64,000 bases of DNA from Jeotgalicoccus saudimassiliensis (lineage in GTDB: Bacteria > Bacillota > Bacilli > Staphylococcales > Salinicoccaceae), in NCBI RefSeq assembly GCF_000756715.1, contig NZ_CCSE01000001.1, positions 186,001 through 250,000 of the forward strand, read 5' to 3'. The notes under the pieces are model-generated. The model ran no database searches and was not told where the DNA came from. It was given only the letters and a program-made list of their open reading frames with translations. A program made the position numbers and the translations under genes. Below are positions 1-64,000 of this stretch, piece after piece; within the stretch, counting starts at the first letter, position 1, and each line of letters begins with the position of its first letter.

Positions 1-1
1 T

Positions 2-1435
2 TGGGCAATCGGAGCGGAACTTTCAATGGATTACAATGAAATCATGAAGTTAAACAACCTGTCATCTGATCTTATCTTCGTTGGTCAGGAACTTTCAATT
101 GATGGAACAGCTACGGCTGCACCAGCTGTTGAAGAAGTACCTGCAGTAGCAGAAGTACAGGCAGTTGAGCCAGCTGCAGAGGCTGTTGAAGAAGAACCAG
201 CAGTAGCAGAAGTACAGGAAGTTGAACCAGCTGTGGAGGTTGTTGAAGAAGAACCAGCAGTAGCAGAAGTACAGGAAGTTGAACCAGCAGTAGCAGAAGT
301 ACAGGAAGTTGAACCAGCTGTAGAGGTTGTTGAAGAAGAACCAGCAGTAGCAGAAGTACAGGAAGTTGAACCGGCTGCAGAGGTTGTTGAAGAAGAACCA
401 GCTGAACCGACAGCAGAAGAAATTGCAGCAGCAGAACAAGCTGAAGCAGATAGAATTGCAGCTGAGGAAGCAGCAGCAGAACAAGCTGAAGCAGACAGAA
501 TTGCAGCTGAGGAAGCAGCAGCGGCAGAACAAGCTGAAGCAGACAGAATCGCAGCTGAGGAAGCAGCAGCGGCAGAACAAGCTGAAGCAGACAGAATTGC
601 AGCTGAGGAAGCAGCAGCAGAACAAGCTGAGGAAGACAGAATCGCGGCTGAAGAAGCGGCAGCAGAACAAGCTGAAGCAGACAGAATCGCAGCTGAAGAA
701 GCGGCAGCAGAACAAGCTGAGGAAGACAGAATCGCGGCTGAAGAAGCGGCAGCAGAACAAGCTGAAGCAGACAGAATCGCAGCTGAAGAAGCGGCAGCTC
801 AAAAGGCAGCTGAAGAAGCGGCAGCTCAAAAGGCAGCTGAAGAAGCGGCAGCTCAAAAGGCAGCTGAAGAAGCGGCAGCTCAAAAGGCAGCTGAAGAAGC
901 GGCAGCTCAAAAGGCAGCTGAAGAAGCAGCAGCTGAAGAAGCAGCAGCAGAACAAGCTGAAGCAGACAGAATCGCAGCTGAAGAAGCTGAAGCAGCTGCG
1001 GCTGAAAGAGCAGCAGAACAGGCTGCAGCCGAAGAGGCTGAAGAAGCAGAGCAGCCTGCAGCAGCAACTCCGGTATCAAGTGTTTCAAACGGTAAGAACT
1101 GGTACTCATGGGGAACTTGTGCATGGTACGTGTTTGAAAAACGTTCAGCAATGGGCATGAGCGTAGGAAATAACTGGGGAGATGCTAAGAGCTGGGCTTC
1201 AAATGCACAGTCGGCGGGTTACTCAGTAAACAACACACCTTCAGTAGGTGCGGTAATGCAGGCTCCTGCATACACAAACGGAGCTTACGGCCAGGGGCAC
1301 GTTGCAATCGTTGAACGTGTTAACGGCGACGGATCAATCTTAGTATCAGAAATGCAGTTCGGCGGCGGATTAGGCGAAAAGAACACTAGAACAATCAGTG
1401 CTTCTCAAGTTTCAAGCCACAACTTCATTCACTAA
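2..1435 (+). CDS. LysM-CHAP cell-wall hydrolase (5' end outside window)
   Basis: The frame is open from base 2, so the gene starts before the window. The first visible residues (ending in LSSDLIFVGQELSI) are the end of a LysM peptidoglycan-binding motif. Then come roughly 310 residues of low-complexity Ala/Glu repeats: first EEEPAVAEVQEVEPA-type units, then EEAAAEQAEADRIA units, then AAQKAAEE units. The last ~115 residues are a CHAP amidase/endopeptidase domain with the catalytic Cys in GTCAWYVF and His in GQGHVAIVE. Staphylococcal relatives (SsaA/Sle1 type) are secreted and cut peptidoglycan, so export is expected, but the signal peptide is not visible here. The repeat linker is unusually long and near-identical between units, so its copy number may vary between strains. 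Hydrolase class is confident; the exact bond cut is not. Confidence 0.9.
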   Translation, partial: WAIGAELSMDYNEIMKLNNLSSDLIFVGQELSIDGTATAAPAVEEVPAVAEVQAVEPAAEAVEEEPAVAEVQEVEPAVEVVEEEPAVAEVQEVEPAVAEVQEVEPAVEVVEEEPAVAEVQEVEPAAEVVEEEPAEPTAEEIAAAEQAEADRIAAEEAAAEQAEADRIAAEEAAAAEQAEADRIAAEEAAAAEQAEADRIAAEEAAAEQAEEDRIAAEEAAAEQAEADRIAAEEAAAEQAEEDRIAAEEAAAEQAEADRIAAEEAAAQKAAEEAAAQKAAEEAAAQKAAEEAAAQKAAEEAAAQKAAEEAAAEEAAAEQAEADRIAAEEAEAAAAERAAEQAAAEEAEEAEQPAAATPVSSVSNGKNWYSWGTCAWYVFEKRSAMGMSVGNNWGDAKSWASNAQSAGYSVNNTPSVGAVMQAPAYTNGAYGQGHVAIVERVNGDGSILVSEMQFGGGLGEKNTRTISASQVSSHNFIH

Positions 1436-1453
1436 TATACATTAATAGAATCG

Positions 1454-1499
1454 GCGGGAATCAGGTCTATGTTATATAGATTTGTTTCCCGCTTTTTTA
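1454..1499 (+). terminator. Rho-independent terminator of the CHAP gene
   Basis: GCGGGAA (1454-1460) pairs with TTCCCGC (1486-1492) and is followed directly by a T-run. It lies 18 bases after the CHAP stop codon. The loop is long (25 nt) but contains ATAT-rich bases that could pair further. Confidence 0.75.
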
Positions 1500-1574
1500 T
1501 ATTTTTGAATATATTACTGTGATTAGGTTATTGTGTATTATATAGAAGGAAAAAAACTCAACGTATAAATAAGT

Positions 1575-1608
1575 ACACTGTCCGACAAAATGATTTATCG
1601 GACAGTGT
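1575..1608. repeat. Perfect 11-bp inverted repeat upstream of small ORF
   Basis: ACACTGTCCGA (1575-1585) is the exact reverse complement of TCGGACAGTGT (1598-1608), with a 12-bp AT-rich spacer. There is no T-run right after it. A second, AT-only inverted repeat (TTAATTTT / AAAATTAA, about 1616-1636) lies just before the ribosome binding site of the next ORF. It may be a protein-binding operator or a leader hairpin for the small gene at 1651; the function is not known. Confidence 0.6.
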
Positions 1609-1650
1609 GGCTATCTTAATTTTTATCAAAATTAAAAAGGAGGGGCATTA

Positions 1651-1821
1651 TTGAATATTATTTCGCAGGATCACAATACGGCTGTTGCACTGACTTCTTT
1701 AATTATTCTCGGTTTTCTCAATCTGATTACATTTAAAAAGTTTAAAAAACTGGATGATAAAGTCACTGCAATGCACGAACAGTGGAAGAAGGACAGAGAG
1801 AGTGAGAATCATAAAATTTAA
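1651..1821 (+). CDS. Small single-pass membrane protein, 56 aa
   Basis: A TTG start is preceded by a strong ribosome binding site (AAGGAGGGG, 1637-1645) at good spacing. The product has a short N-terminus, one hydrophobic segment at about residues 10-26 (AVALTSLIILGFLNLITF), then a charged Lys-rich tail with a short coiled-coil-like stretch (KKFKKLDDKV). It stands alone between the CHAP gene and the thioredoxin-like gene and has inverted repeats in its leader. I do not recognise the family. The TTG start and small size would let automated callers miss it, but the SD, the single membrane helix and the charge pattern favour a real gene. Confidence 0.6.
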   Translation: MNIISQDHNTAVALTSLIILGFLNLITFKKFKKLDDKVTAMHEQWKKDRESENHKI

Positions 1822-1930
1822 CGATTATCCTGTATTTTTCTCTTCACATTTTCTTAACCTTCCGGAACGGTACATTCTCAGTACTGTATGTTAAAATGAT
1901 TAAAATGATATTAGAGGGAAAGTGGATTGG

Positions 1931-2518
1931 ATGACAGGTAAAAAGCTTATTATAGCGGTTGTTTTTATCGCCTTCTTCCTGCTCATCGGTATCAGTATCG
2001 GTGCGGTCATAAACATGTCGGACGATCAGATGAGAGAGCGGAGTCTTAAGACGCTGCAGGATTCCGAAGGGCGGGATAATCATCATGCTGTCGGCCTGAA
2101 CTTATTGAATACAGGAAATAAAGCAGTGATTAACAGCGATGAACCGCTCGAAGAGATTATTAAAAATAACGAAGTAACTGTCGTTAACTTCTTCGCGTCC
2201 TGGTGTGAACCCTGTAAACGGGAAACACCGGAGTTGAATGAGTACGCAATGGAAACTGCGGAGAGTGATATTCAGGTCGTCGGTATAAATATCGATGACA
2301 GTGTAAAAAACCGCGATGCATTTCTGGATACTTACGACGTACAGTACCCGGTATTCGAACTGACTGATGAAGCCGGCATGACCGACGAGTTTAAAATCAG
2401 CTTAATGCCGACGACATTTTTCGTTGATTCAAATGGTGAAGTGGTACGTGCTTATATTGGGGAAATCGGACCGGAATTGATTACGAATTACATTAACTAT
2501 GTAAAGGAGCGTCAATAA
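1931..2518 (+). CDS. Membrane-anchored TlpA/ResA-like thiol-disulfide oxidoreductase
   Basis: About 195 residues: one N-terminal membrane anchor (IIAVVFIAFFLLIGISIG), an exposed linker, then a thioredoxin fold with the redox motif WCEPC within NFFASWCEPCKRE. Residues near 160 contain the cis-Pro region (SLMPTTFFVDSNG). ResA/TlpA proteins reduce disulfides outside the membrane, for example in apocytochromes; the substrate here is unknown. The frame also offers GTG at 1922, but the SD AGAGGG (1913-1918) is only 3 bases from it, so ATG 1931 is preferred. The stop is immediately followed by the ATG of the HD protein, so the two are cotranscribed. Confidence 0.85.
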   Translation: MTGKKLIIAVVFIAFFLLIGISIGAVINMSDDQMRERSLKTLQDSEGRDNHHAVGLNLLNTGNKAVINSDEPLEEIIKNNEVTVVNFFASWCEPCKRETPELNEYAMETAESDIQVVGINIDDSVKNRDAFLDTYDVQYPVFELTDEAGMTDEFKISLMPTTFFVDSNGEVVRAYIGEIGPELITNYINYVKERQ

Positions 2519-3154
2519 ATGGGAGTACATCAGTATTTTAAAAGTTTAAATGATCTGGAGAAACTTGTCAGATGTCCGGGCAAGTTTAAATATCAGGAGC
2601 ACAACGTCGCCGCACATTCATTTAAAGTGACGAAGATCGCGCAGTACCTCGGTACTGTTGAAGAGCATCACGGCAATGAAATTAACTGGCGTTCTTTATA
2701 TGAGAAAGCATTAAACCACGACTATCCTGAAATTTTTACAGGTGACATTAAAACGCCGGTTAAATATGCTTCGCTTGAACTGAACACGCTGTTTATGGAA
2801 GTGGAAGAGACGATGACGACGAAGTTTATCGAAACTGAATTTCCACCGGAGTACCAGCAGATTTACAAAGACCGTCTGAAAGAGGGCAAAGACAGCACAC
2901 TTGAAGGTCAGATTCTTTCAGTGGCAGATAAAATCGACCTGCTGTATGAATCGTTCGGTGAAATACAAAAGCGCAACCCCGAACCTCTGTTTTTTGAAAT
3001 ATACGAAGAATCGCTCGCAACGATTAAGCGATTTGACCACATGGTCTCCGTTCAGGATTTTCTTGGGAACATATTAACCGAGATGCTGTCGGAACGCTTT
3101 ATTCCGAAAGATGAACTGTTTGAAATAACAAACTCAATTCTGAACCGGGAGTAG
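2519..3154 (+). CDS. YfbR-like HD-domain hydrolase
   Basis: 211 residues with a complete HD metal site: His in AAHSFKV (near residue 33), His-Asp in NHDYPEIF (near 67-68) and a distal Asp in SVADKID (near 139). This pattern is the YfbR-like HD family, whose best known member is a 5'-deoxynucleotidase; related members are other phosphohydrolases. It starts at the base after the stop of the TlpA-like gene, with its SD (AAGGAG) inside that gene. The corresponding gene in S. aureus also lies just upstream of the csbA homologue and uvrB. Substrate specificity cannot be read from the sequence. Confidence 0.85.
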   Translation: MGVHQYFKSLNDLEKLVRCPGKFKYQEHNVAAHSFKVTKIAQYLGTVEEHHGNEINWRSLYEKALNHDYPEIFTGDIKTPVKYASLELNTLFMEVEETMTTKFIETEFPPEYQQIYKDRLKEGKDSTLEGQILSVADKIDLLYESFGEIQKRNPEPLFFEIYEESLATIKRFDHMVSVQDFLGNILTEMLSERFIPKDELFEITNSILNRE

Positions 3155-3159
3155 CCGTC

Positions 3160-3405
3160 ATGGATTTATACTGGTACATGATGGCTATGGTCGTACCTGC
3201 AGCGACCGTCGTAGTATTTGCACGGCTTACGCACAATAAATACGTTGCAGTGATGCTTACGTTTATATTATTCGGAGCATCGATATACAGAGGATTTTAC
3301 CCGAGTGAATGGGTAATATACATAGACTCGGCATCAATTTTTGCCGGTTATATAATAGTAGAAATTTTTGACCTGGACAATTTTAATAATGAAGATGAAG
3401 AGTAG
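3160..3405 (+). CDS. csbA: CsbA-family small membrane protein
   Basis: 81 residues with two to three hydrophobic segments and an acidic tail ending NNEDEE. The conserved position directly upstream of uvrB-uvrA, shared with Bacillus subtilis csbA, supports the name. In B. subtilis csbA is a sigma-B-controlled gene of unknown function. It begins 5 bases after the HD gene and so probably shares its transcript; no sigma-B promoter was seen directly upstream. Confidence 0.8.
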   Translation: MDLYWYMMAMVVPAATVVVFARLTHNKYVAVMLTFILFGASIYRGFYPSEWVIYIDSASIFAGYIIVEIFDLDNFNNEDEE

Positions 3406-3412
3406 AAATGAC

Positions 3413-3426
3413 CGAACAAATGTTTG
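3413..3426. promoter_or_regulatory. LexA (SOS) box of uvrBA
   Basis: CGAACAAATGTTTG differs by two bases from the Gram-positive LexA/DinR consensus CGAACATATGTTCG and keeps the GAAC-N4-GTT core. It overlaps the start of the uvrB -35 element, so bound LexA would block the promoter. uvrB is SOS-induced in Bacillus and Staphylococcus, so a site is expected here. Confidence 0.8.
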
Positions 3427-3453
3427 TTATTTCTGCTCTTTATTTGTTAAAAT
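3424..3453 (+). promoter_or_regulatory. uvrB promoter
   Basis: A -35 of TTGTTA (3424-3429) is followed after 17-18 bp by TTAAAA/TAAAAT (3447-3453). The uvrB SD GGAGGCG and ATG follow about 30 bp downstream. The -35 overlaps the LexA box. Confidence 0.6.
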
Positions 3454-3482
3454 AGTATAGATTAATAAGTGGAGGCGAAACA

Positions 3483-5456
3483 ATGGCAGATTTTGAGTTA
3501 GTATCCAAATTTGAGCCGGCTGGTGACCAGCCTCAAGCAATTGAAGAGTTAGTGGAACAGATTAATTCCGGGCAGCGCCACCAGACACTCCTTGGTGCAA
3601 CAGGTACCGGTAAAACATATACGATGAGCCAGGTCATACAGAGAGTCGGTAAACCGACGCTGATTATTGCCCATAACAAGACACTCGCAGGACAGCTGTA
3701 CAGTGAATTTAAAGAATTTTTTCCGAATAACAGGGTGGAATATTTCGTCAGCTACTACGACTATTTCCAGCCGGAAGCATACGTGCCGAGTACCGACACG
3801 TTTATCGAAAAAGATGCTTCTATTAACGACGAAATCGATAAACTGCGCCACTCCGCAACGAGCTCGCTGTTCGAAGGCGATGACGTTATCGTTATTGCAT
3901 CGGTCAGCTGTATATACGGTCTCGGTAATCCGGATGAATACCGGGATCTCGTTGTCAGCATACGGACAGGCATGGAACTCGACCGCAACCAGTTTTTAAG
4001 GAAGCTTGTAGATATTCAATACTCACGCAACGACATCGATTTTAAGCGCGGGACGTTCAGAGTGCGCGGGGATATCGTTGAAGTGTTCCCGGCATCACGT
4101 GACGAGCAGTGTATCCGCGTTGAATTTTTCGGCGATGAAATCGATCGTATCCGTGAAATCGATTATTTAACAGGTGAAGTGTATGCTGAACGTGAGCACT
4201 TTGCTATTTTCCCGGCATCCCACTTCGTTACGCGTGAAGAGAAGATGAAAGTGGCCATTGAACGCATTGAAAAAGAGCTGGAGGAACAGCTGAAGAAATT
4301 CCGTGCAGAAGACAAACTGCTCGAAGCACAGCGTCTGGAACAGCGCACGAATTACGATCTTGAAATGATGCGTGAAATGGGCTTTTGTTCAGGAATCGAA
4401 AACTATTCGGTACATCTGACGCTCCGTGACCTCGGTTCAACGCCGTACACGCTCATCGATTATTTTAAGGATTTTCTTATTATGATCGATGAATCGCATG
4501 TTACAGTTCCGCAAATCAGGGGAATGTATAACGGAGACAAGGCGCGTAAACAGGTGCTCGTCGATCACGGTTTCAGGCTGCCGAGTGCACTGGATAACAG
4601 ACCGCTTATGTTTTCGGAGTTCGAGGAAAAAGCAGAACAGCTGCTTTACGTTTCAGCAACTCCCGGACCGTATGAAATTGAACATACAGACAAGATGGTC
4701 GAACAGATTATCCGTCCGACAGGACTGCTGGATCCGACGATTGATGTCAGACCGTCGGAACATCAGATCGATGATTTAATGGAGGAAATTCAGGACAGAA
4801 TCGACAAAAACGAACGTGTACTGATTACGACGCTGACGAAGAAAATGTCGGAAGACTTAACGACGTACTTAAAAGAAGCCGGCATAAAAGTGCAGTACCT
4901 GCATTCGGAAATTAAAACGCTCGAACGTATTGAAATACTGCGCGAACTCCGCATCGGTACATACGATGTACTCGTCGGTATTAACCTGCTTCGTGAAGGG
5001 CTGGATATTCCGGAAGTATCACTCGTGACGATACTCGATGCAGATAAGGAAGGCTTCCTCCGTTCGGACCGTGCATTGATTCAGACAATCGGCCGTGCGG
5101 CGAGAAACAGTAACGGACACGTTATTATGTACGCTGATAAAATTACCGATTCGATGCGTTATGCACTCGATGAGACGGCAAGACGCCGTGAAACGCAAAT
5201 TGCATTTAATGAAAAACACAATATTACACCGACGACAATCAATAAGGAAATACGCGATGTCATCAGTGCACATATAGAAATTAAAGAAGACGACAAAGGC
5301 AGGAAGAAGTCGGCAACGAAGAAGCTGACGAAGTCAGAACGCGAAAAACTGCTTGAAAAACTTGAGCAGGAAATGAAAGAAGCTGCGAGAGAACTCGATT
5401 TCGAAACAGCTTCCGAGTTAAGAGATGCAATATTTGAGATTCAGGCAGAAGGGTGA
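3483..5456 (+). CDS. uvrB: Excinuclease ABC subunit B
   Basis: 657 residues, the normal UvrB length. The Walker A motif [10 protein letters not shown] lies near residue 40, the beta-hairpin that grips DNA at [12 protein letters not shown] near residue 95, helicase motifs with DESHVTVPQ near 340, and motif [11 protein letters not shown] near 540. A C-terminal UVR coiled coil for UvrC binding closes the protein. UvrB is handed damaged DNA by UvrA and verifies the lesion before UvrC incision. SD GGAGGCG sits 4 bases before the ATG. The stop overlaps the start region of uvrA. Regulation by LexA is indicated by the upstream box. Confidence 0.98.
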
Positions 5457-5461
5457 GTTAC

Positions 5462-8290
5462 ATGAAGAATCCATTCATCAGTATCAGAGGTGCGAGAGAA
5501 AACAATTTAAAAGGTGTCGATCTCGACATCCCGAGAGATCAGCTTGTCGTAATGACAGGCTTATCCGGCTCGGGTAAATCGTCGCTTGCTTTCGACACAA
5601 TTTATGCCGAAGGCCAGCGCCGTTACGTTGAATCACTCAGTTCGTATGCCCGTCAGTTTTTAGGACAGATGTCAAAACCGGATGTGGATACGATTGAAGG
5701 ACTGTCGCCGGCAATTTCCATCGATCAGAAAACGACGAGCAACAACCCGCGTTCAACAGTATCGACAATAACGGAAATATACGATTACCTGCGCCTGTTA
5801 TATGCACGTGCAGGCACGCCGTACTGTCCGATTCACGACATTGAGATTTCATCCCAGACAGTTGAAGAGATGACAGATATTATTATGCAGCTGCCTGAAC
5901 GTACCCGTATTCAGGTATTTGCACCGCTTGTCCGCGGTAAAAAAGGGCAGCACAAAAAACTGATTACCGATCTAAGTAAAGAGGGTTACGCACGTGTCGT
6001 TGTCGACGGTGAAATGTTCGACATCGAAGAAGTGCCGGAGCTCGGCAAAAATAAAAAACACGATATCGATGTCGTTATCGACAGACTTGCAGTACGTGAA
6101 GGTATCGAGTCACGCCTTGCGGATTCACTGCAGGTGGCGCTCGAGAAAACAGAAGGCAATGTGACGATTAACGTAATCGACGGCGAAGACCTGCATTTTT
6201 CGGAAAACTTTTCATGTCCGGAGTGCGGATTCACAATTTCCGAACTGGAACCGCGCCTGTTTTCATTTAATGCACCGTACGGTGCCTGTATTGAATGCGA
6301 TGGACTCGGGATGAAAATGTCAGTCGATAAAGTCCTCGTCGTACCGGATCAGAATCTGTCGCTTGAAGAAGGTGCAATCGTTACGTGGCAGCCGATCAGT
6401 TCGACGTATTACACACAGCTTCTTACTCAGGCGGCGGACCATTACGGTATTGATATGAACGTACCGTTTAAAAATTTAAGCAAAAAAGAACAGGATATTA
6501 TACTAAAAGGCGGCAGCGATGAAATAACTTTCAGGTTTGCCCAGGATAACGGTGTCGTCCGCGAACGTAAAATGGCCTTTGAAGGTGTATTTAACAATAT
6601 CGAAAGACGCTACAACGAAAGTCCCTCTGAATATACGAGAAATGTCATGGCACAGTACATGCGGGAGAGCGAGTGCAACCGCTGTGACGGTTACCGTTTA
6701 AATGAAGAAGCCCTCGCGGTAAAAATTAACGGTACCCATATCGGCCAGGTTGTGGAACGTTCCGTCAGAGACGGCATCGACTTCTTCGACCACATCTCTT
6801 TATCGGCACAAAATGAAGAAATTGCCGCACCGATTCTCAAGGAAATCGACAGCAGACTGTCGTTTCTCCGCAACGTCGGGCTCGACTATTTAACGCTGAA
6901 CCGTAAGAGCGGAACGTTATCCGGCGGTGAAGCACAGCGTATCCGTCTCGCTACACAGATCGGTTCACGTTTAAGCGGTGTACTTTATATTCTCGATGAA
7001 CCGTCAATCGGACTTCATCAGCGCGATAACGAGCGGTTAATCAATACGCTGAAAGATATGAGAGAACTCGGCAATACGCTTATCGTCGTTGAGCACGATG
7101 AGGATACGATGCTTGCGAGTGACTATCTGATCGATATCGGTCCGGGTGCCGGCGAACACGGCGGGAAAGTAGTATCCTCCGGCACACCGGCAGAAGTTAT
7201 GGCGGATGAAAATTCATTAACCGGGCAGTATTTAAGCGGCAAACGTGAAATTGCACTGCCGGAAAACTACCGCAAACCGGATAAGAAAAAAGTATTTAAA
7301 ATTAAAGGTGCACGTGAAAACAACCTTAAAAATATCGATGTGAATATTCCGCTTGGCGTACTTAATCTCGTTACCGGCGTGTCAGGTTCCGGCAAGAGTA
7401 CGCTGATCAATGAAATTTTATATAAGAGTCTGCACACACAGCTGTATAAAACAAAAGAAGTGCCAGGTGAGCACGACACAGTGGAAGGCATTGAGTATAT
7501 CGATAAAATCATCGACATTGATCAGTCACCGATCGGCCGTACGCCGCGCAGTAACCCGGCGACTTATACGGGGGTATTCGACGATATCCGCGATGTATTT
7601 GCACAGACTAACGAAGCGAAAGTCCGCGGCTATCAGAAGGGACGTTTCAGTTTCAACGTTAAAGGCGGACGCTGTGAAGCATGCCGCGGTGACGGTATAC
7701 TCCGTATAGAAATGCACTTCCTGCCGGATGTTTTCGTACCGTGCGAAGTGTGCCACGGCAAACGCTATAACAGAGAAACACTGGAAGTGAAATATAAAGA
7801 CAAAAGTATAGCAGATGTGTTAAAAATGACAGTAGAAGAAGCATATTATTTCTTTGAAAATCTGCCTAAAATTAAACGTAAGATTAAAACACTTGTCGAT
7901 GTCGGACTCGGCTATGTGCGTCTCGGTCAGCCTGCAACGACATTGTCGGGCGGTGAGGCGCAGCGCGTGAAGCTCGCTAGCGAACTTCACAAACGTTCAA
8001 ACGGCAAGACGCTTTATATTCTCGACGAACCGACAACCGGACTTCATTCTGAAGATATTAAAAACTTAATCGGCGTTATTCAGCGTCTTGTAGACCAGGG
8101 CGACACTATCGTTATTATCGAACACAACCTGGATGTCATTAAAGTCGCGGACCATATTATTGACCTTGGCCCGGAAGGTGGGGAAGGTGGCGGAAACATC
8201 GTCGTCAGTGGTACAGTAGAAGATGTAATTGCGAACGAAAACAGCCACACGGGACAGCATCTTAAGAAGTGGTTAAACAGAAACCATTAG
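5462..8290 (+). CDS. uvrA: Excinuclease ABC subunit A
   Basis: About 942 residues. Two ABC ATPase modules are visible: Walker [11 protein letters not shown] near residue 33 and [10 protein letters not shown] near 640, signatures [12 protein letters not shown] and [12 protein letters not shown]. Two zinc-binding Cys clusters begin at SCPECGF and at RCEACRG. UvrA dimers scan DNA for bulky lesions and load UvrB. A GTG at 5453 overlaps the uvrB stop, but ATG 5462 has the better spaced SD (AGAAGGGTG), and the resulting N-terminus [15 protein letters not shown] matches family starts. It is cotranscribed with uvrB. Confidence 0.98.
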
Positions 8291-8302
8291 GAGGTAATAT
8301 CA

Positions 8303-9457
8303 GTGGACAGTAAAGAACGCATATTAAAAATGCTTGAGGAAGGCAAAATCACTTCCGAAGAAGCAATCGAACTGATGTCGGCAATGAACGGGAAATCAGA
8401 CCAGGGAAAGCATGAGCAAAAGAGCAGTGCAGAACGTGAACCTTCAGGCGGTACGGACTCGGGCAGCGGATTGTTTGGCGACTACGTCGGACAATTTGTC
8501 GATGAGTTCAACAAGTACGTTAACAAAGATAAAGTAAACGATGCGTATACGAACGTTAAAGGGAAGTTTTCAACCGGCCGTCAGACTAAACAGATGTTTG
8601 ACGGACTGGAGAAAGCATTTGACTCAGTCGGCTCATCTTTCGACTCAGTTTTTTCGCAGGGTCCGAAAAACCGTTTAATCGAAACAGTTGACCAGCCGTT
8701 CAACAGCATTTCAGTCGATATAGCAAACGGCAACGTTGAACTGAAACCGGCTGAACGCGGCGATGTCGTTAAATTTGAAGTGACGCCGTTTTACCGTAAA
8801 CTGGATACGAAGAAAAATTACTTCCAGGACATCATCTGCGATGTTAAAAACGACGAACTTGTCATTGTATCGGATGTTAAATCCGCACGTGTCAACGTCG
8901 TCATCGAAGTGACGGCAGAAACACTGAGACGCATTATTTTATCGACGTCAAACGGCAATGTTAAAATTTCTGATAAAGCATTTACCGATCTGACGGTTGA
9001 TCTGTTAAACGGCGATATTGAACTGGATCATCTCGATGCCAAAAATGCATTTGTCCGTACTTCACGCGGCAGCATTAAAGTGACGGAAGGACAATACAAA
9101 GGTATTGAGATTGTCTCAATGCTCGGTACGATTATGACGGATAATCTCGATGCGAAAACGATTGATATTTCGTCAAACGGTTCGGTAAATATTGCACTGA
9201 AAAAAGAAACTGAAGAAGCGACAATTAATTCGAACATGGGCAGCATCAACATCAGCGTGCCGAACGGCAGAGAGCTGGAAGGCCGTCTGTCCACAGTGCT
9301 CGGACAGATTAATTATCCGCCTGAACTCGATGCACGCTACATGAAACAGCAGGACATCGGATTTAAAGAACTGATGCTCGTCAACAACACTGACGAACCC
9401 GGAATGTTTTTAGAAGTCGGTACTAAAGTGGGAAGTGTGACACTGCACCGCAGTTAA
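8303..9457 (+). CDS. LiaX/YvlB-like DUF4097 beta-repeat protein
   Basis: 384 residues. The first ~30 (KERILKMLEEGKITSEEAIEL) are the short helical YvlB/LiaX N-terminal domain; an acidic, Gly/Ser-rich linker follows; from about residue 130 there is a long run of beta-strand repeats of DUF4097 type (for example SVDIANGNVELKP and STSNGNVKIS). No membrane helix is seen. LiaX relatives sense or buffer cell-envelope antimicrobial stress in enterococci; yvlB lies beside the uvr/hprK region in B. subtilis too. Start is GTG with a strong SD (AGGAGGTAAT) 5-6 bases upstream, 12 bases after uvrA. A role in envelope stress is inference from the family. Confidence 0.8.
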   Translation: MDSKERILKMLEEGKITSEEAIELMSAMNGKSDQGKHEQKSSAEREPSGGTDSGSGLFGDYVGQFVDEFNKYVNKDKVNDAYTNVKGKFSTGRQTKQMFDGLEKAFDSVGSSFDSVFSQGPKNRLIETVDQPFNSISVDIANGNVELKPAERGDVVKFEVTPFYRKLDTKKNYFQDIICDVKNDELVIVSDVKSARVNVVIEVTAETLRRIILSTSNGNVKISDKAFTDLTVDLLNGDIELDHLDAKNAFVRTSRGSIKVTEGQYKGIEIVSMLGTIMTDNLDAKTIDISSNGSVNIALKKETEEATINSNMGSINISVPNGRELEGRLSTVLGQINYPPELDARYMKQQDIGFKELMLVNNTDEPGMFLEVGTKVGSVTLHRS

Positions 9458-9474
9458 AAATTATTAATAAGTTT

Positions 9475-9501
9475 GGGCTGGCGATTGCCAGCCCATTTTT
9501 T
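9475..9501 (+). terminator. Terminator after the YvlB-like gene
   Basis: GGGCTGGC (9475-9482), loop GATT, GCCAGCCC (9487-9494), then ATTTTTT. A perfect 8-bp stem ends the uvrB-uvrA-yvlB unit. Confidence 0.92.
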
Positions 9502-9558
9502 GCTATAATATAACTAAACAGTAAACTTACTCGTTGAAGAACGGACGGAGGTGCAGCG

Positions 9559-10488
9559 ATGTTATTGGTAAAAGACTTAGTCGAGGAGTTCGACTTAAAG
9601 ATATGGGGCGGGAATGCAGGCCTCGAGAATGAAATTCCGAGCTTTGACCTCTCCAGGCCGGGACTTGAAATAGCAGGGTATTTCTCCCACTATTCATCCG
9701 ACCGGGTGCAGGTGCTCGGTATGAAGGAAATCTCATTTTTTGAGCGCGTGCTGTCGGATCAGGACCGCGAAGATCGTGCGAAGCGGCTGTGCAGAAAAGA
9801 AACACCGTGTATTATCGTCACGAGAAGCCAGCAGCCGCCTCTTGAATTAATTGAGGCGTGCAACGAAACGAATACGGTACTTCTTATTACGGAAGATAAT
9901 ACGACGAACTTTACGAGCCGTATTACGACCTACCTTGAAAAGGAACTGGCTCCGGAAACGAACATGCACGGTGTGCTTGTCGATGTATACGGTATCGGTG
10001 TGATGATAACGGGTGAAAGCGGCATCGGTAAAAGTGAAACCGCGCTTGAACTCGTTAAAAACGGACACCGTCTTGTAGCGGATGATAACGTTGAAATTAA
10101 AGAGGTCAATAAGAATGTGCTGATGGGTTCTGCGCCCGAACTGATTCAGCACCTGCTTGAAATACGGGGCCTCGGCATTATTAACGTTATGACGCTGTTT
10201 GGTGCAGGATGTATTCTGACGGAAAAACGTATTATGCTGAACGTTCACCTTGAAAACTGGACGGACAATAATACATACGACCGTCTCGGACTCGAAGATA
10301 AAAAGATTAAAATACTGAACTCGGAAGTGACGAAAAAAGTCATTCCGATACGTCCGGGGCGCAGTCTCGCCGGTATTATCGAAGTCGCTGCGATGAACCA
10401 CCGTCTCAATCAGATGGGGCACAATGCGGCACACGAATTTAACGACCGTCTGAACGAAAAGATTAAAAACAACGGAGGCAGCCAATGA
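9559..10488 (+). CDS. hprK: HPr kinase/phosphorylase
   Basis: 309 residues, standard length. Walker [10 protein letters not shown] is at about residue 152, and the family signature [11 protein letters not shown] is near 205. The enzyme phosphorylates HPr on Ser46, or removes the phosphate, according to glycolytic state; HPr-Ser-P is the CcpA cofactor in catabolite repression. It begins an operon with lgt, an acyltransferase and a TPR protein; its stop overlaps the lgt ATG by four bases. This is the regulator expected to act on the cre site seen at the xyl promoter at 59.08 kb. Confidence 0.97.
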
Positions 10489-11369
10489 TAATTTTAAACA
10501 CCATTGATCCGGTTGCAGTATCGCTCGGCCCGCTGTCCATTCACTGGTACGGCATTATTATTTTAAGCGGTATGATACTCGGGTATTTTATAGCCAACAG
10601 GGAAACGGTAAAAAAAGGACTGCCTGATGATTTATTTATGGATCTGATGATGTACATCATTATTTTCTCGCTGATCGGTGCACGTCTGTATTATGTTTTC
10701 TTTAATCTGGATTATTATTTCTTTAACCCGCTCGACATTATTAAAGTGTGGGAGGGCGGTATGGCCATTCACGGCGGACTGATCGGCGGATTCCTTGCAG
10801 GTCTGATTTATACGAAAACGAAAGGCTACAGCTTTTTCCAGGTGGCAGATATTGCAGCGCCGAGTATTCTGCTCGGCCAGGCAATCGGGCGCTGGGGCAA
10901 CTTTATTAACCAGGAAGCCCACGGCGGACCGGTAGCGAGAGAATTCCTTGAAAACTTAATGCTGCCGGAATTCATTATTAACCATATGAATATCGACGGC
11001 ACTTATTATCATCCGACATTTTTATACGAGTCGGTCTGGAGTATCATCGGAGTGGTTATATTATTATTAATCCGTCCGAAATTACCGCTTGGCCACACAG
11101 TGCTCGTTTATTTGATATACTATTCAGTCGGCAGGTTCTTTATCGAAGGTATGCGTACTGACAGTTTAATGATCGGTGAGCTGTTAAGAACAGCACAGGT
11201 TATTTCAGTTATTACGATTGTCGGCGCACTCGCGTTAATGATTTACCGCGGGATGAAATACGAACTGCCGAAATACGGTGAAGTATACGGCAACTATGCA
11301 GCAAAAGATGAACCGAAACATTTCAATAAATCATCAGTAGTCAATAAGAAGAAAAAAAGGAAGAAGTAG
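10485..11369 (+). CDS. lgt: Prolipoprotein diacylglyceryl transferase
   Basis: 294 residues with about seven membrane segments and the Lgt signature [14 protein letters not shown] near residue 130, plus [10 protein letters not shown] earlier. It transfers diacylglyceryl from phosphatidylglycerol to the lipobox Cys of lipoproteins, and so is needed for the MetQ, TcaA-like and DUF4352-like lipoproteins in this window. The C-terminus is a Lys-rich tail (KKKKRKK). The ATGA overlap with hprK indicates translational coupling. Confidence 0.97.
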
Positions 11370-11370
11370 C

Positions 11371-11853
11371 ATGAGGAAATTAACCCGGCATTCGGGCTTT
11401 AAAATTAATCCGCTGTGGCATCTTTACCGCACTGTTTCACTCGTTAAAGTGGCTAAAAACTTTATCGTAATCGAAGCGGGGCGTTTTATGCCATCGACTA
11501 AAATGAAACATAAATGGTACGCCCGCGGACTCGGAATGAATCTTGGTCCACACGTGTCATTTGCCTACAAGGCGATGCCCGATTTAATGTTTCCGGAATT
11601 AATTACTATCGGTGAAAACACGATTATCGGCTATAATGCGACGATACTGACACATGAGTATTTAACAGATGAATACAGAATCGGCAAAGTTGAAATCGGC
11701 GATAATACGATGATCGGTGCCAATGCAACAATTCTGCCGGGTGTGACGATCGGCAGCAGCGTCAAAGTCGGCGCCGGTACAGTCGTGTCAAAAGACATTC
11801 CCGATAACGCACTCGTCTACGGCAATCCGATGATAATAAGGGAGAGAGCATAA
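11371..11853 (+). CDS. Left-handed beta-helix acyltransferase (YvoF type)
   Basis: 160 residues. Residues ~65-155 hold hexapeptide repeats (ITIGENTIIGYNATIL, VEIGDNTMIGANATIL, VTIGSSVKVGAGTVV), and the C-terminal DIPDNALVYGNP motif is typical of the maltose/galactoside acetyltransferase-like family. It starts one base after the lgt stop and overlaps the next gene by one base. The same hprK-lgt-acyltransferase-TPR order occurs in S. aureus and, in part, B. subtilis (yvoF). The acceptor is not known. Confidence 0.85.
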   Translation: MRKLTRHSGFKINPLWHLYRTVSLVKVAKNFIVIEAGRFMPSTKMKHKWYARGLGMNLGPHVSFAYKAMPDLMFPELITIGENTIIGYNATILTHEYLTDEYRIGKVEIGDNTMIGANATILPGVTIGSSVKVGAGTVVSKDIPDNALVYGNPMIIRERA

Positions 11854-13274
11854 TGAATAACAGAAAAGTAATCTCTCTCGATCAAAACGGAGAGCATTAC
11901 TACAGGCAGGGTATTAAAAAACGGCAGCAGAATTTAAAAAAGGAAGCACTCGCGCTTTTGAAAAAAGCATACGATAAAAACCCGGGAAACATGGATTATC
12001 TGTCGGAGTATGTTTACGTTATGGCAGAGAACGGATTCGGTAACGAGGCGGAACATTTAATTATAGAAACTTTCGTTAAGGACAACTACGACCCGGAATA
12101 TTTTTATATACTGAGCCAGATTAATATTATAAAACACGATGCGAATAAAGCATTTTTATACGGTGTTCAATATTCGAACTACGATCCTGAATCGAATTAT
12201 GATGACACGCTTGAAGAAATGTTCGATGTTGAAATCGAAGATGAGAATGAACTTGAAAAAGAGGCAGAGCGTTTTATCGGCCAGCAGATTTTCCAGCATT
12301 TATTTATGAATGCGAAAGTGTCTGAAGCGCTGGAGTATCTGGACTCGCTCCCGATGAACATTCAGGAGGAGCCCGAATTCAGAAACTTAAAAGCGATGGC
12401 CTACCTGTTTTTAAATAAGTTCGAAGATGCACAGGTGCTGCTTGAACAGCTGCTGGAAGATGACCAGACGGACATGCATGCATTGAGCCACATGACGTTG
12501 CTGCATTATCATACAGAACAGTTTGATAAGTACGAGGCGTATTTAAAGAAACTGGAAGTGGTGGAACCGCTTGACGATGATGCCAGGTTTAAAGTGGGTC
12601 TCGTACTGAACTTTCTGCAGAAATACGAGCATTCATACAAACTGCTGTTTCCGCTCTACAAAAAACAGAAAATCGTTAACTTCCAGCTGCTCCATGCACT
12701 CAGTTTTTCGAGCTATCACCTCGGAAAGCATGAAGAATCGAAAATTTACTGGACGCGTATGCAGAACTTCCATCCGGTCGATGAGAAATTCAGTCCGTGG
12801 AAAAAAGATGAAGCGGCGGCGGAAATACTCAAGCTGGAAAGCATGTATCTGCACGATGAAGACCAGCACAAACGTCTGCTGGCATTGTATTTAATCAGTA
12901 AGATCGAGCCGCGTGAAGCAATTATCGGTTTATCGATATGGGATCATATTGAAACACTTGATGATTACGAAAAGCTTTACGTAACGTTTTTATTCCAGGG
13001 CTTAAAGCTCGTTCGTCTCGGACGGATGCATATCGGCCTCGAATTGTTATATGAACAGTCCTTCAGAGATGAGGAAACGCTGCTGATGTGGATTAACGTG
13101 TTTCACGATCTGTACGAAAAACATAAAGAGTTTGAAGATGTGGAAAGCCATACGGCAGCAGCATTGTACCTGTATCCCAGCGGCCGCAGGCTGACGAAAA
13201 AAGGTCTCGCGGAACTGTTTAATACGACGGTGTACAGACTGAATAAAGCAATCGACAGAATAAAGCAGATTTAA
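11853..13274 (+). CDS. TPR-repeat protein
   Basis: 473 residues, almost entirely helical. Degenerate tetratricopeptide repeats run from about residue 25 to 330 (for example KEALALLKKAYDKNPGNMDYL), without signal peptide or membrane helix. The last ~80 residues contain a helix-turn-helix-like end (LTKKGLAELFNTTVYRLNKAI). Its position as last gene of the hprK-lgt operon is conserved in S. aureus. TPR proteins act as scaffolds; the partner is unknown. Confidence 0.8.
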   Translation: MNNRKVISLDQNGEHYYRQGIKKRQQNLKKEALALLKKAYDKNPGNMDYLSEYVYVMAENGFGNEAEHLIIETFVKDNYDPEYFYILSQINIIKHDANKAFLYGVQYSNYDPESNYDDTLEEMFDVEIEDENELEKEAERFIGQQIFQHLFMNAKVSEALEYLDSLPMNIQEEPEFRNLKAMAYLFLNKFEDAQVLLEQLLEDDQTDMHALSHMTLLHYHTEQFDKYEAYLKKLEVVEPLDDDARFKVGLVLNFLQKYEHSYKLLFPLYKKQKIVNFQLLHALSFSSYHLGKHEESKIYWTRMQNFHPVDEKFSPWKKDEAAAEILKLESMYLHDEDQHKRLLALYLISKIEPREAIIGLSIWDHIETLDDYEKLYVTFLFQGLKLVRLGRMHIGLELLYEQSFRDEETLLMWINVFHDLYEKHKEFEDVESHTAAALYLYPSGRRLTKKGLAELFNTTVYRLNKAIDRIKQI

Positions 13275-13301
13275 TGATTTACAGTCGGAAAGTCTATATA
13301 A

Positions 13302-14270
<969 letters not shown>

Positions 14271-14285
14271 TTAATCGAATGAAAT

Positions 14286-14306
14286 CCCCCGAAAGGGGGT
14301 TTTTTC
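14286..14306 (+). terminator. Terminator after trxB
   Basis: CCCCC, tetraloop GAAA, GGGGG, then TTTTTT directly after the trxB stop. Confidence 0.93.
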
Positions 14307-14374
14307 GTAACGTTATCCGTTATAATATAGTTGATGGTAATTTTAGAAAATAAGTAAATTTGAGGGTGTGCTTT

Positions 14375-15259
14375 ATGAAAAATTTAATCATAATTACAGG
14401 TATGAGCGGTTCGGGAAAATCTGTTGCACTGGAAGCGATTGAAGATACAGGTTATTTCTGCATCGACAATCTCCCCCCGATTCTTATTCCGAAAGTTGTG
14501 GAACTGATGGAAACGACCGACGGCAAGATGAACAAGGTCGCGCTTGGAATCGACCTCCGCGGCAAGGAATTCTTTGATGTGTTAATTCAGAAACTGGAAA
14601 CCGTGCTGGTTAACGAAGACATTATGCTCCGCATCGTCTTTCTTGATACGGACGATGAAAGACTCGTCAGCCGCTACAAAGAGACGCGCCGTTCCCATCC
14701 GTTAAACGAAGGAGTTTCGGTACTGCAGGCAATTAAAAAAGAACGCGAACTGCTGGATGATCTTAAAGGACGCGCATCTGTAATCGTCGATACGACAGAC
14801 TTGTCCCCGAAAGAATTGAGAGACCACATCTTCACTTTATACAGCGGCGGACGCGAGCAGTTTTTTGCTGTGAACGTGCTGAGTTTCGGATTTAAGCACG
14901 GCGTTCCGATCGATGCGGATTTAATGTTCGATGTCCGCTTTCTGCCGAATCCTTTCTACATTCCCGAATACCGTCCGTTAACCGGTCTGAACAAGGAAGT
15001 GTACGATTACGTCATGAAGTGGCAGGATACCGATACGTTTTATGACAAACTGTACGATATGATTAAATATTTAATTCCTCAATATATTAAAGAAGGCAAG
15101 TCCCAGCTGACTATTGCGATCGGCTGCACAGGCGGTCAGCACCGCTCGGTTGCACTGTCACGCCGCCTGGCAAAAGAACTGGACGAAAAGTTCACATTTG
15201 CGGTTAACACGACCCACCGTGATGCGAGAATTGAAGGCACAGTCAATGAAAAAGATTAA
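14375..15259 (+). CDS. rapZ: RapZ/YvcJ nucleotide-binding regulator
   Basis: 294 residues. P-loop GMSGSGKSVALE sits at the N-terminus and the conserved C-terminal AIGCTGGQHRSVALSRR near residue 250. In E. coli the orthologue is an RNase adaptor that binds small RNAs; in Bacillus (YvcJ) it is a nucleotide-hydrolysing protein linked to competence. The frame can be extended to TTG 14360, but the SD GAGGGTG (14362-14368) points to ATG 14375. First gene of the rapZ-yvcK-whiA operon. Confidence 0.95.
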   Translation: MKNLIIITGMSGSGKSVALEAIEDTGYFCIDNLPPILIPKVVELMETTDGKMNKVALGIDLRGKEFFDVLIQKLETVLVNEDIMLRIVFLDTDDERLVSRYKETRRSHPLNEGVSVLQAIKKERELLDDLKGRASVIVDTTDLSPKELRDHIFTLYSGGREQFFAVNVLSFGFKHGVPIDADLMFDVRFLPNPFYIPEYRPLTGLNKEVYDYVMKWQDTDTFYDKLYDMIKYLIPQYIKEGKSQLTIAIGCTGGQHRSVALSRRLAKELDEKFTFAVNTTHRDARIEGTVNEKD

Positions 15260-16220
15260 AATCGCAATTATCGGAGGCGGTACGGGCCTCGCTGTCTTAT
15301 CACGCGGATTAAAAACATATCCCGTCGATATTTCAGCGATCGTATCAGTAGCGGATGATGGTGGGTCAACCGGAATTATCCGCGATCAGATCGATATGCC
15401 GGCACCCGGTGATATCCGGAACGTCATGTCTGCGTTAAGCGAAGTGGAAACGAAACTTGAGCACCTGTTTACCTACCGCTTTAAAAAAGATGAAATATCC
15501 GGACATTCGCTCGGCAACCTAATGCTTGCGGCGATGTACGATATAAGCGGGGACTTTGCCACAGCAGTCAGTGAACTGTCAAAAATACTGAACGTTAAAG
15601 GGACGGTCATTCCGTCGACAAACGTCAGTCCGAAGCTTGCAGCCAGAATGGCCGATGACTCGATTATTATCGGTGAAAGCTATATTCCGAAAGTGAAAAA
15701 GGAAATACGGGAGATGTACTTAATTCCGACGAATATCGATGCGACACCCGCAGCGGTGGAAGCGATACTTGAAGCGGACATTATCGTACTCGGACCCGGC
15801 TCTCTGTACACGAGCATCATTCCAAACCTGCTGCCAAAAGGCATCGCAGAAGCTTTAGCCGATTCCAATGGTATAAAAGTCTACGTGTCAAACCTGCTGG
15901 AACAGCCGGGAGAAACGATGGGCATGAGCGCTTTTGATCATCTGTATGCGATAGAGAAACATTTAAAAGCCCGGGTCATCGATTATGTGATTTTAAACGA
16001 ACGCGACGTCTATGAACAAATGGCGGACACTTATAAAAACAGAGGTGTCCATATTATTAAAAGCGAGCGGGAAAAACTTGAAGCGCACGGAATCAAAGTC
16101 ATTACCGACGATGAGCTGATTATCGTTGACGACGAACGGGTAGTGCGCCATAACAATGAAAAACTCGCAGAAATTATTTACGACATTGTCATCGATGAGT
16201 CGGAGACACTGAAGTATTAG
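15246..16220 (+). CDS. yvcK: Gluconeogenesis/cell-shape factor YvcK (CofD-like)
   Basis: 324 residues from ATG 15246, which overlaps the end of rapZ by 14 bases and has SD GAAGG (15233-15237). The N-terminus IIGGGTGLAVLSRGLK and the following VADDGGSTG are the UDP-sugar/CofD-fold binding motifs of YvcK. The protein binds UDP-GlcNAc and is needed for normal growth and shape on gluconeogenic carbon sources. The frame is open farther upstream (to 15114), but that part lies inside rapZ and is not protein-like. Confidence 0.95.
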   Translation: MKKIKIAIIGGGTGLAVLSRGLKTYPVDISAIVSVADDGGSTGIIRDQIDMPAPGDIRNVMSALSEVETKLEHLFTYRFKKDEISGHSLGNLMLAAMYDISGDFATAVSELSKILNVKGTVIPSTNVSPKLAARMADDSIIIGESYIPKVKKEIREMYLIPTNIDATPAAVEAILEADIIVLGPGSLYTSIIPNLLPKGIAEALADSNGIKVYVSNLLEQPGETMGMSAFDHLYAIEKHLKARVIDYVILNERDVYEQMADTYKNRGVHIIKSEREKLEAHGIKVITDDELIIVDDERVVRHNNEKLAEIIYDIVIDESETLKY

Positions 16221-16247
16221 GGAAGATTTTGAAAGGAACGTGGTAGC

Positions 16248-17192
16248 ATGTCATTTGCTTCCGAAATGAAAAATGAATTAACGAGAATTGAAGTGGATGA
16301 GTGCTGCATGAAGAGTGAACTGTCCGCACTGATTAAAATGAACGGTGCAGTCAGTTACTTTGACGGCCAGTGGGTCGTAAACGTCCAGACGGAAAACGCT
16401 GCGATTGCACGCCGTATTTTCTCGTTAATCAAAAATGTATATAAAATAGAAATCGATCTCCTCGTGAGAAAAAAGATGAAGCTGAAAAAGAACAACGTTT
16501 ATATTTGCCGCATTAAAAATGAAACGAAAGACGTGCTGGCGGATTTACGAATCTTCTCAGGCGGTGTGCTGACAAATACAGTAACCGATGAAATTAAAAA
16601 GAAAGAATGCTGCAGAAGAAGTTATTTAAGAGGCGCATTTTTAGCCGGAGGTTCCGTGAACAATCCGGAAACATCAGCATATCACCTGGAAATCGGTTCG
16701 CTTTATGAAGAACACGCACAGGAAATAACGGATATGATGAACAGCTATGCGCTGAACGCTAAATACATCGACCGTAAACGCGGCTATATTATTTACCTGA
16801 AAGAAGCGGAGAAGATTGCGGAATTCCTGAGTCTGATCGGCGGCTACCAGGCGCTGTTAAAATTCGAGGACATCCGTATCGTCAGAGACATGCGTAACTC
16901 AGTAAACCGTCTTGTGAACTGTGAAACAGCAAACTTAAACAAAACGATTAACGCAGCAATGCGTCAGGTGGAAAACATAAAATTTATCGATGCGGAGATC
17001 GGTATCGATGAACTGCCTGAGCGCCTGCGGGAAGTTGCGCGCATTCGCGTTGAACATCAGGACATGACATTAAAAGAAATCGGGGAAGCCGTCTCGACCG
17101 GCACGATTTCAAAATCAGGTATCAATCACCGTTTGAGAAAGCTCGATGAAATCGCAGATAAACTGCGTGCCGGCGAGGAAATGGTGTTTTAA
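16248..17192 (+). CDS. whiA: DNA-binding protein WhiA
   Basis: 314 residues. It has an N-terminal LAGLIDADG-like fold lacking nuclease function, with [16 protein letters not shown] near residue 125, and a C-terminal helix-turn-helix ([19 protein letters not shown] near 275). WhiA influences cell division and chromosome segregation in Bacillus and sporulation in Streptomyces. Last gene of the rapZ-yvcK-whiA unit, followed by a long stem terminator. Confidence 0.96.
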
Positions 17193-17198
17193 AAAGAG

Positions 17199-17234
17199 GC
17201 GCACCCGGATTTTTGATCCGGGTGCGCTTTTTTT
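17199..17234 (+). terminator. Terminator after whiA
   Basis: GCGCACCCGGAT (17199-17210), TTTT, then ATCCGGGTGCGC (17216-17227), then seven T. A 12-bp perfect stem. Confidence 0.95.
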
Positions 17235-17261
17235 GGTGTTTTGTTGGGATGAGGTGGTGCC

Positions 17262-17745
17262 GGATGACAACGGTGCTCTCCCGTTGTGAACCGAGGAGCG
17301 TTGGATGACAACAGCGATTCCCCGTTGTGAACCGGTGAGTGCGGGATGACAACGGTGCTCTCCCGTTGTGAACCGAGGAGCGTTGGATGACAACGGCGTT
17401 CTCCCGTTGTGAATCGGTGAGTGTTGGATGACAACGGCAATCCCCCGTTGTGAACCGAGGAGTACCGGATGACAACAGCGTTCCCCCGTTGTGAACCGAG
17501 GAGCGTTGGATGACAACAGCGATTCCCCGTTGTGAACCGAGGGGTCCCGGATGACAACAGCGTTCTCCCGTTGTGAACCGAGGGGTCCCGGATGACAACA
17601 GCGTTCCCCCGTTGTGAACCGAGGAGTACCGGATGACAACAGCGCTCCCCCGTTGTGAACCGAGGAGTACCGGATGACAACAGCGCTCCCCCGTTGTGAA
17701 CCGAGCCGTCCCGGATGACAACTGCAATTCCCCGTTGTGAACCGA
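17262..17745. repeat. Array of twelve 41-bp hairpin repeat units
   Basis: GGATGACAAC recurs at 17262, 17303, 17344, 17385, 17426, 17467, 17508, 17549, 17590, 17631, 17672 and 17713: an exact 41-bp period, twelve units, the last ending near 17745. Each unit is GGATGACAAC, a variable 7-8 base core, CCGTTGTGAACC, then a 6-9 base linker (GAGGAGTACC-like). ACAAC(GG) and (CC)GTTGT form an inverted repeat, so each unit can fold as a hairpin or bind a dimeric protein. Some neighbours are identical (17631 and 17672), pointing to duplication of single units. The array fills the gap between convergent whiA and the minus-strand SDR gene. Open frames across it on the minus strand come from the repeat, not from genes. 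Confidence 0.93.
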
Positions 17746-17770
17746 CCACAACCACAACATCAACCCAGCA

Positions 17771-18685
17771 CTATTCTCCGTAAATCTCTTCCAATGCCTG
17801 ATCCAGAGTCGGGTATAAATATTTAAAGTCGTTATTTAAGAGTACGACAGGGTGGACTTTCTGTCCTTTGGTGACGAGTAGTGAGCGTTCGCCGAGTACT
17901 TTATCGATTAAAAATCCGGGTGTTTTAAAGAAATTGGTTTTTCCGAGTACGGCGCTCAGCACTTTTGAGAATTCGCGCTGTCTGACCTGCACGGGTGCGG
18001 TGATGTTGACCGGGCCGCTGATTTCCTGGTTCACGCCGATAAATAAGAGTGCATTGACCACGTCATCGATGTGCACCCAGGAATACCATTGGCGGCCGCT
18101 CCCGATTTCCCCGCCGACGTTTGCGTTATACAGTTTTTCCATGACGGGCAGTGCTCCCCGGTGTTTATCGAGTACCAGACCAAAGCGTGAAAACACGACG
18201 CGGATGCCGAGGTCGCCAATTTTCCGGGCGGCCGATTCCCAGCGGTTCACGACGTCTGATAAAAAGTTCGTCGATGATAATTTGTCGAGTTCATTGTATT
18301 CGGCGACCTCACTTGCCGGATAATAACCGACAGCGCTGGCATTAATAAATGCAAGTGGTTTTATATCCGACGTCTCGAGCCAGCGGTGAAGCATATTCGT
18401 GACACCGAGTCTGCTGTCCAGTATCAGTTCTTTATATTCTTCTGTCCATTTTTCGTTCAGCGGTGCGCCTGCAAAGTTGTAAATCAGGTCAAAGTCTTCA
18501 GGCAGTGCCCCGGCCCAGTCCAGGTTGTTTAAATTGCTGTCATCGTATTTAACGTAATGTATATAAGGGTGTTCGCTCGTCTGTTCCTGACGCGTCAAAA
18601 TGTAAACGTGATGGCGGTCTTTACGGAATGCATAGGCGAGTTTCGTGCCGATAAAACCGGTACCGCCTGTAATTAGTATATTCAA
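17771..18685 (-). CDS. SDR-family NAD-dependent epimerase (TIGR01777/YfcH type)
   Basis: 304 residues with the N-terminal Rossmann motif NILITGGTGFIGTKLA, a YYP-type catalytic region (NASAVGYYPASE near residue 115) and the conserved WYSWVHIDDVVNALL near 205. The frame extends up to an ATG at 18706, but the SD GGGAGG lies inside that extension and is placed 8 bases before TTG 18685, so TTG is the likely start. The S. aureus homologue, beside clpP, was once annotated as a cell-division inhibitor; the substrate is unknown. Confidence 0.88.
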   Translation of the reverse strand: MNILITGGTGFIGTKLAYAFRKDRHHVYILTRQEQTSEHPYIHYVKYDDSNLNNLDWAGALPEDFDLIYNFAGAPLNEKWTEEYKELILDSRLGVTNMLHRWLETSDIKPLAFINASAVGYYPASEVAEYNELDKLSSTNFLSDVVNRWESAARKIGDLGIRVVFSRFGLVLDKHRGALPVMEKLYNANVGGEIGSGRQWYSWVHIDDVVNALLFIGVNQEISGPVNITAPVQVRQREFSKVLSAVLGKTNFFKTPGFLIDKVLGERSLLVTKGQKVHPVVLLNNDFKYLYPTLDQALEEIYGE

Positions 18686-18728
18686 GTTTATGGCCTCCCA
18701 ATACATATGATTAACTTTATACTAATTG

Positions 18729-18764
18729 AAAAAAGGACCCAAGTCACGTATGTGACCCGGGTCC
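18729..18764 (-). terminator. Terminator of clpP
   Basis: On the minus strand, GGACCC and GGGTCC pair around an inner GTCAC/GTGAC stem, followed by six T (plus-strand A-run at 18729-18734). It separates clpP from the SDR gene. Confidence 0.9.
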
Positions 18765-18778
18765 GGCAAAGTTAAATA

Positions 18779-19363
18779 TTATTTTTCTGGTTCCATGACG
18801 TGGTCGATTAAGCCGTACTCCTTAGCTTCTTCAGCTGTCATGAAGTTGTCGCGGTCAGTATCTCTCTCGATTTTCTCAAGAGGCTGACCTGTGCGGTCTG
18901 CTAAAATCTGGTTCAGCTTCTCGCGTGTTTTTAAAATGTGCTTCGCTGCAATCTCAATTTCAGTTGCCTGACCCTGAGCGCCGCCAAGCGGCTGGTGAAT
19001 CATAATTTCAGCGTTAGGAAGCGCGTAGCGTTTTCCTTTTGCACCTGCTGTTAACAGGAATGATCCCATCGATGCAGCAAGTCCGAGGCTGATTGTCTGA
19101 ACATCCGGCTTAATGTGCTGGATTGTATCGTAGATTGCCATGCCGGCAGTAACGCTTCCGCCCGGTGAGTTGATATAAAGGTAAATATCTTTTTCCGAGT
19201 CCTGAGCCTGCAGGAATAACAGCTGGCTGACTACCGAGTTTGCAACGTTATCATCGATTGCGCTCCCGATCATAATAATTCTATCTTTTAAGAGTCTTGA
19301 ATAAATATCGTAAGCACGTTCGCCACGATTTGTCTGTTCAATAACCGTAGGTATTAAATTCAT
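18779..19363 (-). CDS. clpP: ATP-dependent Clp protease proteolytic subunit
   Basis: 194 residues with the catalytic triad visible: Ser98 in LAASMGS, His123 in MIHQPLGG, Asp172 in TDRDNFM. The tetradecameric chamber degrades proteins fed by ClpX or ClpC. SD AGGAGGC lies just upstream of the ATG. The gene stands alone on the minus strand with its own CtsR-controlled promoter and terminator. Confidence 0.98.
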
Positions 19364-19408
19364 TATATTGCCTCCTGTTTGGTGAACTAAATTTTATTTG
19401 ATAATATA

Positions 19409-19437
19409 TTTATAACACGTTAGTCAAATAAGGTCAA
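19409..19437 (-). promoter_or_regulatory. clpP promoter
   Basis: On the minus strand: -35 TTGACC (19437-19432), 17-bp spacer, -10 TATAAA (19414-19409), 46 bases before the clpP ATG. The -35 is the inner half-site of the CtsR operator. Confidence 0.8.
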
Positions 19438-19438
19438 A
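19422..19438. promoter_or_regulatory. CtsR operator
   Basis: AGTCAAA-TAA-GGTCAAA is an exact match to the CtsR heptad direct repeat (A/G)GTCAAA-NAN-(A/G)GTCAAA. It covers the clpP -35 and spacer, so CtsR would repress clpP and release it on heat or protein stress. CtsR itself is not in this window. Confidence 0.92.
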
Positions 19439-19560
19439 AGAAAGAACTTCTGCTGTAATTCAGTTTATCATATTATTTTATTACGTATTTCGTCAATAAT
19501 TAGTCTTTATTCCTCAATACTTCCTTGCTATAATAAAATGTGCTTTACATATATTAATCT

Positions 19561-19632
19561 ACCCCCGTGGTGTAATGGATAACACGTAAGATTCCGGTTC
19601 TTAAGATGGGAGTTCAATTCTTCTCGGGGGTG
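19561..19632 (+). tRNA. tRNA-Arg (anticodon CCG)
   Basis: The 7-bp acceptor ACCCCCG/CGGGGGT, D-stem GTG/CAC, anticodon stem TAAGA/TCTTA with loop TTCCGGT (anticodon CCG, reads CGG) and a T-arm with TTCAATT loop all fold. CCA is not encoded. A TATAAT lies about 30 bases upstream. Confidence 0.93.
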
Positions 19633-19652
19633 CTAACAAAGAGGTGGGACAG

Positions 19653-20441
19653 TTGTCAGTCGAAGAACTAGAAACAGTCGATAAACCCGATGACAGTTTA
19701 GACGATGCCTTTGTCCGGAAAGTTTTCTATGTCTGTTTAAACAGCGGGAAGATTTTACTGGAAAGCGGCGCGGAAACATACCGTATCGAAGATACGATGA
19801 TCCGCATGGCAAACAATTACGGGATCGATAATGTGCAGGTCTTTGTCACAACAACAGTAATCATTCTGTCGATGAATGACTACGCGCTGTCTCAAACGAT
19901 TAGAATCGATGAACGAGCCAATAACTTACAAAAAGTCGTAAACATTAACGACTTATCGAGAAGCATCACTAAAGGATTACCGATCCGGGATGCGATTAAT
20001 ACGATTGAAAACATTCACGAAACAAAAATGTTTCCGTTCTGGCTGATCGTCTTTACCGGCGGAATGGTTGCGATAATGTTTCTGCTGCTGTTTAACGGTG
20101 TGCCGGGAGATATTCCGGTCGCTGCTGCAGGCGGTATGATAGGGGTGCTGATTACGGAAAGTATTCAGCGCTATACTAAAATTAAATTTTTCAACGAATT
20201 CTTCGCAGCGTTCTTTATCGCTGTGATTTCCGTATTATATGTGGAGTTCGGACCGGGAACCGAGCTCGAAACGATTATTATCGCAGCGGTGATGCCGCTC
20301 GTACCCGGTGTACTGATTACGAATGCGATACGTGAAATGATACGCGGTCATCTGATGGCGGGGACGATGAAAGGCGCAGAAGCCTCGCTGACGGCGATTG
20401 CAATCGGTGCCGGTGTCGGACTGGTATTCATGGCAATCTAG
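19653..20441 (+). CDS. ThrE-type exporter, N-terminal subunit (DUF1212)
   Basis: About 262 residues. The cytoplasmic N-terminal region has the family motif LLESGAETYRIEDTM near residue 33, followed by five hydrophobic segments from about 130. In actinobacteria the family forms one protein, ThrE, that exports threonine and serine; in Firmicutes it is split in two, as here. GTG 19644 begins the frame, but SD GAGG (19641-19644) suits TTG 19653. The stop overlaps the SD of the partner gene. Substrate is inferred from the family. Confidence 0.85.
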   Translation: MSVEELETVDKPDDSLDDAFVRKVFYVCLNSGKILLESGAETYRIEDTMIRMANNYGIDNVQVFVTTTVIILSMNDYALSQTIRIDERANNLQKVVNINDLSRSITKGLPIRDAINTIENIHETKMFPFWLIVFTGGMVAIMFLLLFNGVPGDIPVAAAGGMIGVLITESIQRYTKIKFFNEFFAAFFIAVISVLYVEFGPGTELETIIIAAVMPLVPGVLITNAIREMIRGHLMAGTMKGAEASLTAIAIGAGVGLVFMAI

Positions 20442-20451
20442 GAGGGAAACG

Positions 20452-20913
20452 ATGTTATACGTTGTACAATTTATACTCAGTTTCTTTGCCTCTGCGGGAT
20501 TCGGAATACTGTTCAATGCACCGAGGAGAACGATACTTGCCGGCGGGCTGAGCGGGGCTTTCGGCTGGCTCATTTATTTTATCGCGACCCAGTTCGAGAT
20601 TCAGGCGGTCATTGCGACATTTTTCGGTGCGATAATGCTGACACTACTGTCGATAATGAGTGCGCGTTATTTACGGGCGCCGATTATTATTTTCATTACA
20701 TGCGGTATTATTCCGCTCGTTCCCGGCGGTATGGCATACAATGCGATGCGGAGCGTCGTGCTCCAGAATTACGACCTGGCACTTGCCTACGGCTTCCAGG
20801 TGGCATTAATATCGATGGCCATTGCGATGGGAATTATTTCGACAGAAATGATAGATTCACTATTCCAGACACTGAAACGCGAAATTAAAAATATGCGGAA
20901 GAAAGAGGCTTAA
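20452..20913 (+). CDS. ThrE-type exporter, C-terminal subunit (DUF3815)
   Basis: 153 residues, almost wholly hydrophobic with about five membrane segments; IPLVPGGMAYNAMR near residue 90 matches the ThrE_2 half. SD GGAGGG (20441-20446) fixes ATG 20452; the frame is open further upstream but only inside the partner gene. It would assemble with the preceding protein into the membrane exporter. Confidence 0.85.
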   Translation: MLYVVQFILSFFASAGFGILFNAPRRTILAGGLSGAFGWLIYFIATQFEIQAVIATFFGAIMLTLLSIMSARYLRAPIIIFITCGIIPLVPGGMAYNAMRSVVLQNYDLALAYGFQVALISMAIAMGIISTEMIDSLFQTLKREIKNMRKKEA

Positions 20914-20916
20914 CCA

Positions 20917-21171
20917 ATGCTTAATCTTACTTATTACACACGCGACAACTGTCAGCTGTGTAATGAAGGAAAACTCCAGATCAGACTTGCATTGTCTGAA
21001 CTGAGGGATAACGTAGTGAAACTGACAGAAGTGAATATTGATAACGACGATGAACTGCAGGAGGAATACATGGTGCGCATACCCGTTCTGAGCGACGGCG
21101 GCAACGTGATTCAGGAAGGCATTCTCGACTTTGTAACTATATACGATTACGTAAAAGACAATTACAGATAA
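20917..21171 (+). CDS. Glutaredoxin-like protein (DUF836)
   Basis: 84 residues of thioredoxin fold with the redox pair CQLC at residues 13-16 (TRDNCQLCNEGK) and the cis-Pro region VRIPVLSDGG. It starts 3 bases after the ThrE-like gene. Small proteins of this family are presumed thiol oxidoreductases; the partner is unknown. A terminator follows. Confidence 0.85.
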   Translation: MLNLTYYTRDNCQLCNEGKLQIRLALSELRDNVVKLTEVNIDNDDELQEEYMVRIPVLSDGGNVIQEGILDFVTIYDYVKDNYR

Positions 21172-21187
21172 TAAATACAGTAAGGCG

Positions 21188-21216
21188 GCGGACAGTTTAT
21201 GTCCGCTGCTTTTTTT
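21188..21216 (+). terminator. Terminator after the glutaredoxin-like gene
   Basis: GCGGACA (21188-21194), GTTTA, TGTCCGC (21200-21206), TGC, then seven T. Confidence 0.9.
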
Positions 21217-21244
21217 GCGTCTGCGGCCCAAAATACTTTTATAG

Positions 21245-21273
21245 TTTTCATAAGAGGCCGACATATGTATAAT
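21245..21273 (+). promoter_or_regulatory. pgk operon promoter
   Basis: -35 TTTTCA (21245-21250), 17-bp spacer, -10 TATAAT (21268-21273), 30 bases before the pgk start. It lies just after a terminator, so pgk-tpiA-gpmI-eno has its own promoter. Confidence 0.65.
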
Positions 21274-21303
21274 TAGAGTGAATATAAATTTGGAGGCGCA
21301 TTC

Positions 21304-22500
21304 ATGAAGAAGACTCTTGAAGATGTTGAATTAAAAGGCAAAAAGGTATTAATACGGGCAGATTTTAACGTGCCGATGAAAAGCGGTAAGATTACGGATG
21401 ATACACGTATTAAAGCTGCTGTAAAAACAATTTCTTATGTTTTGGCCAAAGGCGGGAAAGTGATTCTGTTTTCACACCTCGGGCGTATTAAAACGAAAGA
21501 GGACAAGCGTGAATACTCCCTGGCTCCGGTTGCAGACCGTCTAAGCGATATTATGGGGAAAGAAGTGCTGTTCAGCGACAAGACGCGCGGCAAAGACCTG
21601 GAAGAAGGTATCGCGGATCTGAAGAACGGTGAAATTCTTCTCGTTCAGAACACACGCTACGAAGATCTGCACGGTTCCAAAGAAAGTAAAAACGATCCGG
21701 ATCTCGGTAAATACTGGGCATCACTCGGCGACGTATTCGTCAACGACGCGTTCGGTACAGCGCACCGTGAACACGCATCGAACGTCGGTATCAGTGAACA
21801 CCTGCCGACGGTATCGGGCTTCCTGATGCAAAAAGAAATCGAGTTTATCGGCGGTGCAGTCGATCATCCGAAATCACCGTTCGTTGCAATTTTAGGCGGA
21901 GCAAAAGTATCCGACAAAATTAACGTTATCGACAACCTGTTGACTAAAGCTGATAAAATTCTTATCGGCGGAGGAATGGCAAACACTTTCCTGAAAGCAC
22001 AGGGCCATGCAATTGGAACGTCATTAATCGAAGAAGACAACATTAAAATTGCAGAAGAACTGCTGCAAAAAGCCGACGGTAAACTTGTTCTGCCGGTCGA
22101 TGTTGTGGCAGCTGCTGAATTTTCGAATGACGCAGACCACCGTATCGTTTCAGTCGATGAGATTCCGGACGATATGATGGCGCTCGATATCGGTACTGAA
22201 ACTGTTAAATTATATGAAGACACACTTAAAGGTGCAAAAACTGTCGTCTGGAACGGACCGATGGGCGTATTCGAAATGTCGAACTTTGCTCAGGGGACTG
22301 TAGGTGTCTGCCAGGCAATCGCCGACCTTGAAGATGCAGTAACGATTATCGGCGGCGGCGATTCTGCAAGCGCGGCACAGGTGCTCGGTTTTGCAGATAA
22401 ATTCAGCCACATTTCAACTGGCGGCGGTGCTTCACTGGAATATTTGGAAGGTAAGGAATTGCCGGGTCTGAAGGCAATTGATAACGCTGAGGAGGAGTAA
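21304..22500 (+). CDS. pgk: Phosphoglycerate kinase
   Basis: 398 residues. The N-terminal substrate-binding [18 protein letters not shown] lies near residue 18, SHLGR near 58, and the C-terminal nucleotide site [13 protein letters not shown] near 350. It converts 1,3-bisphosphoglycerate and ADP to 3-phosphoglycerate and ATP. First gene of the lower glycolytic operon. In S. aureus the order is gapR-gapA-pgk; here gapR and gapA are absent from this position. Confidence 0.98.
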
Positions 22501-22505
22501 GTCAT

Positions 22506-23261
22506 ATGCGCACACCATTAATTGCGGGTAACTGGAAAATGAATATGACAGTATCGGAAGCGGGAGCATTTGCTGACGAACTGTTAAATAATAAATTAAA
22601 TCAAGGGGTTGAAGCGGCGGTATGTGCGCCGTTTATCGACCTGCCTGTACTTATAGAGAAATTTAAAGACACTGACATTAAAGTCGGTGCACAAAATGTG
22701 TACTACGAACAGAGTGGTGCGTTTACGGGAGAAATCTCTGCACCGATGCTGAAGGAGCTTGGAGTACATTACGTCATTGCAGGACATTCCGAGAGACGCG
22801 AACTGTTCGGTGAGTCGGACAGCGACATTAACAAAAAAGCACATGCTGTTATTGAAGCGGGTATGGTGCCGATTATTTGTGTCGGTGAAACTGAAGCCGA
22901 GCGCGACAACGGCGAGCATACTGAAAAAGTTGCAAACCAGGTGAAAGCGGCGCTTCAGGGCGTCAAAGCCGAAGCGGCGGGTGACCTTGTGATTGCCTAC
23001 GAACCGATCTGGGCGATTGGTACCGGCAAGAGCGCAACGAGCGATGATGCGAATGCCATGTGCAAGTCAATCAGAACAAAAGTTGAAAAGCTTTACGATA
23101 AAGGTGTTGCAGACAGCGTGCGTATTTTATACGGCGGTTCGGTAAAACCGGCAACGGTCGAAGAGCTGATGTCTAAAAGTGATGTGGACGGCGCCTTAGT
23201 CGGCGGTGCAGCTCTGAAAACTGATGACTATACTGCACTGGTTGCAGGAGCTTTGCGATGA
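22506..23261 (+). CDS. tpiA: Triosephosphate isomerase
   Basis: 251 residues. Lys in NWKMN near residue 10, catalytic His in [12 protein letters not shown] near 95, catalytic Glu in [14 protein letters not shown] near 165, phosphate loop YGGSVKP near 210. It interconverts dihydroxyacetone phosphate and glyceraldehyde 3-phosphate. It begins 5 bases after pgk and overlaps gpmI by four bases (ATGA). Confidence 0.98.
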
Positions 23262-24781
23262 AACAGCCTGCTGCCTTAATCATTCTGGACGGTTTTGCCG
23301 AACGTGAAGAAACGTTCGGCAATGCAATAGCACATGCAGATATGCCGAACTTTAAAAAATATAAGGAGATGTTTCCGCATGCAAGCTTAAGCGCTGCGGG
23401 AATGGACGTCGGTCTGCCTGATGGGCAGATGGGGAACTCCGAAGTCGGTCATTTAAATATCGGTGCAGGCCGTGTTGTGTATCAGAGCTTAACGCGTATT
23501 AACAAGTCGATTGAAGATGGTGACTTTCACGAAAATGCAGTGCTGCTCGATGCGCTGAATCATGTGAAAACTCACAACAGCAAGCTTCACATTATGGGAC
23601 TGTTAAGTGACGGAGGAGTGCATTCGCACTACAGCCATCTGTTTGAAATACTGAAAATGGCGAAGATTAACGGTCTCGAAGATGTGTTCGTGCACGGCTT
23701 CTTAGACGGCCGCGACGTATCGAAAACGTCGGCGCTGACTTACATAGAAGAAACGGAACGTCAGTTTTCAAATATCGGTGTCGGAAAGTTTTCAACGATC
23801 AGCGGACGTTACTATGCGATGGACCGCGACAAACGCTGGGAACGGGAAAAACCGGCATACGATGCAATGGTTCACGGTGAAGCGGCTGTGTTTCCAAGTG
23901 CGGCGGCCGGTGTTGAAGCGAGCTATGTGAACGAAGTGTTCGATGAATTCGTCGAGCCGTTTATCGTCAGCGAAGCAAACACGATCGGCGATAACGATGC
24001 AGTGATTTTCATCAACTTCAGACCGGACCGCGCCGCTCAGCTGAGTGAAGCATTTACAGCGACCGGGTTTAACGGCTTTGACTGCCGCGGTAAAATCGAT
24101 AATCTGAAGTACGTAACATTTACGAAATACAGTGAAGCGGTTATTGCAGATATTGTATTCGACAAGGTGGACCTTGTAAATACGCTCGGTGAAGTCGTGT
24201 CGAACGCAGGGAAGACACAGCTCCGCATTGCGGAAACTGAAAAGTACCCGCACGTGACATACTTTATGAACGGCGGCCGCCACGAGGAGTTTGACGGTGA
24301 ATCGCGTATTCTCGTTAACTCGCCGAAAGTGGCAACGTACGATCTGCAGCCGGAAATGAGTATTTACGAAGTAACTGACCAGCTCACAGGCGCCCTGGAC
24401 GGCGGGGATCTCGATATGGTGATTTTAAACTTTGCGAACCCCGACATGGTCGGTCACAGCGGCATGCTCGAACCGACGGTTAAAGCGCTGGAAGCCGTGG
24501 ACGAGTGTCTCGGTAAAGTTGTCGATAAAATTCTCGAACTTAACGGGACTGCAATTATTACAGCGGACCACGGCAACGCCGATGAAGTCGTGACACTTGC
24601 AGGTGAGCCGATGACAGCACACACGGTCAATCCGGTACCGGTTATCGTGACCGATACGGGAGTAATGCTCCGTGAAGGCGGACGCCTTGCGGACCTTGCA
24701 CCGACGATGCTGGATATTATAAATATCAGCCAGCCTGAAGACATGACAGGCACAAGCCTTTTAATTAAAAATACGTTATAA
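23258..24781 (+). CDS. gpmI: 2,3-bisphosphoglycerate-independent phosphoglycerate mutase
   Basis: 507 residues of the alkaline phosphatase-like, Mn-dependent family. The metal-binding ILDGFAERE is at the N-terminus, the catalytic Ser in [14 protein letters not shown] near 62, FINFRPDRA near 255, and the metal site TADHGNADE near 443. It converts 3- to 2-phosphoglycerate. Translationally coupled to tpiA. Confidence 0.98.
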
Positions 24782-24811
24782 TAAATTCGAACTTAACTAA
24801 TAAAGGAGTAG

Positions 24812-26116
<1,305 letters not shown>

Positions 26117-26132
26117 TATTATTACAGTGAAA

Positions 26133-26156
26133 ACCCCTCTTTGAGAGGGGTTTTTG
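26133..26156 (+). terminator. Terminator after eno
   Basis: ACCCCTC, loop, GAGGGGT (26145-26151), then T-run. It ends the glycolytic operon directly before the second hairpin array. Confidence 0.93.
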
Positions 26157-26184
26157 TTGTTTGTTTCGGGGTGATGTGGGGGAG

Positions 26185-26832
26185 GTGATAAGTGGCGTGG
26201 AATTCGTGGACATATCACTTAAAAGGGGTGAAACGGTGATAAGTGCTGAGAAAACTCTCGACTTATCACCAAAAGAGGGTGAAACGGTGATAAATGCTGA
26301 GAAAACTCTCGACTTATCACCAAAAGTGGATGAATCGGTGATAAGTGCTGAGAAAATTCTCGACATATCACCAAAAAGCGATGAAATGGTGATAAGTGCT
26401 GAGAAACTTCCCGACTTATCACCAAAAGAGGATGAAACGGTGATAAGCGCTGTGAAAATTCTCGACATATCACCAAAAAGCGATGAAATGGTGATAAGTG
26501 CTGAGAAAACTCTCGACTTATCACCAAAAGTGGATGAAATGGTGATAAGTGCTGAGAAACTTCCTGACATATCACCAAAAGAGGATGAAACGGTGATAAG
26601 TGCTGAGAAACTTCCCGACATATCACCAAAAAGCGATAAAACGGTGATAAGTCTTGTGAAACCACCCGACATATCACCAAAAAGCGATAAAACGGTGATA
26701 AGTCTTGTGAAACCACCCGACATATCACCAAAAGGCACTAAAACGGTGATAAGTCTTGTGAAACCACCCGACATATCACCAAAAGGCACTAAAACGGTGA
26801 TAAGTCCCGAGGAAAATCGCAACTTATCACCG
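26185..26832. repeat. Array of thirteen 51-bp hairpin repeat units
   Basis: GTGATAAGT-type starts recur at 26185, 26236, 26287, 26338, 26389, 26440, 26491, 26542, 26593, 26644, 26695, 26746 and 26797, an exact 51-bp period; the first unit is degenerate. Each unit is GGTGATAAGT, a core near 16 bases (GCTGAGAAAACTCTCG-like), ACTTATCACC or ACATATCACC, then a ~15 base linker such as AAAAGAGGATGAAAC. The 10-base ends are inverted repeats, perfect or with one mismatch. The last four units share a different core (CTTGTGAAACCACCCG-like), showing local spread of variants. Because 51 is a multiple of 3, long frames run through the array on both strands; I judge these not to be genes. It separates convergent eno and the NERD gene. 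Confidence 0.94.
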
Positions 26833-26869
26833 CAAACCAATAACTCTCAACTTCAGATAACGAATACTA

Positions 26870-27772
26870 TCAAAACGATATTTTATTTTCCCTCCTGTAC
26901 TTATTAACGACTGCTTTGCTGACGGCACCCCCGCTTAATGTTGAAATCATCGCCGGAGTGATGACCCAGGTGTCATTTAACGTACGCAGTTCATCGATTA
27001 AACATTCTACAATATTTAAAGTTTTGTATGCAGTTTTACAAAATTTGCAATGATACAAATGACGGTTCACACGCACCAGCTCCGCGACCGAATCGCACCG
27101 ATAACAAAATACGCCGGGGCGGAGCTCCCCGAAACTGACATTGGCCGGCAGGTCATATATCGAACGTACGAGCCGGCGGCTGTCGAGATAATCGATGAGC
27201 GTGCTGTGATCATAATGATTGGAAGTACATATCGCAGCAAGCCGCCGGTGTGTATTGCTTGGTATCATCAAATTTTCTAAGTTAGGCATGTTGTAGATGG
27301 TCTGGCGGGGATTCACGAATACGAGGTGCGGTGTAATCTCACTTTTAAATCCGCCTTCACGTATAAGGGAATCGAGTGAAGTGCGCTGGCGGTTCACCTG
27401 CATGCTTAAGTCCTTGTACTCCCGGCCGCCGGTGAAGAACCAGGATTTCGATCCGTACACCAGATCGAAGCCGAAGTTTTTCACTTCAAAAGTATAGAGG
27501 CGGTCGCCGGCGACAAGCACGTTATCTATCTGTACTTCGCCAAGGCCGCCGGCGACTTTCAAATACTCGGTTCCGGCATCAATTTTAAAACGGTAGTCTT
27601 TTAAATGAAAAACATCCAGCGCCCGAACGGATTCATCGAGCAGTCTATCAAATAAAAGTTCACCTTCAAATCCTCGGGCTAATTTCTCCTTTTCTTTTTC
27701 TTCGGTTTCACCGAGCAGTGTGCGGCGCGACAAAATTTTCAGCTGTTTGAGTTTTAATGGAAGTTTACGCAT
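26870..27772 (-). CDS. NERD-domain protein
   Basis: 300 residues. A NERD (nuclease-related) domain spans about residues 28-145, with the core E-x-QIDN-x-LV...FEVKNF seen in GEVQIDNVLVAGD and YTFEVKNFG, the D-(x)n-ExK layout of restriction-endonuclease folds. The C-terminal part contains a four-Cys knuckle (CYRCDS ... CKFC) near residues 220-245 and a DnaA-like or HTH-like tail. Biochemical function is unknown; NERD proteins are predicted to process nucleic acids. It is transcribed toward the hairpin array and is divergent from secG. Confidence 0.85.
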   Translation of the reverse strand: MRKLPLKLKQLKILSRRTLLGETEEKEKEKLARGFEGELLFDRLLDESVRALDVFHLKDYRFKIDAGTEYLKVAGGLGEVQIDNVLVAGDRLYTFEVKNFGFDLVYGSKSWFFTGGREYKDLSMQVNRQRTSLDSLIREGGFKSEITPHLVFVNPRQTIYNMPNLENLMIPSNTHRRLAAICTSNHYDHSTLIDYLDSRRLVRSIYDLPANVSFGELRPGVFCYRCDSVAELVRVNRHLYHCKFCKTAYKTLNIVECLIDELRTLNDTWVITPAMISTLSGGAVSKAVVNKYRRENKISF

Positions 27773-28001
27773 GGCACTAACATAATCGACAGGTAAATTA
27801 TCTCCAAATGACAGTAATTTAAAAACTGCGCAAAAAATGAACAGTTCTCAGCAGCCGGACCTCCGCCACTCCCGGACCCCTGCCACCCCCATACCAATAC
27901 GCCAATATAACAACTACATTACAAAACAACGCTATACATTGCACATACAGTAAATTTTTGGTACTATTTATACTGTTAATATAAATCGGAGGGGTATCTT
28001 C
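27773..28001. other. Divergent intergenic region with a C-rich (minus-strand G-rich) tract
   Basis: The 229-bp gap between the NERD gene and secG must hold both promoters. A TATACT (27969-27974) is a possible secG -10. At about 27855-27892 the plus strand carries clustered C-runs (CCGGACC, CTCCCGGACCCC, CCACCCCC), so the minus strand has G-runs of 5, 4 and 3, unlike the AT-rich surroundings. No open frame of substance is seen. Confidence 0.5.
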
Positions 28002-28232
28002 ATGCAGACACTACTCATCGTTCTGTTAATCATCGTGTGTATATCGCTTATCGCTGTAGTGTTACTACAATCCGGAAAAAGTGCCGGCCTGTCAGGAGCA
28101 ATCGGCGGCGGTGCTGAGCAAATGTTCGGTAAGCAAAAAGCGCGCGGTATGGACATGGTTCTACATAGAGCAACTGTAATTTTAGCAATTCTGTTCTTTA
28201 TGATAATGCTGTTACTGACATACTTAGGTTAA
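28002..28232 (+). CDS. secG: Preprotein translocase subunit SecG
   Basis: 76 residues with two membrane helices (residues 1-20 and 55-75) around the conserved SecG loop [20 protein letters not shown]. It assists SecYE/SecA-driven export. SD GGAGGGG precedes the ATG. A terminator follows, so it is probably transcribed alone or with partial read-through to est. Confidence 0.96.
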
Positions 28233-28245
28233 TACGTTAAAAGGT

Positions 28246-28286
28246 GGGCCCGAATCCGATTAATCCCGGATTCAGGCTCTTTTTTT
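28246..28286 (+). terminator. Terminator after secG
   Basis: GGGCCCGAATCCG pairs with CGGATTCAGGCTC (G-T pairs included) and is followed by seven T. Confidence 0.88.
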
Positions 28287-28362
28287 ATGTTTGGAACGTT
28301 GATTCTTTAGTATCTTTGAAATTTAGCGTACAATAAAAGCAACACTATTTTGAGGTGACCTC

Positions 28363-29112
28363 ATGAATATCAAACTGCCCGAAAAATTTTATTTTAAAAA
28401 AGACAGCGGGGATTATGCGGTGCTGCTGCTCCACGGATTTACGGGGAATACATCCGATGTGAGACAGCTCGGCCGCTACCTGCAGAAAAAGGACATGACA
28501 TCCTATTCGATAAACTACGAGGGGCATGCCGAACATCCGCGGAAGATTACGGAGTCCACGCCGTTTGTCTGGTATAAAGAGGCGGTTGAAGCATACGATT
28601 TCCTCCGCGCTGAAGGCTACAGCAATATTTTTGTTGCGGGCGTTTCTCTCGGCGGCGTGTTTGCGCTGAAGCTTGCAGCAGAGCGCGATGTGACAGGCGT
28701 TGCGACGATATGCAGTCCGATGTATATGAAAGAAGCATCAACGCTGTATGCGCAGTTTATCGCGTACGCAGAAAAGTACTTAAAGATGTTCGAACAGAAG
28801 TCGCCTGAAGAGATCAAAACAGTGACGGATAAACTGGAAATGACAGCTGTTTTCGATGACATCAGGACGTTTATAAATTCGGTAAGAGGGAATTTGGAAG
28901 ATGTCAGCGTCCCGCTGTTTACCGCCCAGGCGGTGCATGACAAAGTGATCGATCCGGACAGTGCCAACGTCATTTACGACGGCGCCGGGACTGATGAAAA
29001 AGTAATTAAATGGTACGATAAAGGCGGTCACGTACTGACTATTGATGAGAGCAAGGAAGAATTATTTGAAGATATATACAATTTTATTGAACAGCACGAC
29101 TTACAGAATTAA
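28363..29112 (+). CDS. est: Carboxylesterase Est
   Basis: 249 residues, alpha/beta hydrolase. Oxyanion-hole motif LLLHGFTGNTSD near residue 22, nucleophile Ser in VAGVSLGG near 93, acid Asp near 192 (HDKVIDPD) and catalytic His in KGGHVLTID near 222. It is the orthologue of the Bacillus/Geobacillus Est30-type esterase found between secG and rnr in Bacillus and Staphylococcus. It hydrolyses short acyl esters in vitro; the natural substrate is unknown. Confidence 0.93.
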   Translation: MNIKLPEKFYFKKDSGDYAVLLLHGFTGNTSDVRQLGRYLQKKDMTSYSINYEGHAEHPRKITESTPFVWYKEAVEAYDFLRAEGYSNIFVAGVSLGGVFALKLAAERDVTGVATICSPMYMKEASTLYAQFIAYAEKYLKMFEQKSPEEIKTVTDKLEMTAVFDDIRTFINSVRGNLEDVSVPLFTAQAVHDKVIDPDSANVIYDGAGTDEKVIKWYDKGGHVLTIDESKEELFEDIYNFIEQHDLQN

Positions 29113-29133
29113 TAACAGATATGGAGGATTACA

Positions 29134-31449
29134 ATGAGAGACTTTAAAGAAGAAATATTGGCCATTGTAAACAGCAATGACTATAAACCGATGACAACAG
29201 ATGAGTTTAAAGAATCTTTTGGAGCGGATGATTCGGATGAATTCAAAGATATGGTGAAAACTTTAGTCTCTCTTGAAGAATCCGGTAAATTAGTACGCAC
29301 GAAGAAAGACAAATATATGAAGTCGCCTGACTCGAACAAAGTAAAAGGGACTTTATCCATGCACAAGCGCGGATTTGGTTTCCTGCGTCCGGAAGAGGAC
29401 GATATCGAGGATGTGTTCATTCCGCCAAACGCGGTTAACGGTGCATTCGACGGGGATACTGTGCTCGTTGAAGTGGAAACGAATACGCGCGGCGACAAGA
29501 CAGAAGGTCATGTTGTCAGTATATTGGAACGCGGAGTTACGAAGTTTGTCGGCGAATACAGTGCCAACGTAAACTACGGTTTCGTTGTGCCTGACTCGAA
29601 AACATTCAAAACGGACGTGTTCATTCCGAGAAACAACAACCTCGGTGCGATCGACGGGCACAAAGTGCTTGTTGAAATTACAAAGTATCCGGAAAGCGAA
29701 GATCAGGGCAATCCTGAAGGACATGTCGTTCAGATTCTCGGGCATAAAAATGATCCGGGTGTCGACATTCTGTCTATTATTTATCAGCACGGAATCGATA
29801 TCGATTTCCCTGATGAAGTGCTTGAACAGGCCGAAGCGGTTCCCGAAGAAATTAATCAGGATGATGCGAAAGGCAGAACGGATCTGCGCGATGAGTTTAC
29901 GATTACAATTGACGGTGCAGATGCAAAAGATCTGGATGACGCAGTCGGCGTGAAAAGGCTCGACAACGGCAACTTTGAGCTGACAGTCAGCATTGCCGAC
30001 GTCAGCCACTACATTACGAAAAACTCACCGATGGACGAAGAGGCGTATAACCGCGGCACGAGTGTCTATCTGGTGGACCGTGTCATACCGATGATTCCGC
30101 ACCGTTTATCGAACGGAATCTGTTCGTTAAATCCACACGTTGACCGTCTGACACTCAGCTGCCGCATGGAATTTACTCCGGGCGGTAAAGCAGTCGACCA
30201 CGAGATTTTCGAAAGTGTTATCAATTCGGATTACCGTATGACTTACGATAACGTTAACTTGATGCTCGAAGATAAAGACCAGGGTGTCATCGACGAGTTC
30301 AAAGAAGTTTACGAGCCGCTGCTGATCGCAGAAGAATTGGCTGCAGCGTTACGCAATAAGCGTGAGAAACGCGGTGCCATCGACTTTGATTTCGATGAAG
30401 CGGCTGTAGTTGTCGGCGACGACGGCACACCGGAAGATATCGTTCTCCGTGACCGGGGTACAGGCGAGAAAATGATCGAAGAGTTTATGCTCGCAGCGAA
30501 CGAAGCGGTCGCAGAACACTTCCACTGGATGGATGTGCCGTTTATGTACCGTATTCACGAAGAACCGAAGGAAGAAAAACTGAGCAAATTCTTCGACTTC
30601 CTGACAGGTTTCGGTGTCGTCGTCAAAGGAAAAGGCAATCAGATTCACCCTCATGCACTGCAGGAAATTATCGAGGAAGTGAAAGGCCGTCCGGAAGAGA
30701 TGGTAATTTCAACGCTGATGCTCCGCTCGATGCAGCAGGCGAAGTATTCACCTGAATCACTCGGACACTTCGGATTGTCGACGGAATTCTATACGCACTT
30801 TACGTCACCGATCAGACGTTATCCGGATTTAATCGTACACAGATTAATCCGTGAATATCTGTTCAACGGCAAGACGGATGCGAAGACAATCCGACGCAAC
30901 AAGAGCGAACTGCCTGATATCGCGCAGCATACGTCGGAAAGAGAGCGGCGCGCCCAGGATGCAGAGCGCGACACCGATGACCTGAAGAAAGCGGAGTACA
31001 TGATGAAACATGTCGGCGAAACTTTCGAAGGCGTGGTTGCAGGTGTGATGAACTTCGGCATGTTCGTTGAACTGCCGAATACGATTGAAGGACTTGTACA
31101 CGTCAGTCATATGACGGATGACCATTACAACTTTAATGAACGTGCGATGGCGATGATCGGTGAGCGCACCGGTACGATGTTCCGCATCGGTGACAAGGTT
31201 GAAATCGAAGTGCTCGGTGTAAATCTTGAAGAACGTCTGATTGACTTTAAAGTCGTCGGCATGCCTGACAGAAAAAAACGTCCGGAACGCAGACAGTCAT
31301 CCGTTACGATTAAAGGTGATGCGAGAGATAACAAAAAGGAAAAAACACGTTCACGTGAAAAGAAAGGAAGCTTCAGAAAAGGCGGAAAGAAAAAACCTTT
31401 CTATAAATCAGTGGCGAAAAAAGCAAAGGAAAGAAGTAGAGGCTTATGA
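29134..31449 (+). CDS. rnr: Ribonuclease R
   Basis: 771 residues. N-terminal winged helix, two cold-shock/OB domains from about 65 to 225, the RNB catalytic domain beginning [14 protein letters not shown] near 265 with the Asp cluster that binds Mg, an S1 domain near 625-705 ([20 protein letters not shown]), and a Lys/Arg-rich tail. It is a processive 3'-5' exoRNase that degrades structured RNA and works with SmpB-tmRNA. The stop overlaps the smpB ATG by four bases. Confidence 0.98.
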
Positions 31450-31916
31450 GTAAAAGCAACCAGAAAACAAAGCCGCTTGCACAAAACCGCAAGGCGAGTC
31501 ACGATTATTCGATTGATGACACGATTGAAGCGGGTCTTGTGCTCCGCGGTACAGAAATTAAATCGATACGCCGCGGGTCTGCGAACTTAAAAGACTCGTA
31601 CGCACGTGTCTACCAGGACGAAATGTATGTCTATAATATGCACATTGCGCCGTACGAAGAGGGGAACCGTTTTAACCACGAACCGCTCCGTACGCGCAAG
31701 CTTCTATTGCACCGCAAGGAAATCAACAAGCTGAGAAGCCATATGCAGGAGCCGGGTAATGCGATTATTCCGCTGAAACTGTATATTAAAAACGGTGTGT
31801 GCAAAATGCTTTTAGGCATTGCAACTGGTAAAAAGAAATACGATAAACGCGAAGATCTGAAGAAGAAGCAGATGAAACGCGAGATTGACCGTGCGATGAA
31901 GGAGCAGTACCGTTAA
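31446..31916 (+). CDS. smpB: SsrA-binding protein SmpB
   Basis: 156 residues with [20 protein letters not shown] at the N-terminus and the basic C-terminal tail [14 protein letters not shown] that folds into the ribosomal mRNA channel. It binds tmRNA and delivers it to stalled ribosomes. It overlaps rnr and is followed at once by the tmRNA gene, the standard arrangement. Confidence 0.98.
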
Positions 31917-31986
31917 TTTGTCAGCCGGTTTTTATCGTGTTATAATGTTACATGCTCGGCTAAACAGCCGTTATATTAAATAATCC

Positions 31987-32345
31987 GGGGACGTTCCGGA
32001 TTCGACAGGGGCTATTCGGGCATTTTAAGCGTGTCGGAGGTTTCGGCTTCGTCATCAACGATACTCAGTTATAATAACTGGCAAACAAAACAATTTCGCA
32101 GTAGCTGCCTAAGAGCGCTCTGCATCATCCCATGAGCTTGCCTATGGCCCGTGACGATGATTCAACTATAATAGGATACGCTTTTCAGTCTGCAGTCTGA
32201 AGACTGAAAGGAAGAGATTAACCGGACTAGCATGGAATGAGGTTCGTTCATTACCATCATCCATGTGAAACTTAATAATGAACTACACACGTAGAAAGAA
32301 ATGTTACGAGGTCTCTGGACGCGGGTTCAACTCCCGCCGTCTCCA
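31987..32345 (+). ncRNA. ssrA: Transfer-messenger RNA
   Basis: The 5' end GGGGACGTTCCGGATTCGAC and 3' end GGTTCAACTCCCGCCGTCTCCA form the tRNA-Ala-like part (GGGGACG pairs with CGTCTCC). The tag reading frame begins at GGC 32080 and ends at TAA 32110-32112, giving GKQNNFAVAA after the alanine from the tRNA part, close to the S. aureus tag that also ends NNFAVAA. CCA is not encoded. It rescues stalled ribosomes with SmpB. Confidence 0.97.
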
Positions 32346-32352
32346 TATAAAA

Positions 32353-32387
32353 GGCTCAATCCTTAAACGGGATTGGGTCTTTTTTTG
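32353..32387 (+). terminator. Terminator after ssrA
   Basis: GGCTCAATCC pairs over ten positions with GGATTGGGTC, followed by a run of T (32380-32387). Confidence 0.9.
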
Positions 32388-32502
32388 TTTAAAATGAGAA
32401 TTTTATCTGAGTAATTTAATTAACCTTTAATCATTCGTCTACCGATTCATAACTTTTCCTGTGTAACTTATAAATTAAGAAATAGAGAGAGGGAGATGTA
32501 TT

Positions 32503-33690
32503 ATGAAAATGGTAGTTATCCCGTCAGGGTTTAAAGAATCGTTAAGCTCAGAAGAAGTGGGACGTGCAATTGAAAAAGGAATTTACCGTGTCAGCCGGGA
32601 GCATGATGTCACTGTCATCCCGATGGCTGACGGCGGTGAAGGTTTCGTTGAGACGATTGTTAAATTAAAAGAAGGTAAAACAGTAAAAACATTAGTGACG
32701 GGACCGGTCGGCAAAACGATAAATTCGTACTTTGGAATTTTCCATGAGAACGGTGTGAAAACTGCTGTAATTGAAATGGCGGCAGTCGCAGGACTGCGTC
32801 ATGTACCGCACGATCAGAGAAATCCGCTGTACACGACGACGTACGGTGTGGGTGAAACGATCATTGAAGCTGTCAATCAGGGGGCAGAGAGAATTTTAAT
32901 CGGCTGCGGGGACTCCGGTACTTCTGACGGCGGTGCCGGAATGGCACAGGCGGTCGGCGTGAAGTTTTACAATAGAAACAATGAACTGTTAAATGTTACA
33001 GGCGGTGCGTATATCGGTGAAATTCACCGGGTGGATATGTCGGATATTGATCCGCGCGTGCTGGATATCGATATCGATGTCGCAGTAAACTGGAAAAACG
33101 TACTGTGCGGTGAACGCGGTGTGGCAAAAGTGTTCGGTCCCCAAAAAGGAGCATCAAAATCGGATGTGGAACTTTTATCAGACAACTTTGACCATCTGGC
33201 AAAGCTTTTGAAAGAACTCACCGGCAATGACTATTCACTGGTAAACGGCGGCGGGGCATCGGGCGGTCTTGGTGCGGGACTTGCCGGATTTATCGGTGCG
33301 GAGCTGCATCCGAGATTTGATATTATCCGCAAGTATATCGAAATATCAGACGCGATTCAGAATGCCGATATAGTCATTACTGCCGAAGGGTGCATCGATT
33401 ATCAGACACCAAACGATAAAATACCGTCTGAAGTCGCGCGTATCGCAAAACAATATAATAAGCCGGTCGTGGCATTTGCCGGAACTATCGGTAAAAAGGC
33501 GAGCCTGAATTATAAGAGCGGCATCGATGCGTATGCGAGTATCATTCCAAAACCGGCGACACTTGAAAAATCCATGGCAGATGCAGCGAAATGGCTGGAA
33601 AAATGCACAGAGAATACAATCAGAAAAATTATGATCGGCACACAGGTGGCACAAAACCTTCAAAGATTATCGGAGCAGCCGGTTAAATGA
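32503..33690 (+). CDS. Glycerate kinase (GarK/GlxK family)
   Basis: 395 residues. The N-terminus VIPSGFKESLSSEEV and MADGGEGF near residue 46 are the class-defining motifs; GDSGTSDGGAGMAQA near 140 and NGGGASGGLGAGLAGF near 250 complete the active site. It phosphorylates glycerate with ATP to 2- or 3-phosphoglycerate, feeding lower glycolysis. Its stop overlaps the start of an SLC13-type carrier by four bases, suggesting a glycerate uptake-and-use pair. Confidence 0.93.
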   Translation: MKMVVIPSGFKESLSSEEVGRAIEKGIYRVSREHDVTVIPMADGGEGFVETIVKLKEGKTVKTLVTGPVGKTINSYFGIFHENGVKTAVIEMAAVAGLRHVPHDQRNPLYTTTYGVGETIIEAVNQGAERILIGCGDSGTSDGGAGMAQAVGVKFYNRNNELLNVTGGAYIGEIHRVDMSDIDPRVLDIDIDVAVNWKNVLCGERGVAKVFGPQKGASKSDVELLSDNFDHLAKLLKELTGNDYSLVNGGGASGGLGAGLAGFIGAELHPRFDIIRKYIEISDAIQNADIVITAEGCIDYQTPNDKIPSEVARIAKQYNKPVVAFAGTIGKKASLNYKSGIDAYASIIPKPATLEKSMADAAKWLEKCTENTIRKIMIGTQVAQNLQRLSEQPVK

Positions 33691-35057
33691 CACGGATACA
33701 AAAGCTGCTCTCTATTGGATTTCTGATTATTACTGTGCTGATCAGTCTGTCACCGGAACTGGACTACCGGGGTTACTTAAGTTTTATCATATTTATATTC
33801 GCTCTCGGTATGTTTATATTCTCATCGATACCGGCAGGTCTGGTCGCGTGGCTTGCACTATGCGCAGGTGTGCTGCTCGGTCTGCCTGAAGAGATTATTT
33901 TTGAATCATTCAGCATCGACATCGTCTGGCTGATGATCGGTGCATTTATTATAGCGGAAGTGCTGGTAAAGAGCGGACTCGTCGACAGGCTGACAAGATG
34001 GATCGAAAAGAACTGCTATACGAAAGGCAGGGTGACATTCTTTACTTTTCTGCTGATCCAGATTCTGTCTGTTGCTGTACCGTCGACGTCGGGAAGAGCA
34101 TCGGCAATGCTGCCGGTTTATAATATTTTAAGCAGCAGATTTCATCAGCATAAAAAGTTTTTCGGCATCGGCATTCCGGTGCTGATACTGATGGGTGCGA
34201 ATACGACGCTGCTCGGTGCAGGCAGTCACATTATCGGTATCGGAATATTGAATGCACAAACAGGAGAGTCGATTTCCTATGCTGAATTTCTCATTTACGC
34301 GCTGCCGTTCGGTCTGACTATCGGTCTGATCACACTCTTTGTCTTAAAAATGATGTACTTTAAAGAGTTTAATTACGACTTTGAAATACCGGCTGAGCAG
34401 GATAAAAAACCGTTCACTTTAAGAGAGAAATATGCACTTTTTCTGACAGGCTTAACGATACTGCTCTGGCTGACAGAACCTGTGCACGGTTTCGATATTG
34501 CATTTGTCACAATACTGATGAGTCTGATTATGATGCTGCCGTCTTTGAAATTAATCAGCTGGAAAGAAGGACTCGCGAGTGTGTCATGGAGTTTAATATT
34601 TTTCGTGGCGGGTGCAGCTGCACTCGGTAAACTGCTTGTGGATTACGGCGTGACTGACTATTTCCAGCACGTACTTATGGGCTTGTTCAGCGGCATGAAC
34701 TTCGCTTCCGGTCTGCCGGTGTTAATCCTCATAATACTTGTCAGCGTATTGTCGCATCTGTTAATTACGAGCCATACAACGCGGGCGGTCGTGCTGATAC
34801 CGGTGTTCATAATTCTCGCGCAGTCATTTAATCTCAATACGGAAGCGGTTGTGTTTATCGCGCTGCTCGGAATTAATTTCTGTGTCATGCTGCCGGTCAG
34901 TTCAAAAGCGCTGCTCATATTTTATGAGAGTGACAACTGTCCGTTTGGAACACGTGAACTTATGAAAATCGGGCTGCTGCTTATGCCGGTATACGTGATA
35001 CTGATGGTATTAACGTACTATCTTTACTGGCAGCATATCGGACTTTCCCTGATTTAA
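33687..35057 (+). CDS. SLC13/DASS-family permease
   Basis: 456 residues with about 12 hydrophobic segments. AVPSTSGRASAMLPV near residue 132 and FCVMLPVSSKALLI near 400 resemble the SNT-type substrate motifs of the DASS/citrate transporter superfamily. Translational coupling to glycerate kinase suggests glycerate or a related hydroxy acid as substrate; members usually carry dicarboxylates, so this is inference. Confidence 0.82.
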   Translation: MTRIQKLLSIGFLIITVLISLSPELDYRGYLSFIIFIFALGMFIFSSIPAGLVAWLALCAGVLLGLPEEIIFESFSIDIVWLMIGAFIIAEVLVKSGLVDRLTRWIEKNCYTKGRVTFFTFLLIQILSVAVPSTSGRASAMLPVYNILSSRFHQHKKFFGIGIPVLILMGANTTLLGAGSHIIGIGILNAQTGESISYAEFLIYALPFGLTIGLITLFVLKMMYFKEFNYDFEIPAEQDKKPFTLREKYALFLTGLTILLWLTEPVHGFDIAFVTILMSLIMMLPSLKLISWKEGLASVSWSLIFFVAGAAALGKLLVDYGVTDYFQHVLMGLFSGMNFASGLPVLILIILVSVLSHLLITSHTTRAVVLIPVFIILAQSFNLNTEAVVFIALLGINFCVMLPVSSKALLIFYESDNCPFGTRELMKIGLLLMPVYVILMVLTYYLYWQHIGLSLI

Positions 35058-35070
35058 TTTTAAATTTTAT

Positions 35071-35095
35071 GTTTAAAGATGATTAGTATGGGAAT
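35071..35095 (+). promoter_or_regulatory. Sigma-B-type promoter of csbD
   Basis: GTTTAA, a 13-bp spacer, GGGAAT (35090-35095), close to the sigma-B consensus GTTTAA-N12-14-GGGTAT. csbD is a sigma-B target in Bacillus and Staphylococcus. Confidence 0.78.
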
Positions 35096-35145
35096 ATACC
35101 AAATGTACAAAAAATACTATTTAATTCATTAAGGAGTGTTTTTAC

Positions 35146-35346
35146 ATGGCTGAAGAAAAAGGCAGCAAGTTAGATCAATTAAAAGGAAACGCAAAAGAAA
35201 CGATTGGTAATGCAGTCGGAAACGAGAAGTTGGAAAAAGAAGGTATCCAGGATAAGGCTGCAGGCAAAGCTAAAGAGTATGTAGAAAAAGGCAGCGATAA
35301 AGCGAACGAATCTATCGATAACCTTTCAGACAGATTTAAAAAATAA
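35146..35346 (+). CDS. CsbD-family stress protein
   Basis: 66 residues, hydrophilic, repeated Lys/Glu/Ala/Gly pattern ([18 protein letters not shown]) typical of CsbD. Function is unknown; the family is abundant in general stress. A sigma-B-type promoter sits 51 bases upstream and a terminator follows, so it is a single-gene unit. Confidence 0.92.
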
Positions 35347-35358
35347 TATTTAACAAAG

Positions 35359-35389
35359 ATGAAGCTGTATTTTATGCGGCTTCATTTTT
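35359..35389 (+). terminator. Terminator after csbD
   Basis: ATGAAGC (35359-35365) and GCTTCAT (35379-35385) followed by T-run. Confidence 0.82.
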
Positions 35390-35405
35390 GTGATAATTTT
35401 TAAAT

Positions 35406-35435
35406 TTGAATATAAACGGAAATTCAGAGTATGAT
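35406..35435 (+). promoter_or_regulatory. ohr promoter
   Basis: -35 TTGAAT (35406-35411), 18-bp spacer, -10 TATGAT (35430-35435), then SD GGGAGG and ATG 35470. An OhrR operator was looked for and not clearly seen. Confidence 0.55.
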
Positions 35436-35469
35436 GGAATTGTAATCAAAATATTGGGAGGCAGTTATA

Positions 35470-35880
35470 ATGGCAGTTAAATATGAAATCAATGCAGTAA
35501 ACACAGGCGGCCGTAAAGGTCATGTTACAACAGGAGACAAAGCAATCGATTCACCGGTAATCCCGCCGGATCAAAGCGGCGAAGGCGTAAACCCGGAACA
35601 GTTATTTGCTGCAGGCTATGCATCATGCTTTAACGGTGCTTTCGATTTAATGATTAAAAAAGGCGGCGTGCGTGACGCAGAGCCTGAAGTAGATTTAACA
35701 GTACGTCTTGAAGAAGACGGCGAAGGCGTTAAACTTGGTGTGGACATTAAAGCTAAAGTTAAAAACATGTCTCAGGAAGACGCTGAAAAGTATTTAGAGC
35801 AGGCACACGATTTCTGCCCGTACTCTAAAGCGACACGCGGCAATATCGATGTGGACTTATCAGTAGAAGTAGTAGAATAA
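35470..35880 (+). CDS. ohr: Organic hydroperoxide resistance protein (Ohr)
   Basis: 136 residues of the OsmC/Ohr fold with the peroxidatic Cys53 in YASCFNGAF and resolving Cys116 in [14 protein letters not shown]. Ohr reduces organic hydroperoxides with lipoyl thiols. It forms a single-gene unit with its own promoter and terminator. Confidence 0.94.
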
Positions 35881-35886
35881 AAATAC

Positions 35887-35911
35887 AGAGCCCGCTGAGG
35901 GCTCTTTTTTT
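35887..35911 (+). terminator. Terminator after ohr
   Basis: AGAGCCC, GCTGA, GGGCTCT, then T-run. Confidence 0.92.
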
Positions 35912-35967
35912 CGGTTTGCTGCGGGCGGAAGTTATTAGTGCAGTCGTTCAGAAGCACCGCTCATGTG

Positions 35968-36543
35968 TTACTCAACAGTAATATCAAATACTGCCTGTTC
36001 ACCTTCCGAGTTCATCAGCGGTTCGAATACGGCTGTCATTTTACCCGGTTCATTGACCAGTCCGTATGCCATTTTCCCGGTGATCGATTCTCCGGGAGCA
36101 ATATCGGCAGGGAGGCTGCTGTCAAGATCATAACTTCGAATGTGTTCACCGTCAGATTCCACGGTAATATCCCGTCCGGCCGGGAATGTTTCATCCGTGC
36201 CGTTGTCATATGTAACGTCCAGTACGAGTACGCCGCTCACGTCGATAATGCTTTCATCGCTGCGTTCGTCTGTCATATAGGCATCGTTAATGGTTAGTGT
36301 AATCCCGTCGATTTCCGCGGCTTCACCAAGCTGATGGTTATCGCTCTCTTTTTCAGCAGATTCAACTGCTTCCTCATCGACTTCATCGATTTCTATTTCG
36401 CTGTCATTTTCACCGGTAAACAGGTTTTCCTCTTGTTCTTCCTCTGCAGCTTGTGTTTCAGCATTGCTGTTTTCGTCTTCGGTATTATCACTGCATGCCG
36501 TGAGTATCAGGGCTGCGAATGCCGGCAGAATTATTTTTTTCAT
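35968..36543 (-). CDS. Lipoprotein with DUF4352/DUF5067-like domain
   Basis: 191 residues. A lipoprotein signal peptide ends in the lipobox ALILTAC (Cys near 17), followed by a strongly acidic linker to about residue 70 and a beta-rich immunoglobulin-like domain (ITLTINDAYMTDERSD ... VLVLDVTYDNG). Same architecture as the lipoproteins at 44111 and 47778. Such domains are found on the outer face of the membrane; function is unknown. Single gene, convergent with ohr and divergent from aroD. Confidence 0.8.
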   Translation of the reverse strand: MKKIILPAFAALILTACSDNTEDENSNAETQAAEEEQEENLFTGENDSEIEIDEVDEEAVESAEKESDNHQLGEAAEIDGITLTINDAYMTDERSDESIIDVSGVLVLDVTYDNGTDETFPAGRDITVESDGEHIRSYDLDSSLPADIAPGESITGKMAYGLVNEPGKMTAVFEPLMNSEGEQAVFDITVE

Positions 36544-36637
36544 TTACTTTAACCTCCGGGATACTATAATGGTTTTATGATACCATTAGATTGAAATATC
36601 TATCAATCGCATTCAGTACGTACAAAGGGGAAAACTT

Positions 36638-37354
36638 ATGAATACAACAAAAATTGTCGTTACACTTTCCGGTCATAATGACGACGAAATTAGAGAAGAA
36701 ATACAAAAAGCACAGGATAATATAGATGATTTTGATATTGTGGAAATACGCGGGGATGTGTTCGATGCACTGAATCGTGAGGATCACGGTAAAAAGGTGC
36801 GCTTCATTATCGATGCATTCAGACCGTTTAACAAAGAGATAATTTATACATACCGCACAGCACGTGAAGGCGGCAGCGGTTCGAAGACGACAGTTGAATA
36901 CGAAGCGCTGTTGAAGGCGGTCTGTGAAGTAATGGATATCGACTATATCGATATTGAAGTTCAGTCCGGCGATAAAATTACTGCATCTGTTATCGAGACG
37001 GCCCGTGCAAATAACGTGAAGTGTCTGATGAGCCATCACGATTTTAAACGCACGCCGGATACAGACGATATTTTATCGGTGATTAACAAGATGGATGAGC
37101 TTGGCGGCGATCTTTATAAAGTCGCATATTTCCCGCAGGATGAAGCGGATGTGGACAGTGTAACAGAAGCGGTAACGGCGGCCAGAAAAGAATACGGCCA
37201 TAAAGTGATCGGCATTTCGATGGGGGAATCCGGTAAACGTACACGTACTGCACAGGGCGACTCGGCTTCGGCACTTACGTACGGTTTTATAGCAAGAGAC
37301 GCAGCGCCGGGGCAAATTCACGTCACGGAACTCCGTAAAATTTTTACAAAATAA
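36638..37354 (+). CDS. aroD: 3-dehydroquinate dehydratase, type I
   Basis: 238 residues. Substrate-binding EIRGD near residue 34, YTYRTAREGG near 70, catalytic His in SHHDFKRTP near 132, and Schiff-base Lys in YKVAYFPQ near 158. It makes 3-dehydroshikimate in the shikimate pathway. It stands alone, as in S. aureus near the same region. Confidence 0.96.
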   Translation: MNTTKIVVTLSGHNDDEIREEIQKAQDNIDDFDIVEIRGDVFDALNREDHGKKVRFIIDAFRPFNKEIIYTYRTAREGGSGSKTTVEYEALLKAVCEVMDIDYIDIEVQSGDKITASVIETARANNVKCLMSHHDFKRTPDTDDILSVINKMDELGGDLYKVAYFPQDEADVDSVTEAVTAARKEYGHKVIGISMGESGKRTRTAQGDSASALTYGFIARDAAPGQIHVTELRKIFTK

Positions 37355-37397
37355 AATATTAAGCAATCTTTACAACGGCTTAATAAAAATACAATAA

Positions 37398-37492
37398 ACA
37401 GGTGGTAGTGTAAGAATCAGAAGATATGAAAATATAACTCTTCTCCCCGGCCCCTGTGTCCGAAACCTTCCCCTGAGGTTTCGGACTTTTTT
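37398..37492 (+). ncRNA. Candidate C-rich small RNA ending in a terminator hairpin
   Basis: After aroD there is TTTACA at 37371 and TACAAT about 15 bp later, a possible promoter, then a stretch with no open frame. ACAGG (37398-37402) can pair with CCTGT (37453-37457), enclosing AGAAG/CTTCT and ATAT-GAAA-ATAT. An unpaired CTCCCCGGCCCC lies before the closing strand. It ends with the 11-bp stem GTCCGAAACCT / AGGTTTCGGAC (37458-37486), whose loop is TCCCCTG, then six T. Exposed C-rich UCCC motifs are the hallmark of staphylococcal Rsa sRNAs that pair with Shine-Dalgarno sequences. It could instead be only the long-distance terminator of aroD; I prefer an sRNA but cannot prove transcription. Confidence 0.5.
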
Positions 37493-37505
37493 CATTTTTA
37501 CTTAT

Positions 37506-37530
37506 GTCTAAAATAATATATCTGGGGTAT
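37506..37530 (+). promoter_or_regulatory. Sigma-B-type promoter of the YusI-like gene
   Basis: GTCTAA, 13-bp spacer, GGGTAT (37525-37530): the -10 is an exact match to the sigma-B consensus and the -35 has one change. The start ATG is 40 bases downstream. Confidence 0.65.
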
Positions 37531-37569
37531 TATAAGGGTAAGAATAATTTCTTATTCGGGAGGATAACT

Positions 37570-37926
37570 ATGATTACATTTTATGAATACCCTAAATGCA
37601 CCACCTGCCGCAAAGGTAAAAAGTTTTTAACGGATAATGATCTGGAATTCACCGTGATCGATATGGTTAAACATGTGCCGGCGAAAGATACGCTGAAAGG
37701 TATACTGGACAAATCATCACATTCAATCGATGACTTCTTCAACAAACGCGGTACGAAGTTCAAGGAGCTCGGTTTAAAAGAGCGCCTTCACGACCTTAGT
37801 GAAGAGGAAAAGCTGGAACTGCTTGCAAGTGACGGAATGCTTATTAAGCGTCCGATGGCAGTACTTGATAACGATGTATTGTTAGGTTTTAAAGAAGAAA
37901 CTTATAAAAATGCATTATTGAATTAA
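37570..37926 (+). CDS. ArsC/Spx-family protein, YusI-like
   Basis: 118 residues from ATG 37570 (SD GGGAGG); the frame can be extended to 37504, but that would run through the sigma-B-type promoter. N-terminal YPKCTTCRKGKKF carries the CxxC pair at residues 10 and 13, and the KRPMAVLDNDVLLGF end is typical of the ArsC/Spx fold. B. subtilis yusI occupies the same place upstream of gcvH. It is a redox protein of unknown role rather than a proven arsenate reductase. Confidence 0.85.
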   Translation: MITFYEYPKCTTCRKGKKFLTDNDLEFTVIDMVKHVPAKDTLKGILDKSSHSIDDFFNKRGTKFKELGLKERLHDLSEEEKLELLASDGMLIKRPMAVLDNDVLLGFKEETYKNALLN

Positions 37927-37993
37927 TTCCGCTTGATTAAAGTATGTTAAATGTGTAACAATGAGTATGATAAGTTAAAAGGGAGGTTTTAGC

Positions 37994-38374
37994 GTGTCAT
38001 TACCACAAGATTTAAAGTACAGTGAAGATCATGAGTGGATTAAAGTTGAAGGAAATACTGCAATTATCGGGATTACTGATTTTGCACAGTCTGAGCTTGG
38101 AGATATCGTGTTTGTTGAACTTCCAGAAGAAGGCGACGACATCTCTACAGGTGATTCTTTCGGAAGCGTAGAATCAGTGAAAACTGTTTCTGAACTATAT
38201 GCGCCAGTTTCTGGTTCTGTAGTTGCTGTGAACGAAGAGCTTGAAGACAGTCCTGAACTTGTAAACGAAAGTCCATACGAAGGTGCTTGGATGCTGAAAG
38301 TTGAACTTTCAGATGAAAGCGAATTAGATAATCTTCTTGACGCTGCTGGTTACCAGGCAGTAATCGAGAAATAA
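37994..38374 (+). CDS. gcvH: Glycine cleavage system H protein
   Basis: 126 residues. The lipoyl-lysine lies in [19 protein letters not shown] near residue 63. H protein carries the aminomethyl group between P and T proteins; in Firmicutes it also serves as the entry point for lipoate relay by LipM/LipL. No P or T protein gene is near, which is common in this family. Confidence 0.97.
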
Positions 38375-38381
38375 TACTTAA

Positions 38382-38409
38382 ACTCCGGGCATTTGTCCGG
38401 AGTTTTTTT
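38382..38409 (+). terminator. Terminator after gcvH
   Basis: ACTCCGG (38382-38388), loop GCATTTGT, CCGGAGT (38397-38403), then T-run. Confidence 0.93.
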
Positions 38410-38469
38410 CAAATTTGTATTTATTGCTTAAAGTGAATTTATATAAAAAATTAACTAAGGGTGATACGA

Positions 38470-38877
38470 ATGAATCTTTCTGATAAAGTACTCATTGTTG
38501 AAGGTAAGACTGATAAGCGCAGATTGGAAGAAGTACTGGTGGAGCCGGTACAGATTATTTGCACATTCGGAACCATGGGTATTTCAAAATTGGACGAAAT
38601 TATCGAACAGCTTGGTGATTCTCAAATTTTTATCTTATCCGATGCGGATAAGGAAGGAAGAAAAATTCGTAAGTGGTTTAAAAAACATTTAAGTGAAAGT
38701 ACACATATTTATATAGATCCCAAATTCGGGGAAGTCGGACGCTGTCCGCATGACTATCTCGCAAACCTCCTCTTCAGGCACGGATTTTATGTAGATACAA
38801 GCTTAATAATGAAAGGTAAGTTTTATCGTGAAGGAAACAATTTCAACGGAAGATATATTAGGGAACATACGGGATAG
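38470..38877 (+). CDS. TOPRIM-domain protein, YusF-like
   Basis: 135 residues. A stand-alone TOPRIM fold: catalytic Glu in IVEGKTDKRRLEE near residue 11 and the DxD of LSDADKEGRKIR near 57. It resembles the RNase M5/primase type and B. subtilis yusF. GTG 38461 is in frame, but ATG 38470 has the better spaced SD (AAGGGTGA). Its end overlaps the thioredoxin-like gene by 50 bases. Nucleic-acid cleavage is inferred from the fold only. Confidence 0.85.
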   Translation: MNLSDKVLIVEGKTDKRRLEEVLVEPVQIICTFGTMGISKLDEIIEQLGDSQIFILSDADKEGRKIRKWFKKHLSESTHIYIDPKFGEVGRCPHDYLANLLFRHGFYVDTSLIMKGKFYREGNNFNGRYIREHTG

Positions 38878-39148
38878 GGAACGGTACATTATTTTCGGCT
38901 ACGCAACGATGTGTAAAACATGTGATATTGCAGAAACGATGCTGAGTGTTGCGGCCAGTACGAGAGGCATTTCCTACGAACGTATCAACTTAAACTTTTA
39001 TAAAACATTGATCGAAGTTTATCAGATTCGTTCTGCACCAGCACTGTTGCTATTTAAAAACGGCAGACTGGTGAAGGAAGTTTATGCATTCCAGTCGGTC
39101 ACTTATTTAAACGAAGTACTGACGGAATTTTTGATTGACGAGGATTAA
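38828..39148 (+). CDS. Thioredoxin-like protein, YusE-like
   Basis: 106 residues of thioredoxin fold with CKTC near residue 30 (YATMCKTCDIAE) and cis-Pro in RSAPALLLF. The GTG start lies inside the TOPRIM gene in another frame, with SD AAAGGTAAG upstream. Order gcvH-toprim-thioredoxin-metNPQ matches the yus cluster of B. subtilis. Redox partner unknown. Confidence 0.82.
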   Translation: MKETISTEDILGNIRDRERYIIFGYATMCKTCDIAETMLSVAASTRGISYERINLNFYKTLIEVYQIRSAPALLLFKNGRLVKEVYAFQSVTYLNEVLTEFLIDED

Positions 39149-39182
39149 ATTGTCTGATAATATTGATTTAATTAAATATTTA

Positions 39183-39331
39183 CTCTTATCAAGAGTGGTG
39201 GAGGGAAGTGCCCTTTGAAGCCACGGCAACCGTCACTGCGACAAGGTGCCAAATCACCGGATGAATTTCCAGAGATGAGAGGCCGAATGAACGTTAAAAA
39301 GCCTGCTCATTATTTGGAGCAGGCTTTTTTG
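39183..39331 (+). promoter_or_regulatory. SAM-I riboswitch (S-box) controlling metNPQ
   Basis: The aptamer (39183-39281) opens CTCTTATCAAGAGTGGTGGAGGGA, contains GCCCTTTGAAGCCACGGCAACC and AAGGTGCCAAATC, and closes with GATGAGAG to form P1. The expression platform is the terminator GCCTGCTC / GAGCAGGC (39301-39324) plus six T. High S-adenosylmethionine should end transcription before metN. Confidence 0.97.
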
Positions 39332-39362
39332 AATAGTCCGGCGGGGGAGAAAGGAAATTGAC

Positions 39363-40385
39363 ATGATAGATATCAGTAACGTTACTAAAATATTTAAAAC
39401 TAAAAACCAGAATATAACGGCAGTGGATAATGTCGGCCTTCACGTTAAAAAAGGTGAAATTTTCGGTGTCATCGGATACTCCGGTGCCGGGAAATCGACG
39501 CTGATCCGTCTTTTAAACGGTCTGGAGCAGCCGACTGAGGGAACAGTCACTGTCACAGGTGATGAAATCAGCGGTATGTCATTGAAGGACCTTCGCAGGA
39601 AACGCCAGAAAGTATCGATGATTTTCCAGCATTTCAATCTGCTCTGGTCACGGACAGTAGCTGAAAACATCAGTTTTCCGCTCGAAATCGCAGGGGTGCC
39701 GAAAAAAGAACGCCGCGCACGTGTGGCTGAGTTAATCAGACTGGTCGGACTTGAAGGCCGTGAAAATAACTATCCGAGTGAACTTTCAGGCGGACAGAAA
39801 CAGCGCGTCGGTATTGCGCGGGCGCTGTCTAATGAGCCGCAGGTTCTGCTGTGTGATGAGGCGACGAGTGCATTGGACCCGGAAACGACGGATGAAGTAC
39901 TCGATCTGCTCGTCGACATTACGAAAAAAATGAGTTTAACAATCGTACTGATAACACATGAAATGCACGTCATCAGAAAGATTTGTGACCGAGCAGCTGT
40001 AATGGAAAACGGTAAAGTGGTTGAAGTCGGCCCGGTCATCGAATTATTCCAGAACCCGCAGTCAGGTGTGACGAAACGTTTCGTCAAAGACGATATTTCC
40101 GATGACGATCATGCTGTGGCAATGGAAGAGATTAAAGCGGCTTTCCCGACATCGACTATCGTGAAACTGACATTTGTAGGCACGAGAACGAAGTCGCCGA
40201 TCGTCTCACAGGTCATCAGGGACTATGGTCTCGATGTAAACATTCTTTCCGGGAATATTAAACAGACGAACCAGGAATCATACGGTCATCTGTACATAGC
40301 ACTGGATATTAATAATGAAACGCTTGAAAAGATTACAGCGGAATTTAAAAAGCACGATGTCACGTTGGAGGTTGAAAGCAGATGA
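39363..40385 (+). CDS. metN: Methionine ABC transporter ATP-binding protein
   Basis: 340 residues. Walker A GYSGAGKSTL near residue 38, signature LSGGQKQRVGIARAL near 140, Walker B LLCDEATSALDP near 162, and a C-terminal regulatory NIL domain from about 265. It drives import of D/L-methionine. The S-box upstream fixes the substrate class. Stop overlaps metP by four bases. Confidence 0.97.
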   Translation: MIDISNVTKIFKTKNQNITAVDNVGLHVKKGEIFGVIGYSGAGKSTLIRLLNGLEQPTEGTVTVTGDEISGMSLKDLRRKRQKVSMIFQHFNLLWSRTVAENISFPLEIAGVPKKERRARVAELIRLVGLEGRENNYPSELSGGQKQRVGIARALSNEPQVLLCDEATSALDPETTDEVLDLLVDITKKMSLTIVLITHEMHVIRKICDRAAVMENGKVVEVGPVIELFQNPQSGVTKRFVKDDISDDDHAVAMEEIKAAFPTSTIVKLTFVGTRTKSPIVSQVIRDYGLDVNILSGNIKQTNQESYGHLYIALDINNETLEKITAEFKKHDVTLEVESR

Positions 40386-41074
40386 ATGAAATTCTGACAG
40401 CATTTAAAGAAATGTTCGCTTTCGAAAACGTGAAGTGGGATGCGGTCCTTGAAGCGACTTACGAAACTATATATATGACGGCTATCGCAACAGCACTCGC
40501 GTTTATAATTGGTTTAATACTTGGGATTATCCTTTTTCTTTCGAACAAGAACAAAAGCGGATTATCAAAACCTGTTTACGGGGCAACGTCGTTTATCGTT
40601 AACCTGTTCAGAGCGATTCCGTTTATCATCCTGATTATTTTAATTATGCCGTTCACAAAAGCAATTATGGGAACGGTTATGGGCTCAAACGGCGCGCTGC
40701 CTGCACTGATTATCGGTGCGGCACCGTTTTTTGCACGCCTCGTTGAAATCGGTCTGAAGGAAATCGACAAAGGTGTAATTGAAGCATCCGAGTCGATGGG
40801 GGCAAGTACGTGGACCATCATTTGGAAAGTCCTCATTCCGGAATCACTGCCTGCACTTATTTCAGGTATTACCGTGACATCTATTATGCTTGTCGGCTCA
40901 ACTGCGATTGCCGGCGTTATCGGTGCAGGCGGTCTGGGTAACCTTGCATATATGGTCGGTTTTACGCGCAACCAGCCCGATGTCACACTCGTAGCAACTG
41001 TAGTCATTCTGATCATTGTGTTTATCATCCAGATACTTGGAGACACTGTTTCCAAAGCAGTCGATAAACGCTGA
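40382..41074 (+). CDS. metP: Methionine ABC transporter permease
   Basis: 230 residues, five to six membrane segments. The EAA-type coupling loop EASESMGASTWTIIWKVLIPE lies near residue 140. It forms the membrane channel of the MetNPQ importer (called MetI in Proteobacteria). Confidence 0.96.
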   Translation: MNEILTAFKEMFAFENVKWDAVLEATYETIYMTAIATALAFIIGLILGIILFLSNKNKSGLSKPVYGATSFIVNLFRAIPFIILIILIMPFTKAIMGTVMGSNGALPALIIGAAPFFARLVEIGLKEIDKGVIEASESMGASTWTIIWKVLIPESLPALISGITVTSIMLVGSTAIAGVIGAGGLGNLAYMVGFTRNQPDVTLVATVVILIIVFIIQILGDTVSKAVDKR

Positions 41075-41113
41075 TCTGACAAATAAAAAACTATAATGAA
41101 AAGAGGTTGTCAC

Positions 41114-41956
41114 ATGAAGAAGATTTTTAGTATTGTCACTTTGTTTGCACTCGTATTAGTTTTAGCAGCATGCGGTAGCGGTTCTGATTCAAAAGAAGGC
41201 ACAGAAGAAAGTGCAGAAGGCGAACCGGCTGAAATCTCGGTTGCGGCATCACCTGCACCACACGCTGAGATTTTAGAAAAAGCAGCTGAAATTTTAGCTG
41301 AAGAAGATATTACAGTAAACGTGGAAATCGTTAACGACTATACAACGCCGAACAGATTACTGGCAGATGAAGAAGTGGATGCGAACTTCTTCCAGCACAC
41401 ACCGTACCTTGAGGGCGAGATTGAATCACACGGTTATGAACTTGAAAGTATCGGAAACGTACATATTGAGCCGATGGCAGTTTACTCAAACGACTACGAC
41501 TCACTTGAAGACATTCCAGACGGTTCGACTATTTTAGTATCGAACAACCCCGCTGAAGAAGGACGCTTCCTGTCATTCTTCGTAAACGCAGGACTGGTTG
41601 AAATCGAAGAAGGCATCGACATTCAAAATGCAACATTCGACGATATTACAGAAAACCCGCACAACTTTGAGTTCGACAACAACACTGCACCGGAACTCCT
41701 TGTAAACATGTACGAAAACAATGAAGCACCTGCAGTAATTATCAACGCCAACTTTGCAATCGATGCAGGACTGAACCCGGTTGAAGACTCAATCGCTGTG
41801 GAAGAAGGCGACTCGCCATACGCGAACCTTGTAGCAGTAAGAGCAGGCGATGAAGAACGCCCTGAACTGCAAAGACTGATCGAAGTACTGCAGTCGGAAG
41901 AAATGGTAACATTCATGGAAGAAGAATACGGCGGTACGATTATACCGGCTCAATAA
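41114..41956 (+). CDS. metQ: Methionine-binding lipoprotein
   Basis: 280 residues of the NlpA/MetQ family. Lipoprotein signal peptide with lipobox VLAAC near residue 20, then VAASPAPHAEIL and the family segment NPAEEGRFLSFF. ATG 41096 is also in frame but lacks an SD; AAGAGG before ATG 41114 decides the start. It captures methionine outside the membrane for MetNP. Confidence 0.96.
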   Translation: MKKIFSIVTLFALVLVLAACGSGSDSKEGTEESAEGEPAEISVAASPAPHAEILEKAAEILAEEDITVNVEIVNDYTTPNRLLADEEVDANFFQHTPYLEGEIESHGYELESIGNVHIEPMAVYSNDYDSLEDIPDGSTILVSNNPAEEGRFLSFFVNAGLVEIEEGIDIQNATFDDITENPHNFEFDNNTAPELLVNMYENNEAPAVIINANFAIDAGLNPVEDSIAVEEGDSPYANLVAVRAGDEERPELQRLIEVLQSEEMVTFMEEEYGGTIIPAQ

Positions 41957-41969
41957 AAGTATTGTTGCA

Positions 41970-41998
41970 GACACCCCTGGCGGGGGTGTCTTTTTTTT
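41970..41998 (+). terminator. Terminator after metQ
   Basis: GACACCCC / GGGGTGTC followed by eight T. Confidence 0.94.
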
Positions 41999-42022
41999 AT
42001 TGGACTGGAATTGGGTTGTGTC

Positions 42023-42053
42023 GGTTTACAACGGTGCACCGCCGTTGTCATCC
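42023..42053 (-). repeat. Solitary copy of the 41-bp hairpin repeat, reverse orientation
   Basis: GGTTTACAACGGTGCACC then GCCGTTGTCATCC matches, as reverse complement, the unit found twelve times at 17262-17745 (ends GGATGACAAC / GTTGTGAACC), and the flanking CGG also agrees. It lies just after the metQ terminator. Confidence 0.85.
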
Positions 42054-42528
42054 GGCAGGAAGACCCAACCATCAAACCACACAAATTTCAAAAACCACCC
42101 CATATAAAAAAAGAATGACCTGCTAAAGGTCATTTCTCATTTTGAAGAATATGAAGAGTATTCAATCGCTAATTTTTTACGGACACTTCATGTTCTATAT
42201 GTTTCAGAAAAGTACTTAGAAATCTAAATTACAATATTATTAAATTTATAATGAAATAAAAAATCTAAAACTTACATAAAGTAATCCTATTATGAAAGGT
42301 ATTTTGTAGAAAATTTCATATTATAGGATTTAATTTTGAAGGTTAATCTTTAGCTATTCTCTTATTAGCTTCAATCCATATTCAAATAGGGCACGAAAAA
42401 TTCAATACTGAACAGTAAATTATGAAATTCATTTGAAAACCAATAATTTATTATATTGACATTTATTAGGCATAATATTACAGGAAGATTACATATCTTA
42501 ATAATTTGTAAAATAATAGACATACTTA
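42054..42528. other. AT-rich stretch without intact genes; two inverted repeats
   Basis: No supported ORF. AATGACC / GGTCATT (42114-42134), bordered by an A-run on the plus strand (42105-42111), looks like a terminator for minus-strand transcription, yet no minus-strand gene ends there. A longer imperfect inverted repeat joins 42283-42297 (AATCCTATTATGAAA) and 42314-42330. Composition drops sharply to AT-rich at about 42.1 kb and stays so to about 46 kb. The stretch looks like the decayed edge of an acquired segment. Confidence 0.5.
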
Positions 42529-43284
42529 TTGTTAAAGTACACATTTCGTATATCATTAACTGATTCAAGTGAACAGATTACTATAGTGGCGATCGCAGAT
42601 GGTATGGGTGGTCACAGTCAAGCGAAACAGGCAAGCCACATGGCTATCGAGGAACTGGAAAATCTTTGGTTCAGGATTTTCGAAACACAGAAAAAAACTA
42701 GCTTATATAAAATAATCTCACAAATTGAGAATGCAATTCCTGAACTTTTAAAAAATATCGATATTAAATTGAATGAGAATCCAGAAGATAAGATGGGAAC
42801 AACACTCAGCATCTTGCTTATGGCAGAAAAATATTATTATATTGCACATGTTGGCGACGGACGAATTTATATTATGAGAGATTCAGCTGCGAAAGATATC
42901 TCTAAAACTGAGGATCTTGAATATAACAATAAATTTAATTTAATCACTGAAGATCAGTCATGGGTCAATTTACAAGTTAAACAAAATAAAATGACCCATG
43001 AAGAAGCTTTGAATCACAAGAAATCCAATTTAATATATGAATGTCTGGGTATTAAAGTCGGTGTGAATCCTTTCTATAGTTTCGGTACTTACGCAGAGGG
43101 TGATAAATTTATATTAATGACAGATGGTGTATATAAAAATCTGAGTATTGATAAAATATATAACATAATTGAAAATGAAATCGGGAATGGTGGAAAATTA
43201 CAAAGTGTTGCAGATGAAATTTACGATGCACTCTTAGGTACACCCTTAGATGATGACGTTTGTTTTATTGCAGTAAATAATTAG
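42529..43284 (+). pseudogene. PP2C-family protein phosphatase, N-terminus missing
   Basis: The frame gives 251 residues. PP2C motifs are clear: metal Asp in IADGMGGHSQ near residue 25, GTTLSIL near 94, HVGDGRIYI near 106, LMTDGVYKNL near 205 and the final DDDVCFIAV. The first PP2C motif (R-x-x-N-E/Q-D), normally 20-40 residues before ADGMGG, is absent, and no SD stands before the TTG at 42529. It therefore seems 5'-truncated and perhaps inactive. It directly precedes a Ser/Thr kinase gene, a classic opposing pair. AT-rich codon use differs from the flanking core genes, suggesting horizontal origin. Confidence 0.7.
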
Positions 43285-43300
43285 GAAGTGAGGTGGCACT

Positions 43301-44067
43301 GTGGAAATAAAAGGGTATTCTAACATTAAAAAAATAATGGAAGCTGGTACAGCTGACATATATATCGTAGTGAAAAAAATGTTGAGTATATTTTAAAAAT
43401 CACAAAAGTACCTTACAATTTTAATAACAAGTTGATACTGAACGAATATGATTTTTTTCAGAAATTCGATATTAAACATACTCCGGCTATCATCGAAAAA
43501 ATAAACATTGATGACAGAATTGGTCTGGTTATGACCAGACTAAGAGGACTGTCACTTCAATATCTTGTTGAACACGGGTATGAATTTGATGACAAAGAAA
43601 TACTTTTAATTTTAAAACAAGTCAGTTACATAATTAAAGACTTTCATAAAAATAAAATAATATATAGGGATTTAAAACCCTCTAATATTATTTATGATTT
43701 TAAAGATAAGGAAATCTCCATATGTGACTTTGGAACAGTTTACTTTGAAACTTCTATTTTGGGAAACAAACCCATTGGAACGATTGGTTTTGCATCTCCA
43801 GAACAATTTGAAAGAACTGGTTTAACTAACGATGTCGATATTTTTGCTATTGGTTCACTGGCTGTCTATCTGAAAACAGCAGGTAAGAATATTTACACAG
43901 TCAATAAAAAAGTAATGATAAAAAAAATAAAATCTAAAAAGTTAAAAAATCTTATTCATTGTTCAACTCGCAATGAAATTAAAAACAGATATAATTCTAT
44001 TGAACAGCTGATTATTGACTTGGAAACGAATCGTTATGACTTTAAATTCAACAAAATATTTGGTTGA
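43301..44067 (+). pseudogene. Eukaryotic-type Ser/Thr protein kinase, frameshifted in a poly-A tract
   Basis: A GTG at 43301 with SD GAGGTGG opens a frame encoding IKGYSNIKKIMEAGTADIYIV, a kinase glycine-rich loop, and stops at 43394. The rest continues in another frame: the catalytic Lys in EYILKITKVP, then YRDLKPSNII (catalytic loop), CDFGTVYF (Mg loop), GTIGFASPEQF (activation/APE) and a short C-lobe to 44067. The break is at the seven-A tract 43373-43379; one extra A would join both parts into a ~255-residue kinase domain without membrane or PASTA parts. It may be a mutation, a phase-variable switch, -1 frameshifting or a sequencing error. Confidence 0.75.
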
Positions 44068-44110
44068 TCAATAGATATATTATAAAACTTTGATAAAGAG
44101 GAGAAAAATT

Positions 44111-44698
44111 ATGAAAAAAATATTAATTACATTTTTATCAGCTTTATTCGTTCTAGTATTAGCAGCATGTGGTTCAGAAGAAACAAATGAAGGTTCTGAA
44201 GAAGGAACAGACGACACAGAAACAGAAGAATCAGGTGATAATTCAAGTTCAGGCGATTTCCATGAAGGTGCATTCGACATCGGAGAAACTATAAATATTC
44301 AAACATTCCCATCTAAACAGCCTGTAGAGCTAACAGTAAACGATCTTCAACTAACAACTGAAGTTGAAGGGAAATCAATAGAAGATTATATAAGTAATCC
44401 ATTACCTGAACAAAGATTATTAGTTGCTGATGTAACAATTACTAATAACGGAGAAGAATCAATTATTCCAGTAAGTGAGCTTCCAACTACAAAACAAGAA
44501 GATGGAAGTGGTAATGATGGCGCTAAAACTGACTTGTTTACTGAATTTGAACAGCCTGTAGAACCTGGAGATGAAATTAGCGGAACACTTGTTTTCACAA
44601 CTTCAACTAGTAATAGCTATGATACTATTTCTATGAATATCAAAGATGGATTAGAAGGGCATGTATTTGTTGAAATACCAGGAATAAATGCAGAATAA
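44111..44698 (+). CDS. Lipoprotein with DUF4352-like domain
   Basis: 195 residues from ATG 44111 (SD AGAGGAG); an upstream TTG is in frame but poorly placed. Signal peptide with lipobox VLAAC near residue 21, Glu/Ser/Thr-rich linker to about 50, then a beta-rich domain (LTVNDLQLTTEVEG ... RLLVADVTITNNG). It resembles the products at 35968 and 47778. It follows the kinase at 43 bases, so a shared transcript is possible. Function unknown. Confidence 0.82.
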   Translation: MKKILITFLSALFVLVLAACGSEETNEGSEEGTDDTETEESGDNSSSGDFHEGAFDIGETINIQTFPSKQPVELTVNDLQLTTEVEGKSIEDYISNPLPEQRLLVADVTITNNGEESIIPVSELPTTKQEDGSGNDGAKTDLFTEFEQPVEPGDEISGTLVFTTSTSNSYDTISMNIKDGLEGHVFVEIPGINAE

Positions 44699-44732
44699 AA
44701 AAAGTGCTGATAAAATCAGCACTTTTTTTATA
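44693..44732 (+). terminator. Terminator within a 40-bp direct repeat (copy 1)
   Basis: GTGCTGATAAAATCAGCAC flanked by seven A and seven T forms a bidirectional terminator. The 40 bases from GAA (last codon) to ATA are identical to 46003-46042. Confidence 0.9.
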
Positions 44733-44760
44733 AAGGAAATGAGAGTTTGGGGTGCTATTC

Positions 44761-46008
44761 TTGAAAAGAATTAATTTTATTATATTAGCAGTAATTGTTC
44801 TGGTATTAACAGCTTGCGGTACAAATCCTAAGAGTACGTTAGATGAATACAAAGAAGCGGTATTGAATGAAGACGCGGATAAACTAATTGAGCTATTAAG
44901 TGATGAGAATGTTAAAGTAACTAAAGAAGAAGCAGTGGCTCACTCTAAACTGGTTAACGAACATTATAGTGAGGAATCACTAAATAGAGCATTAGAAAAA
45001 ATCATACAGAATATAGAAAATATAGAAGGCGATTCTTCTCATAATTTACCTGGAGAGTTTAAGACGATTATGGTTGTTGAAAGTGTAGATGGAGAAGTGG
45101 TTCTTTCTGTTAATCGTGAAGAGGTTAGAGCGCCCCTGGAACGTGCAATATTTACATACGAATTTAATGGTGAAGAGTTAACTGTGGGTGACAACGAAAA
45201 TGACCATAGTGTCATAGATAATTTAATACCTGGAATATACAGATTCGAAGGTATGGCAGAAATGAATGGAATTGACTTTGAAATGACAGTTGATGTGAAC
45301 TTTAATGAAAAAGATATTACCAGAGTCACTGACGATGCAGTAATTTTGAATTTTGCAGTCGATAATGATTTTAAAGTTGAAAATCAGAAAGCGTTTGCTG
45401 GTGATGAAGAAATCACTGACTTAGGTAATGGAAATGTGGGGTATGGTCCGATTTTTCCTAATAACACAAACGTCTATTTTACTGGTGAGTATGAAGGTCA
45501 AACAGTGAAGACTAATGTAGCCAGATTAGACTCCAAGGAACAAGGTACTAGATATGTATATGTAGAATTAAGCTATGATCAAAATGAACTGACCAGAATC
45601 GATAGGTTAATATCGGAACAAGAGGAGACTGAAAAGAAGAAAAATTATAATATTTCAAGATCAAAAAGCAGGATAACTGCATTGTATGATACTCTTGAAA
45701 TTGCTTTTAAGCGAAATTCTCGAGAAGGACAGGAAAATATTCTTAAAGATAACTTTATGAATGACAATGTAACAGAGAAGGTTCTTGGTTATGTTGACAA
45801 ACACTTAGATCCAGAAAACATTCCAAACATCGAAATAATAAAGCATGAACTTGTAGAACAAAATAATGATACCTCTGAATTGAAATATAATGTCGAGATA
45901 GAAATACAATCTGAAAATGAGCAAATAGTAAAAGAGCATCACCAAGTAGAATTACAGGATTCTACCGGTGAAGGAAATTTTAAAGTGAGTGATATAACAT
46001 TTGAATAA
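44761..46008 (+). CDS. TcaA/YvbJ-like lipoprotein
   Basis: 415 residues from TTG 44761 (GGGGTG upstream); GTG 44752 is an alternative. Lipobox VLTAC near residue 18, then a TcaA-type helical domain (TLDEYKEAVLNEDADKLIEL) and beta domains to about 290, a charged helix (EETEKKKNYN), and a C-terminal NTF2-like region. Typical TcaA has a zinc ribbon and a membrane helix in place of the lipobox. TcaA affects glycopeptide susceptibility in staphylococci; that role is not shown here. The gene is bracketed by the 40-bp direct repeats, like a cassette. Confidence 0.75.
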   Translation: MKRINFIILAVIVLVLTACGTNPKSTLDEYKEAVLNEDADKLIELLSDENVKVTKEEAVAHSKLVNEHYSEESLNRALEKIIQNIENIEGDSSHNLPGEFKTIMVVESVDGEVVLSVNREEVRAPLERAIFTYEFNGEELTVGDNENDHSVIDNLIPGIYRFEGMAEMNGIDFEMTVDVNFNEKDITRVTDDAVILNFAVDNDFKVENQKAFAGDEEITDLGNGNVGYGPIFPNNTNVYFTGEYEGQTVKTNVARLDSKEQGTRYVYVELSYDQNELTRIDRLISEQEETEKKKNYNISRSKSRITALYDTLEIAFKRNSREGQENILKDNFMNDNVTEKVLGYVDKHLDPENIPNIEIIKHELVEQNNDTSELKYNVEIEIQSENEQIVKEHHQVELQDSTGEGNFKVSDITFE

Positions 46009-46042
46009 AAAAAGTGCTGATAAAATCAGCACTTTTTTTATA
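46003..46042. terminator. Bidirectional terminator, 40-bp direct repeat (copy 2)
   Basis: Identical to 44693-44732. It serves both the TcaA-like gene (+) and ctaB (-), whose stop codon (46038-46040) lies inside it. Confidence 0.9.
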
Positions 46043-46943
46043 TTGTCAGCACAATCATCAGTGTAAACATGGTGATTAAATATATTAATGAGTATTTTAA
46101 GTTCATATTAGCCCAGTGCTGTTTCTGTTGGGTGCTGTAGCCTTTTACTGATAAAATGATCCAGCAGATTGTTAGCACCATCGATACAGTAAAGAAAATC
46201 CAGCCGAATGTTCCGAGCAGCAGGAAGGGAACCGGCAGCAGTGCAATGACGTAATACAGATTCTGTCTGATTGTCGCGTCAACACCGATAACGACAGGAA
46301 GCATCGGCACCCCGGCTCTCGTATAATCGTCAAGGCGTTTAATAGCGATAGCCAGCGTATGGGGAATCTGCCATATAATTAATATGTAGAATAATGCAAT
46401 CGGCACGACGTGATTGGCAGGTGCAATGACTGCCCAGCCGATTAACGGCGTGAAAGCACCGGAAATGCTGCCGATAATCGTATTAATCGTATATCTTCGT
46501 TTCGACCAGAATGTGTACAGAACAACGTAGAAAAACCAGCCGAGGAATGAATAGACGGCTGCTTCAATTGTTGTCATGAGCATCATGCCGAGTCCGATTA
46601 CTGTTGTCACAACAGCGGCAGTAAGTACGCCTCTTAAGGAGAAAGAACCGGTTACGGTCGGTCGGCGCTGTGTGCGGTCCATTTTTTTATCGAGATCGTA
46701 TTCAAACCAGTTGTTGAACATCAGTGCACCGGAGATAACAAGTGTGCTGCCGATCATGGTTAAGAAAAACAGCAGCCAGTAATCGGTAAAATTCTCTCCA
46801 TTAAAATACAAGGCCAGCCAGTATGCTGTGAAAACAGGAAATACATTGGCAACGAGCACTTTTCCTTTTAAAAGGTATTTTATGTCGGTTATTAATTTAA
46901 TCAGTTTTGACGAATTGTCGGCTGAAGCATGTTTTGTATTCAA
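46038..46943 (-). CDS. ctaB: Protoheme IX farnesyltransferase
   Basis: 301 residues from TTG 46943, which has SD GAGGGA six bases upstream; the frame can be read from ATG 46976. Eight to nine membrane helices. The UbiA prenyltransferase Asp motif is NNWFEYDLDKKMDRTQRRP near residue 75, and the second is KRLDDYTRAGVPM. It makes haem O for terminal oxidases. The quinol oxidase genes are not in this window. Confidence 0.95.
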   Translation of the reverse strand: MNTKHASADNSSKLIKLITDIKYLLKGKVLVANVFPVFTAYWLALYFNGENFTDYWLLFFLTMIGSTLVISGALMFNNWFEYDLDKKMDRTQRRPTVTGSFSLRGVLTAAVVTTVIGLGMMLMTTIEAAVYSFLGWFFYVVLYTFWSKRRYTINTIIGSISGAFTPLIGWAVIAPANHVVPIALFYILIIWQIPHTLAIAIKRLDDYTRAGVPMLPVVIGVDATIRQNLYYVIALLPVPFLLLGTFGWIFFTVSMVLTICWIILSVKGYSTQQKQHWANMNLKYSLIYLITMFTLMIVLTI

Positions 46944-47099
46944 AAAGATTCCCTCACAAGTGTTGTAATCATTCACATTACATTATACCAGTAGAGTCTT
47001 ATTCGTGAAATGTACGAATAGATAAATTATGTGAACTAAAATGTTTCTGTAAATATAATACAGGGTATAAATACAATCAACCGGAGGAGGAGAGTTGAT

Positions 47100-47459
47100 A
47101 TGGAGAACAAGGAACAGCAGCCCGGCAGCAGTCTGGTTCATAACGGATTCGATAAAACACTTGTCATTGTTACTTATGTGCTTATGTTCTTTACTGCAGT
47201 TATCGGACCATTGATTATATGGGTAATTAAGAAGGATGAAGATCCTGCAACAGAAGCTGTTTTACGCAATTTGTTAAACTTCGGTATTTCATACACGATT
47301 TATTTAATCATTGCAGGCTTAACGACGATAATTCTGATTGGCTATATACTGTCACCGCTTATCGGTCTTGCATTTTATATATTTATCATCATCGGTATTG
47401 TTAAATCATCGGACGGTGAGATTTACAGAGCACCGTTTACGATTGATTTTATAAAGTAA
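47100..47459 (+). CDS. DUF4870 membrane protein (copy A)
   Basis: 119 residues with three hydrophobic segments. GPLIIWVIKKDEDPATEAV near residue 38 is the DUF4870 (Tic20-like) signature. SD GGAGGAGG is strong. A paralogue lies at 48566, with a lipoprotein gene between. Function unknown. Confidence 0.85.
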   Translation: MENKEQQPGSSLVHNGFDKTLVIVTYVLMFFTAVIGPLIIWVIKKDEDPATEAVLRNLLNFGISYTIYLIIAGLTTIILIGYILSPLIGLAFYIFIIIGIVKSSDGEIYRAPFTIDFIK

Positions 47460-47469
47460 AACCCCTTTG

Positions 47470-47497
47470 CCAGGCAGCAGAAGCTGTCTGGTTTTTT
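47470..47497 (+). terminator. Terminator after DUF4870 copy A
   Basis: CCAGGCAGC, AGAA, GCTGTCTGG (one mismatch), then six T. Confidence 0.85.
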
Positions 47498-47777
47498 AAT
47501 TTTGTGAAAATATTTATGATAAATACTATCTCTATAGTACTTTGTAATGTTTTGATTTCATTGTTTAAAACATGCTAAAAACTATACTGTAAATAGGAGT
47601 ACGGTAACTTTTATTACTATGTCAATATGACAGAGTAGCTTCAAGAAAGTAGTTTACTAAAAAAACGTGGAAATGTAAGGGGATAACAAGTATGATAAAT
47701 CCATGAAAAGTTTGTACATTATACATTTATTTAGAAATAATACTATAAAACATGATAACTACTAAGGAGTGTACGTT
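47498..47777. other. Intergenic region before lipoprotein gene
   Basis: About 280 bp, AT-rich, no convincing ORF or hairpin. It should hold the promoter of the lipoprotein at 47778; several AT-rich -10-like boxes occur but none stands out. Confidence 0.4.
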
Positions 47778-48350
47778 TTGAAAAAATTAATTTTACTGGC
47801 TTTAATGAGTTCTCTGGCTTTAGCAGCATGTGGTAATGAATCGGAAGAGACAGATAATGAAGAAAGTATGGATGATTCTACTGAAGCAACGGCGGAAACT
47901 GAGGATGAAAATCAGTCAGGTGCAGTTTATGAAATTGGAGACACTGCACAAGTAGAGAGTTTTGAATGGGAAATTGAGTATGAAGTAACAGTTAATTCTT
48001 TTGATCAGGTTCCGGAATATAATGGAAAGGCTTTAGATGAATTCGTAGGTAATGCACCTGATACTGCATTTTTAGGTGTGGTAAACATGACAGTTAAAAA
48101 TATTTCAGATGAACCAATAGTAATCGGTGAATATGTGTATCCTGATGTTACTCAGGGCACTAGAGAAGGCGGCGATCAATTCCTCTTTGATTTATCAGAA
48201 GAAGACTTATCAAAAGAACTGCAGCCTGATCAAGAAGCAACATTTGATTTAGTTTATTCAATGGTGACAGATGCCGAAGTCGGACAGTACAGCTTGAAGT
48301 TTGAAAATGGTATGCCTACTGAAACAGTATTTAGATTACCAATTGAGTAA
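47778..48350 (+). CDS. Lipoprotein with DUF4352-like domain
   Basis: 190 residues from TTG 47778, eight bases after SD AAGGAG; GTG 47769 is part of the SD itself. Lipobox ALAAC near residue 18, acidic linker to about 55, beta-rich domain with VNMTVKNISDEPIVIGEY. It is the third lipoprotein of this architecture in the window. It lies between two DUF4870 genes in the same orientation. Confidence 0.82.
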   Translation: MKKLILLALMSSLALAACGNESEETDNEESMDDSTEATAETEDENQSGAVYEIGDTAQVESFEWEIEYEVTVNSFDQVPEYNGKALDEFVGNAPDTAFLGVVNMTVKNISDEPIVIGEYVYPDVTQGTREGGDQFLFDLSEEDLSKELQPDQEATFDLVYSMVTDAEVGQYSLKFENGMPTETVFRLPIE

Positions 48351-48366
48351 CAATATATACTTATAA

Positions 48367-48534
48367 AAGAAATTAGAGAAAATATTAAAACATCAAATTG
48401 AGAATTTTTATATAAGCAATTTCATTGGTGTTCCGGAAGTGACTGATGGCGGGCTATTTAAAATAAAGATTATCAATGATAACCGATGGGAATATTTGTG
48501 GCCGTTTTTTAGAAATGGTATAATTAAAGTATAA
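48367..48534 (+). pseudogene. Possible remnant of a coding sequence
   Basis: One frame is open for 55 codons and reads protein-like (contains NFIGVPEVTDGG and INDNRWEYLWPFF), but it has no usable start codon or SD. It ends just before the DUF4870 copy B leader. It may be a gene fragment or chance; no family recognised. Confidence 0.25.
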
Positions 48535-48565
48535 ATTTGCTCGAAAAGAACAGGAGGAACTAATA

Positions 48566-48910
48566 ATGAATGAATTTAATAATGAATCGAAAGCCGGTTT
48601 CGACAGCACGCTTGTTTTAGTTTCCTATGTTGTATCTCTTTTTACTGCGGTTGTAGGTCCTCTGATTATCTGGGCACTGAAAAAGGATGAAGAACCACTG
48701 ACTGCGGATGCACTCCGCCACGTGGCAAACTTTGGTCTGTCTTATACGATTTATATGTTTATTGCCTGGTTAACATCGTTCATACTGATCGGACTTGTAC
48801 TCGGACCGATTGTAACAATTGCATTTTACGTATTTGCAATTATCGGTATCGTTAAAGCGGTAAATGGTGAAGTGTATAAACCGCCGTTTACTATCGATAT
48901 TTTCAAATAA
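48566..48910 (+). CDS. DUF4870 membrane protein (copy B)
   Basis: 114 residues, three hydrophobic segments, and the same GPLIIWALKKDEEP signature and PFTIDIFK ending as copy A at 47100, so the two are tandem paralogues. SD AGGAGG precedes the ATG; a long-stem terminator follows. Function unknown. Confidence 0.85.
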   Translation: MNEFNNESKAGFDSTLVLVSYVVSLFTAVVGPLIIWALKKDEEPLTADALRHVANFGLSYTIYMFIAWLTSFILIGLVLGPIVTIAFYVFAIIGIVKAVNGEVYKPPFTIDIFK

Positions 48911-48926
48911 ATCAATCGTAAAATTA

Positions 48927-48965
48927 CACTTCTAAATGATAGAGAAATCATTTAGAAGTGTTTTT
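48927..48965 (+). terminator. Terminator after DUF4870 copy B
   Basis: CACTTCTAAATGAT (48927-48940), AGAGAA, ATCATTTAGAAGTG, then five T. A 14-bp perfect stem. Confidence 0.93.
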
Positions 48966-49005
48966 GTGTTTTTGCCGGGATTAACTGGTTTGATAGGCTG
49001 AACCC

Positions 49006-49034
49006 TTTAAACTGCGCGACTTTTCGGGTATAAT
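49006..49034 (+). promoter_or_regulatory. Likely suf operon promoter
   Basis: -35 TTTAAA (49006-49011), 17-bp spacer, -10 TATAAT (49029-49034), about 100 bases before sufC. The -35 is weak, so this is tentative. Confidence 0.45.
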
Positions 49035-49135
49035 GTATAGGTGTTGTAAAGAGTCTGGTACTTTGACTATAGATTAGAATTATTATAAACTATAGAAGTA
49101 TTAGAAAATCTTAAATTTCAATTGGAGGATTAGAC

Positions 49136-49918
49136 ATGGCATCTGTTTTAGAAATTAAGAATCTACACGTTGAAATAGACGGTAAAGAAATATTAAAGGG
49201 TGTTGATTTAACTATTAAGCAGGGTGAAATTCACGCTGTAATGGGACCTAACGGTACTGGTAAGTCTACACTTGCACAGGCTATCATGGGCCACCCGAGC
49301 TACGACGTTACAGAAGGTGAAGTTCTTCTTGACGGCGAAAACATTCTTGAGATGGAAGTGGACGAGCGCGCTCAGGCCGGCTTATTCCTTGGTATGCAGT
49401 ATCCATCAGAAATCTCTGGTGTTACTAACTCTGATTTCCTGCGTTCTGCTATGAATGCACAGCGTGAAGAAGGCGACGAGATCAACTTAATGCAGTTCAT
49501 TAAGAAATTAGATAAAAACATGGAATACCTTGAAATGGATCCGGATATGGCGACTCGCTACTTAAACGAAGGATTCTCAGGCGGAGAGAAGAAACGTAAC
49601 GAAATTCTTCAGTTAATGATGCTTGAACCTAAATTCGGTATTTTAGATGAGATTGACTCCGGTCTTGATATTGATGCTCTAAGAGTAGTATCTGAAGGTA
49701 TCAACAAACTTCGCGGCCAGGAATTCGGTTCTTTAATCATCACTCACTACCAGCGTTTACTTAACTACATCAAACCTGACGTTGTTCACGTAATGATGAG
49801 AGGAAAAGTAGTTAAAACAGGCGGTAAGGAACTTGCTGAACGCCTTGAAGCTGAAGGGTACGACTGGATTAAAGAAGAACTTGGCATTGACGACGTAACT
49901 GTCACTGAAGACAAATAA
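49136..49918 (+). CDS. sufC: Fe-S cluster assembly ATPase SufC
   Basis: 260 residues, ABC ATPase. Walker [11 protein letters not shown] near residue 38, the SufC signature [14 protein letters not shown] near 142, Walker [13 protein letters not shown] near 166. It powers the SufBCD scaffold that builds Fe-S clusters. First gene of sufCDSUB, the standard Firmicutes order. Confidence 0.98.
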
Positions 49919-49933
49919 GACGGGAGGATCACT

Positions 49934-51247
49934 ATGGCTACTGAATTAAATGCATTCGAACTGAATAAGGAAGAGATTATTGCTGAAGCAAACACAAGAG
50001 GCGAGTCTGAATTCCTTATCGGTAAAAGAAAAGAAGCAGTAGATAAATTTGATAGTCTTGACATGATTAAACCTGACAAGACTAAGGTAGACAAATGGGA
50101 CTTCTTTAACGTTACTTCACCGGTTGTTGAGAGCAGCACATATAACTCTCTTGACGAACTTCCTGAAGGTGTTAAAGAGCTAATTGACCTTGATAACAGT
50201 AAAAATATATATGTACAGCACAACAATACACCGGCTTTCCTTCGCATCGACGAAAAGCTTAAAGCAAAAGGCGTAATTGTTGAAAACATCATTGACGCAG
50301 CAGACAATCATCCTGAACTTCTTGAGAAGTACTTTATGACTGAAGGCGTTAAAATTGATGAGAACAAACTGACAGCTTACCATGCTGCGTTGTTAAACGG
50401 CGGAGTTTTCATCTACGTGCCTAAAGACGTACACATTGAAGATCCAATCCAGATGGTAGTGCTTCATGACGACAAAGAAGCTTCATTATTCAACCATGTT
50501 CTGTTAGTAGCAGACGAAGGTTCTGAAGTGACGTATGTTGAAAACTACTTCACTAATCTTGAATCATCAACAGAGAAACTTAACATCGTTTCTGAGGTTA
50601 TCGCGTTAAACAACTCCAAAGTAACTTACGGCTCTGTAGACTTCCTGCCGAAGGAAATGACTGGATACGTTAACCGTCGCGGTGTTGCTTCTGATGATGC
50701 AAACATCGACTGGGCTCTAGGCCTGATGAACGATTCAAACATCATTTACGACAACACAACTTACCTGAACGGAGACCGTTCTGAATCAGATCTTAAAATC
50801 GTAACTGTTGGACGCGGTGAAACGAAAGCAAACTTTACTACGCAGATTATCCACTACGGTAAAGACTCGAATGCACACATTCTTAAACACGGTGTAATGA
50901 AAGACAGCGCAACGAGCATCTTTAACGGTATCGGCTATATCAAGCACGGTGCAACAAGAGCTGACGCACAGCAGGAATCACGTATTCTTATGCTGAGTGA
51001 AAAAGCACGCGGTGATGCGAACCCGATTCTTCTAATCGATGAAGATGACGTTACAGCAGGACACGCAGCATCAGTCGGACGTGTTGACGAACTGCAGCTC
51101 TTCTACCTGATGAGCCGCGGTATCGAGAAGCGTGAAGCAGAGCGTCTTGTTATTCACGGTTTCCTGGACCCGGTAGTTAAAGCATTACCGATTGAATCAG
51201 TAAGAAAACAACTCAAAGAGATTATCGAGCTTAAGGTATTATCTTAA
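49934..51247 (+). CDS. sufD: Fe-S cluster assembly protein SufD
   Basis: 437 residues. A right-handed beta-helix core from about 150 and the conserved C-terminal helix (YLMSRGIEKREAERLVIHGFL) shared with SufB. It pairs with SufB and SufC to form the scaffold. It begins 15 bases after sufC. Confidence 0.97.
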   Translation: MATELNAFELNKEEIIAEANTRGESEFLIGKRKEAVDKFDSLDMIKPDKTKVDKWDFFNVTSPVVESSTYNSLDELPEGVKELIDLDNSKNIYVQHNNTPAFLRIDEKLKAKGVIVENIIDAADNHPELLEKYFMTEGVKIDENKLTAYHAALLNGGVFIYVPKDVHIEDPIQMVVLHDDKEASLFNHVLLVADEGSEVTYVENYFTNLESSTEKLNIVSEVIALNNSKVTYGSVDFLPKEMTGYVNRRGVASDDANIDWALGLMNDSNIIYDNTTYLNGDRSESDLKIVTVGRGETKANFTTQIIHYGKDSNAHILKHGVMKDSATSIFNGIGYIKHGATRADAQQESRILMLSEKARGDANPILLIDEDDVTAGHAASVGRVDELQLFYLMSRGIEKREAERLVIHGFLDPVVKALPIESVRKQLKEIIELKVLS

Positions 51248-51264
51248 GGAAGGGAGGGCTCTGA

Positions 51265-52918
<1,654 letters not shown>

Positions 52919-52944
52919 AATTTAGTATTGAGGAGCGATCATAT

Positions 52945-54342
52945 ATGGTTAAGCAAGCACCGGATATTGGCGATTACAAATATGGTTTCCACGATAAGGA
53001 CGTTTCTATTTTCCGTTCTGACAGAGGATTAACTGACGAAATCGTCCGTGAAATATCTAAAATGAAAGAAGAGCCGCAGTGGATGCTGGACTACCGTCTT
53101 AAATCTCTGCAGCACTTCTATGACAGACCAATGCCTTTATGGGGCGGAGATTTATCGGAACTTGATTTCGATGAAATTACGTACTACGTAAAACCGTCTG
53201 AACAGACAGAACGTTCATGGGATGAAGTACCTGAGGAAATCAAACGTACGTTTGACAAACTGGGTATTCCTGAAGCTGAACAGAAGTATCTGGCAGGGGT
53301 TTCTGCACAGTATGAGTCTGAAGTTGTTTACCACAACATGGAGCAGGATCTTGAAGATAAAGGTGTTATCTTTAAGGATACTGACTCTGCACTCAGAGAA
53401 AACGAAGAACTGTTCAAAGAGCACTTTGGTAAAGTAGTGCCGTATTCTGATAACAAGTTCTCTGCATTAAACTCGGCTGTATGGTCGGGCGGATCATTCA
53501 TTTACTGCCCGCCGGGAGTTAAGCTTGATACACCGTTACAGGCATACTTCCGTATCAACTCTGAAAACATGGGTCAGTTTGAGCGTACTTTAATCATCTG
53601 TGATGAAGGTTCAAGCGTTCACTACGTTGAAGGTTGTACAGCACCGACTTACACGACAAACTCACTGCACTCTGCTGTAGTAGAAATTATCGTTAAGCGT
53701 GATGCATACTGCCGTTACACTACAATCCAAAACTGGGCTAACAACGTATACAACCTCGTAACTAAACGTACTTTCGTTGATGAAAACGGAACTATGGAAT
53801 GGGTTGACGGTAACATCGGTTCGAAAATTACTATGAAGTACCCGTCTATCTTCCTTAAAGGTGAAGGTGCACGCGGTATGACATTATCAATCGCTTTAGC
53901 TGGTAAAGGACAATTACAGGATGCCGGTGCCAAGATGGTTCACCTTGCGCCGAATACATCCTCAACAATTGTTTCCAAATCAATCGCTAAAGGCGGCGGT
54001 AAAGTATCTTACCGCGGTGTAGTACACTTTGGCCGTAAAGCTCAGGGTGCACGTTCAAACATCGAATGTGACACGTTAATTATGGATAACGAATCGACTT
54101 CAGATACGATTCCATACAACGAAATTTTAAATGATAACATCTCTCTTGAACACGAAGCGAAAGTTTCGAAAGTATCAGAAGAGCAGTTATTCTACCTGAT
54201 GAGCCGTGGACTTGGTGAAGAAGAAGCGACAGAAATGATCGTTATGGGCTTCATCGAACCATTCACAAAAGAACTGCCGATGGAATATGCGGTGGAAATG
54301 AACCGTTTAATCAGCTTCGAGATGGAAGGATCAATCGGTTAA
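52945..54342 (+). CDS. sufB: Fe-S cluster assembly protein SufB
   Basis: 465 residues from ATG 52945 (SD TGAGGAGCG). Conserved GCTAPTY with its cysteine near residue 231, [15 protein letters not shown] near 370, and the SufB/D C-terminal helix [12 protein letters not shown]. Scaffold subunit on which clusters are built. Last gene of the operon; strong terminator follows. Confidence 0.98.
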
Positions 54343-54360
54343 TATATTTTATATATTCAA

Positions 54361-54390
54361 AACCGTCACATGCAAATGTGACGGTTTTTT
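54361..54390 (+). terminator. Terminator after sufB
   Basis: AACCGTCACAT, GCAA, ATGTGACGGTT, then T-run. Confidence 0.94.
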
Positions 54391-54493
54391 GTATTTTACT
54401 GCAATGTAATGTATTATTAAAAATATTCAATTAATAAGAGTATTTTTTGTTTTACAGGGTATATATTTAAGTATAATTTCAGGGGTGATTATA

Positions 54494-55915
54494 TTGGGAG
54501 AAAGTACTAACGTAAAAGGGAAGAGCACTAAAGACATCAGTCAGAAGTTTCCGCATACATATGCGATACTGCTGTTCATTGTAATTTTAGGAGCAGCACT
54601 CAGCTACATAATTCCTGCAGGTGAGTTTGACAGGCAGGAAGTTGATGACAGAGTAGAGGTGGTCAGCGGAAGTTTCCATGGCGTTGAACAGAGTCCGGTA
54701 TCATTTATGGAGCTGGTTATGGCAATTCCGACAGGATTGAATGAAGCTTCATCTATTATTTTCTACATATTCCTTATCGGTGGAGCGTTCGGGGTAATCC
54801 GTGCAACAGGGGCTATTGAAGCAATCATTCAAAAAGTAATGAATAATGTACAAAAGAATGAAATGCTTTTAATTCCGGTTATTATGACGGTATTCTCAAT
54901 TCTCGGTTTTACGACGGGAATGGCTGAGGAGACAATTATTTTCGTGCCGATTGGTATTATGCTTGCTGTAGCATTGGGCTACGATGCATTAGTCGGTACT
55001 GCGATGGTGACACTTGGTGCAGCTGCCGGCTTTGTCGGCGGTATGTTTAATCCGTTCACAGTCGGTATTGCGCACGGTATTGCTGAACTGCCTATATTCT
55101 CGGGATGGGGATTCAGAACGGTAGTTTATCTTGCAGTACTGACAGCGGGAATACTTTACGTAATGAGTTATGCTAAAAAGGTCAAAAAAGATCCAACACG
55201 CAGTATTGTTTATAATGAAAGTCAAAATGGTCAGCTGAACTTCGTCGAAGGCGAAATTGAGTATAAAAAGCTGACAAAACGTCACATTGTTATCGTTATA
55301 TTATTTGCACTGACAATTGCGATTAACGTATACGGTATTTTCGTTCACGGCTGGTTCCTGACAGAACTTGCAGCCAATTTCTTCGCAGTAGGTATTATTA
55401 TCGGGTTCGTTGGCGGACTGAAGCTGAATGCAATATTCGATGCATTTATCGACGGCATGAAAATTGTCGTATACGGCGCAATTATCGTCGGGTTTGCGAG
55501 AGCAATTCTTGTAGTGCTTGAATCGGGTCTGATTATTGACACGATTATTTACAGCATGAGTTCAGTATTGGATTATATTCCTAATTCACTAACTGCTCTC
55601 GGCATGCTTGCCGTACAGGTAATTATCAACTTCTTTATTCCGTCAGGTTCTGGTCAGGCGATGACGACGATGCCTGTAATGGTTCCGCTCTCGGATCTGC
55701 AAAATATTCCGAGACAGGTCGCGGTCCTGGCTTATCAGTATGGTGATGCAATCACAAACAGTATTATTCCGACATCGGCATCGTTAATGGGTGTGCTTGC
55801 AGTTGCAGGTATTCCGTATATTAAATGGGTGAAGTTCGTTTGGAAATTAGTAATTATATGGTTAATTATTGCAGCGGCAGCATTAGTCGTTGCGACACTG
55901 ATCAACTTACAGTAA
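54494..55915 (+). CDS. YfcC-family membrane carrier
   Basis: 473 residues from TTG 54494 with SD AGGGGTGA; GTG 54485 is part of that SD. About twelve hydrophobic segments. LGFTTGMAEETIIFVPIG and FFIPSGSGQAMTTMPVMVPL are typical of the YfcC/DcuC (C4-dicarboxylate anaerobic carrier-like) family, whose members carry dicarboxylates, amino acids or peptides. Substrate not readable; single-gene unit. Confidence 0.85.
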   Translation: MGESTNVKGKSTKDISQKFPHTYAILLFIVILGAALSYIIPAGEFDRQEVDDRVEVVSGSFHGVEQSPVSFMELVMAIPTGLNEASSIIFYIFLIGGAFGVIRATGAIEAIIQKVMNNVQKNEMLLIPVIMTVFSILGFTTGMAEETIIFVPIGIMLAVALGYDALVGTAMVTLGAAAGFVGGMFNPFTVGIAHGIAELPIFSGWGFRTVVYLAVLTAGILYVMSYAKKVKKDPTRSIVYNESQNGQLNFVEGEIEYKKLTKRHIVIVILFALTIAINVYGIFVHGWFLTELAANFFAVGIIIGFVGGLKLNAIFDAFIDGMKIVVYGAIIVGFARAILVVLESGLIIDTIIYSMSSVLDYIPNSLTALGMLAVQVIINFFIPSGSGQAMTTMPVMVPLSDLQNIPRQVAVLAYQYGDAITNSIIPTSASLMGVLAVAGIPYIKWVKFVWKLVIIWLIIAAAALVVATLINLQ

Positions 55916-55923
55916 AACGATTG

Positions 55924-55951
55924 ATGGACAGCATGCGCTGTCCATTTTTTT
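55924..55951 (+). terminator. Terminator after the YfcC-like gene
   Basis: ATGGACAGC, ATGC, GCTGTCCAT, then seven T. Confidence 0.94.
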
Positions 55952-56044
55952 ATTGTTGTAATGAAGGAAAGGTATTTAATATTTGTATGATTTACCCGGG
56001 AAGACTTATAATAGAACTAACAACTTATAAAGGCAGGGAGATTA

Positions 56045-56596
56045 ATGGAGAACATAAAAGTATTTTACGACATCGCTTTAACGCCGGATGAGTATCGTGA
56101 AAAGCTCACAGATCTAAAAGAAGGATTCGATAAGATCTATGACGAACATACAGTTACAAAGGACAGCGACTTTGACGCTTTTAAAAACAGCGATATTAAG
56201 CTGCTCATTATCGCAGAGCCGTGGTGCGGTCACTGCATGCTGAACATTCCGGTTCTGTTCAAGCTTGCTGAAGAAGCAGGAATTGATGTGAAAGTCTCAC
56301 TTAGAGATGATAACGAAGAATTAATTAATGCCTATCTTACAAACGGGAATAAAGTAATTCCTAAAGTTATCGCAATTGATAACGAAGAAAAAGAAGCGGC
56401 AGTATGGGGACCGCGTGCACCGATGACTGCAGTTATTCAAAAAGATATTATGAAAGATATGCCTGAAAAAGGTACTGACGAATACGACGCGGCATTTACA
56501 GCAGCGAAGAAAGAAATGAAAGAGAAGTTCAAAACATCTCCGGAACTGTGGGATGCTGTTGAAACCGATTTAAAACAAACGCTGGCAGTAAAATAA
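56045..56596 (+). CDS. Thioredoxin-family protein
   Basis: 183 residues with a thioredoxin fold: redox motif WCGHC in AEPWCGHCMLNIPV near residue 60 and cis-Pro in NKVIPKVIAID near 100. It has a ~45-residue N-terminal helical extension and a Lys/Glu-rich C-terminus. CGHC is unusual for a cytoplasmic thioredoxin and more like PDI. No signal peptide, so likely cytoplasmic. Partner unknown. Confidence 0.85.
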   Translation: MENIKVFYDIALTPDEYREKLTDLKEGFDKIYDEHTVTKDSDFDAFKNSDIKLLIIAEPWCGHCMLNIPVLFKLAEEAGIDVKVSLRDDNEELINAYLTNGNKVIPKVIAIDNEEKEAAVWGPRAPMTAVIQKDIMKDMPEKGTDEYDAAFTAAKKEMKEKFKTSPELWDAVETDLKQTLAVK

Positions 56597-56606
56597 TATA
56601 AAACAG

Positions 56607-56642
56607 TCTCCTCTTAAAGCCAGGCTTTAGGAGGAGATTTTT
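56607..56642 (+). terminator. Terminator after the thioredoxin-like gene
   Basis: TCTCCTC and GAGGAGA, with inner TAAAG/CTTTA pairs, followed by TTTTT. Confidence 0.85.
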
Positions 56643-56726
56643 ATTATATAAATATTTTTATCTGCTTGATAAAAATATGCTAAACTTTAAATCATTATAT
56701 AAAGATAGATGACAGGGGATGTTTTT

Positions 56727-57731
56727 GTGAGTGTGACATATAAAGAACATGAGAAAGGAATAGTAGAATATATACTTAAAAATAATAACGGTATGACTGT
56801 CAGCGTAATTAATGCCGGCTGCAGTATTACAGAAATAAATGTACCTGACAGTAATGGTGACTTCACTAATGTCGTACTGAAATATGAATCGCTTGACGAG
56901 TATTTAAGTAATGATCATTTTCTCGGCGCTGTTATTGTGCCGGTTGCCGGCAGAGTGGAGAATGCATCATTTTCAATTGATGATGAAACATATTCATTTA
57001 CTCCGAATGAGGGAACAAATATGCTTCACAGCGGTGATGTTAACCCGTATAACAAAATTTGGGGCAGTTCCATTAAAGACGATAAAGTTATTTTTAAATA
57101 CCGGATGGGAAATGAGTACCCGGGCTGTCCGCTGTTTAAAGTCGTTTACAGTCTGTCCGATAATAACGAACTGAAACTTGAATACGAAGTGACTGCGGAA
57201 TCGGCAACTGTTGCTGTTCCGACGAATCATACCTATTTCAATCTCAGCAGCTCACCGGAAGAATCTGCAGAAAACCATGTCATTCAAAGCAGTGCAAAAA
57301 GCTGGCTGAAAATGAATGAATCACTGATTCCAACTCATGTTGAACCGGCTGAAGGGCTGTTTGATTTGAGTGATGGGCGTCTGTTCAGTGAAGTGTTTAA
57401 GAGCGATGACGAACAGATTAAAATCGCAAACGGCGGATTTGATCACTACTTTATTTTTGATGAAGACGATAAGTCAGCTGTAATTACTGATATAAACAGC
57501 GGCCGGAAGATGAAAGTATCGACAACTTTTCCGGGAACGATTCTTTATACAGGGAACAACATGGATGAAAGAATCCGGCTTAAAGACAGAAAGGCGCAAA
57601 AATATGCCGGTTTTTGCGTTGAAACACAATGTACGCCTGCAGCATTAAACATTTCTTTAAATCAGGAAGTCAGAATAGAAGCGGGCGTACCGTATAAACA
57701 CGAAACAGTATTCAGTTTTTCACGGGAATAA
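56727..57731 (+). CDS. Aldose 1-epimerase
   Basis: 334 residues from GTG 56727 (SD AGGGGA); ATG 56709 is in frame but has no SD. Galactose mutarotase fold: catalytic His in VPTNHTYFNLS near residue 168 and catalytic Glu in FCVETQCTPAAL near 300. It interconverts alpha and beta anomers of sugars. Its place beside xylR and xylAB suggests xylose (or arabinose) mutarotation, though GalM types also act on glucose and galactose. Confidence 0.92.
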   Translation: MSVTYKEHEKGIVEYILKNNNGMTVSVINAGCSITEINVPDSNGDFTNVVLKYESLDEYLSNDHFLGAVIVPVAGRVENASFSIDDETYSFTPNEGTNMLHSGDVNPYNKIWGSSIKDDKVIFKYRMGNEYPGCPLFKVVYSLSDNNELKLEYEVTAESATVAVPTNHTYFNLSSSPEESAENHVIQSSAKSWLKMNESLIPTHVEPAEGLFDLSDGRLFSEVFKSDDEQIKIANGGFDHYFIFDEDDKSAVITDINSGRKMKVSTTFPGTILYTGNNMDERIRLKDRKAQKYAGFCVETQCTPAALNISLNQEVRIEAGVPYKHETVFSFSRE

Positions 57732-57764
57732 AAAGTCTGAGACATAAGTATATTTAAAATAAAT

Positions 57765-57807
57765 AATCCGTACATCAGATTTTCCGGGGAAGTCTGACGT
57801 ACGGATT
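57765..57807. terminator. Hairpin between convergent epimerase and xylR
   Basis: AATCCGTACATCAGA (57765-57779) pairs with TCTGACGTACGGATT (57793-57807), one mismatch. Flanks are A/T-rich on both sides without a clean T-run; probably a bidirectional terminator. Confidence 0.65.
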
Positions 57808-57820
57808 TAATTTATATTAC

Positions 57821-59011
57821 TTAAATCAAATTATTTTCTGAAGATTTTTGTCCTGTTCTTTTTAAACGATTATTTTCGTAGCGGTCGCGGTAAAGGTATT
57901 TTCTCGCAATAACAAACCCCATACCTTCTATAGTTGTATGACTGTCTTTATCTATAAATAACACTTTGGATCCCTGAATATCATCGTGGATGTCCAGATG
58001 CTCTTTAAAATGTCTCAGCTTATTGCCGATAATAATATAATCCGGACTCATTGCACGGGCAACGTTCTCAAGACCGATATTCATGTATGACGATAACTCG
58101 TTCATCGCATCAAGTGCAGCGGGATTGCGGTTATCCAGCTCTTCCAGGACCTTTGTTATGCTCTTGTCCATCTTCAGCCCCTTTTTTTCAAGAGAGTCGT
58201 AAAATGCCTGTTCGGAGGCATATCTTTCCCAGCATCCTTTTCTTCCGCAATGGCATTGTCTGCCGTTCTCCACGATAACGTTGTGACCGAATTCACCGGC
58301 CAGTCCCATTTTTCCGCGATAGAGATTCCCCGAGATAATAATACCTGTACCGATACCGATGCCGGCACTGACATATACGAGATTCGTATTCTCCGGATCT
58401 GATATGTGGTGAAGTGCACCGAGGGCACCGGCGTTCGCTTCGTTAAATGTGTTTATCGGAATACCGTTAAACACATCTTTAAATTCCTCTGACAAATCAA
58501 TGTTTTTCCAGCCGATGTTCGGTGCGTGTATTATCATACCTTCCAGAGTGACAGTGGCAGGTACCGCAACGGCAACTTCGATAATAATATCGGAACTGAT
58601 ATTCAGTTCTTTGAGAGCCTGATTAAATGATTTTTGGAGCAGTTTTGCTATAACAGCCGTATCACTGTTGTCGATTTCAATCCGTTCTGTAAATACGGCC
58701 TCAAGATGCAGGTTCATTACCGTAAAGTATATATCGCTGCCGCCGATTTTAATGCCGGCAATATATTTTGCATCCGGATTAAATTTAAGCAGTTTTGGTT
58801 TTCGTCCGCCGCTCGACATGCCGTAGCCGAGGTCGATTATCAGGTTCTCATTAAGCAGTTCGTCTGTAATCTTTGATACCGTCGCTTTGTTCAGACCGGT
58901 CTGTTTTGCGAGCTGTGCTCTTGATATCATCTCAGTCGACGTGAGCAGTTTCAGAATTTTATTCGTATTGAATTGTTTGATGCTTTGCTGATTAACTATA
59001 CTTTTATTCAT
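57821..59011 (-). CDS. xylR: Xylose repressor XylR (ROK family)
   Basis: 396 residues. N-terminal winged helix-turn-helix (SRAQLAKQTGLNKATVSKITDEL near residues 30-52), then a ROK sugar-kinase-like domain with GIGTGIIISGNLYRGKMGLAGEFGH near 220 and the zinc-binding cluster CHCGRKGCWE. XylR binds operators as a repressor and leaves on binding xylose. It is divergent from xylA, and the shared intergenic region holds a clear palindrome. Confidence 0.95.
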   Translation of the reverse strand: MNKSIVNQQSIKQFNTNKILKLLTSTEMISRAQLAKQTGLNKATVSKITDELLNENLIIDLGYGMSSGGRKPKLLKFNPDAKYIAGIKIGGSDIYFTVMNLHLEAVFTERIEIDNSDTAVIAKLLQKSFNQALKELNISSDIIIEVAVAVPATVTLEGMIIHAPNIGWKNIDLSEEFKDVFNGIPINTFNEANAGALGALHHISDPENTNLVYVSAGIGIGTGIIISGNLYRGKMGLAGEFGHNVIVENGRQCHCGRKGCWERYASEQAFYDSLEKKGLKMDKSITKVLEELDNRNPAALDAMNELSSYMNIGLENVARAMSPDYIIIGNKLRHFKEHLDIHDDIQGSKVLFIDKDSHTTIEGMGFVIARKYLYRDRYENNRLKRTGQKSSENNLI

Positions 59012-59074
59012 TGCGCTCTCCTGTGTCTGTTTGATGAGATTTCTTAAAAGTATAGCACAAATTTCAAATTTAGT

Positions 59075-59103
59075 TTGACACCGGTTTCAATTACCTGTAT
59101 TCT
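59075..59103 (+). promoter_or_regulatory. xylA promoter
   Basis: -35 TTGACA (59075-59080), 17-bp spacer, -10 TATTCT (59098-59103), 42 bases before xylA. Confidence 0.85.
59076..59089 (+). promoter_or_regulatory. cre site (CcpA) in the xylA promoter
   Basis: TGACACCGGTTTCA matches the cre consensus TGWAANCGNTNWCA at all but one fixed position. It overlaps the -35, so CcpA with HPr-Ser-P would block transcription in glucose; hprK in this window makes that cofactor. Confidence 0.75.
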
Positions 59104-59124
59104 TTGTTTAACCAATAAACAAAG
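59102..59124. promoter_or_regulatory. XylR operator
   Basis: CTTTGTTTA-ACCAA-TAAACAAAG: perfect 9-bp palindromic arms, resembling known xyl operators (GTTTGTTTA-type half-sites). It starts on the last bases of the -10, so repressor would prevent open-complex formation. Confidence 0.88.
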
Positions 59125-59144
59125 TATTTTCAGGAGGAACAGGA

Positions 59145-60467
59145 ATGACTTATTTTAATCAGAAACAAATTAACTATGAAGGACCGTATTCAACGAATCC
59201 TTTAAGTTTTAAATATTTTAACCCGGAAGAAGTAATCGGCGGAAAGACTATGAAAGACCATATGAAATTCAGTGTTGCTTACTGGCACACATTCACTGAA
59301 GACCTTTCTGACCCGTTCGGCGGCGGTACTGCAGTACGTAACTGGGATCACCTTGATGGAATGGACAGAGCTAAAGCAAGAGTTGAAGCGATGTTCGAGC
59401 TTCTTGAAATTCTGAACGTTGACTATTTCTGCTTCCACGATGCAGATATTGCACCTGAAGGTAAGGACTTAAAGGAAACTAACGAAAACCTTGATGAAAT
59501 CGTTGCACTTATTAAAGAGAAAATGGCTGAAACAAACAAGAAACTTCTGTGGAACACAGCAAACAACTTCTCACACGAACGTTTCGTTCTCGGTGCTGCT
59601 TCTTCTTCAAACGCAGACGTATTTGCGTACGCAGCAGCTAAAGTTAAAAAACAGCTTGATATCGCTAAAGAACTGGGCGCAAGCAGCTACGTATTCTGGG
59701 GCGGACGTGAAGGTTACGAAAGCCTGCTGAACACGGATATGAAACTTGAAACAGATAACCTGGCACGTTTCTTCAAACTTGCTAAAGCATATGCAGAGAA
59801 AATCGGCTTTGAAGGTCAGTTCCTGATCGAACCTAAACCGAAAGAACCGACATCTCACCAGTATGACTTCGACGTGGAAAGCGGACATGCATTCTTACAG
59901 AAGCATGGACTTGATGATGTTTTCAAATTCAACATCGAAGCAAACCACGCAACATTAGCGGGTCACTCGTTCCAGCACGAACTTCGTTATGCCCGTGACA
60001 ACGATATGCTTGGTTCGGTGGATGCCAACCAGGGTCACCCATTATTAGGATGGGATACAGATGAGTTCCCGACAGATGTGTATGAAACTACTATGGCAAT
60101 GTATGAAATTCTTAAAAACGGCGGACTTGATAAAGGCGGCCTGAACTTCGATGCGAAACCTAGACGTACTTCATTCGCACAGGAAGATCTGATTCACACT
60201 CATATCGCAGGTATGGATGCATTTGCACTTGGTCTGCGCGTTGCACATAAAATGATCGAAGATAACTTCTTTGAAAATATCGTCGATGAAAAATACAAAT
60301 CTTACACTGAAGGTATCGGTCAGAAGATTGTTGAAGGTGAAACAAGCCTTGAAGAACTTGAAGCCTATGCACTGGAAAACAGCGAAATCACTAACAAATC
60401 AGATCACCTTGAACTTGTGAAATCACAAATCAACCAGTATATTCTTAATATCAACAGAGGTGTCTAA
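59145..60467 (+). CDS. xylA: Xylose isomerase
   Basis: 440 residues, class II. Active-site His in [11 protein letters not shown] near residue 101, metal ligands in [11 protein letters not shown] near 232 and [12 protein letters not shown] near 268, [16 protein letters not shown] near 185. It converts D-xylose to D-xylulose. SD AGGAGG is 8 bases before the ATG. First gene of xylA-xylB-transporter. Confidence 0.98.
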
Positions 60468-60469
60468 TA

Positions 60470-61951
60470 TTGGAATACGTAATTGGCATTGATATCGGAA
60501 CGAGCGGACTGAAGAGTATTATAGTCAGCAGTGACGGAGAAGTCGTCAAAAGCGACAAAGTTAAATACGATACTGTACATGAGAAAACGGGATACAGTGA
60601 AATGAATCCCGAAGAATGGTACGAAGCTGCAGCAGGAAGTCTCGGGCGTCTGCTCGGGACTGAATACGGCAGTAAAGTGACGGGTATCAGCTTTTCCGGA
60701 CAGATGCACGGTCTTGTAATCGTCGACAAAGACGGTGAAGTTATCAGACCTGCAATTCTGTGGAATGATACGAGAACATCAGAAGAGTGTAAGGAAATCA
60801 TTGAGAATATCGGTCTCGATAATCTGCTTGGTCAGGTTCAGAACACGGTACTCGAAGGATTCACACTGTCGAAACTGATGTGGGTTAAAAAGTATGAACC
60901 TGAAAACTATGCGAAGATCGACAAGTTTATGATGCCGAAAGACTACGTCATCTACCGTCTGACAGGTAATGTTTATGCAGAACCTTCTGATGCAGCAGGA
61001 ACGGTAATGTTCGATGTGAAAAAAGGTGAATGGTCTGAAACATTGATGGAGCAGCTTGGAATAGATAAAAAAATCTGTCCCGAAGTAATTCCGTCACATG
61101 GCAAATCGGGTGTACTGGACAAAGAGCTGTTTAATCTTGAGCAGGAAATCACACTTTACCAGGGCGGGGCGGACAATGCCTGCGGTGCTCTCGGTGCGGG
61201 AATTACCGACTCATCCAGACAGCTTGTAAGTATCGGTACATCAGGTGTTGTTCTGTCTTCTGAGGAAGAAGACGATTTCCAAAATGACGGCTCGGTACAT
61301 TACTTTAATCATTGTGTCAGCGGTCAGAACTACGTAATGGGCGTAACGCTGTCGGCAGGCTACAGTCTTGCATGGCTGAAGAAAACACTTGCTGATGAGC
61401 AGACATTCGCGGAATTTATGGAAGACGCAGAAACTTCACCACTTGGAGCAAAAGGGCTGTTATACACGCCGTTCCTTCTCGGTGAAAGAACGCCGCATAA
61501 CGATGCGGAAATCCGCGGGAGCTTTATCGGTCTCGATGCGAACACAAATACTGCAGATATGAAGAGAGCAGTTATTGAGGGAATTACATTCTCACTTAAT
61601 GAGAGCATTGAAATCATGCGTAAAAACGGCAAGGAAATCAGTAAAATTGTATCTATCGGAGGCGGCGCAGGGAACCGTCAATGGCTTCAGATGCAGGCTG
61701 ATATTTTCGATGCTGAAATTATGACACGTACTGAAGAACAGGGACCTGCCTACGGGGCGGCAATGATCGCAGCTGTAGGTGAAGAATGGTTCGCAGATTT
61801 CTCGGTAATTACTGAGAAATGGATTGATTACAAAGAGACATTCACTCCAATTGCTGAAAACAAAGAACAGTACAGAAAGTTATTTGAATTATACAGAGAA
61901 GTTTATGAGAAGACGCAGGGGCTTACAGCAAAACTATTGGAATTTAAATAA
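60470..61951 (+). CDS. xylB: Xylulokinase
   Basis: 493 residues, FGGY family. Phosphate-1 motif IGIDIGTSGLKSIIV at the N-terminus, substrate-binding SFSGQMHGLV near 75, adenosine motif GGGAGNRQWLQMQADIF near 397. It phosphorylates D-xylulose to enter the pentose phosphate pathway. The TTG start lies 3 bases after the xylA stop, with SD AGAGGTG inside xylA. Confidence 0.97.
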   Translation: MEYVIGIDIGTSGLKSIIVSSDGEVVKSDKVKYDTVHEKTGYSEMNPEEWYEAAAGSLGRLLGTEYGSKVTGISFSGQMHGLVIVDKDGEVIRPAILWNDTRTSEECKEIIENIGLDNLLGQVQNTVLEGFTLSKLMWVKKYEPENYAKIDKFMMPKDYVIYRLTGNVYAEPSDAAGTVMFDVKKGEWSETLMEQLGIDKKICPEVIPSHGKSGVLDKELFNLEQEITLYQGGADNACGALGAGITDSSRQLVSIGTSGVVLSSEEEDDFQNDGSVHYFNHCVSGQNYVMGVTLSAGYSLAWLKKTLADEQTFAEFMEDAETSPLGAKGLLYTPFLLGERTPHNDAEIRGSFIGLDANTNTADMKRAVIEGITFSLNESIEIMRKNGKEISKIVSIGGGAGNRQWLQMQADIFDAEIMTRTEEQGPAYGAAMIAAVGEEWFADFSVITEKWIDYKETFTPIAENKEQYRKLFELYREVYEKTQGLTAKLLEFK

Positions 61952-61971
61952 AACTTTGGGGGTGTCATGTG

Positions 61972-63414
61972 ATGGGGCCACATTATAATGTGAAGTTTTT
62001 AATCACTATGACGTTAATAGCAACACTTGGAGGATTACTGTTTGGATATGACACAGCTGTTATATCCGGTGCAGAACAATCCCTCCAAAAGTACATAACT
62101 GCCGATTATAATTCATTCATACACGGAGTCACTGTATCGAGTGCATTAATCGGGTGTGTTATCGGGGGATTGCTGTCAGGTAAAATTGCAGGGAAACTCG
62201 GAAGAAAGAGATCTCTTCAGCTTGCTGCTGTATTACTTGCAGCTTCAGCATTGCTTTCAGCATATCCTGAACTTCTGTTTTTCGAAGTCGGGGAAGCGAG
62301 TCTCGGACTTTTAATCATGTTTAACATTTACCGTGTACTTGGCGGTATCGGTGTCGGACTGGCATCGGCTGTTACACCGATGTTTATCGGTGAAATGGCC
62401 CCGTCAGGTATTCGCGGAAGGCTTGTATCATGGAATCAATTCGCAATCATCTTCGGTATGCTTGTAGTATACTTTGTAAACTACGGTATCGCCTTTGGAG
62501 AATCGGCAACGTGGATCGAAACGATGGGCTGGAGATATATGTTCCTGACAGAGGCAGTGCCGGCACTTCTGTTCTTCGTGCTGCTGTTTGCAGTACCTGA
62601 AACGCCGAGATACCTTGCACTTAACAAGCAGGATGACAAAGCGATGGCTGTGCTGAACAGAATTTATCATTCGGCAGACCATTCGAGAAAAGTACTTGCA
62701 GATATTATTAAAACGCGTAACCTTGAGAAAAACGTTAAGAAAACACCACTGTTTTCATTCGGTAAAAAAGTGATTTTTGTTGGTATTATGGTGTCAATTT
62801 TCCAGCAGTTTATCGGTATCAACGTAGCACTTTACTACGCACCGAGAATCTTTGAAGATCTTGGCGCAGGTGCTGATGCATCGATGGTGCAGACTGTAGT
62901 AATGGGTCTTGTCAACGTAATATTCACACTTGTTGCAATCAGATATGTAGATAAAATTGGAAGAAAACCACTTCTTATTATCGGTTCTATCGGGATGGCA
63001 ATCGGTATGGGCGGGGTCAGCCTGCTTGCCGGATTTAACATCATCGGTATATCCACACTGATCTTTATCGTTATTTTCACAGCTTCATTCATGATGAGCT
63101 GGGGACCAATTACATGGGTTGTATTATCGGAAATATTCCCTAACAGAATCAGAGGCGGCGCTATGGCGATTGCAGTTGCTGTACAATGGCTTGCAAACTT
63201 TACCATTACTTCATTCTATCCGTATATGATGGAAGTCAGCGGAGCGATGACATACGGTTTCTACGGTCTGATGTGTGTTCTTTCCGGACTGTTCGTATGG
63301 AAATTCCTTCCTGAAACGAAAGGTAAAACGCTTGAGGAACTTGAGAATCTTTGGACGAAGAAAAAGGTTTCGTCGGATGAACTTGTTACAGATGCTGTAC
63401 TTGAAACTAAATAA
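61972..63414 (+). CDS. MFS sugar transporter, probable xylose:H+ symporter
   Basis: 480 residues with twelve membrane segments. Sugar porter motifs: GGLLFGYDTAVISGAEQ near residue 20, GKLGRKRS near 75, the FQQFIGINVALYYAPRIF helix near 265, and PETKGKTLEEL at the C-terminus. It is the XylE/AraE type of the sugar porter family. As third gene after xylAB, 20 bases downstream, xylose is the likely substrate. GTG 61969 is also in frame. Confidence 0.92.
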   Translation: MGPHYNVKFLITMTLIATLGGLLFGYDTAVISGAEQSLQKYITADYNSFIHGVTVSSALIGCVIGGLLSGKIAGKLGRKRSLQLAAVLLAASALLSAYPELLFFEVGEASLGLLIMFNIYRVLGGIGVGLASAVTPMFIGEMAPSGIRGRLVSWNQFAIIFGMLVVYFVNYGIAFGESATWIETMGWRYMFLTEAVPALLFFVLLFAVPETPRYLALNKQDDKAMAVLNRIYHSADHSRKVLADIIKTRNLEKNVKKTPLFSFGKKVIFVGIMVSIFQQFIGINVALYYAPRIFEDLGAGADASMVQTVVMGLVNVIFTLVAIRYVDKIGRKPLLIIGSIGMAIGMGGVSLLAGFNIIGISTLIFIVIFTASFMMSWGPITWVVLSEIFPNRIRGGAMAIAVAVQWLANFTITSFYPYMMEVSGAMTYGFYGLMCVLSGLFVWKFLPETKGKTLEELENLWTKKKVSSDELVTDAVLETK

Positions 63415-63426
63415 TATAACAAAAAA

Positions 63427-63451
63427 ATCTGTTCCCATCGCGGGAACAGAT
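63427..63451. terminator. Bidirectional terminator after the xyl operon
   Basis: ATCTGTTCCC, loop, GGGAACAGAT, with A-run before and T-run after; serves the xyl operon (+) and the EamA gene (-). Confidence 0.93.
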
Positions 63452-63455
63452 TTTT

Positions 63456-64000
63456 TTATGAGGTTTCGGCTTTTCTTGTACTGATAAATACCCCGACACC
63501 GAGAATCAGTATAATACCGGCGAACTGGTACAGTCCAAGCCCGACATTCAACAGGACAACCGAAGTCAGTACCGCCGATACAGGTTCCAGCAGTCCGAGT
63601 ATACCGGCTTCTGTGGAGCTGATATATTTCATGCTTGTAATATACAGATAGAACGCGAGAGTTGTACCGAGCAGTATGGACAAGATTAAAACAATAATCT
63701 GCAAGGCAGTCCAGTCGAATGAAAAATCAAACATCCAGATCGGATGGACGAAGTTCATCAGAATACCGCCGGTCAGCATTGAACCTCCGACGAGCTGAAG
63801 CGGATGAACGACCTGCAGCAGCACGGGGGCATGAAGTGTGTAATATGCAAGTGCAACGCCGGATGCCAGTCCGAAGATCAGTGCAAGAGGTGAGACGGCA
63901 AGTGCGGTAATATTGCCATTTGTCGCAATCAGAATCACCCCGGCAATCATTGCAGCAATAATCAGAGCTTCTGCTTTCGTCCACGGTCTGTACTTTTTCA
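63456..64000 (-). CDS. EamA/DMT-family transporter (N-terminus outside window)
   Basis: The frame stays open to the window end (residues KKYRPWTKAEAL before MIAGVILIATNGN), so the N-terminal half is cut off. At least 181 residues with about six hydrophobic segments; the SSTEAGILGLLEPVSAVLTS stretch is the typical EamA repeat end (xxxEPVxA). Family members export metabolites or amino acids; substrate unknown. Convergent with the xyl operon. Confidence 0.88.
   Translation of the reverse strand, partial: KKYRPWTKAEALIIAAMIAGVILIATNGNITALAVSPLALIFGLASGVALAYYTLHAPVLLQVVHPLQLVGGSMLTGGILMNFVHPIWMFDFSFDWTALQIIVLILSILLGTTLAFYLYITSMKYISSTEAGILGLLEPVSAVLTSVVLLNVGLGLYQFAGIILILGVGVFISTRKAETS

Follow-up and report, generated by a model that had tools for sequence, protein, structure and literature searches.

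Among the described systems that come closest to the locus presented here, one is formed by RAYT, REP and REPIN, that is, by REP-associated tyrosine transposases together with their palindromes (PMC2817692, PMC3116915). The STAR elements, or VNTRs, of Staphylococcus aureus are intergenic and consist of direct repeats of the motif T(G/A/T)TGTTG(G/T)GGCCC(C/A) (PMC3532100). Bacterial satellites are described as intergenic tandem repeats, with dispersed families in Leptospira (PMC6749651), and in a CRISPR-mining study the legend to Fig. 6 names a NERD protein as one of the putative auxiliary genes of CRISPR (PMC10910872). Before the work on SmdA, the function of the NERD domain had not been studied experimentally, to the knowledge of the authors of that work (PMC9040797). 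In the open-access literature searched, no paper was found that joins "NERD domain" and "tandem repeat", although an earlier description elsewhere is possible.

Here, we describe a tandem palindrome array located between eno and a convergent NERD-domain gene in Jeotgalicoccus saudimassiliensis. In our reading, which we hold to be probable, this array is the DNA target of the adjacent NERD protein, and the pair exemplifies a Staphylococcales-wide system, for which we infer both binding and maintenance of the repeats by the protein.

Structure of the array downstream of eno

The host genome consists of one 2.19-Mb chromosome, of which a stretch of 64,000 nucleotides (hereafter, the window) was analysed. 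The features of interest are listed in Table 1.

Table 1. Features of the window that are discussed in the text.
Feature	Coordinates	Strand	Remarks
51-bp tandem palindrome array, 13 units (GGTGATAAGT-N16-ACWTATCACC + 15-bp linker)	26184..26831	.	
eno	24818..26116	+	constant left-hand neighbour of the 51-bp array, both within the genus and in g3; outside the element and shown for context
eno intrinsic terminator	26124..26160	+	terminator-like on the minus strand too (26148-26134)
eno-linked NERD-domain gene, 300 aa; PD-(D/E)XK-like fold, Cys4 zinc ribbon, predicted C-terminal helix-turn-helix	26870..27772	-	3' end faces the array
Second window array, period 41, dyad ACAACGG-N7-CCGTTGT type	17257..17745	.	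between convergent genes

Each unit of the array is made up of a 36-bp dyad followed by its linker. The thirteen units at an exact 51-bp step that had been predicted from the sequence were recovered, with the first dyad starting at 26184 and the last ending at 26831, and TRF gave a period of 51 with 12.2 copies. The original prediction had put the array in the right place, bounded by the eno terminator and the 3' end of the convergent NERD gene (stop codon 26870), although its coordinates were one base too high. Dyads of this type were absent (0) from 20 shuffled windows. Identity between units was about 97% in the left arm, about 93% in the right arm, 69% in the core and 70% in the linker.

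Two details of the predicted architecture had to be revised. The right arms, which were thought to alternate, are a mixture of ACTTATCACC and ACATATCACC in no strict alternation, with ACATATCACT in one unit; and the late core CTTGTGAAACCACCCG, which had been attributed to the last four units, is common to only three consecutive ones (26643, 26694, 26745), the 13th unit having a core of its own, as expected of an end unit. Cores and linkers vary in blocks and recur within the array, unlike unique spacers. These blocks of identical cores support the duplication of units within the locus that had been suggested.

When folded, the units form stems of about -17 kcal/mol. Covariation or complementarity beyond chance was absent between the core halves, unlike in a long RNA stem, and we therefore rejected such a stem. 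A known RNA element was also rejected, because the Rfam search found no family in the array and returned only a tRNA and a sub-threshold match over the eno terminator. Translation as a repeat protein, the counter-hypothesis named in the original prediction, proved unsupported, since, in the long ORFs of either strand, it is the third codon position that varies least, and the sister class of arrays has a period of 41, which is no multiple of 3. Finally, a DNA-uptake-like motif was rejected, as GGTGATAAGT, with 28+37 occurrences in the chromosome, is mostly confined to arrays.

Other repeats were seen in the window. A 17-bp C-rich direct repeat is present in two copies at 27855-27890, upstream of the NERD gene and before secG, and long in-frame tandem repeats with periods of 27-90 (multiples of 3) occupy positions 125-998, which apparently encode an Ala/Glu-rich repeat protein.

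Turnover of arm sequences at fixed geometry

Dyads of the eno-array type were found at three further loci of the host genome. In a scan of 84,980 species, the fixed 36-bp dyad was confined to Jeotgalicoccus (J. coquinae, J. marinus, J. meleagridis and J. psychrophilus); we rejected the idea that the exact dyad has further hosts, as the matches outside the genus were isolated and of other lengths. Within the order, 148 genomes from other genera gave no match to the exact dyad. In the relatives, dyads are present at many loci, either singly or as 51-bp arrays. Among related sites, the core was 16 bp long in 142 of the 145 dyads and the step was 51 bp in 103 out of 105 cases. Over 21 loci, the arms carried about 2 bits per position and the core mostly 0.2-0.6.

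A 51-bp array was present downstream of eno in all Jeotgalicoccus genomes (9/9), with arms that differ between species: GGTGATAAGT, GAGCAAGGT, GAGACAG, GTCTAT and CATTAGT were all observed at this position. Genus g3 also has 51-bp arrays downstream of eno, with yet other arms. The arms are swapped between species at the same locus, with the core of 16 and the step of 51 retained, and the copy number of the array at one locus differs between species. Selection on geometry, as originally proposed, is strongly supported by this pattern, in which species differ entirely in sequence at a given locus and yet retain period and core length.

Arms of the GAGCAAGGT type were found at several loci in each of the genomes G002, G004, G007 and G008, with cores that are specific to each locus. 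Because gene conversion between loci would be expected to homogenise the cores too, a trans-acting reader of the arms would be the simpler explanation. As judged from the sequences, arms that are alike across loci and cores that are locus-specific speak for such a reader rather than for gene conversion. A comparison of array similarity was left out of the evidence, since it is confounded at the eno loci by shared eno sequence.

Moreover, some genomes exhibited more than one arm type. J. meleagridis has 50 copies with GTCTAT arms, often alongside GGTGATAAGT units at the same locus; at six loci (L035, L036, L037, L039, L040 and L041), GTCTAT units stand next to GGTGATAAGT units in what looks like arm replacement in progress. 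In J. psychrophilus (G008), arm types are mixed across loci, which gives the impression of an older family in decay.

Association of NERD genes with arrays

Every NERD gene of the host genome was followed by a 3' array (10/10), of period 51 for the eno-linked gene and of period 41-42 for the other nine. At these nine genes, the array begins 7-47 bp past the stop codon, and its repeat sequence is individual to each gene. An array was observed at 14 of the 301 non-NERD genes of at least 200 aa in this genome, versus 10/10 NERD genes (Fisher 1e-12). Among 12 unselected arrays without a NERD gene, taken from 464 kb, 11 matched the array of exactly one NERD gene, so that every NERD gene seems to stand at the head of a single repeat family. 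The arrangement is thus that of a single-copy enzyme gene next to the palindromes of its own family, further copies of which are dispersed. A 41-bp array with CATGA..TCATG (L146 17434-17638, in the host genome G000 at about 1.477 Mb) fell outside the ten NERD-adjacent families and is possibly the orphan of a lost NERD gene.

The NERD subfamily was identified in 32 of the 52 other genomes of the order, corresponding to 10/13 genera, and in 0/16 genomes of genus g14. A survey of 117 NERD loci from 11 genera revealed a measurable 3' array at 90 of them, usually starting less than 60 bp past the stop codon; the remaining 27 loci exhibited degenerate palindromes in some cases and none in others. 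Non-NERD genes across the survey had an array in 28 out of 932 cases. In the Staphylococcales, arrays were measured in 10 of the 11 NERD-bearing genera sampled, the eleventh, g4, having the degenerate form only. A significant dyad (p <= 0.05) was detected in 16 of the 39 array units, and the set as a whole was far from chance. No relatives of the NERD protein were found on plasmids.

The array lies on the 3' side of the NERD gene in nearly all cases, and on both sides in some. At L233, L235, L241 and L246, for example, arrays of the same period were seen on both sides, as if the gene were inside the array. Since the NERD gene, and not eno, is the constant neighbour of such arrays, the earlier focus on read-through from eno looks misplaced.

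The 41-bp class and the position of arrays in the genome

In 400 kb of the host chromosome, all other regular short-period intergenic arrays had a period of 41, mostly with the dyad ACAACGG-N7-CCGTTGT. This dyad is present in 160 exact copies in the genome, with a core of 7 in all those listed (5-11 allowed); genome-wide array counts rest on pattern searches and on samples of 160-464 kb. The second array of the window is of this type and finds its match in the arrays that flank a NERD gene located at 905 kb on this chromosome.

In 464 kb, arrays were observed in 12 of the 71 convergent gaps, in 1 of the 263 codirectional gaps and in none of the 70 divergent gaps (Fisher 4e-9), these counts being approximate because the gene finder, a simple one, overlooks a number of genes (even the NERD gene of the window has a negative codon score). 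In the window, as well as at L135 and L137, the sequence of a given strand is G/T-rich before the arrays and C/A-rich after them, the base skew switching at the array between convergent genes.

Array periods are quantised and follow the NERD clade

The periods of the 90 measurable NERD arrays were 41 (47 loci), 42 (4), 50 (3), 51 (20), 52 (6), 61 (7), 62 (2) and 63 (1). They form three classes, 41-42 (51 loci), 50-52 (29) and 61-63 (10), with nothing between the modes, the values being non-independent inasmuch as related NERDs share them. TRF assigned a period of 83 to three loci, which are dimers of 41/42-type units. When mapped on a tree of 56 NERD proteins, the period class requires 3 changes (minimum 2), compared with a mean of 12.6 after shuffling, where 0/200 replicates were as low. 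Within one genome, the eno NERD clade is associated with a period of 51 and the other clade with a period of 41; the period therefore follows the protein rather than the host. The steps of about 10.2 bp suggest that the units may lie on one face of B-DNA. Intergenic arrays of period 81, again 10n+1, were also noticed in G002 (L184 1081-1379; L204 4965-5172).

NERD protein and its putative recognition helix

The NERD protein of the window matched the Pfam NERD profile (PF08378) with an E-value of 8.8e-10 and 39.5 bits (cut-off, 22.1), and all 18 aligned NERD members match the same profile. In the alignment of these 18 proteins, D83, E96, Q125 and four Cys were invariant, and K98 was present in all but one, which exhibits a K-to-E change. 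The AlphaFold2 model (pLDDT 86; C-terminal part alone, 93) comprises a nuclease-like domain at the N-terminus, a Cys4 zinc ribbon and, at the C-terminus, three helices, which are read as a putative helix-turn-helix. The model of the nuclease domain showed moderate similarity to PD-(D/E)XK enzymes (Can2, Z 9.1; VC1899, 8.9; McrC, 8.3). The C-terminal domain had weak zinc-ribbon-like matches only in the PDB, with no HTH family, and a sequence search for a solved NERD relative returned only weak zinc-ribbon-type matches.

At the eno loci, the putative recognition helix and the arm go together. The helices SKAVVNKY, SRAVINKY and SKATLHKY (S[KR]A..[NH]KY) pair with GGTGATAAGT arms in G000, G005 and G006, the array of G006 having GGTGATAAGT arms in part and GTCTAT arms mostly. 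The eno NERDs of G002, G003, G004 and G007 exhibit a putative recognition helix of the form SSS..R[RK]Y: SSSTVRRY and SSSTIRRY pair with GAGCAAGGT arms in G004, G007 and G002, and SSSCVRKY pairs with GAGACAG arms in G003. The eno-linked NERD gene of J. psychrophilus (G008) carries a frameshift close to the C-terminus (L079 1300-1560), and its second frame reads SSSTVRKY. Overall, the G000 protein is nearer to those of G003 and G004 (70-74% identity) than to those of G005 and G006 (57%), so that helix and arm covary against overall similarity. This covariation of the C-terminal recognition helix with the arm, seen in eight species and representing perhaps two evolutionary changes, is suggestive.

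Discussion

The mechanism that we propose starts from the predicted architecture of the NERD protein. With its nuclease fold, zinc ribbon and C-terminal helix-turn-helix, it would bind cognate half-sites as double-stranded DNA; each unit would hold one NERD assembly, and successive assemblies would stack along a single face of the helix. With about 10.2 bp per turn, such stacking would explain periods of 41, 51 and 61 bp as 4, 5 and 6 turns. Units might then be duplicated through nicks or cuts made within the dyad and, more rarely, dispersed to tolerant sites; NERD and arms would coevolve like RAYT and REP, and the host would tolerate arrays behind the terminators of convergent genes. We consider it evenly balanced whether these loci are previously undescribed repeat-maintaining elements, whose NERD nucleases would recognise their own arrays by a one-helical-turn ruler, switch arm specificity between species via the C-terminal helix, and amplify or disperse the arrays.

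Some of the same observations could be accommodated if the repeats acted as RNA, in a toxin-antitoxin or defence module in which the NERD nuclease would be checked by a repeat RNA transcribed just after it, much as a type III nuclease binds its repeat RNA, and the protein would set the repeat length. The array starts a few bases past the NERD stop codon with no terminator between, and NERD-adjacent arrays are probably co-transcribed with NERD. In the window, the only minus-strand terminator-like site beyond the array is the eno terminator, and transcription from NERD is accordingly predicted to cross the array and continue to this point. The dependence of the period on the NERD clade would also fit such a module, as would the precedent of ToxIN, which uses an RNA repeat array (PMC8860590). 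However, the toxin gene of a ToxIN-type system is preceded by its array, from which a terminator separates it (PMC8860590), whereas the NERD array is located downstream; the dispersed arrays, which number in the dozens, are found past terminators in convergent gaps; and steps of about 10 bp between periods are indicative of B-DNA. NERD domains do occur inside defence proteins (weak PADLOC matches), but no curated defence family reached the cut-off. Overall, we regard an RNA module as unlikely. An element serving the host seems improbable to us as well. NERD-bound arrays might serve, at the ends of transcription units, as topological insulators, sinks for supercoils or roadblocks, comparable to the roles proposed for REP/BIME, and both the preference for convergent gaps and the retention of the array at the eno locus in all nine Jeotgalicoccus genomes would be consistent with a benefit of this kind. 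Nevertheless, convergent gaps behind terminators are also those least harmed by insertion, copy number and arm type change fast, and most convergent gaps are without arrays.

Explanations that dispense with an active NERD protein fare worse. Very little credence can be given to a neutral minisatellite, in which hairpin-prone DNA would slip during replication and be tolerated between genes, with the period inherited and the NERD link due to hitch-hiking. Blocks of identical units, degenerate end units and a copy number that varies between species at one locus are what it would produce, but it leaves unexplained the three quantised period classes seen in many genera with unrelated sequences, the arms conserved across loci with free cores, and the NERD linkage with its one-to-one matching of families. 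Hardly credible at all is a role of RNA hairpins in terminating the transcripts of eno and its neighbour or stabilising their 3' ends, which is close to the view taken in the original prediction: the units fold as stems (about -17 kcal/mol, as above) and arrays are found at the 3' ends of genes, but eno's own strong terminator precedes the array, no U-tract is conserved between species, the core halves do not pair, and most gene 3' ends have no array.

If recognition of the array by the NERD protein is correct, the NERD domain would gain its first molecular target. In any case, a definite DNA candidate, specific in sequence, can be named as the partner of a NERD subfamily in ten genera, and the quantised periods suggest a physical ruler. 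The pairing may also explain array-rich convergent gaps that could be mistaken for minisatellites, VNTRs or CRISPR-like arrays.

Comparison with known systems

The arrays share features with several described types of repeats. Bacterial satellites are also intergenic and tandem; neither a nuclease partner nor a quantised period is mentioned in the portion of the source considered here (PMC6749651). The STAR elements resemble the present arrays by a motif conserved across loci, locus-specific intervening sequence, a copy number that changes by local duplication, and an unknown function. They differ in that no STAR neighbourhood is common to species, whereas that of the eno array is, and in that a NERD partner belongs to the arrays described here and not to STAR; moreover, the STAR motif TNTGTTGNGGCCC had no exact match in 341 loci.

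Like CRISPR and CRISPR-like interspaced arrays, the NERD arrays are regular and adjoin nuclease genes. In contrast to these, they are without unique spacers, the cores being duplicated with the unit. The NERD protein listed as a putative auxiliary in the figure legend of the CRISPR-mining study (PMC10910872) could mark the same kind of locus. Type III toxin-antitoxin systems such as ToxIN also combine one nuclease gene with one adjacent tandem array of characteristic unit length; in the present case, the arrays are downstream, the units are palindromic DNA, many arrays are orphans, and the nuclease family is unrelated.

In organisation, the arrays resemble RAYT and REP, in which a nuclease-type gene is also flanked by its own palindromes, with several pairs per genome, an extragenic location, dispersed copies of the same family elsewhere, and coevolution of protein and repeat. 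REPIN/RAYT was nonetheless rejected as the cause of the arrays, as no Y1 transposase is present in the host genome: a search for PF01797 (Y1_Tnp) found it absent from G000 and from 7 other Jeotgalicoccus genomes, and present only in G005, as partial copies mostly located at contig ends. RAYT is a Y1 HUH transposase, whereas the enzyme here is NERD/PD-(D/E)XK-like and unrelated. A RAYT gene has REPs on both sides in inverted orientation, in contrast to the NERD arrays, which are direct and tandem, with quantised periods of 41, 51 or 61 bp, and are usually found on the 3' side only. The comparison points to a second route to extragenic palindrome families, which would be independent of RAYT transposases.
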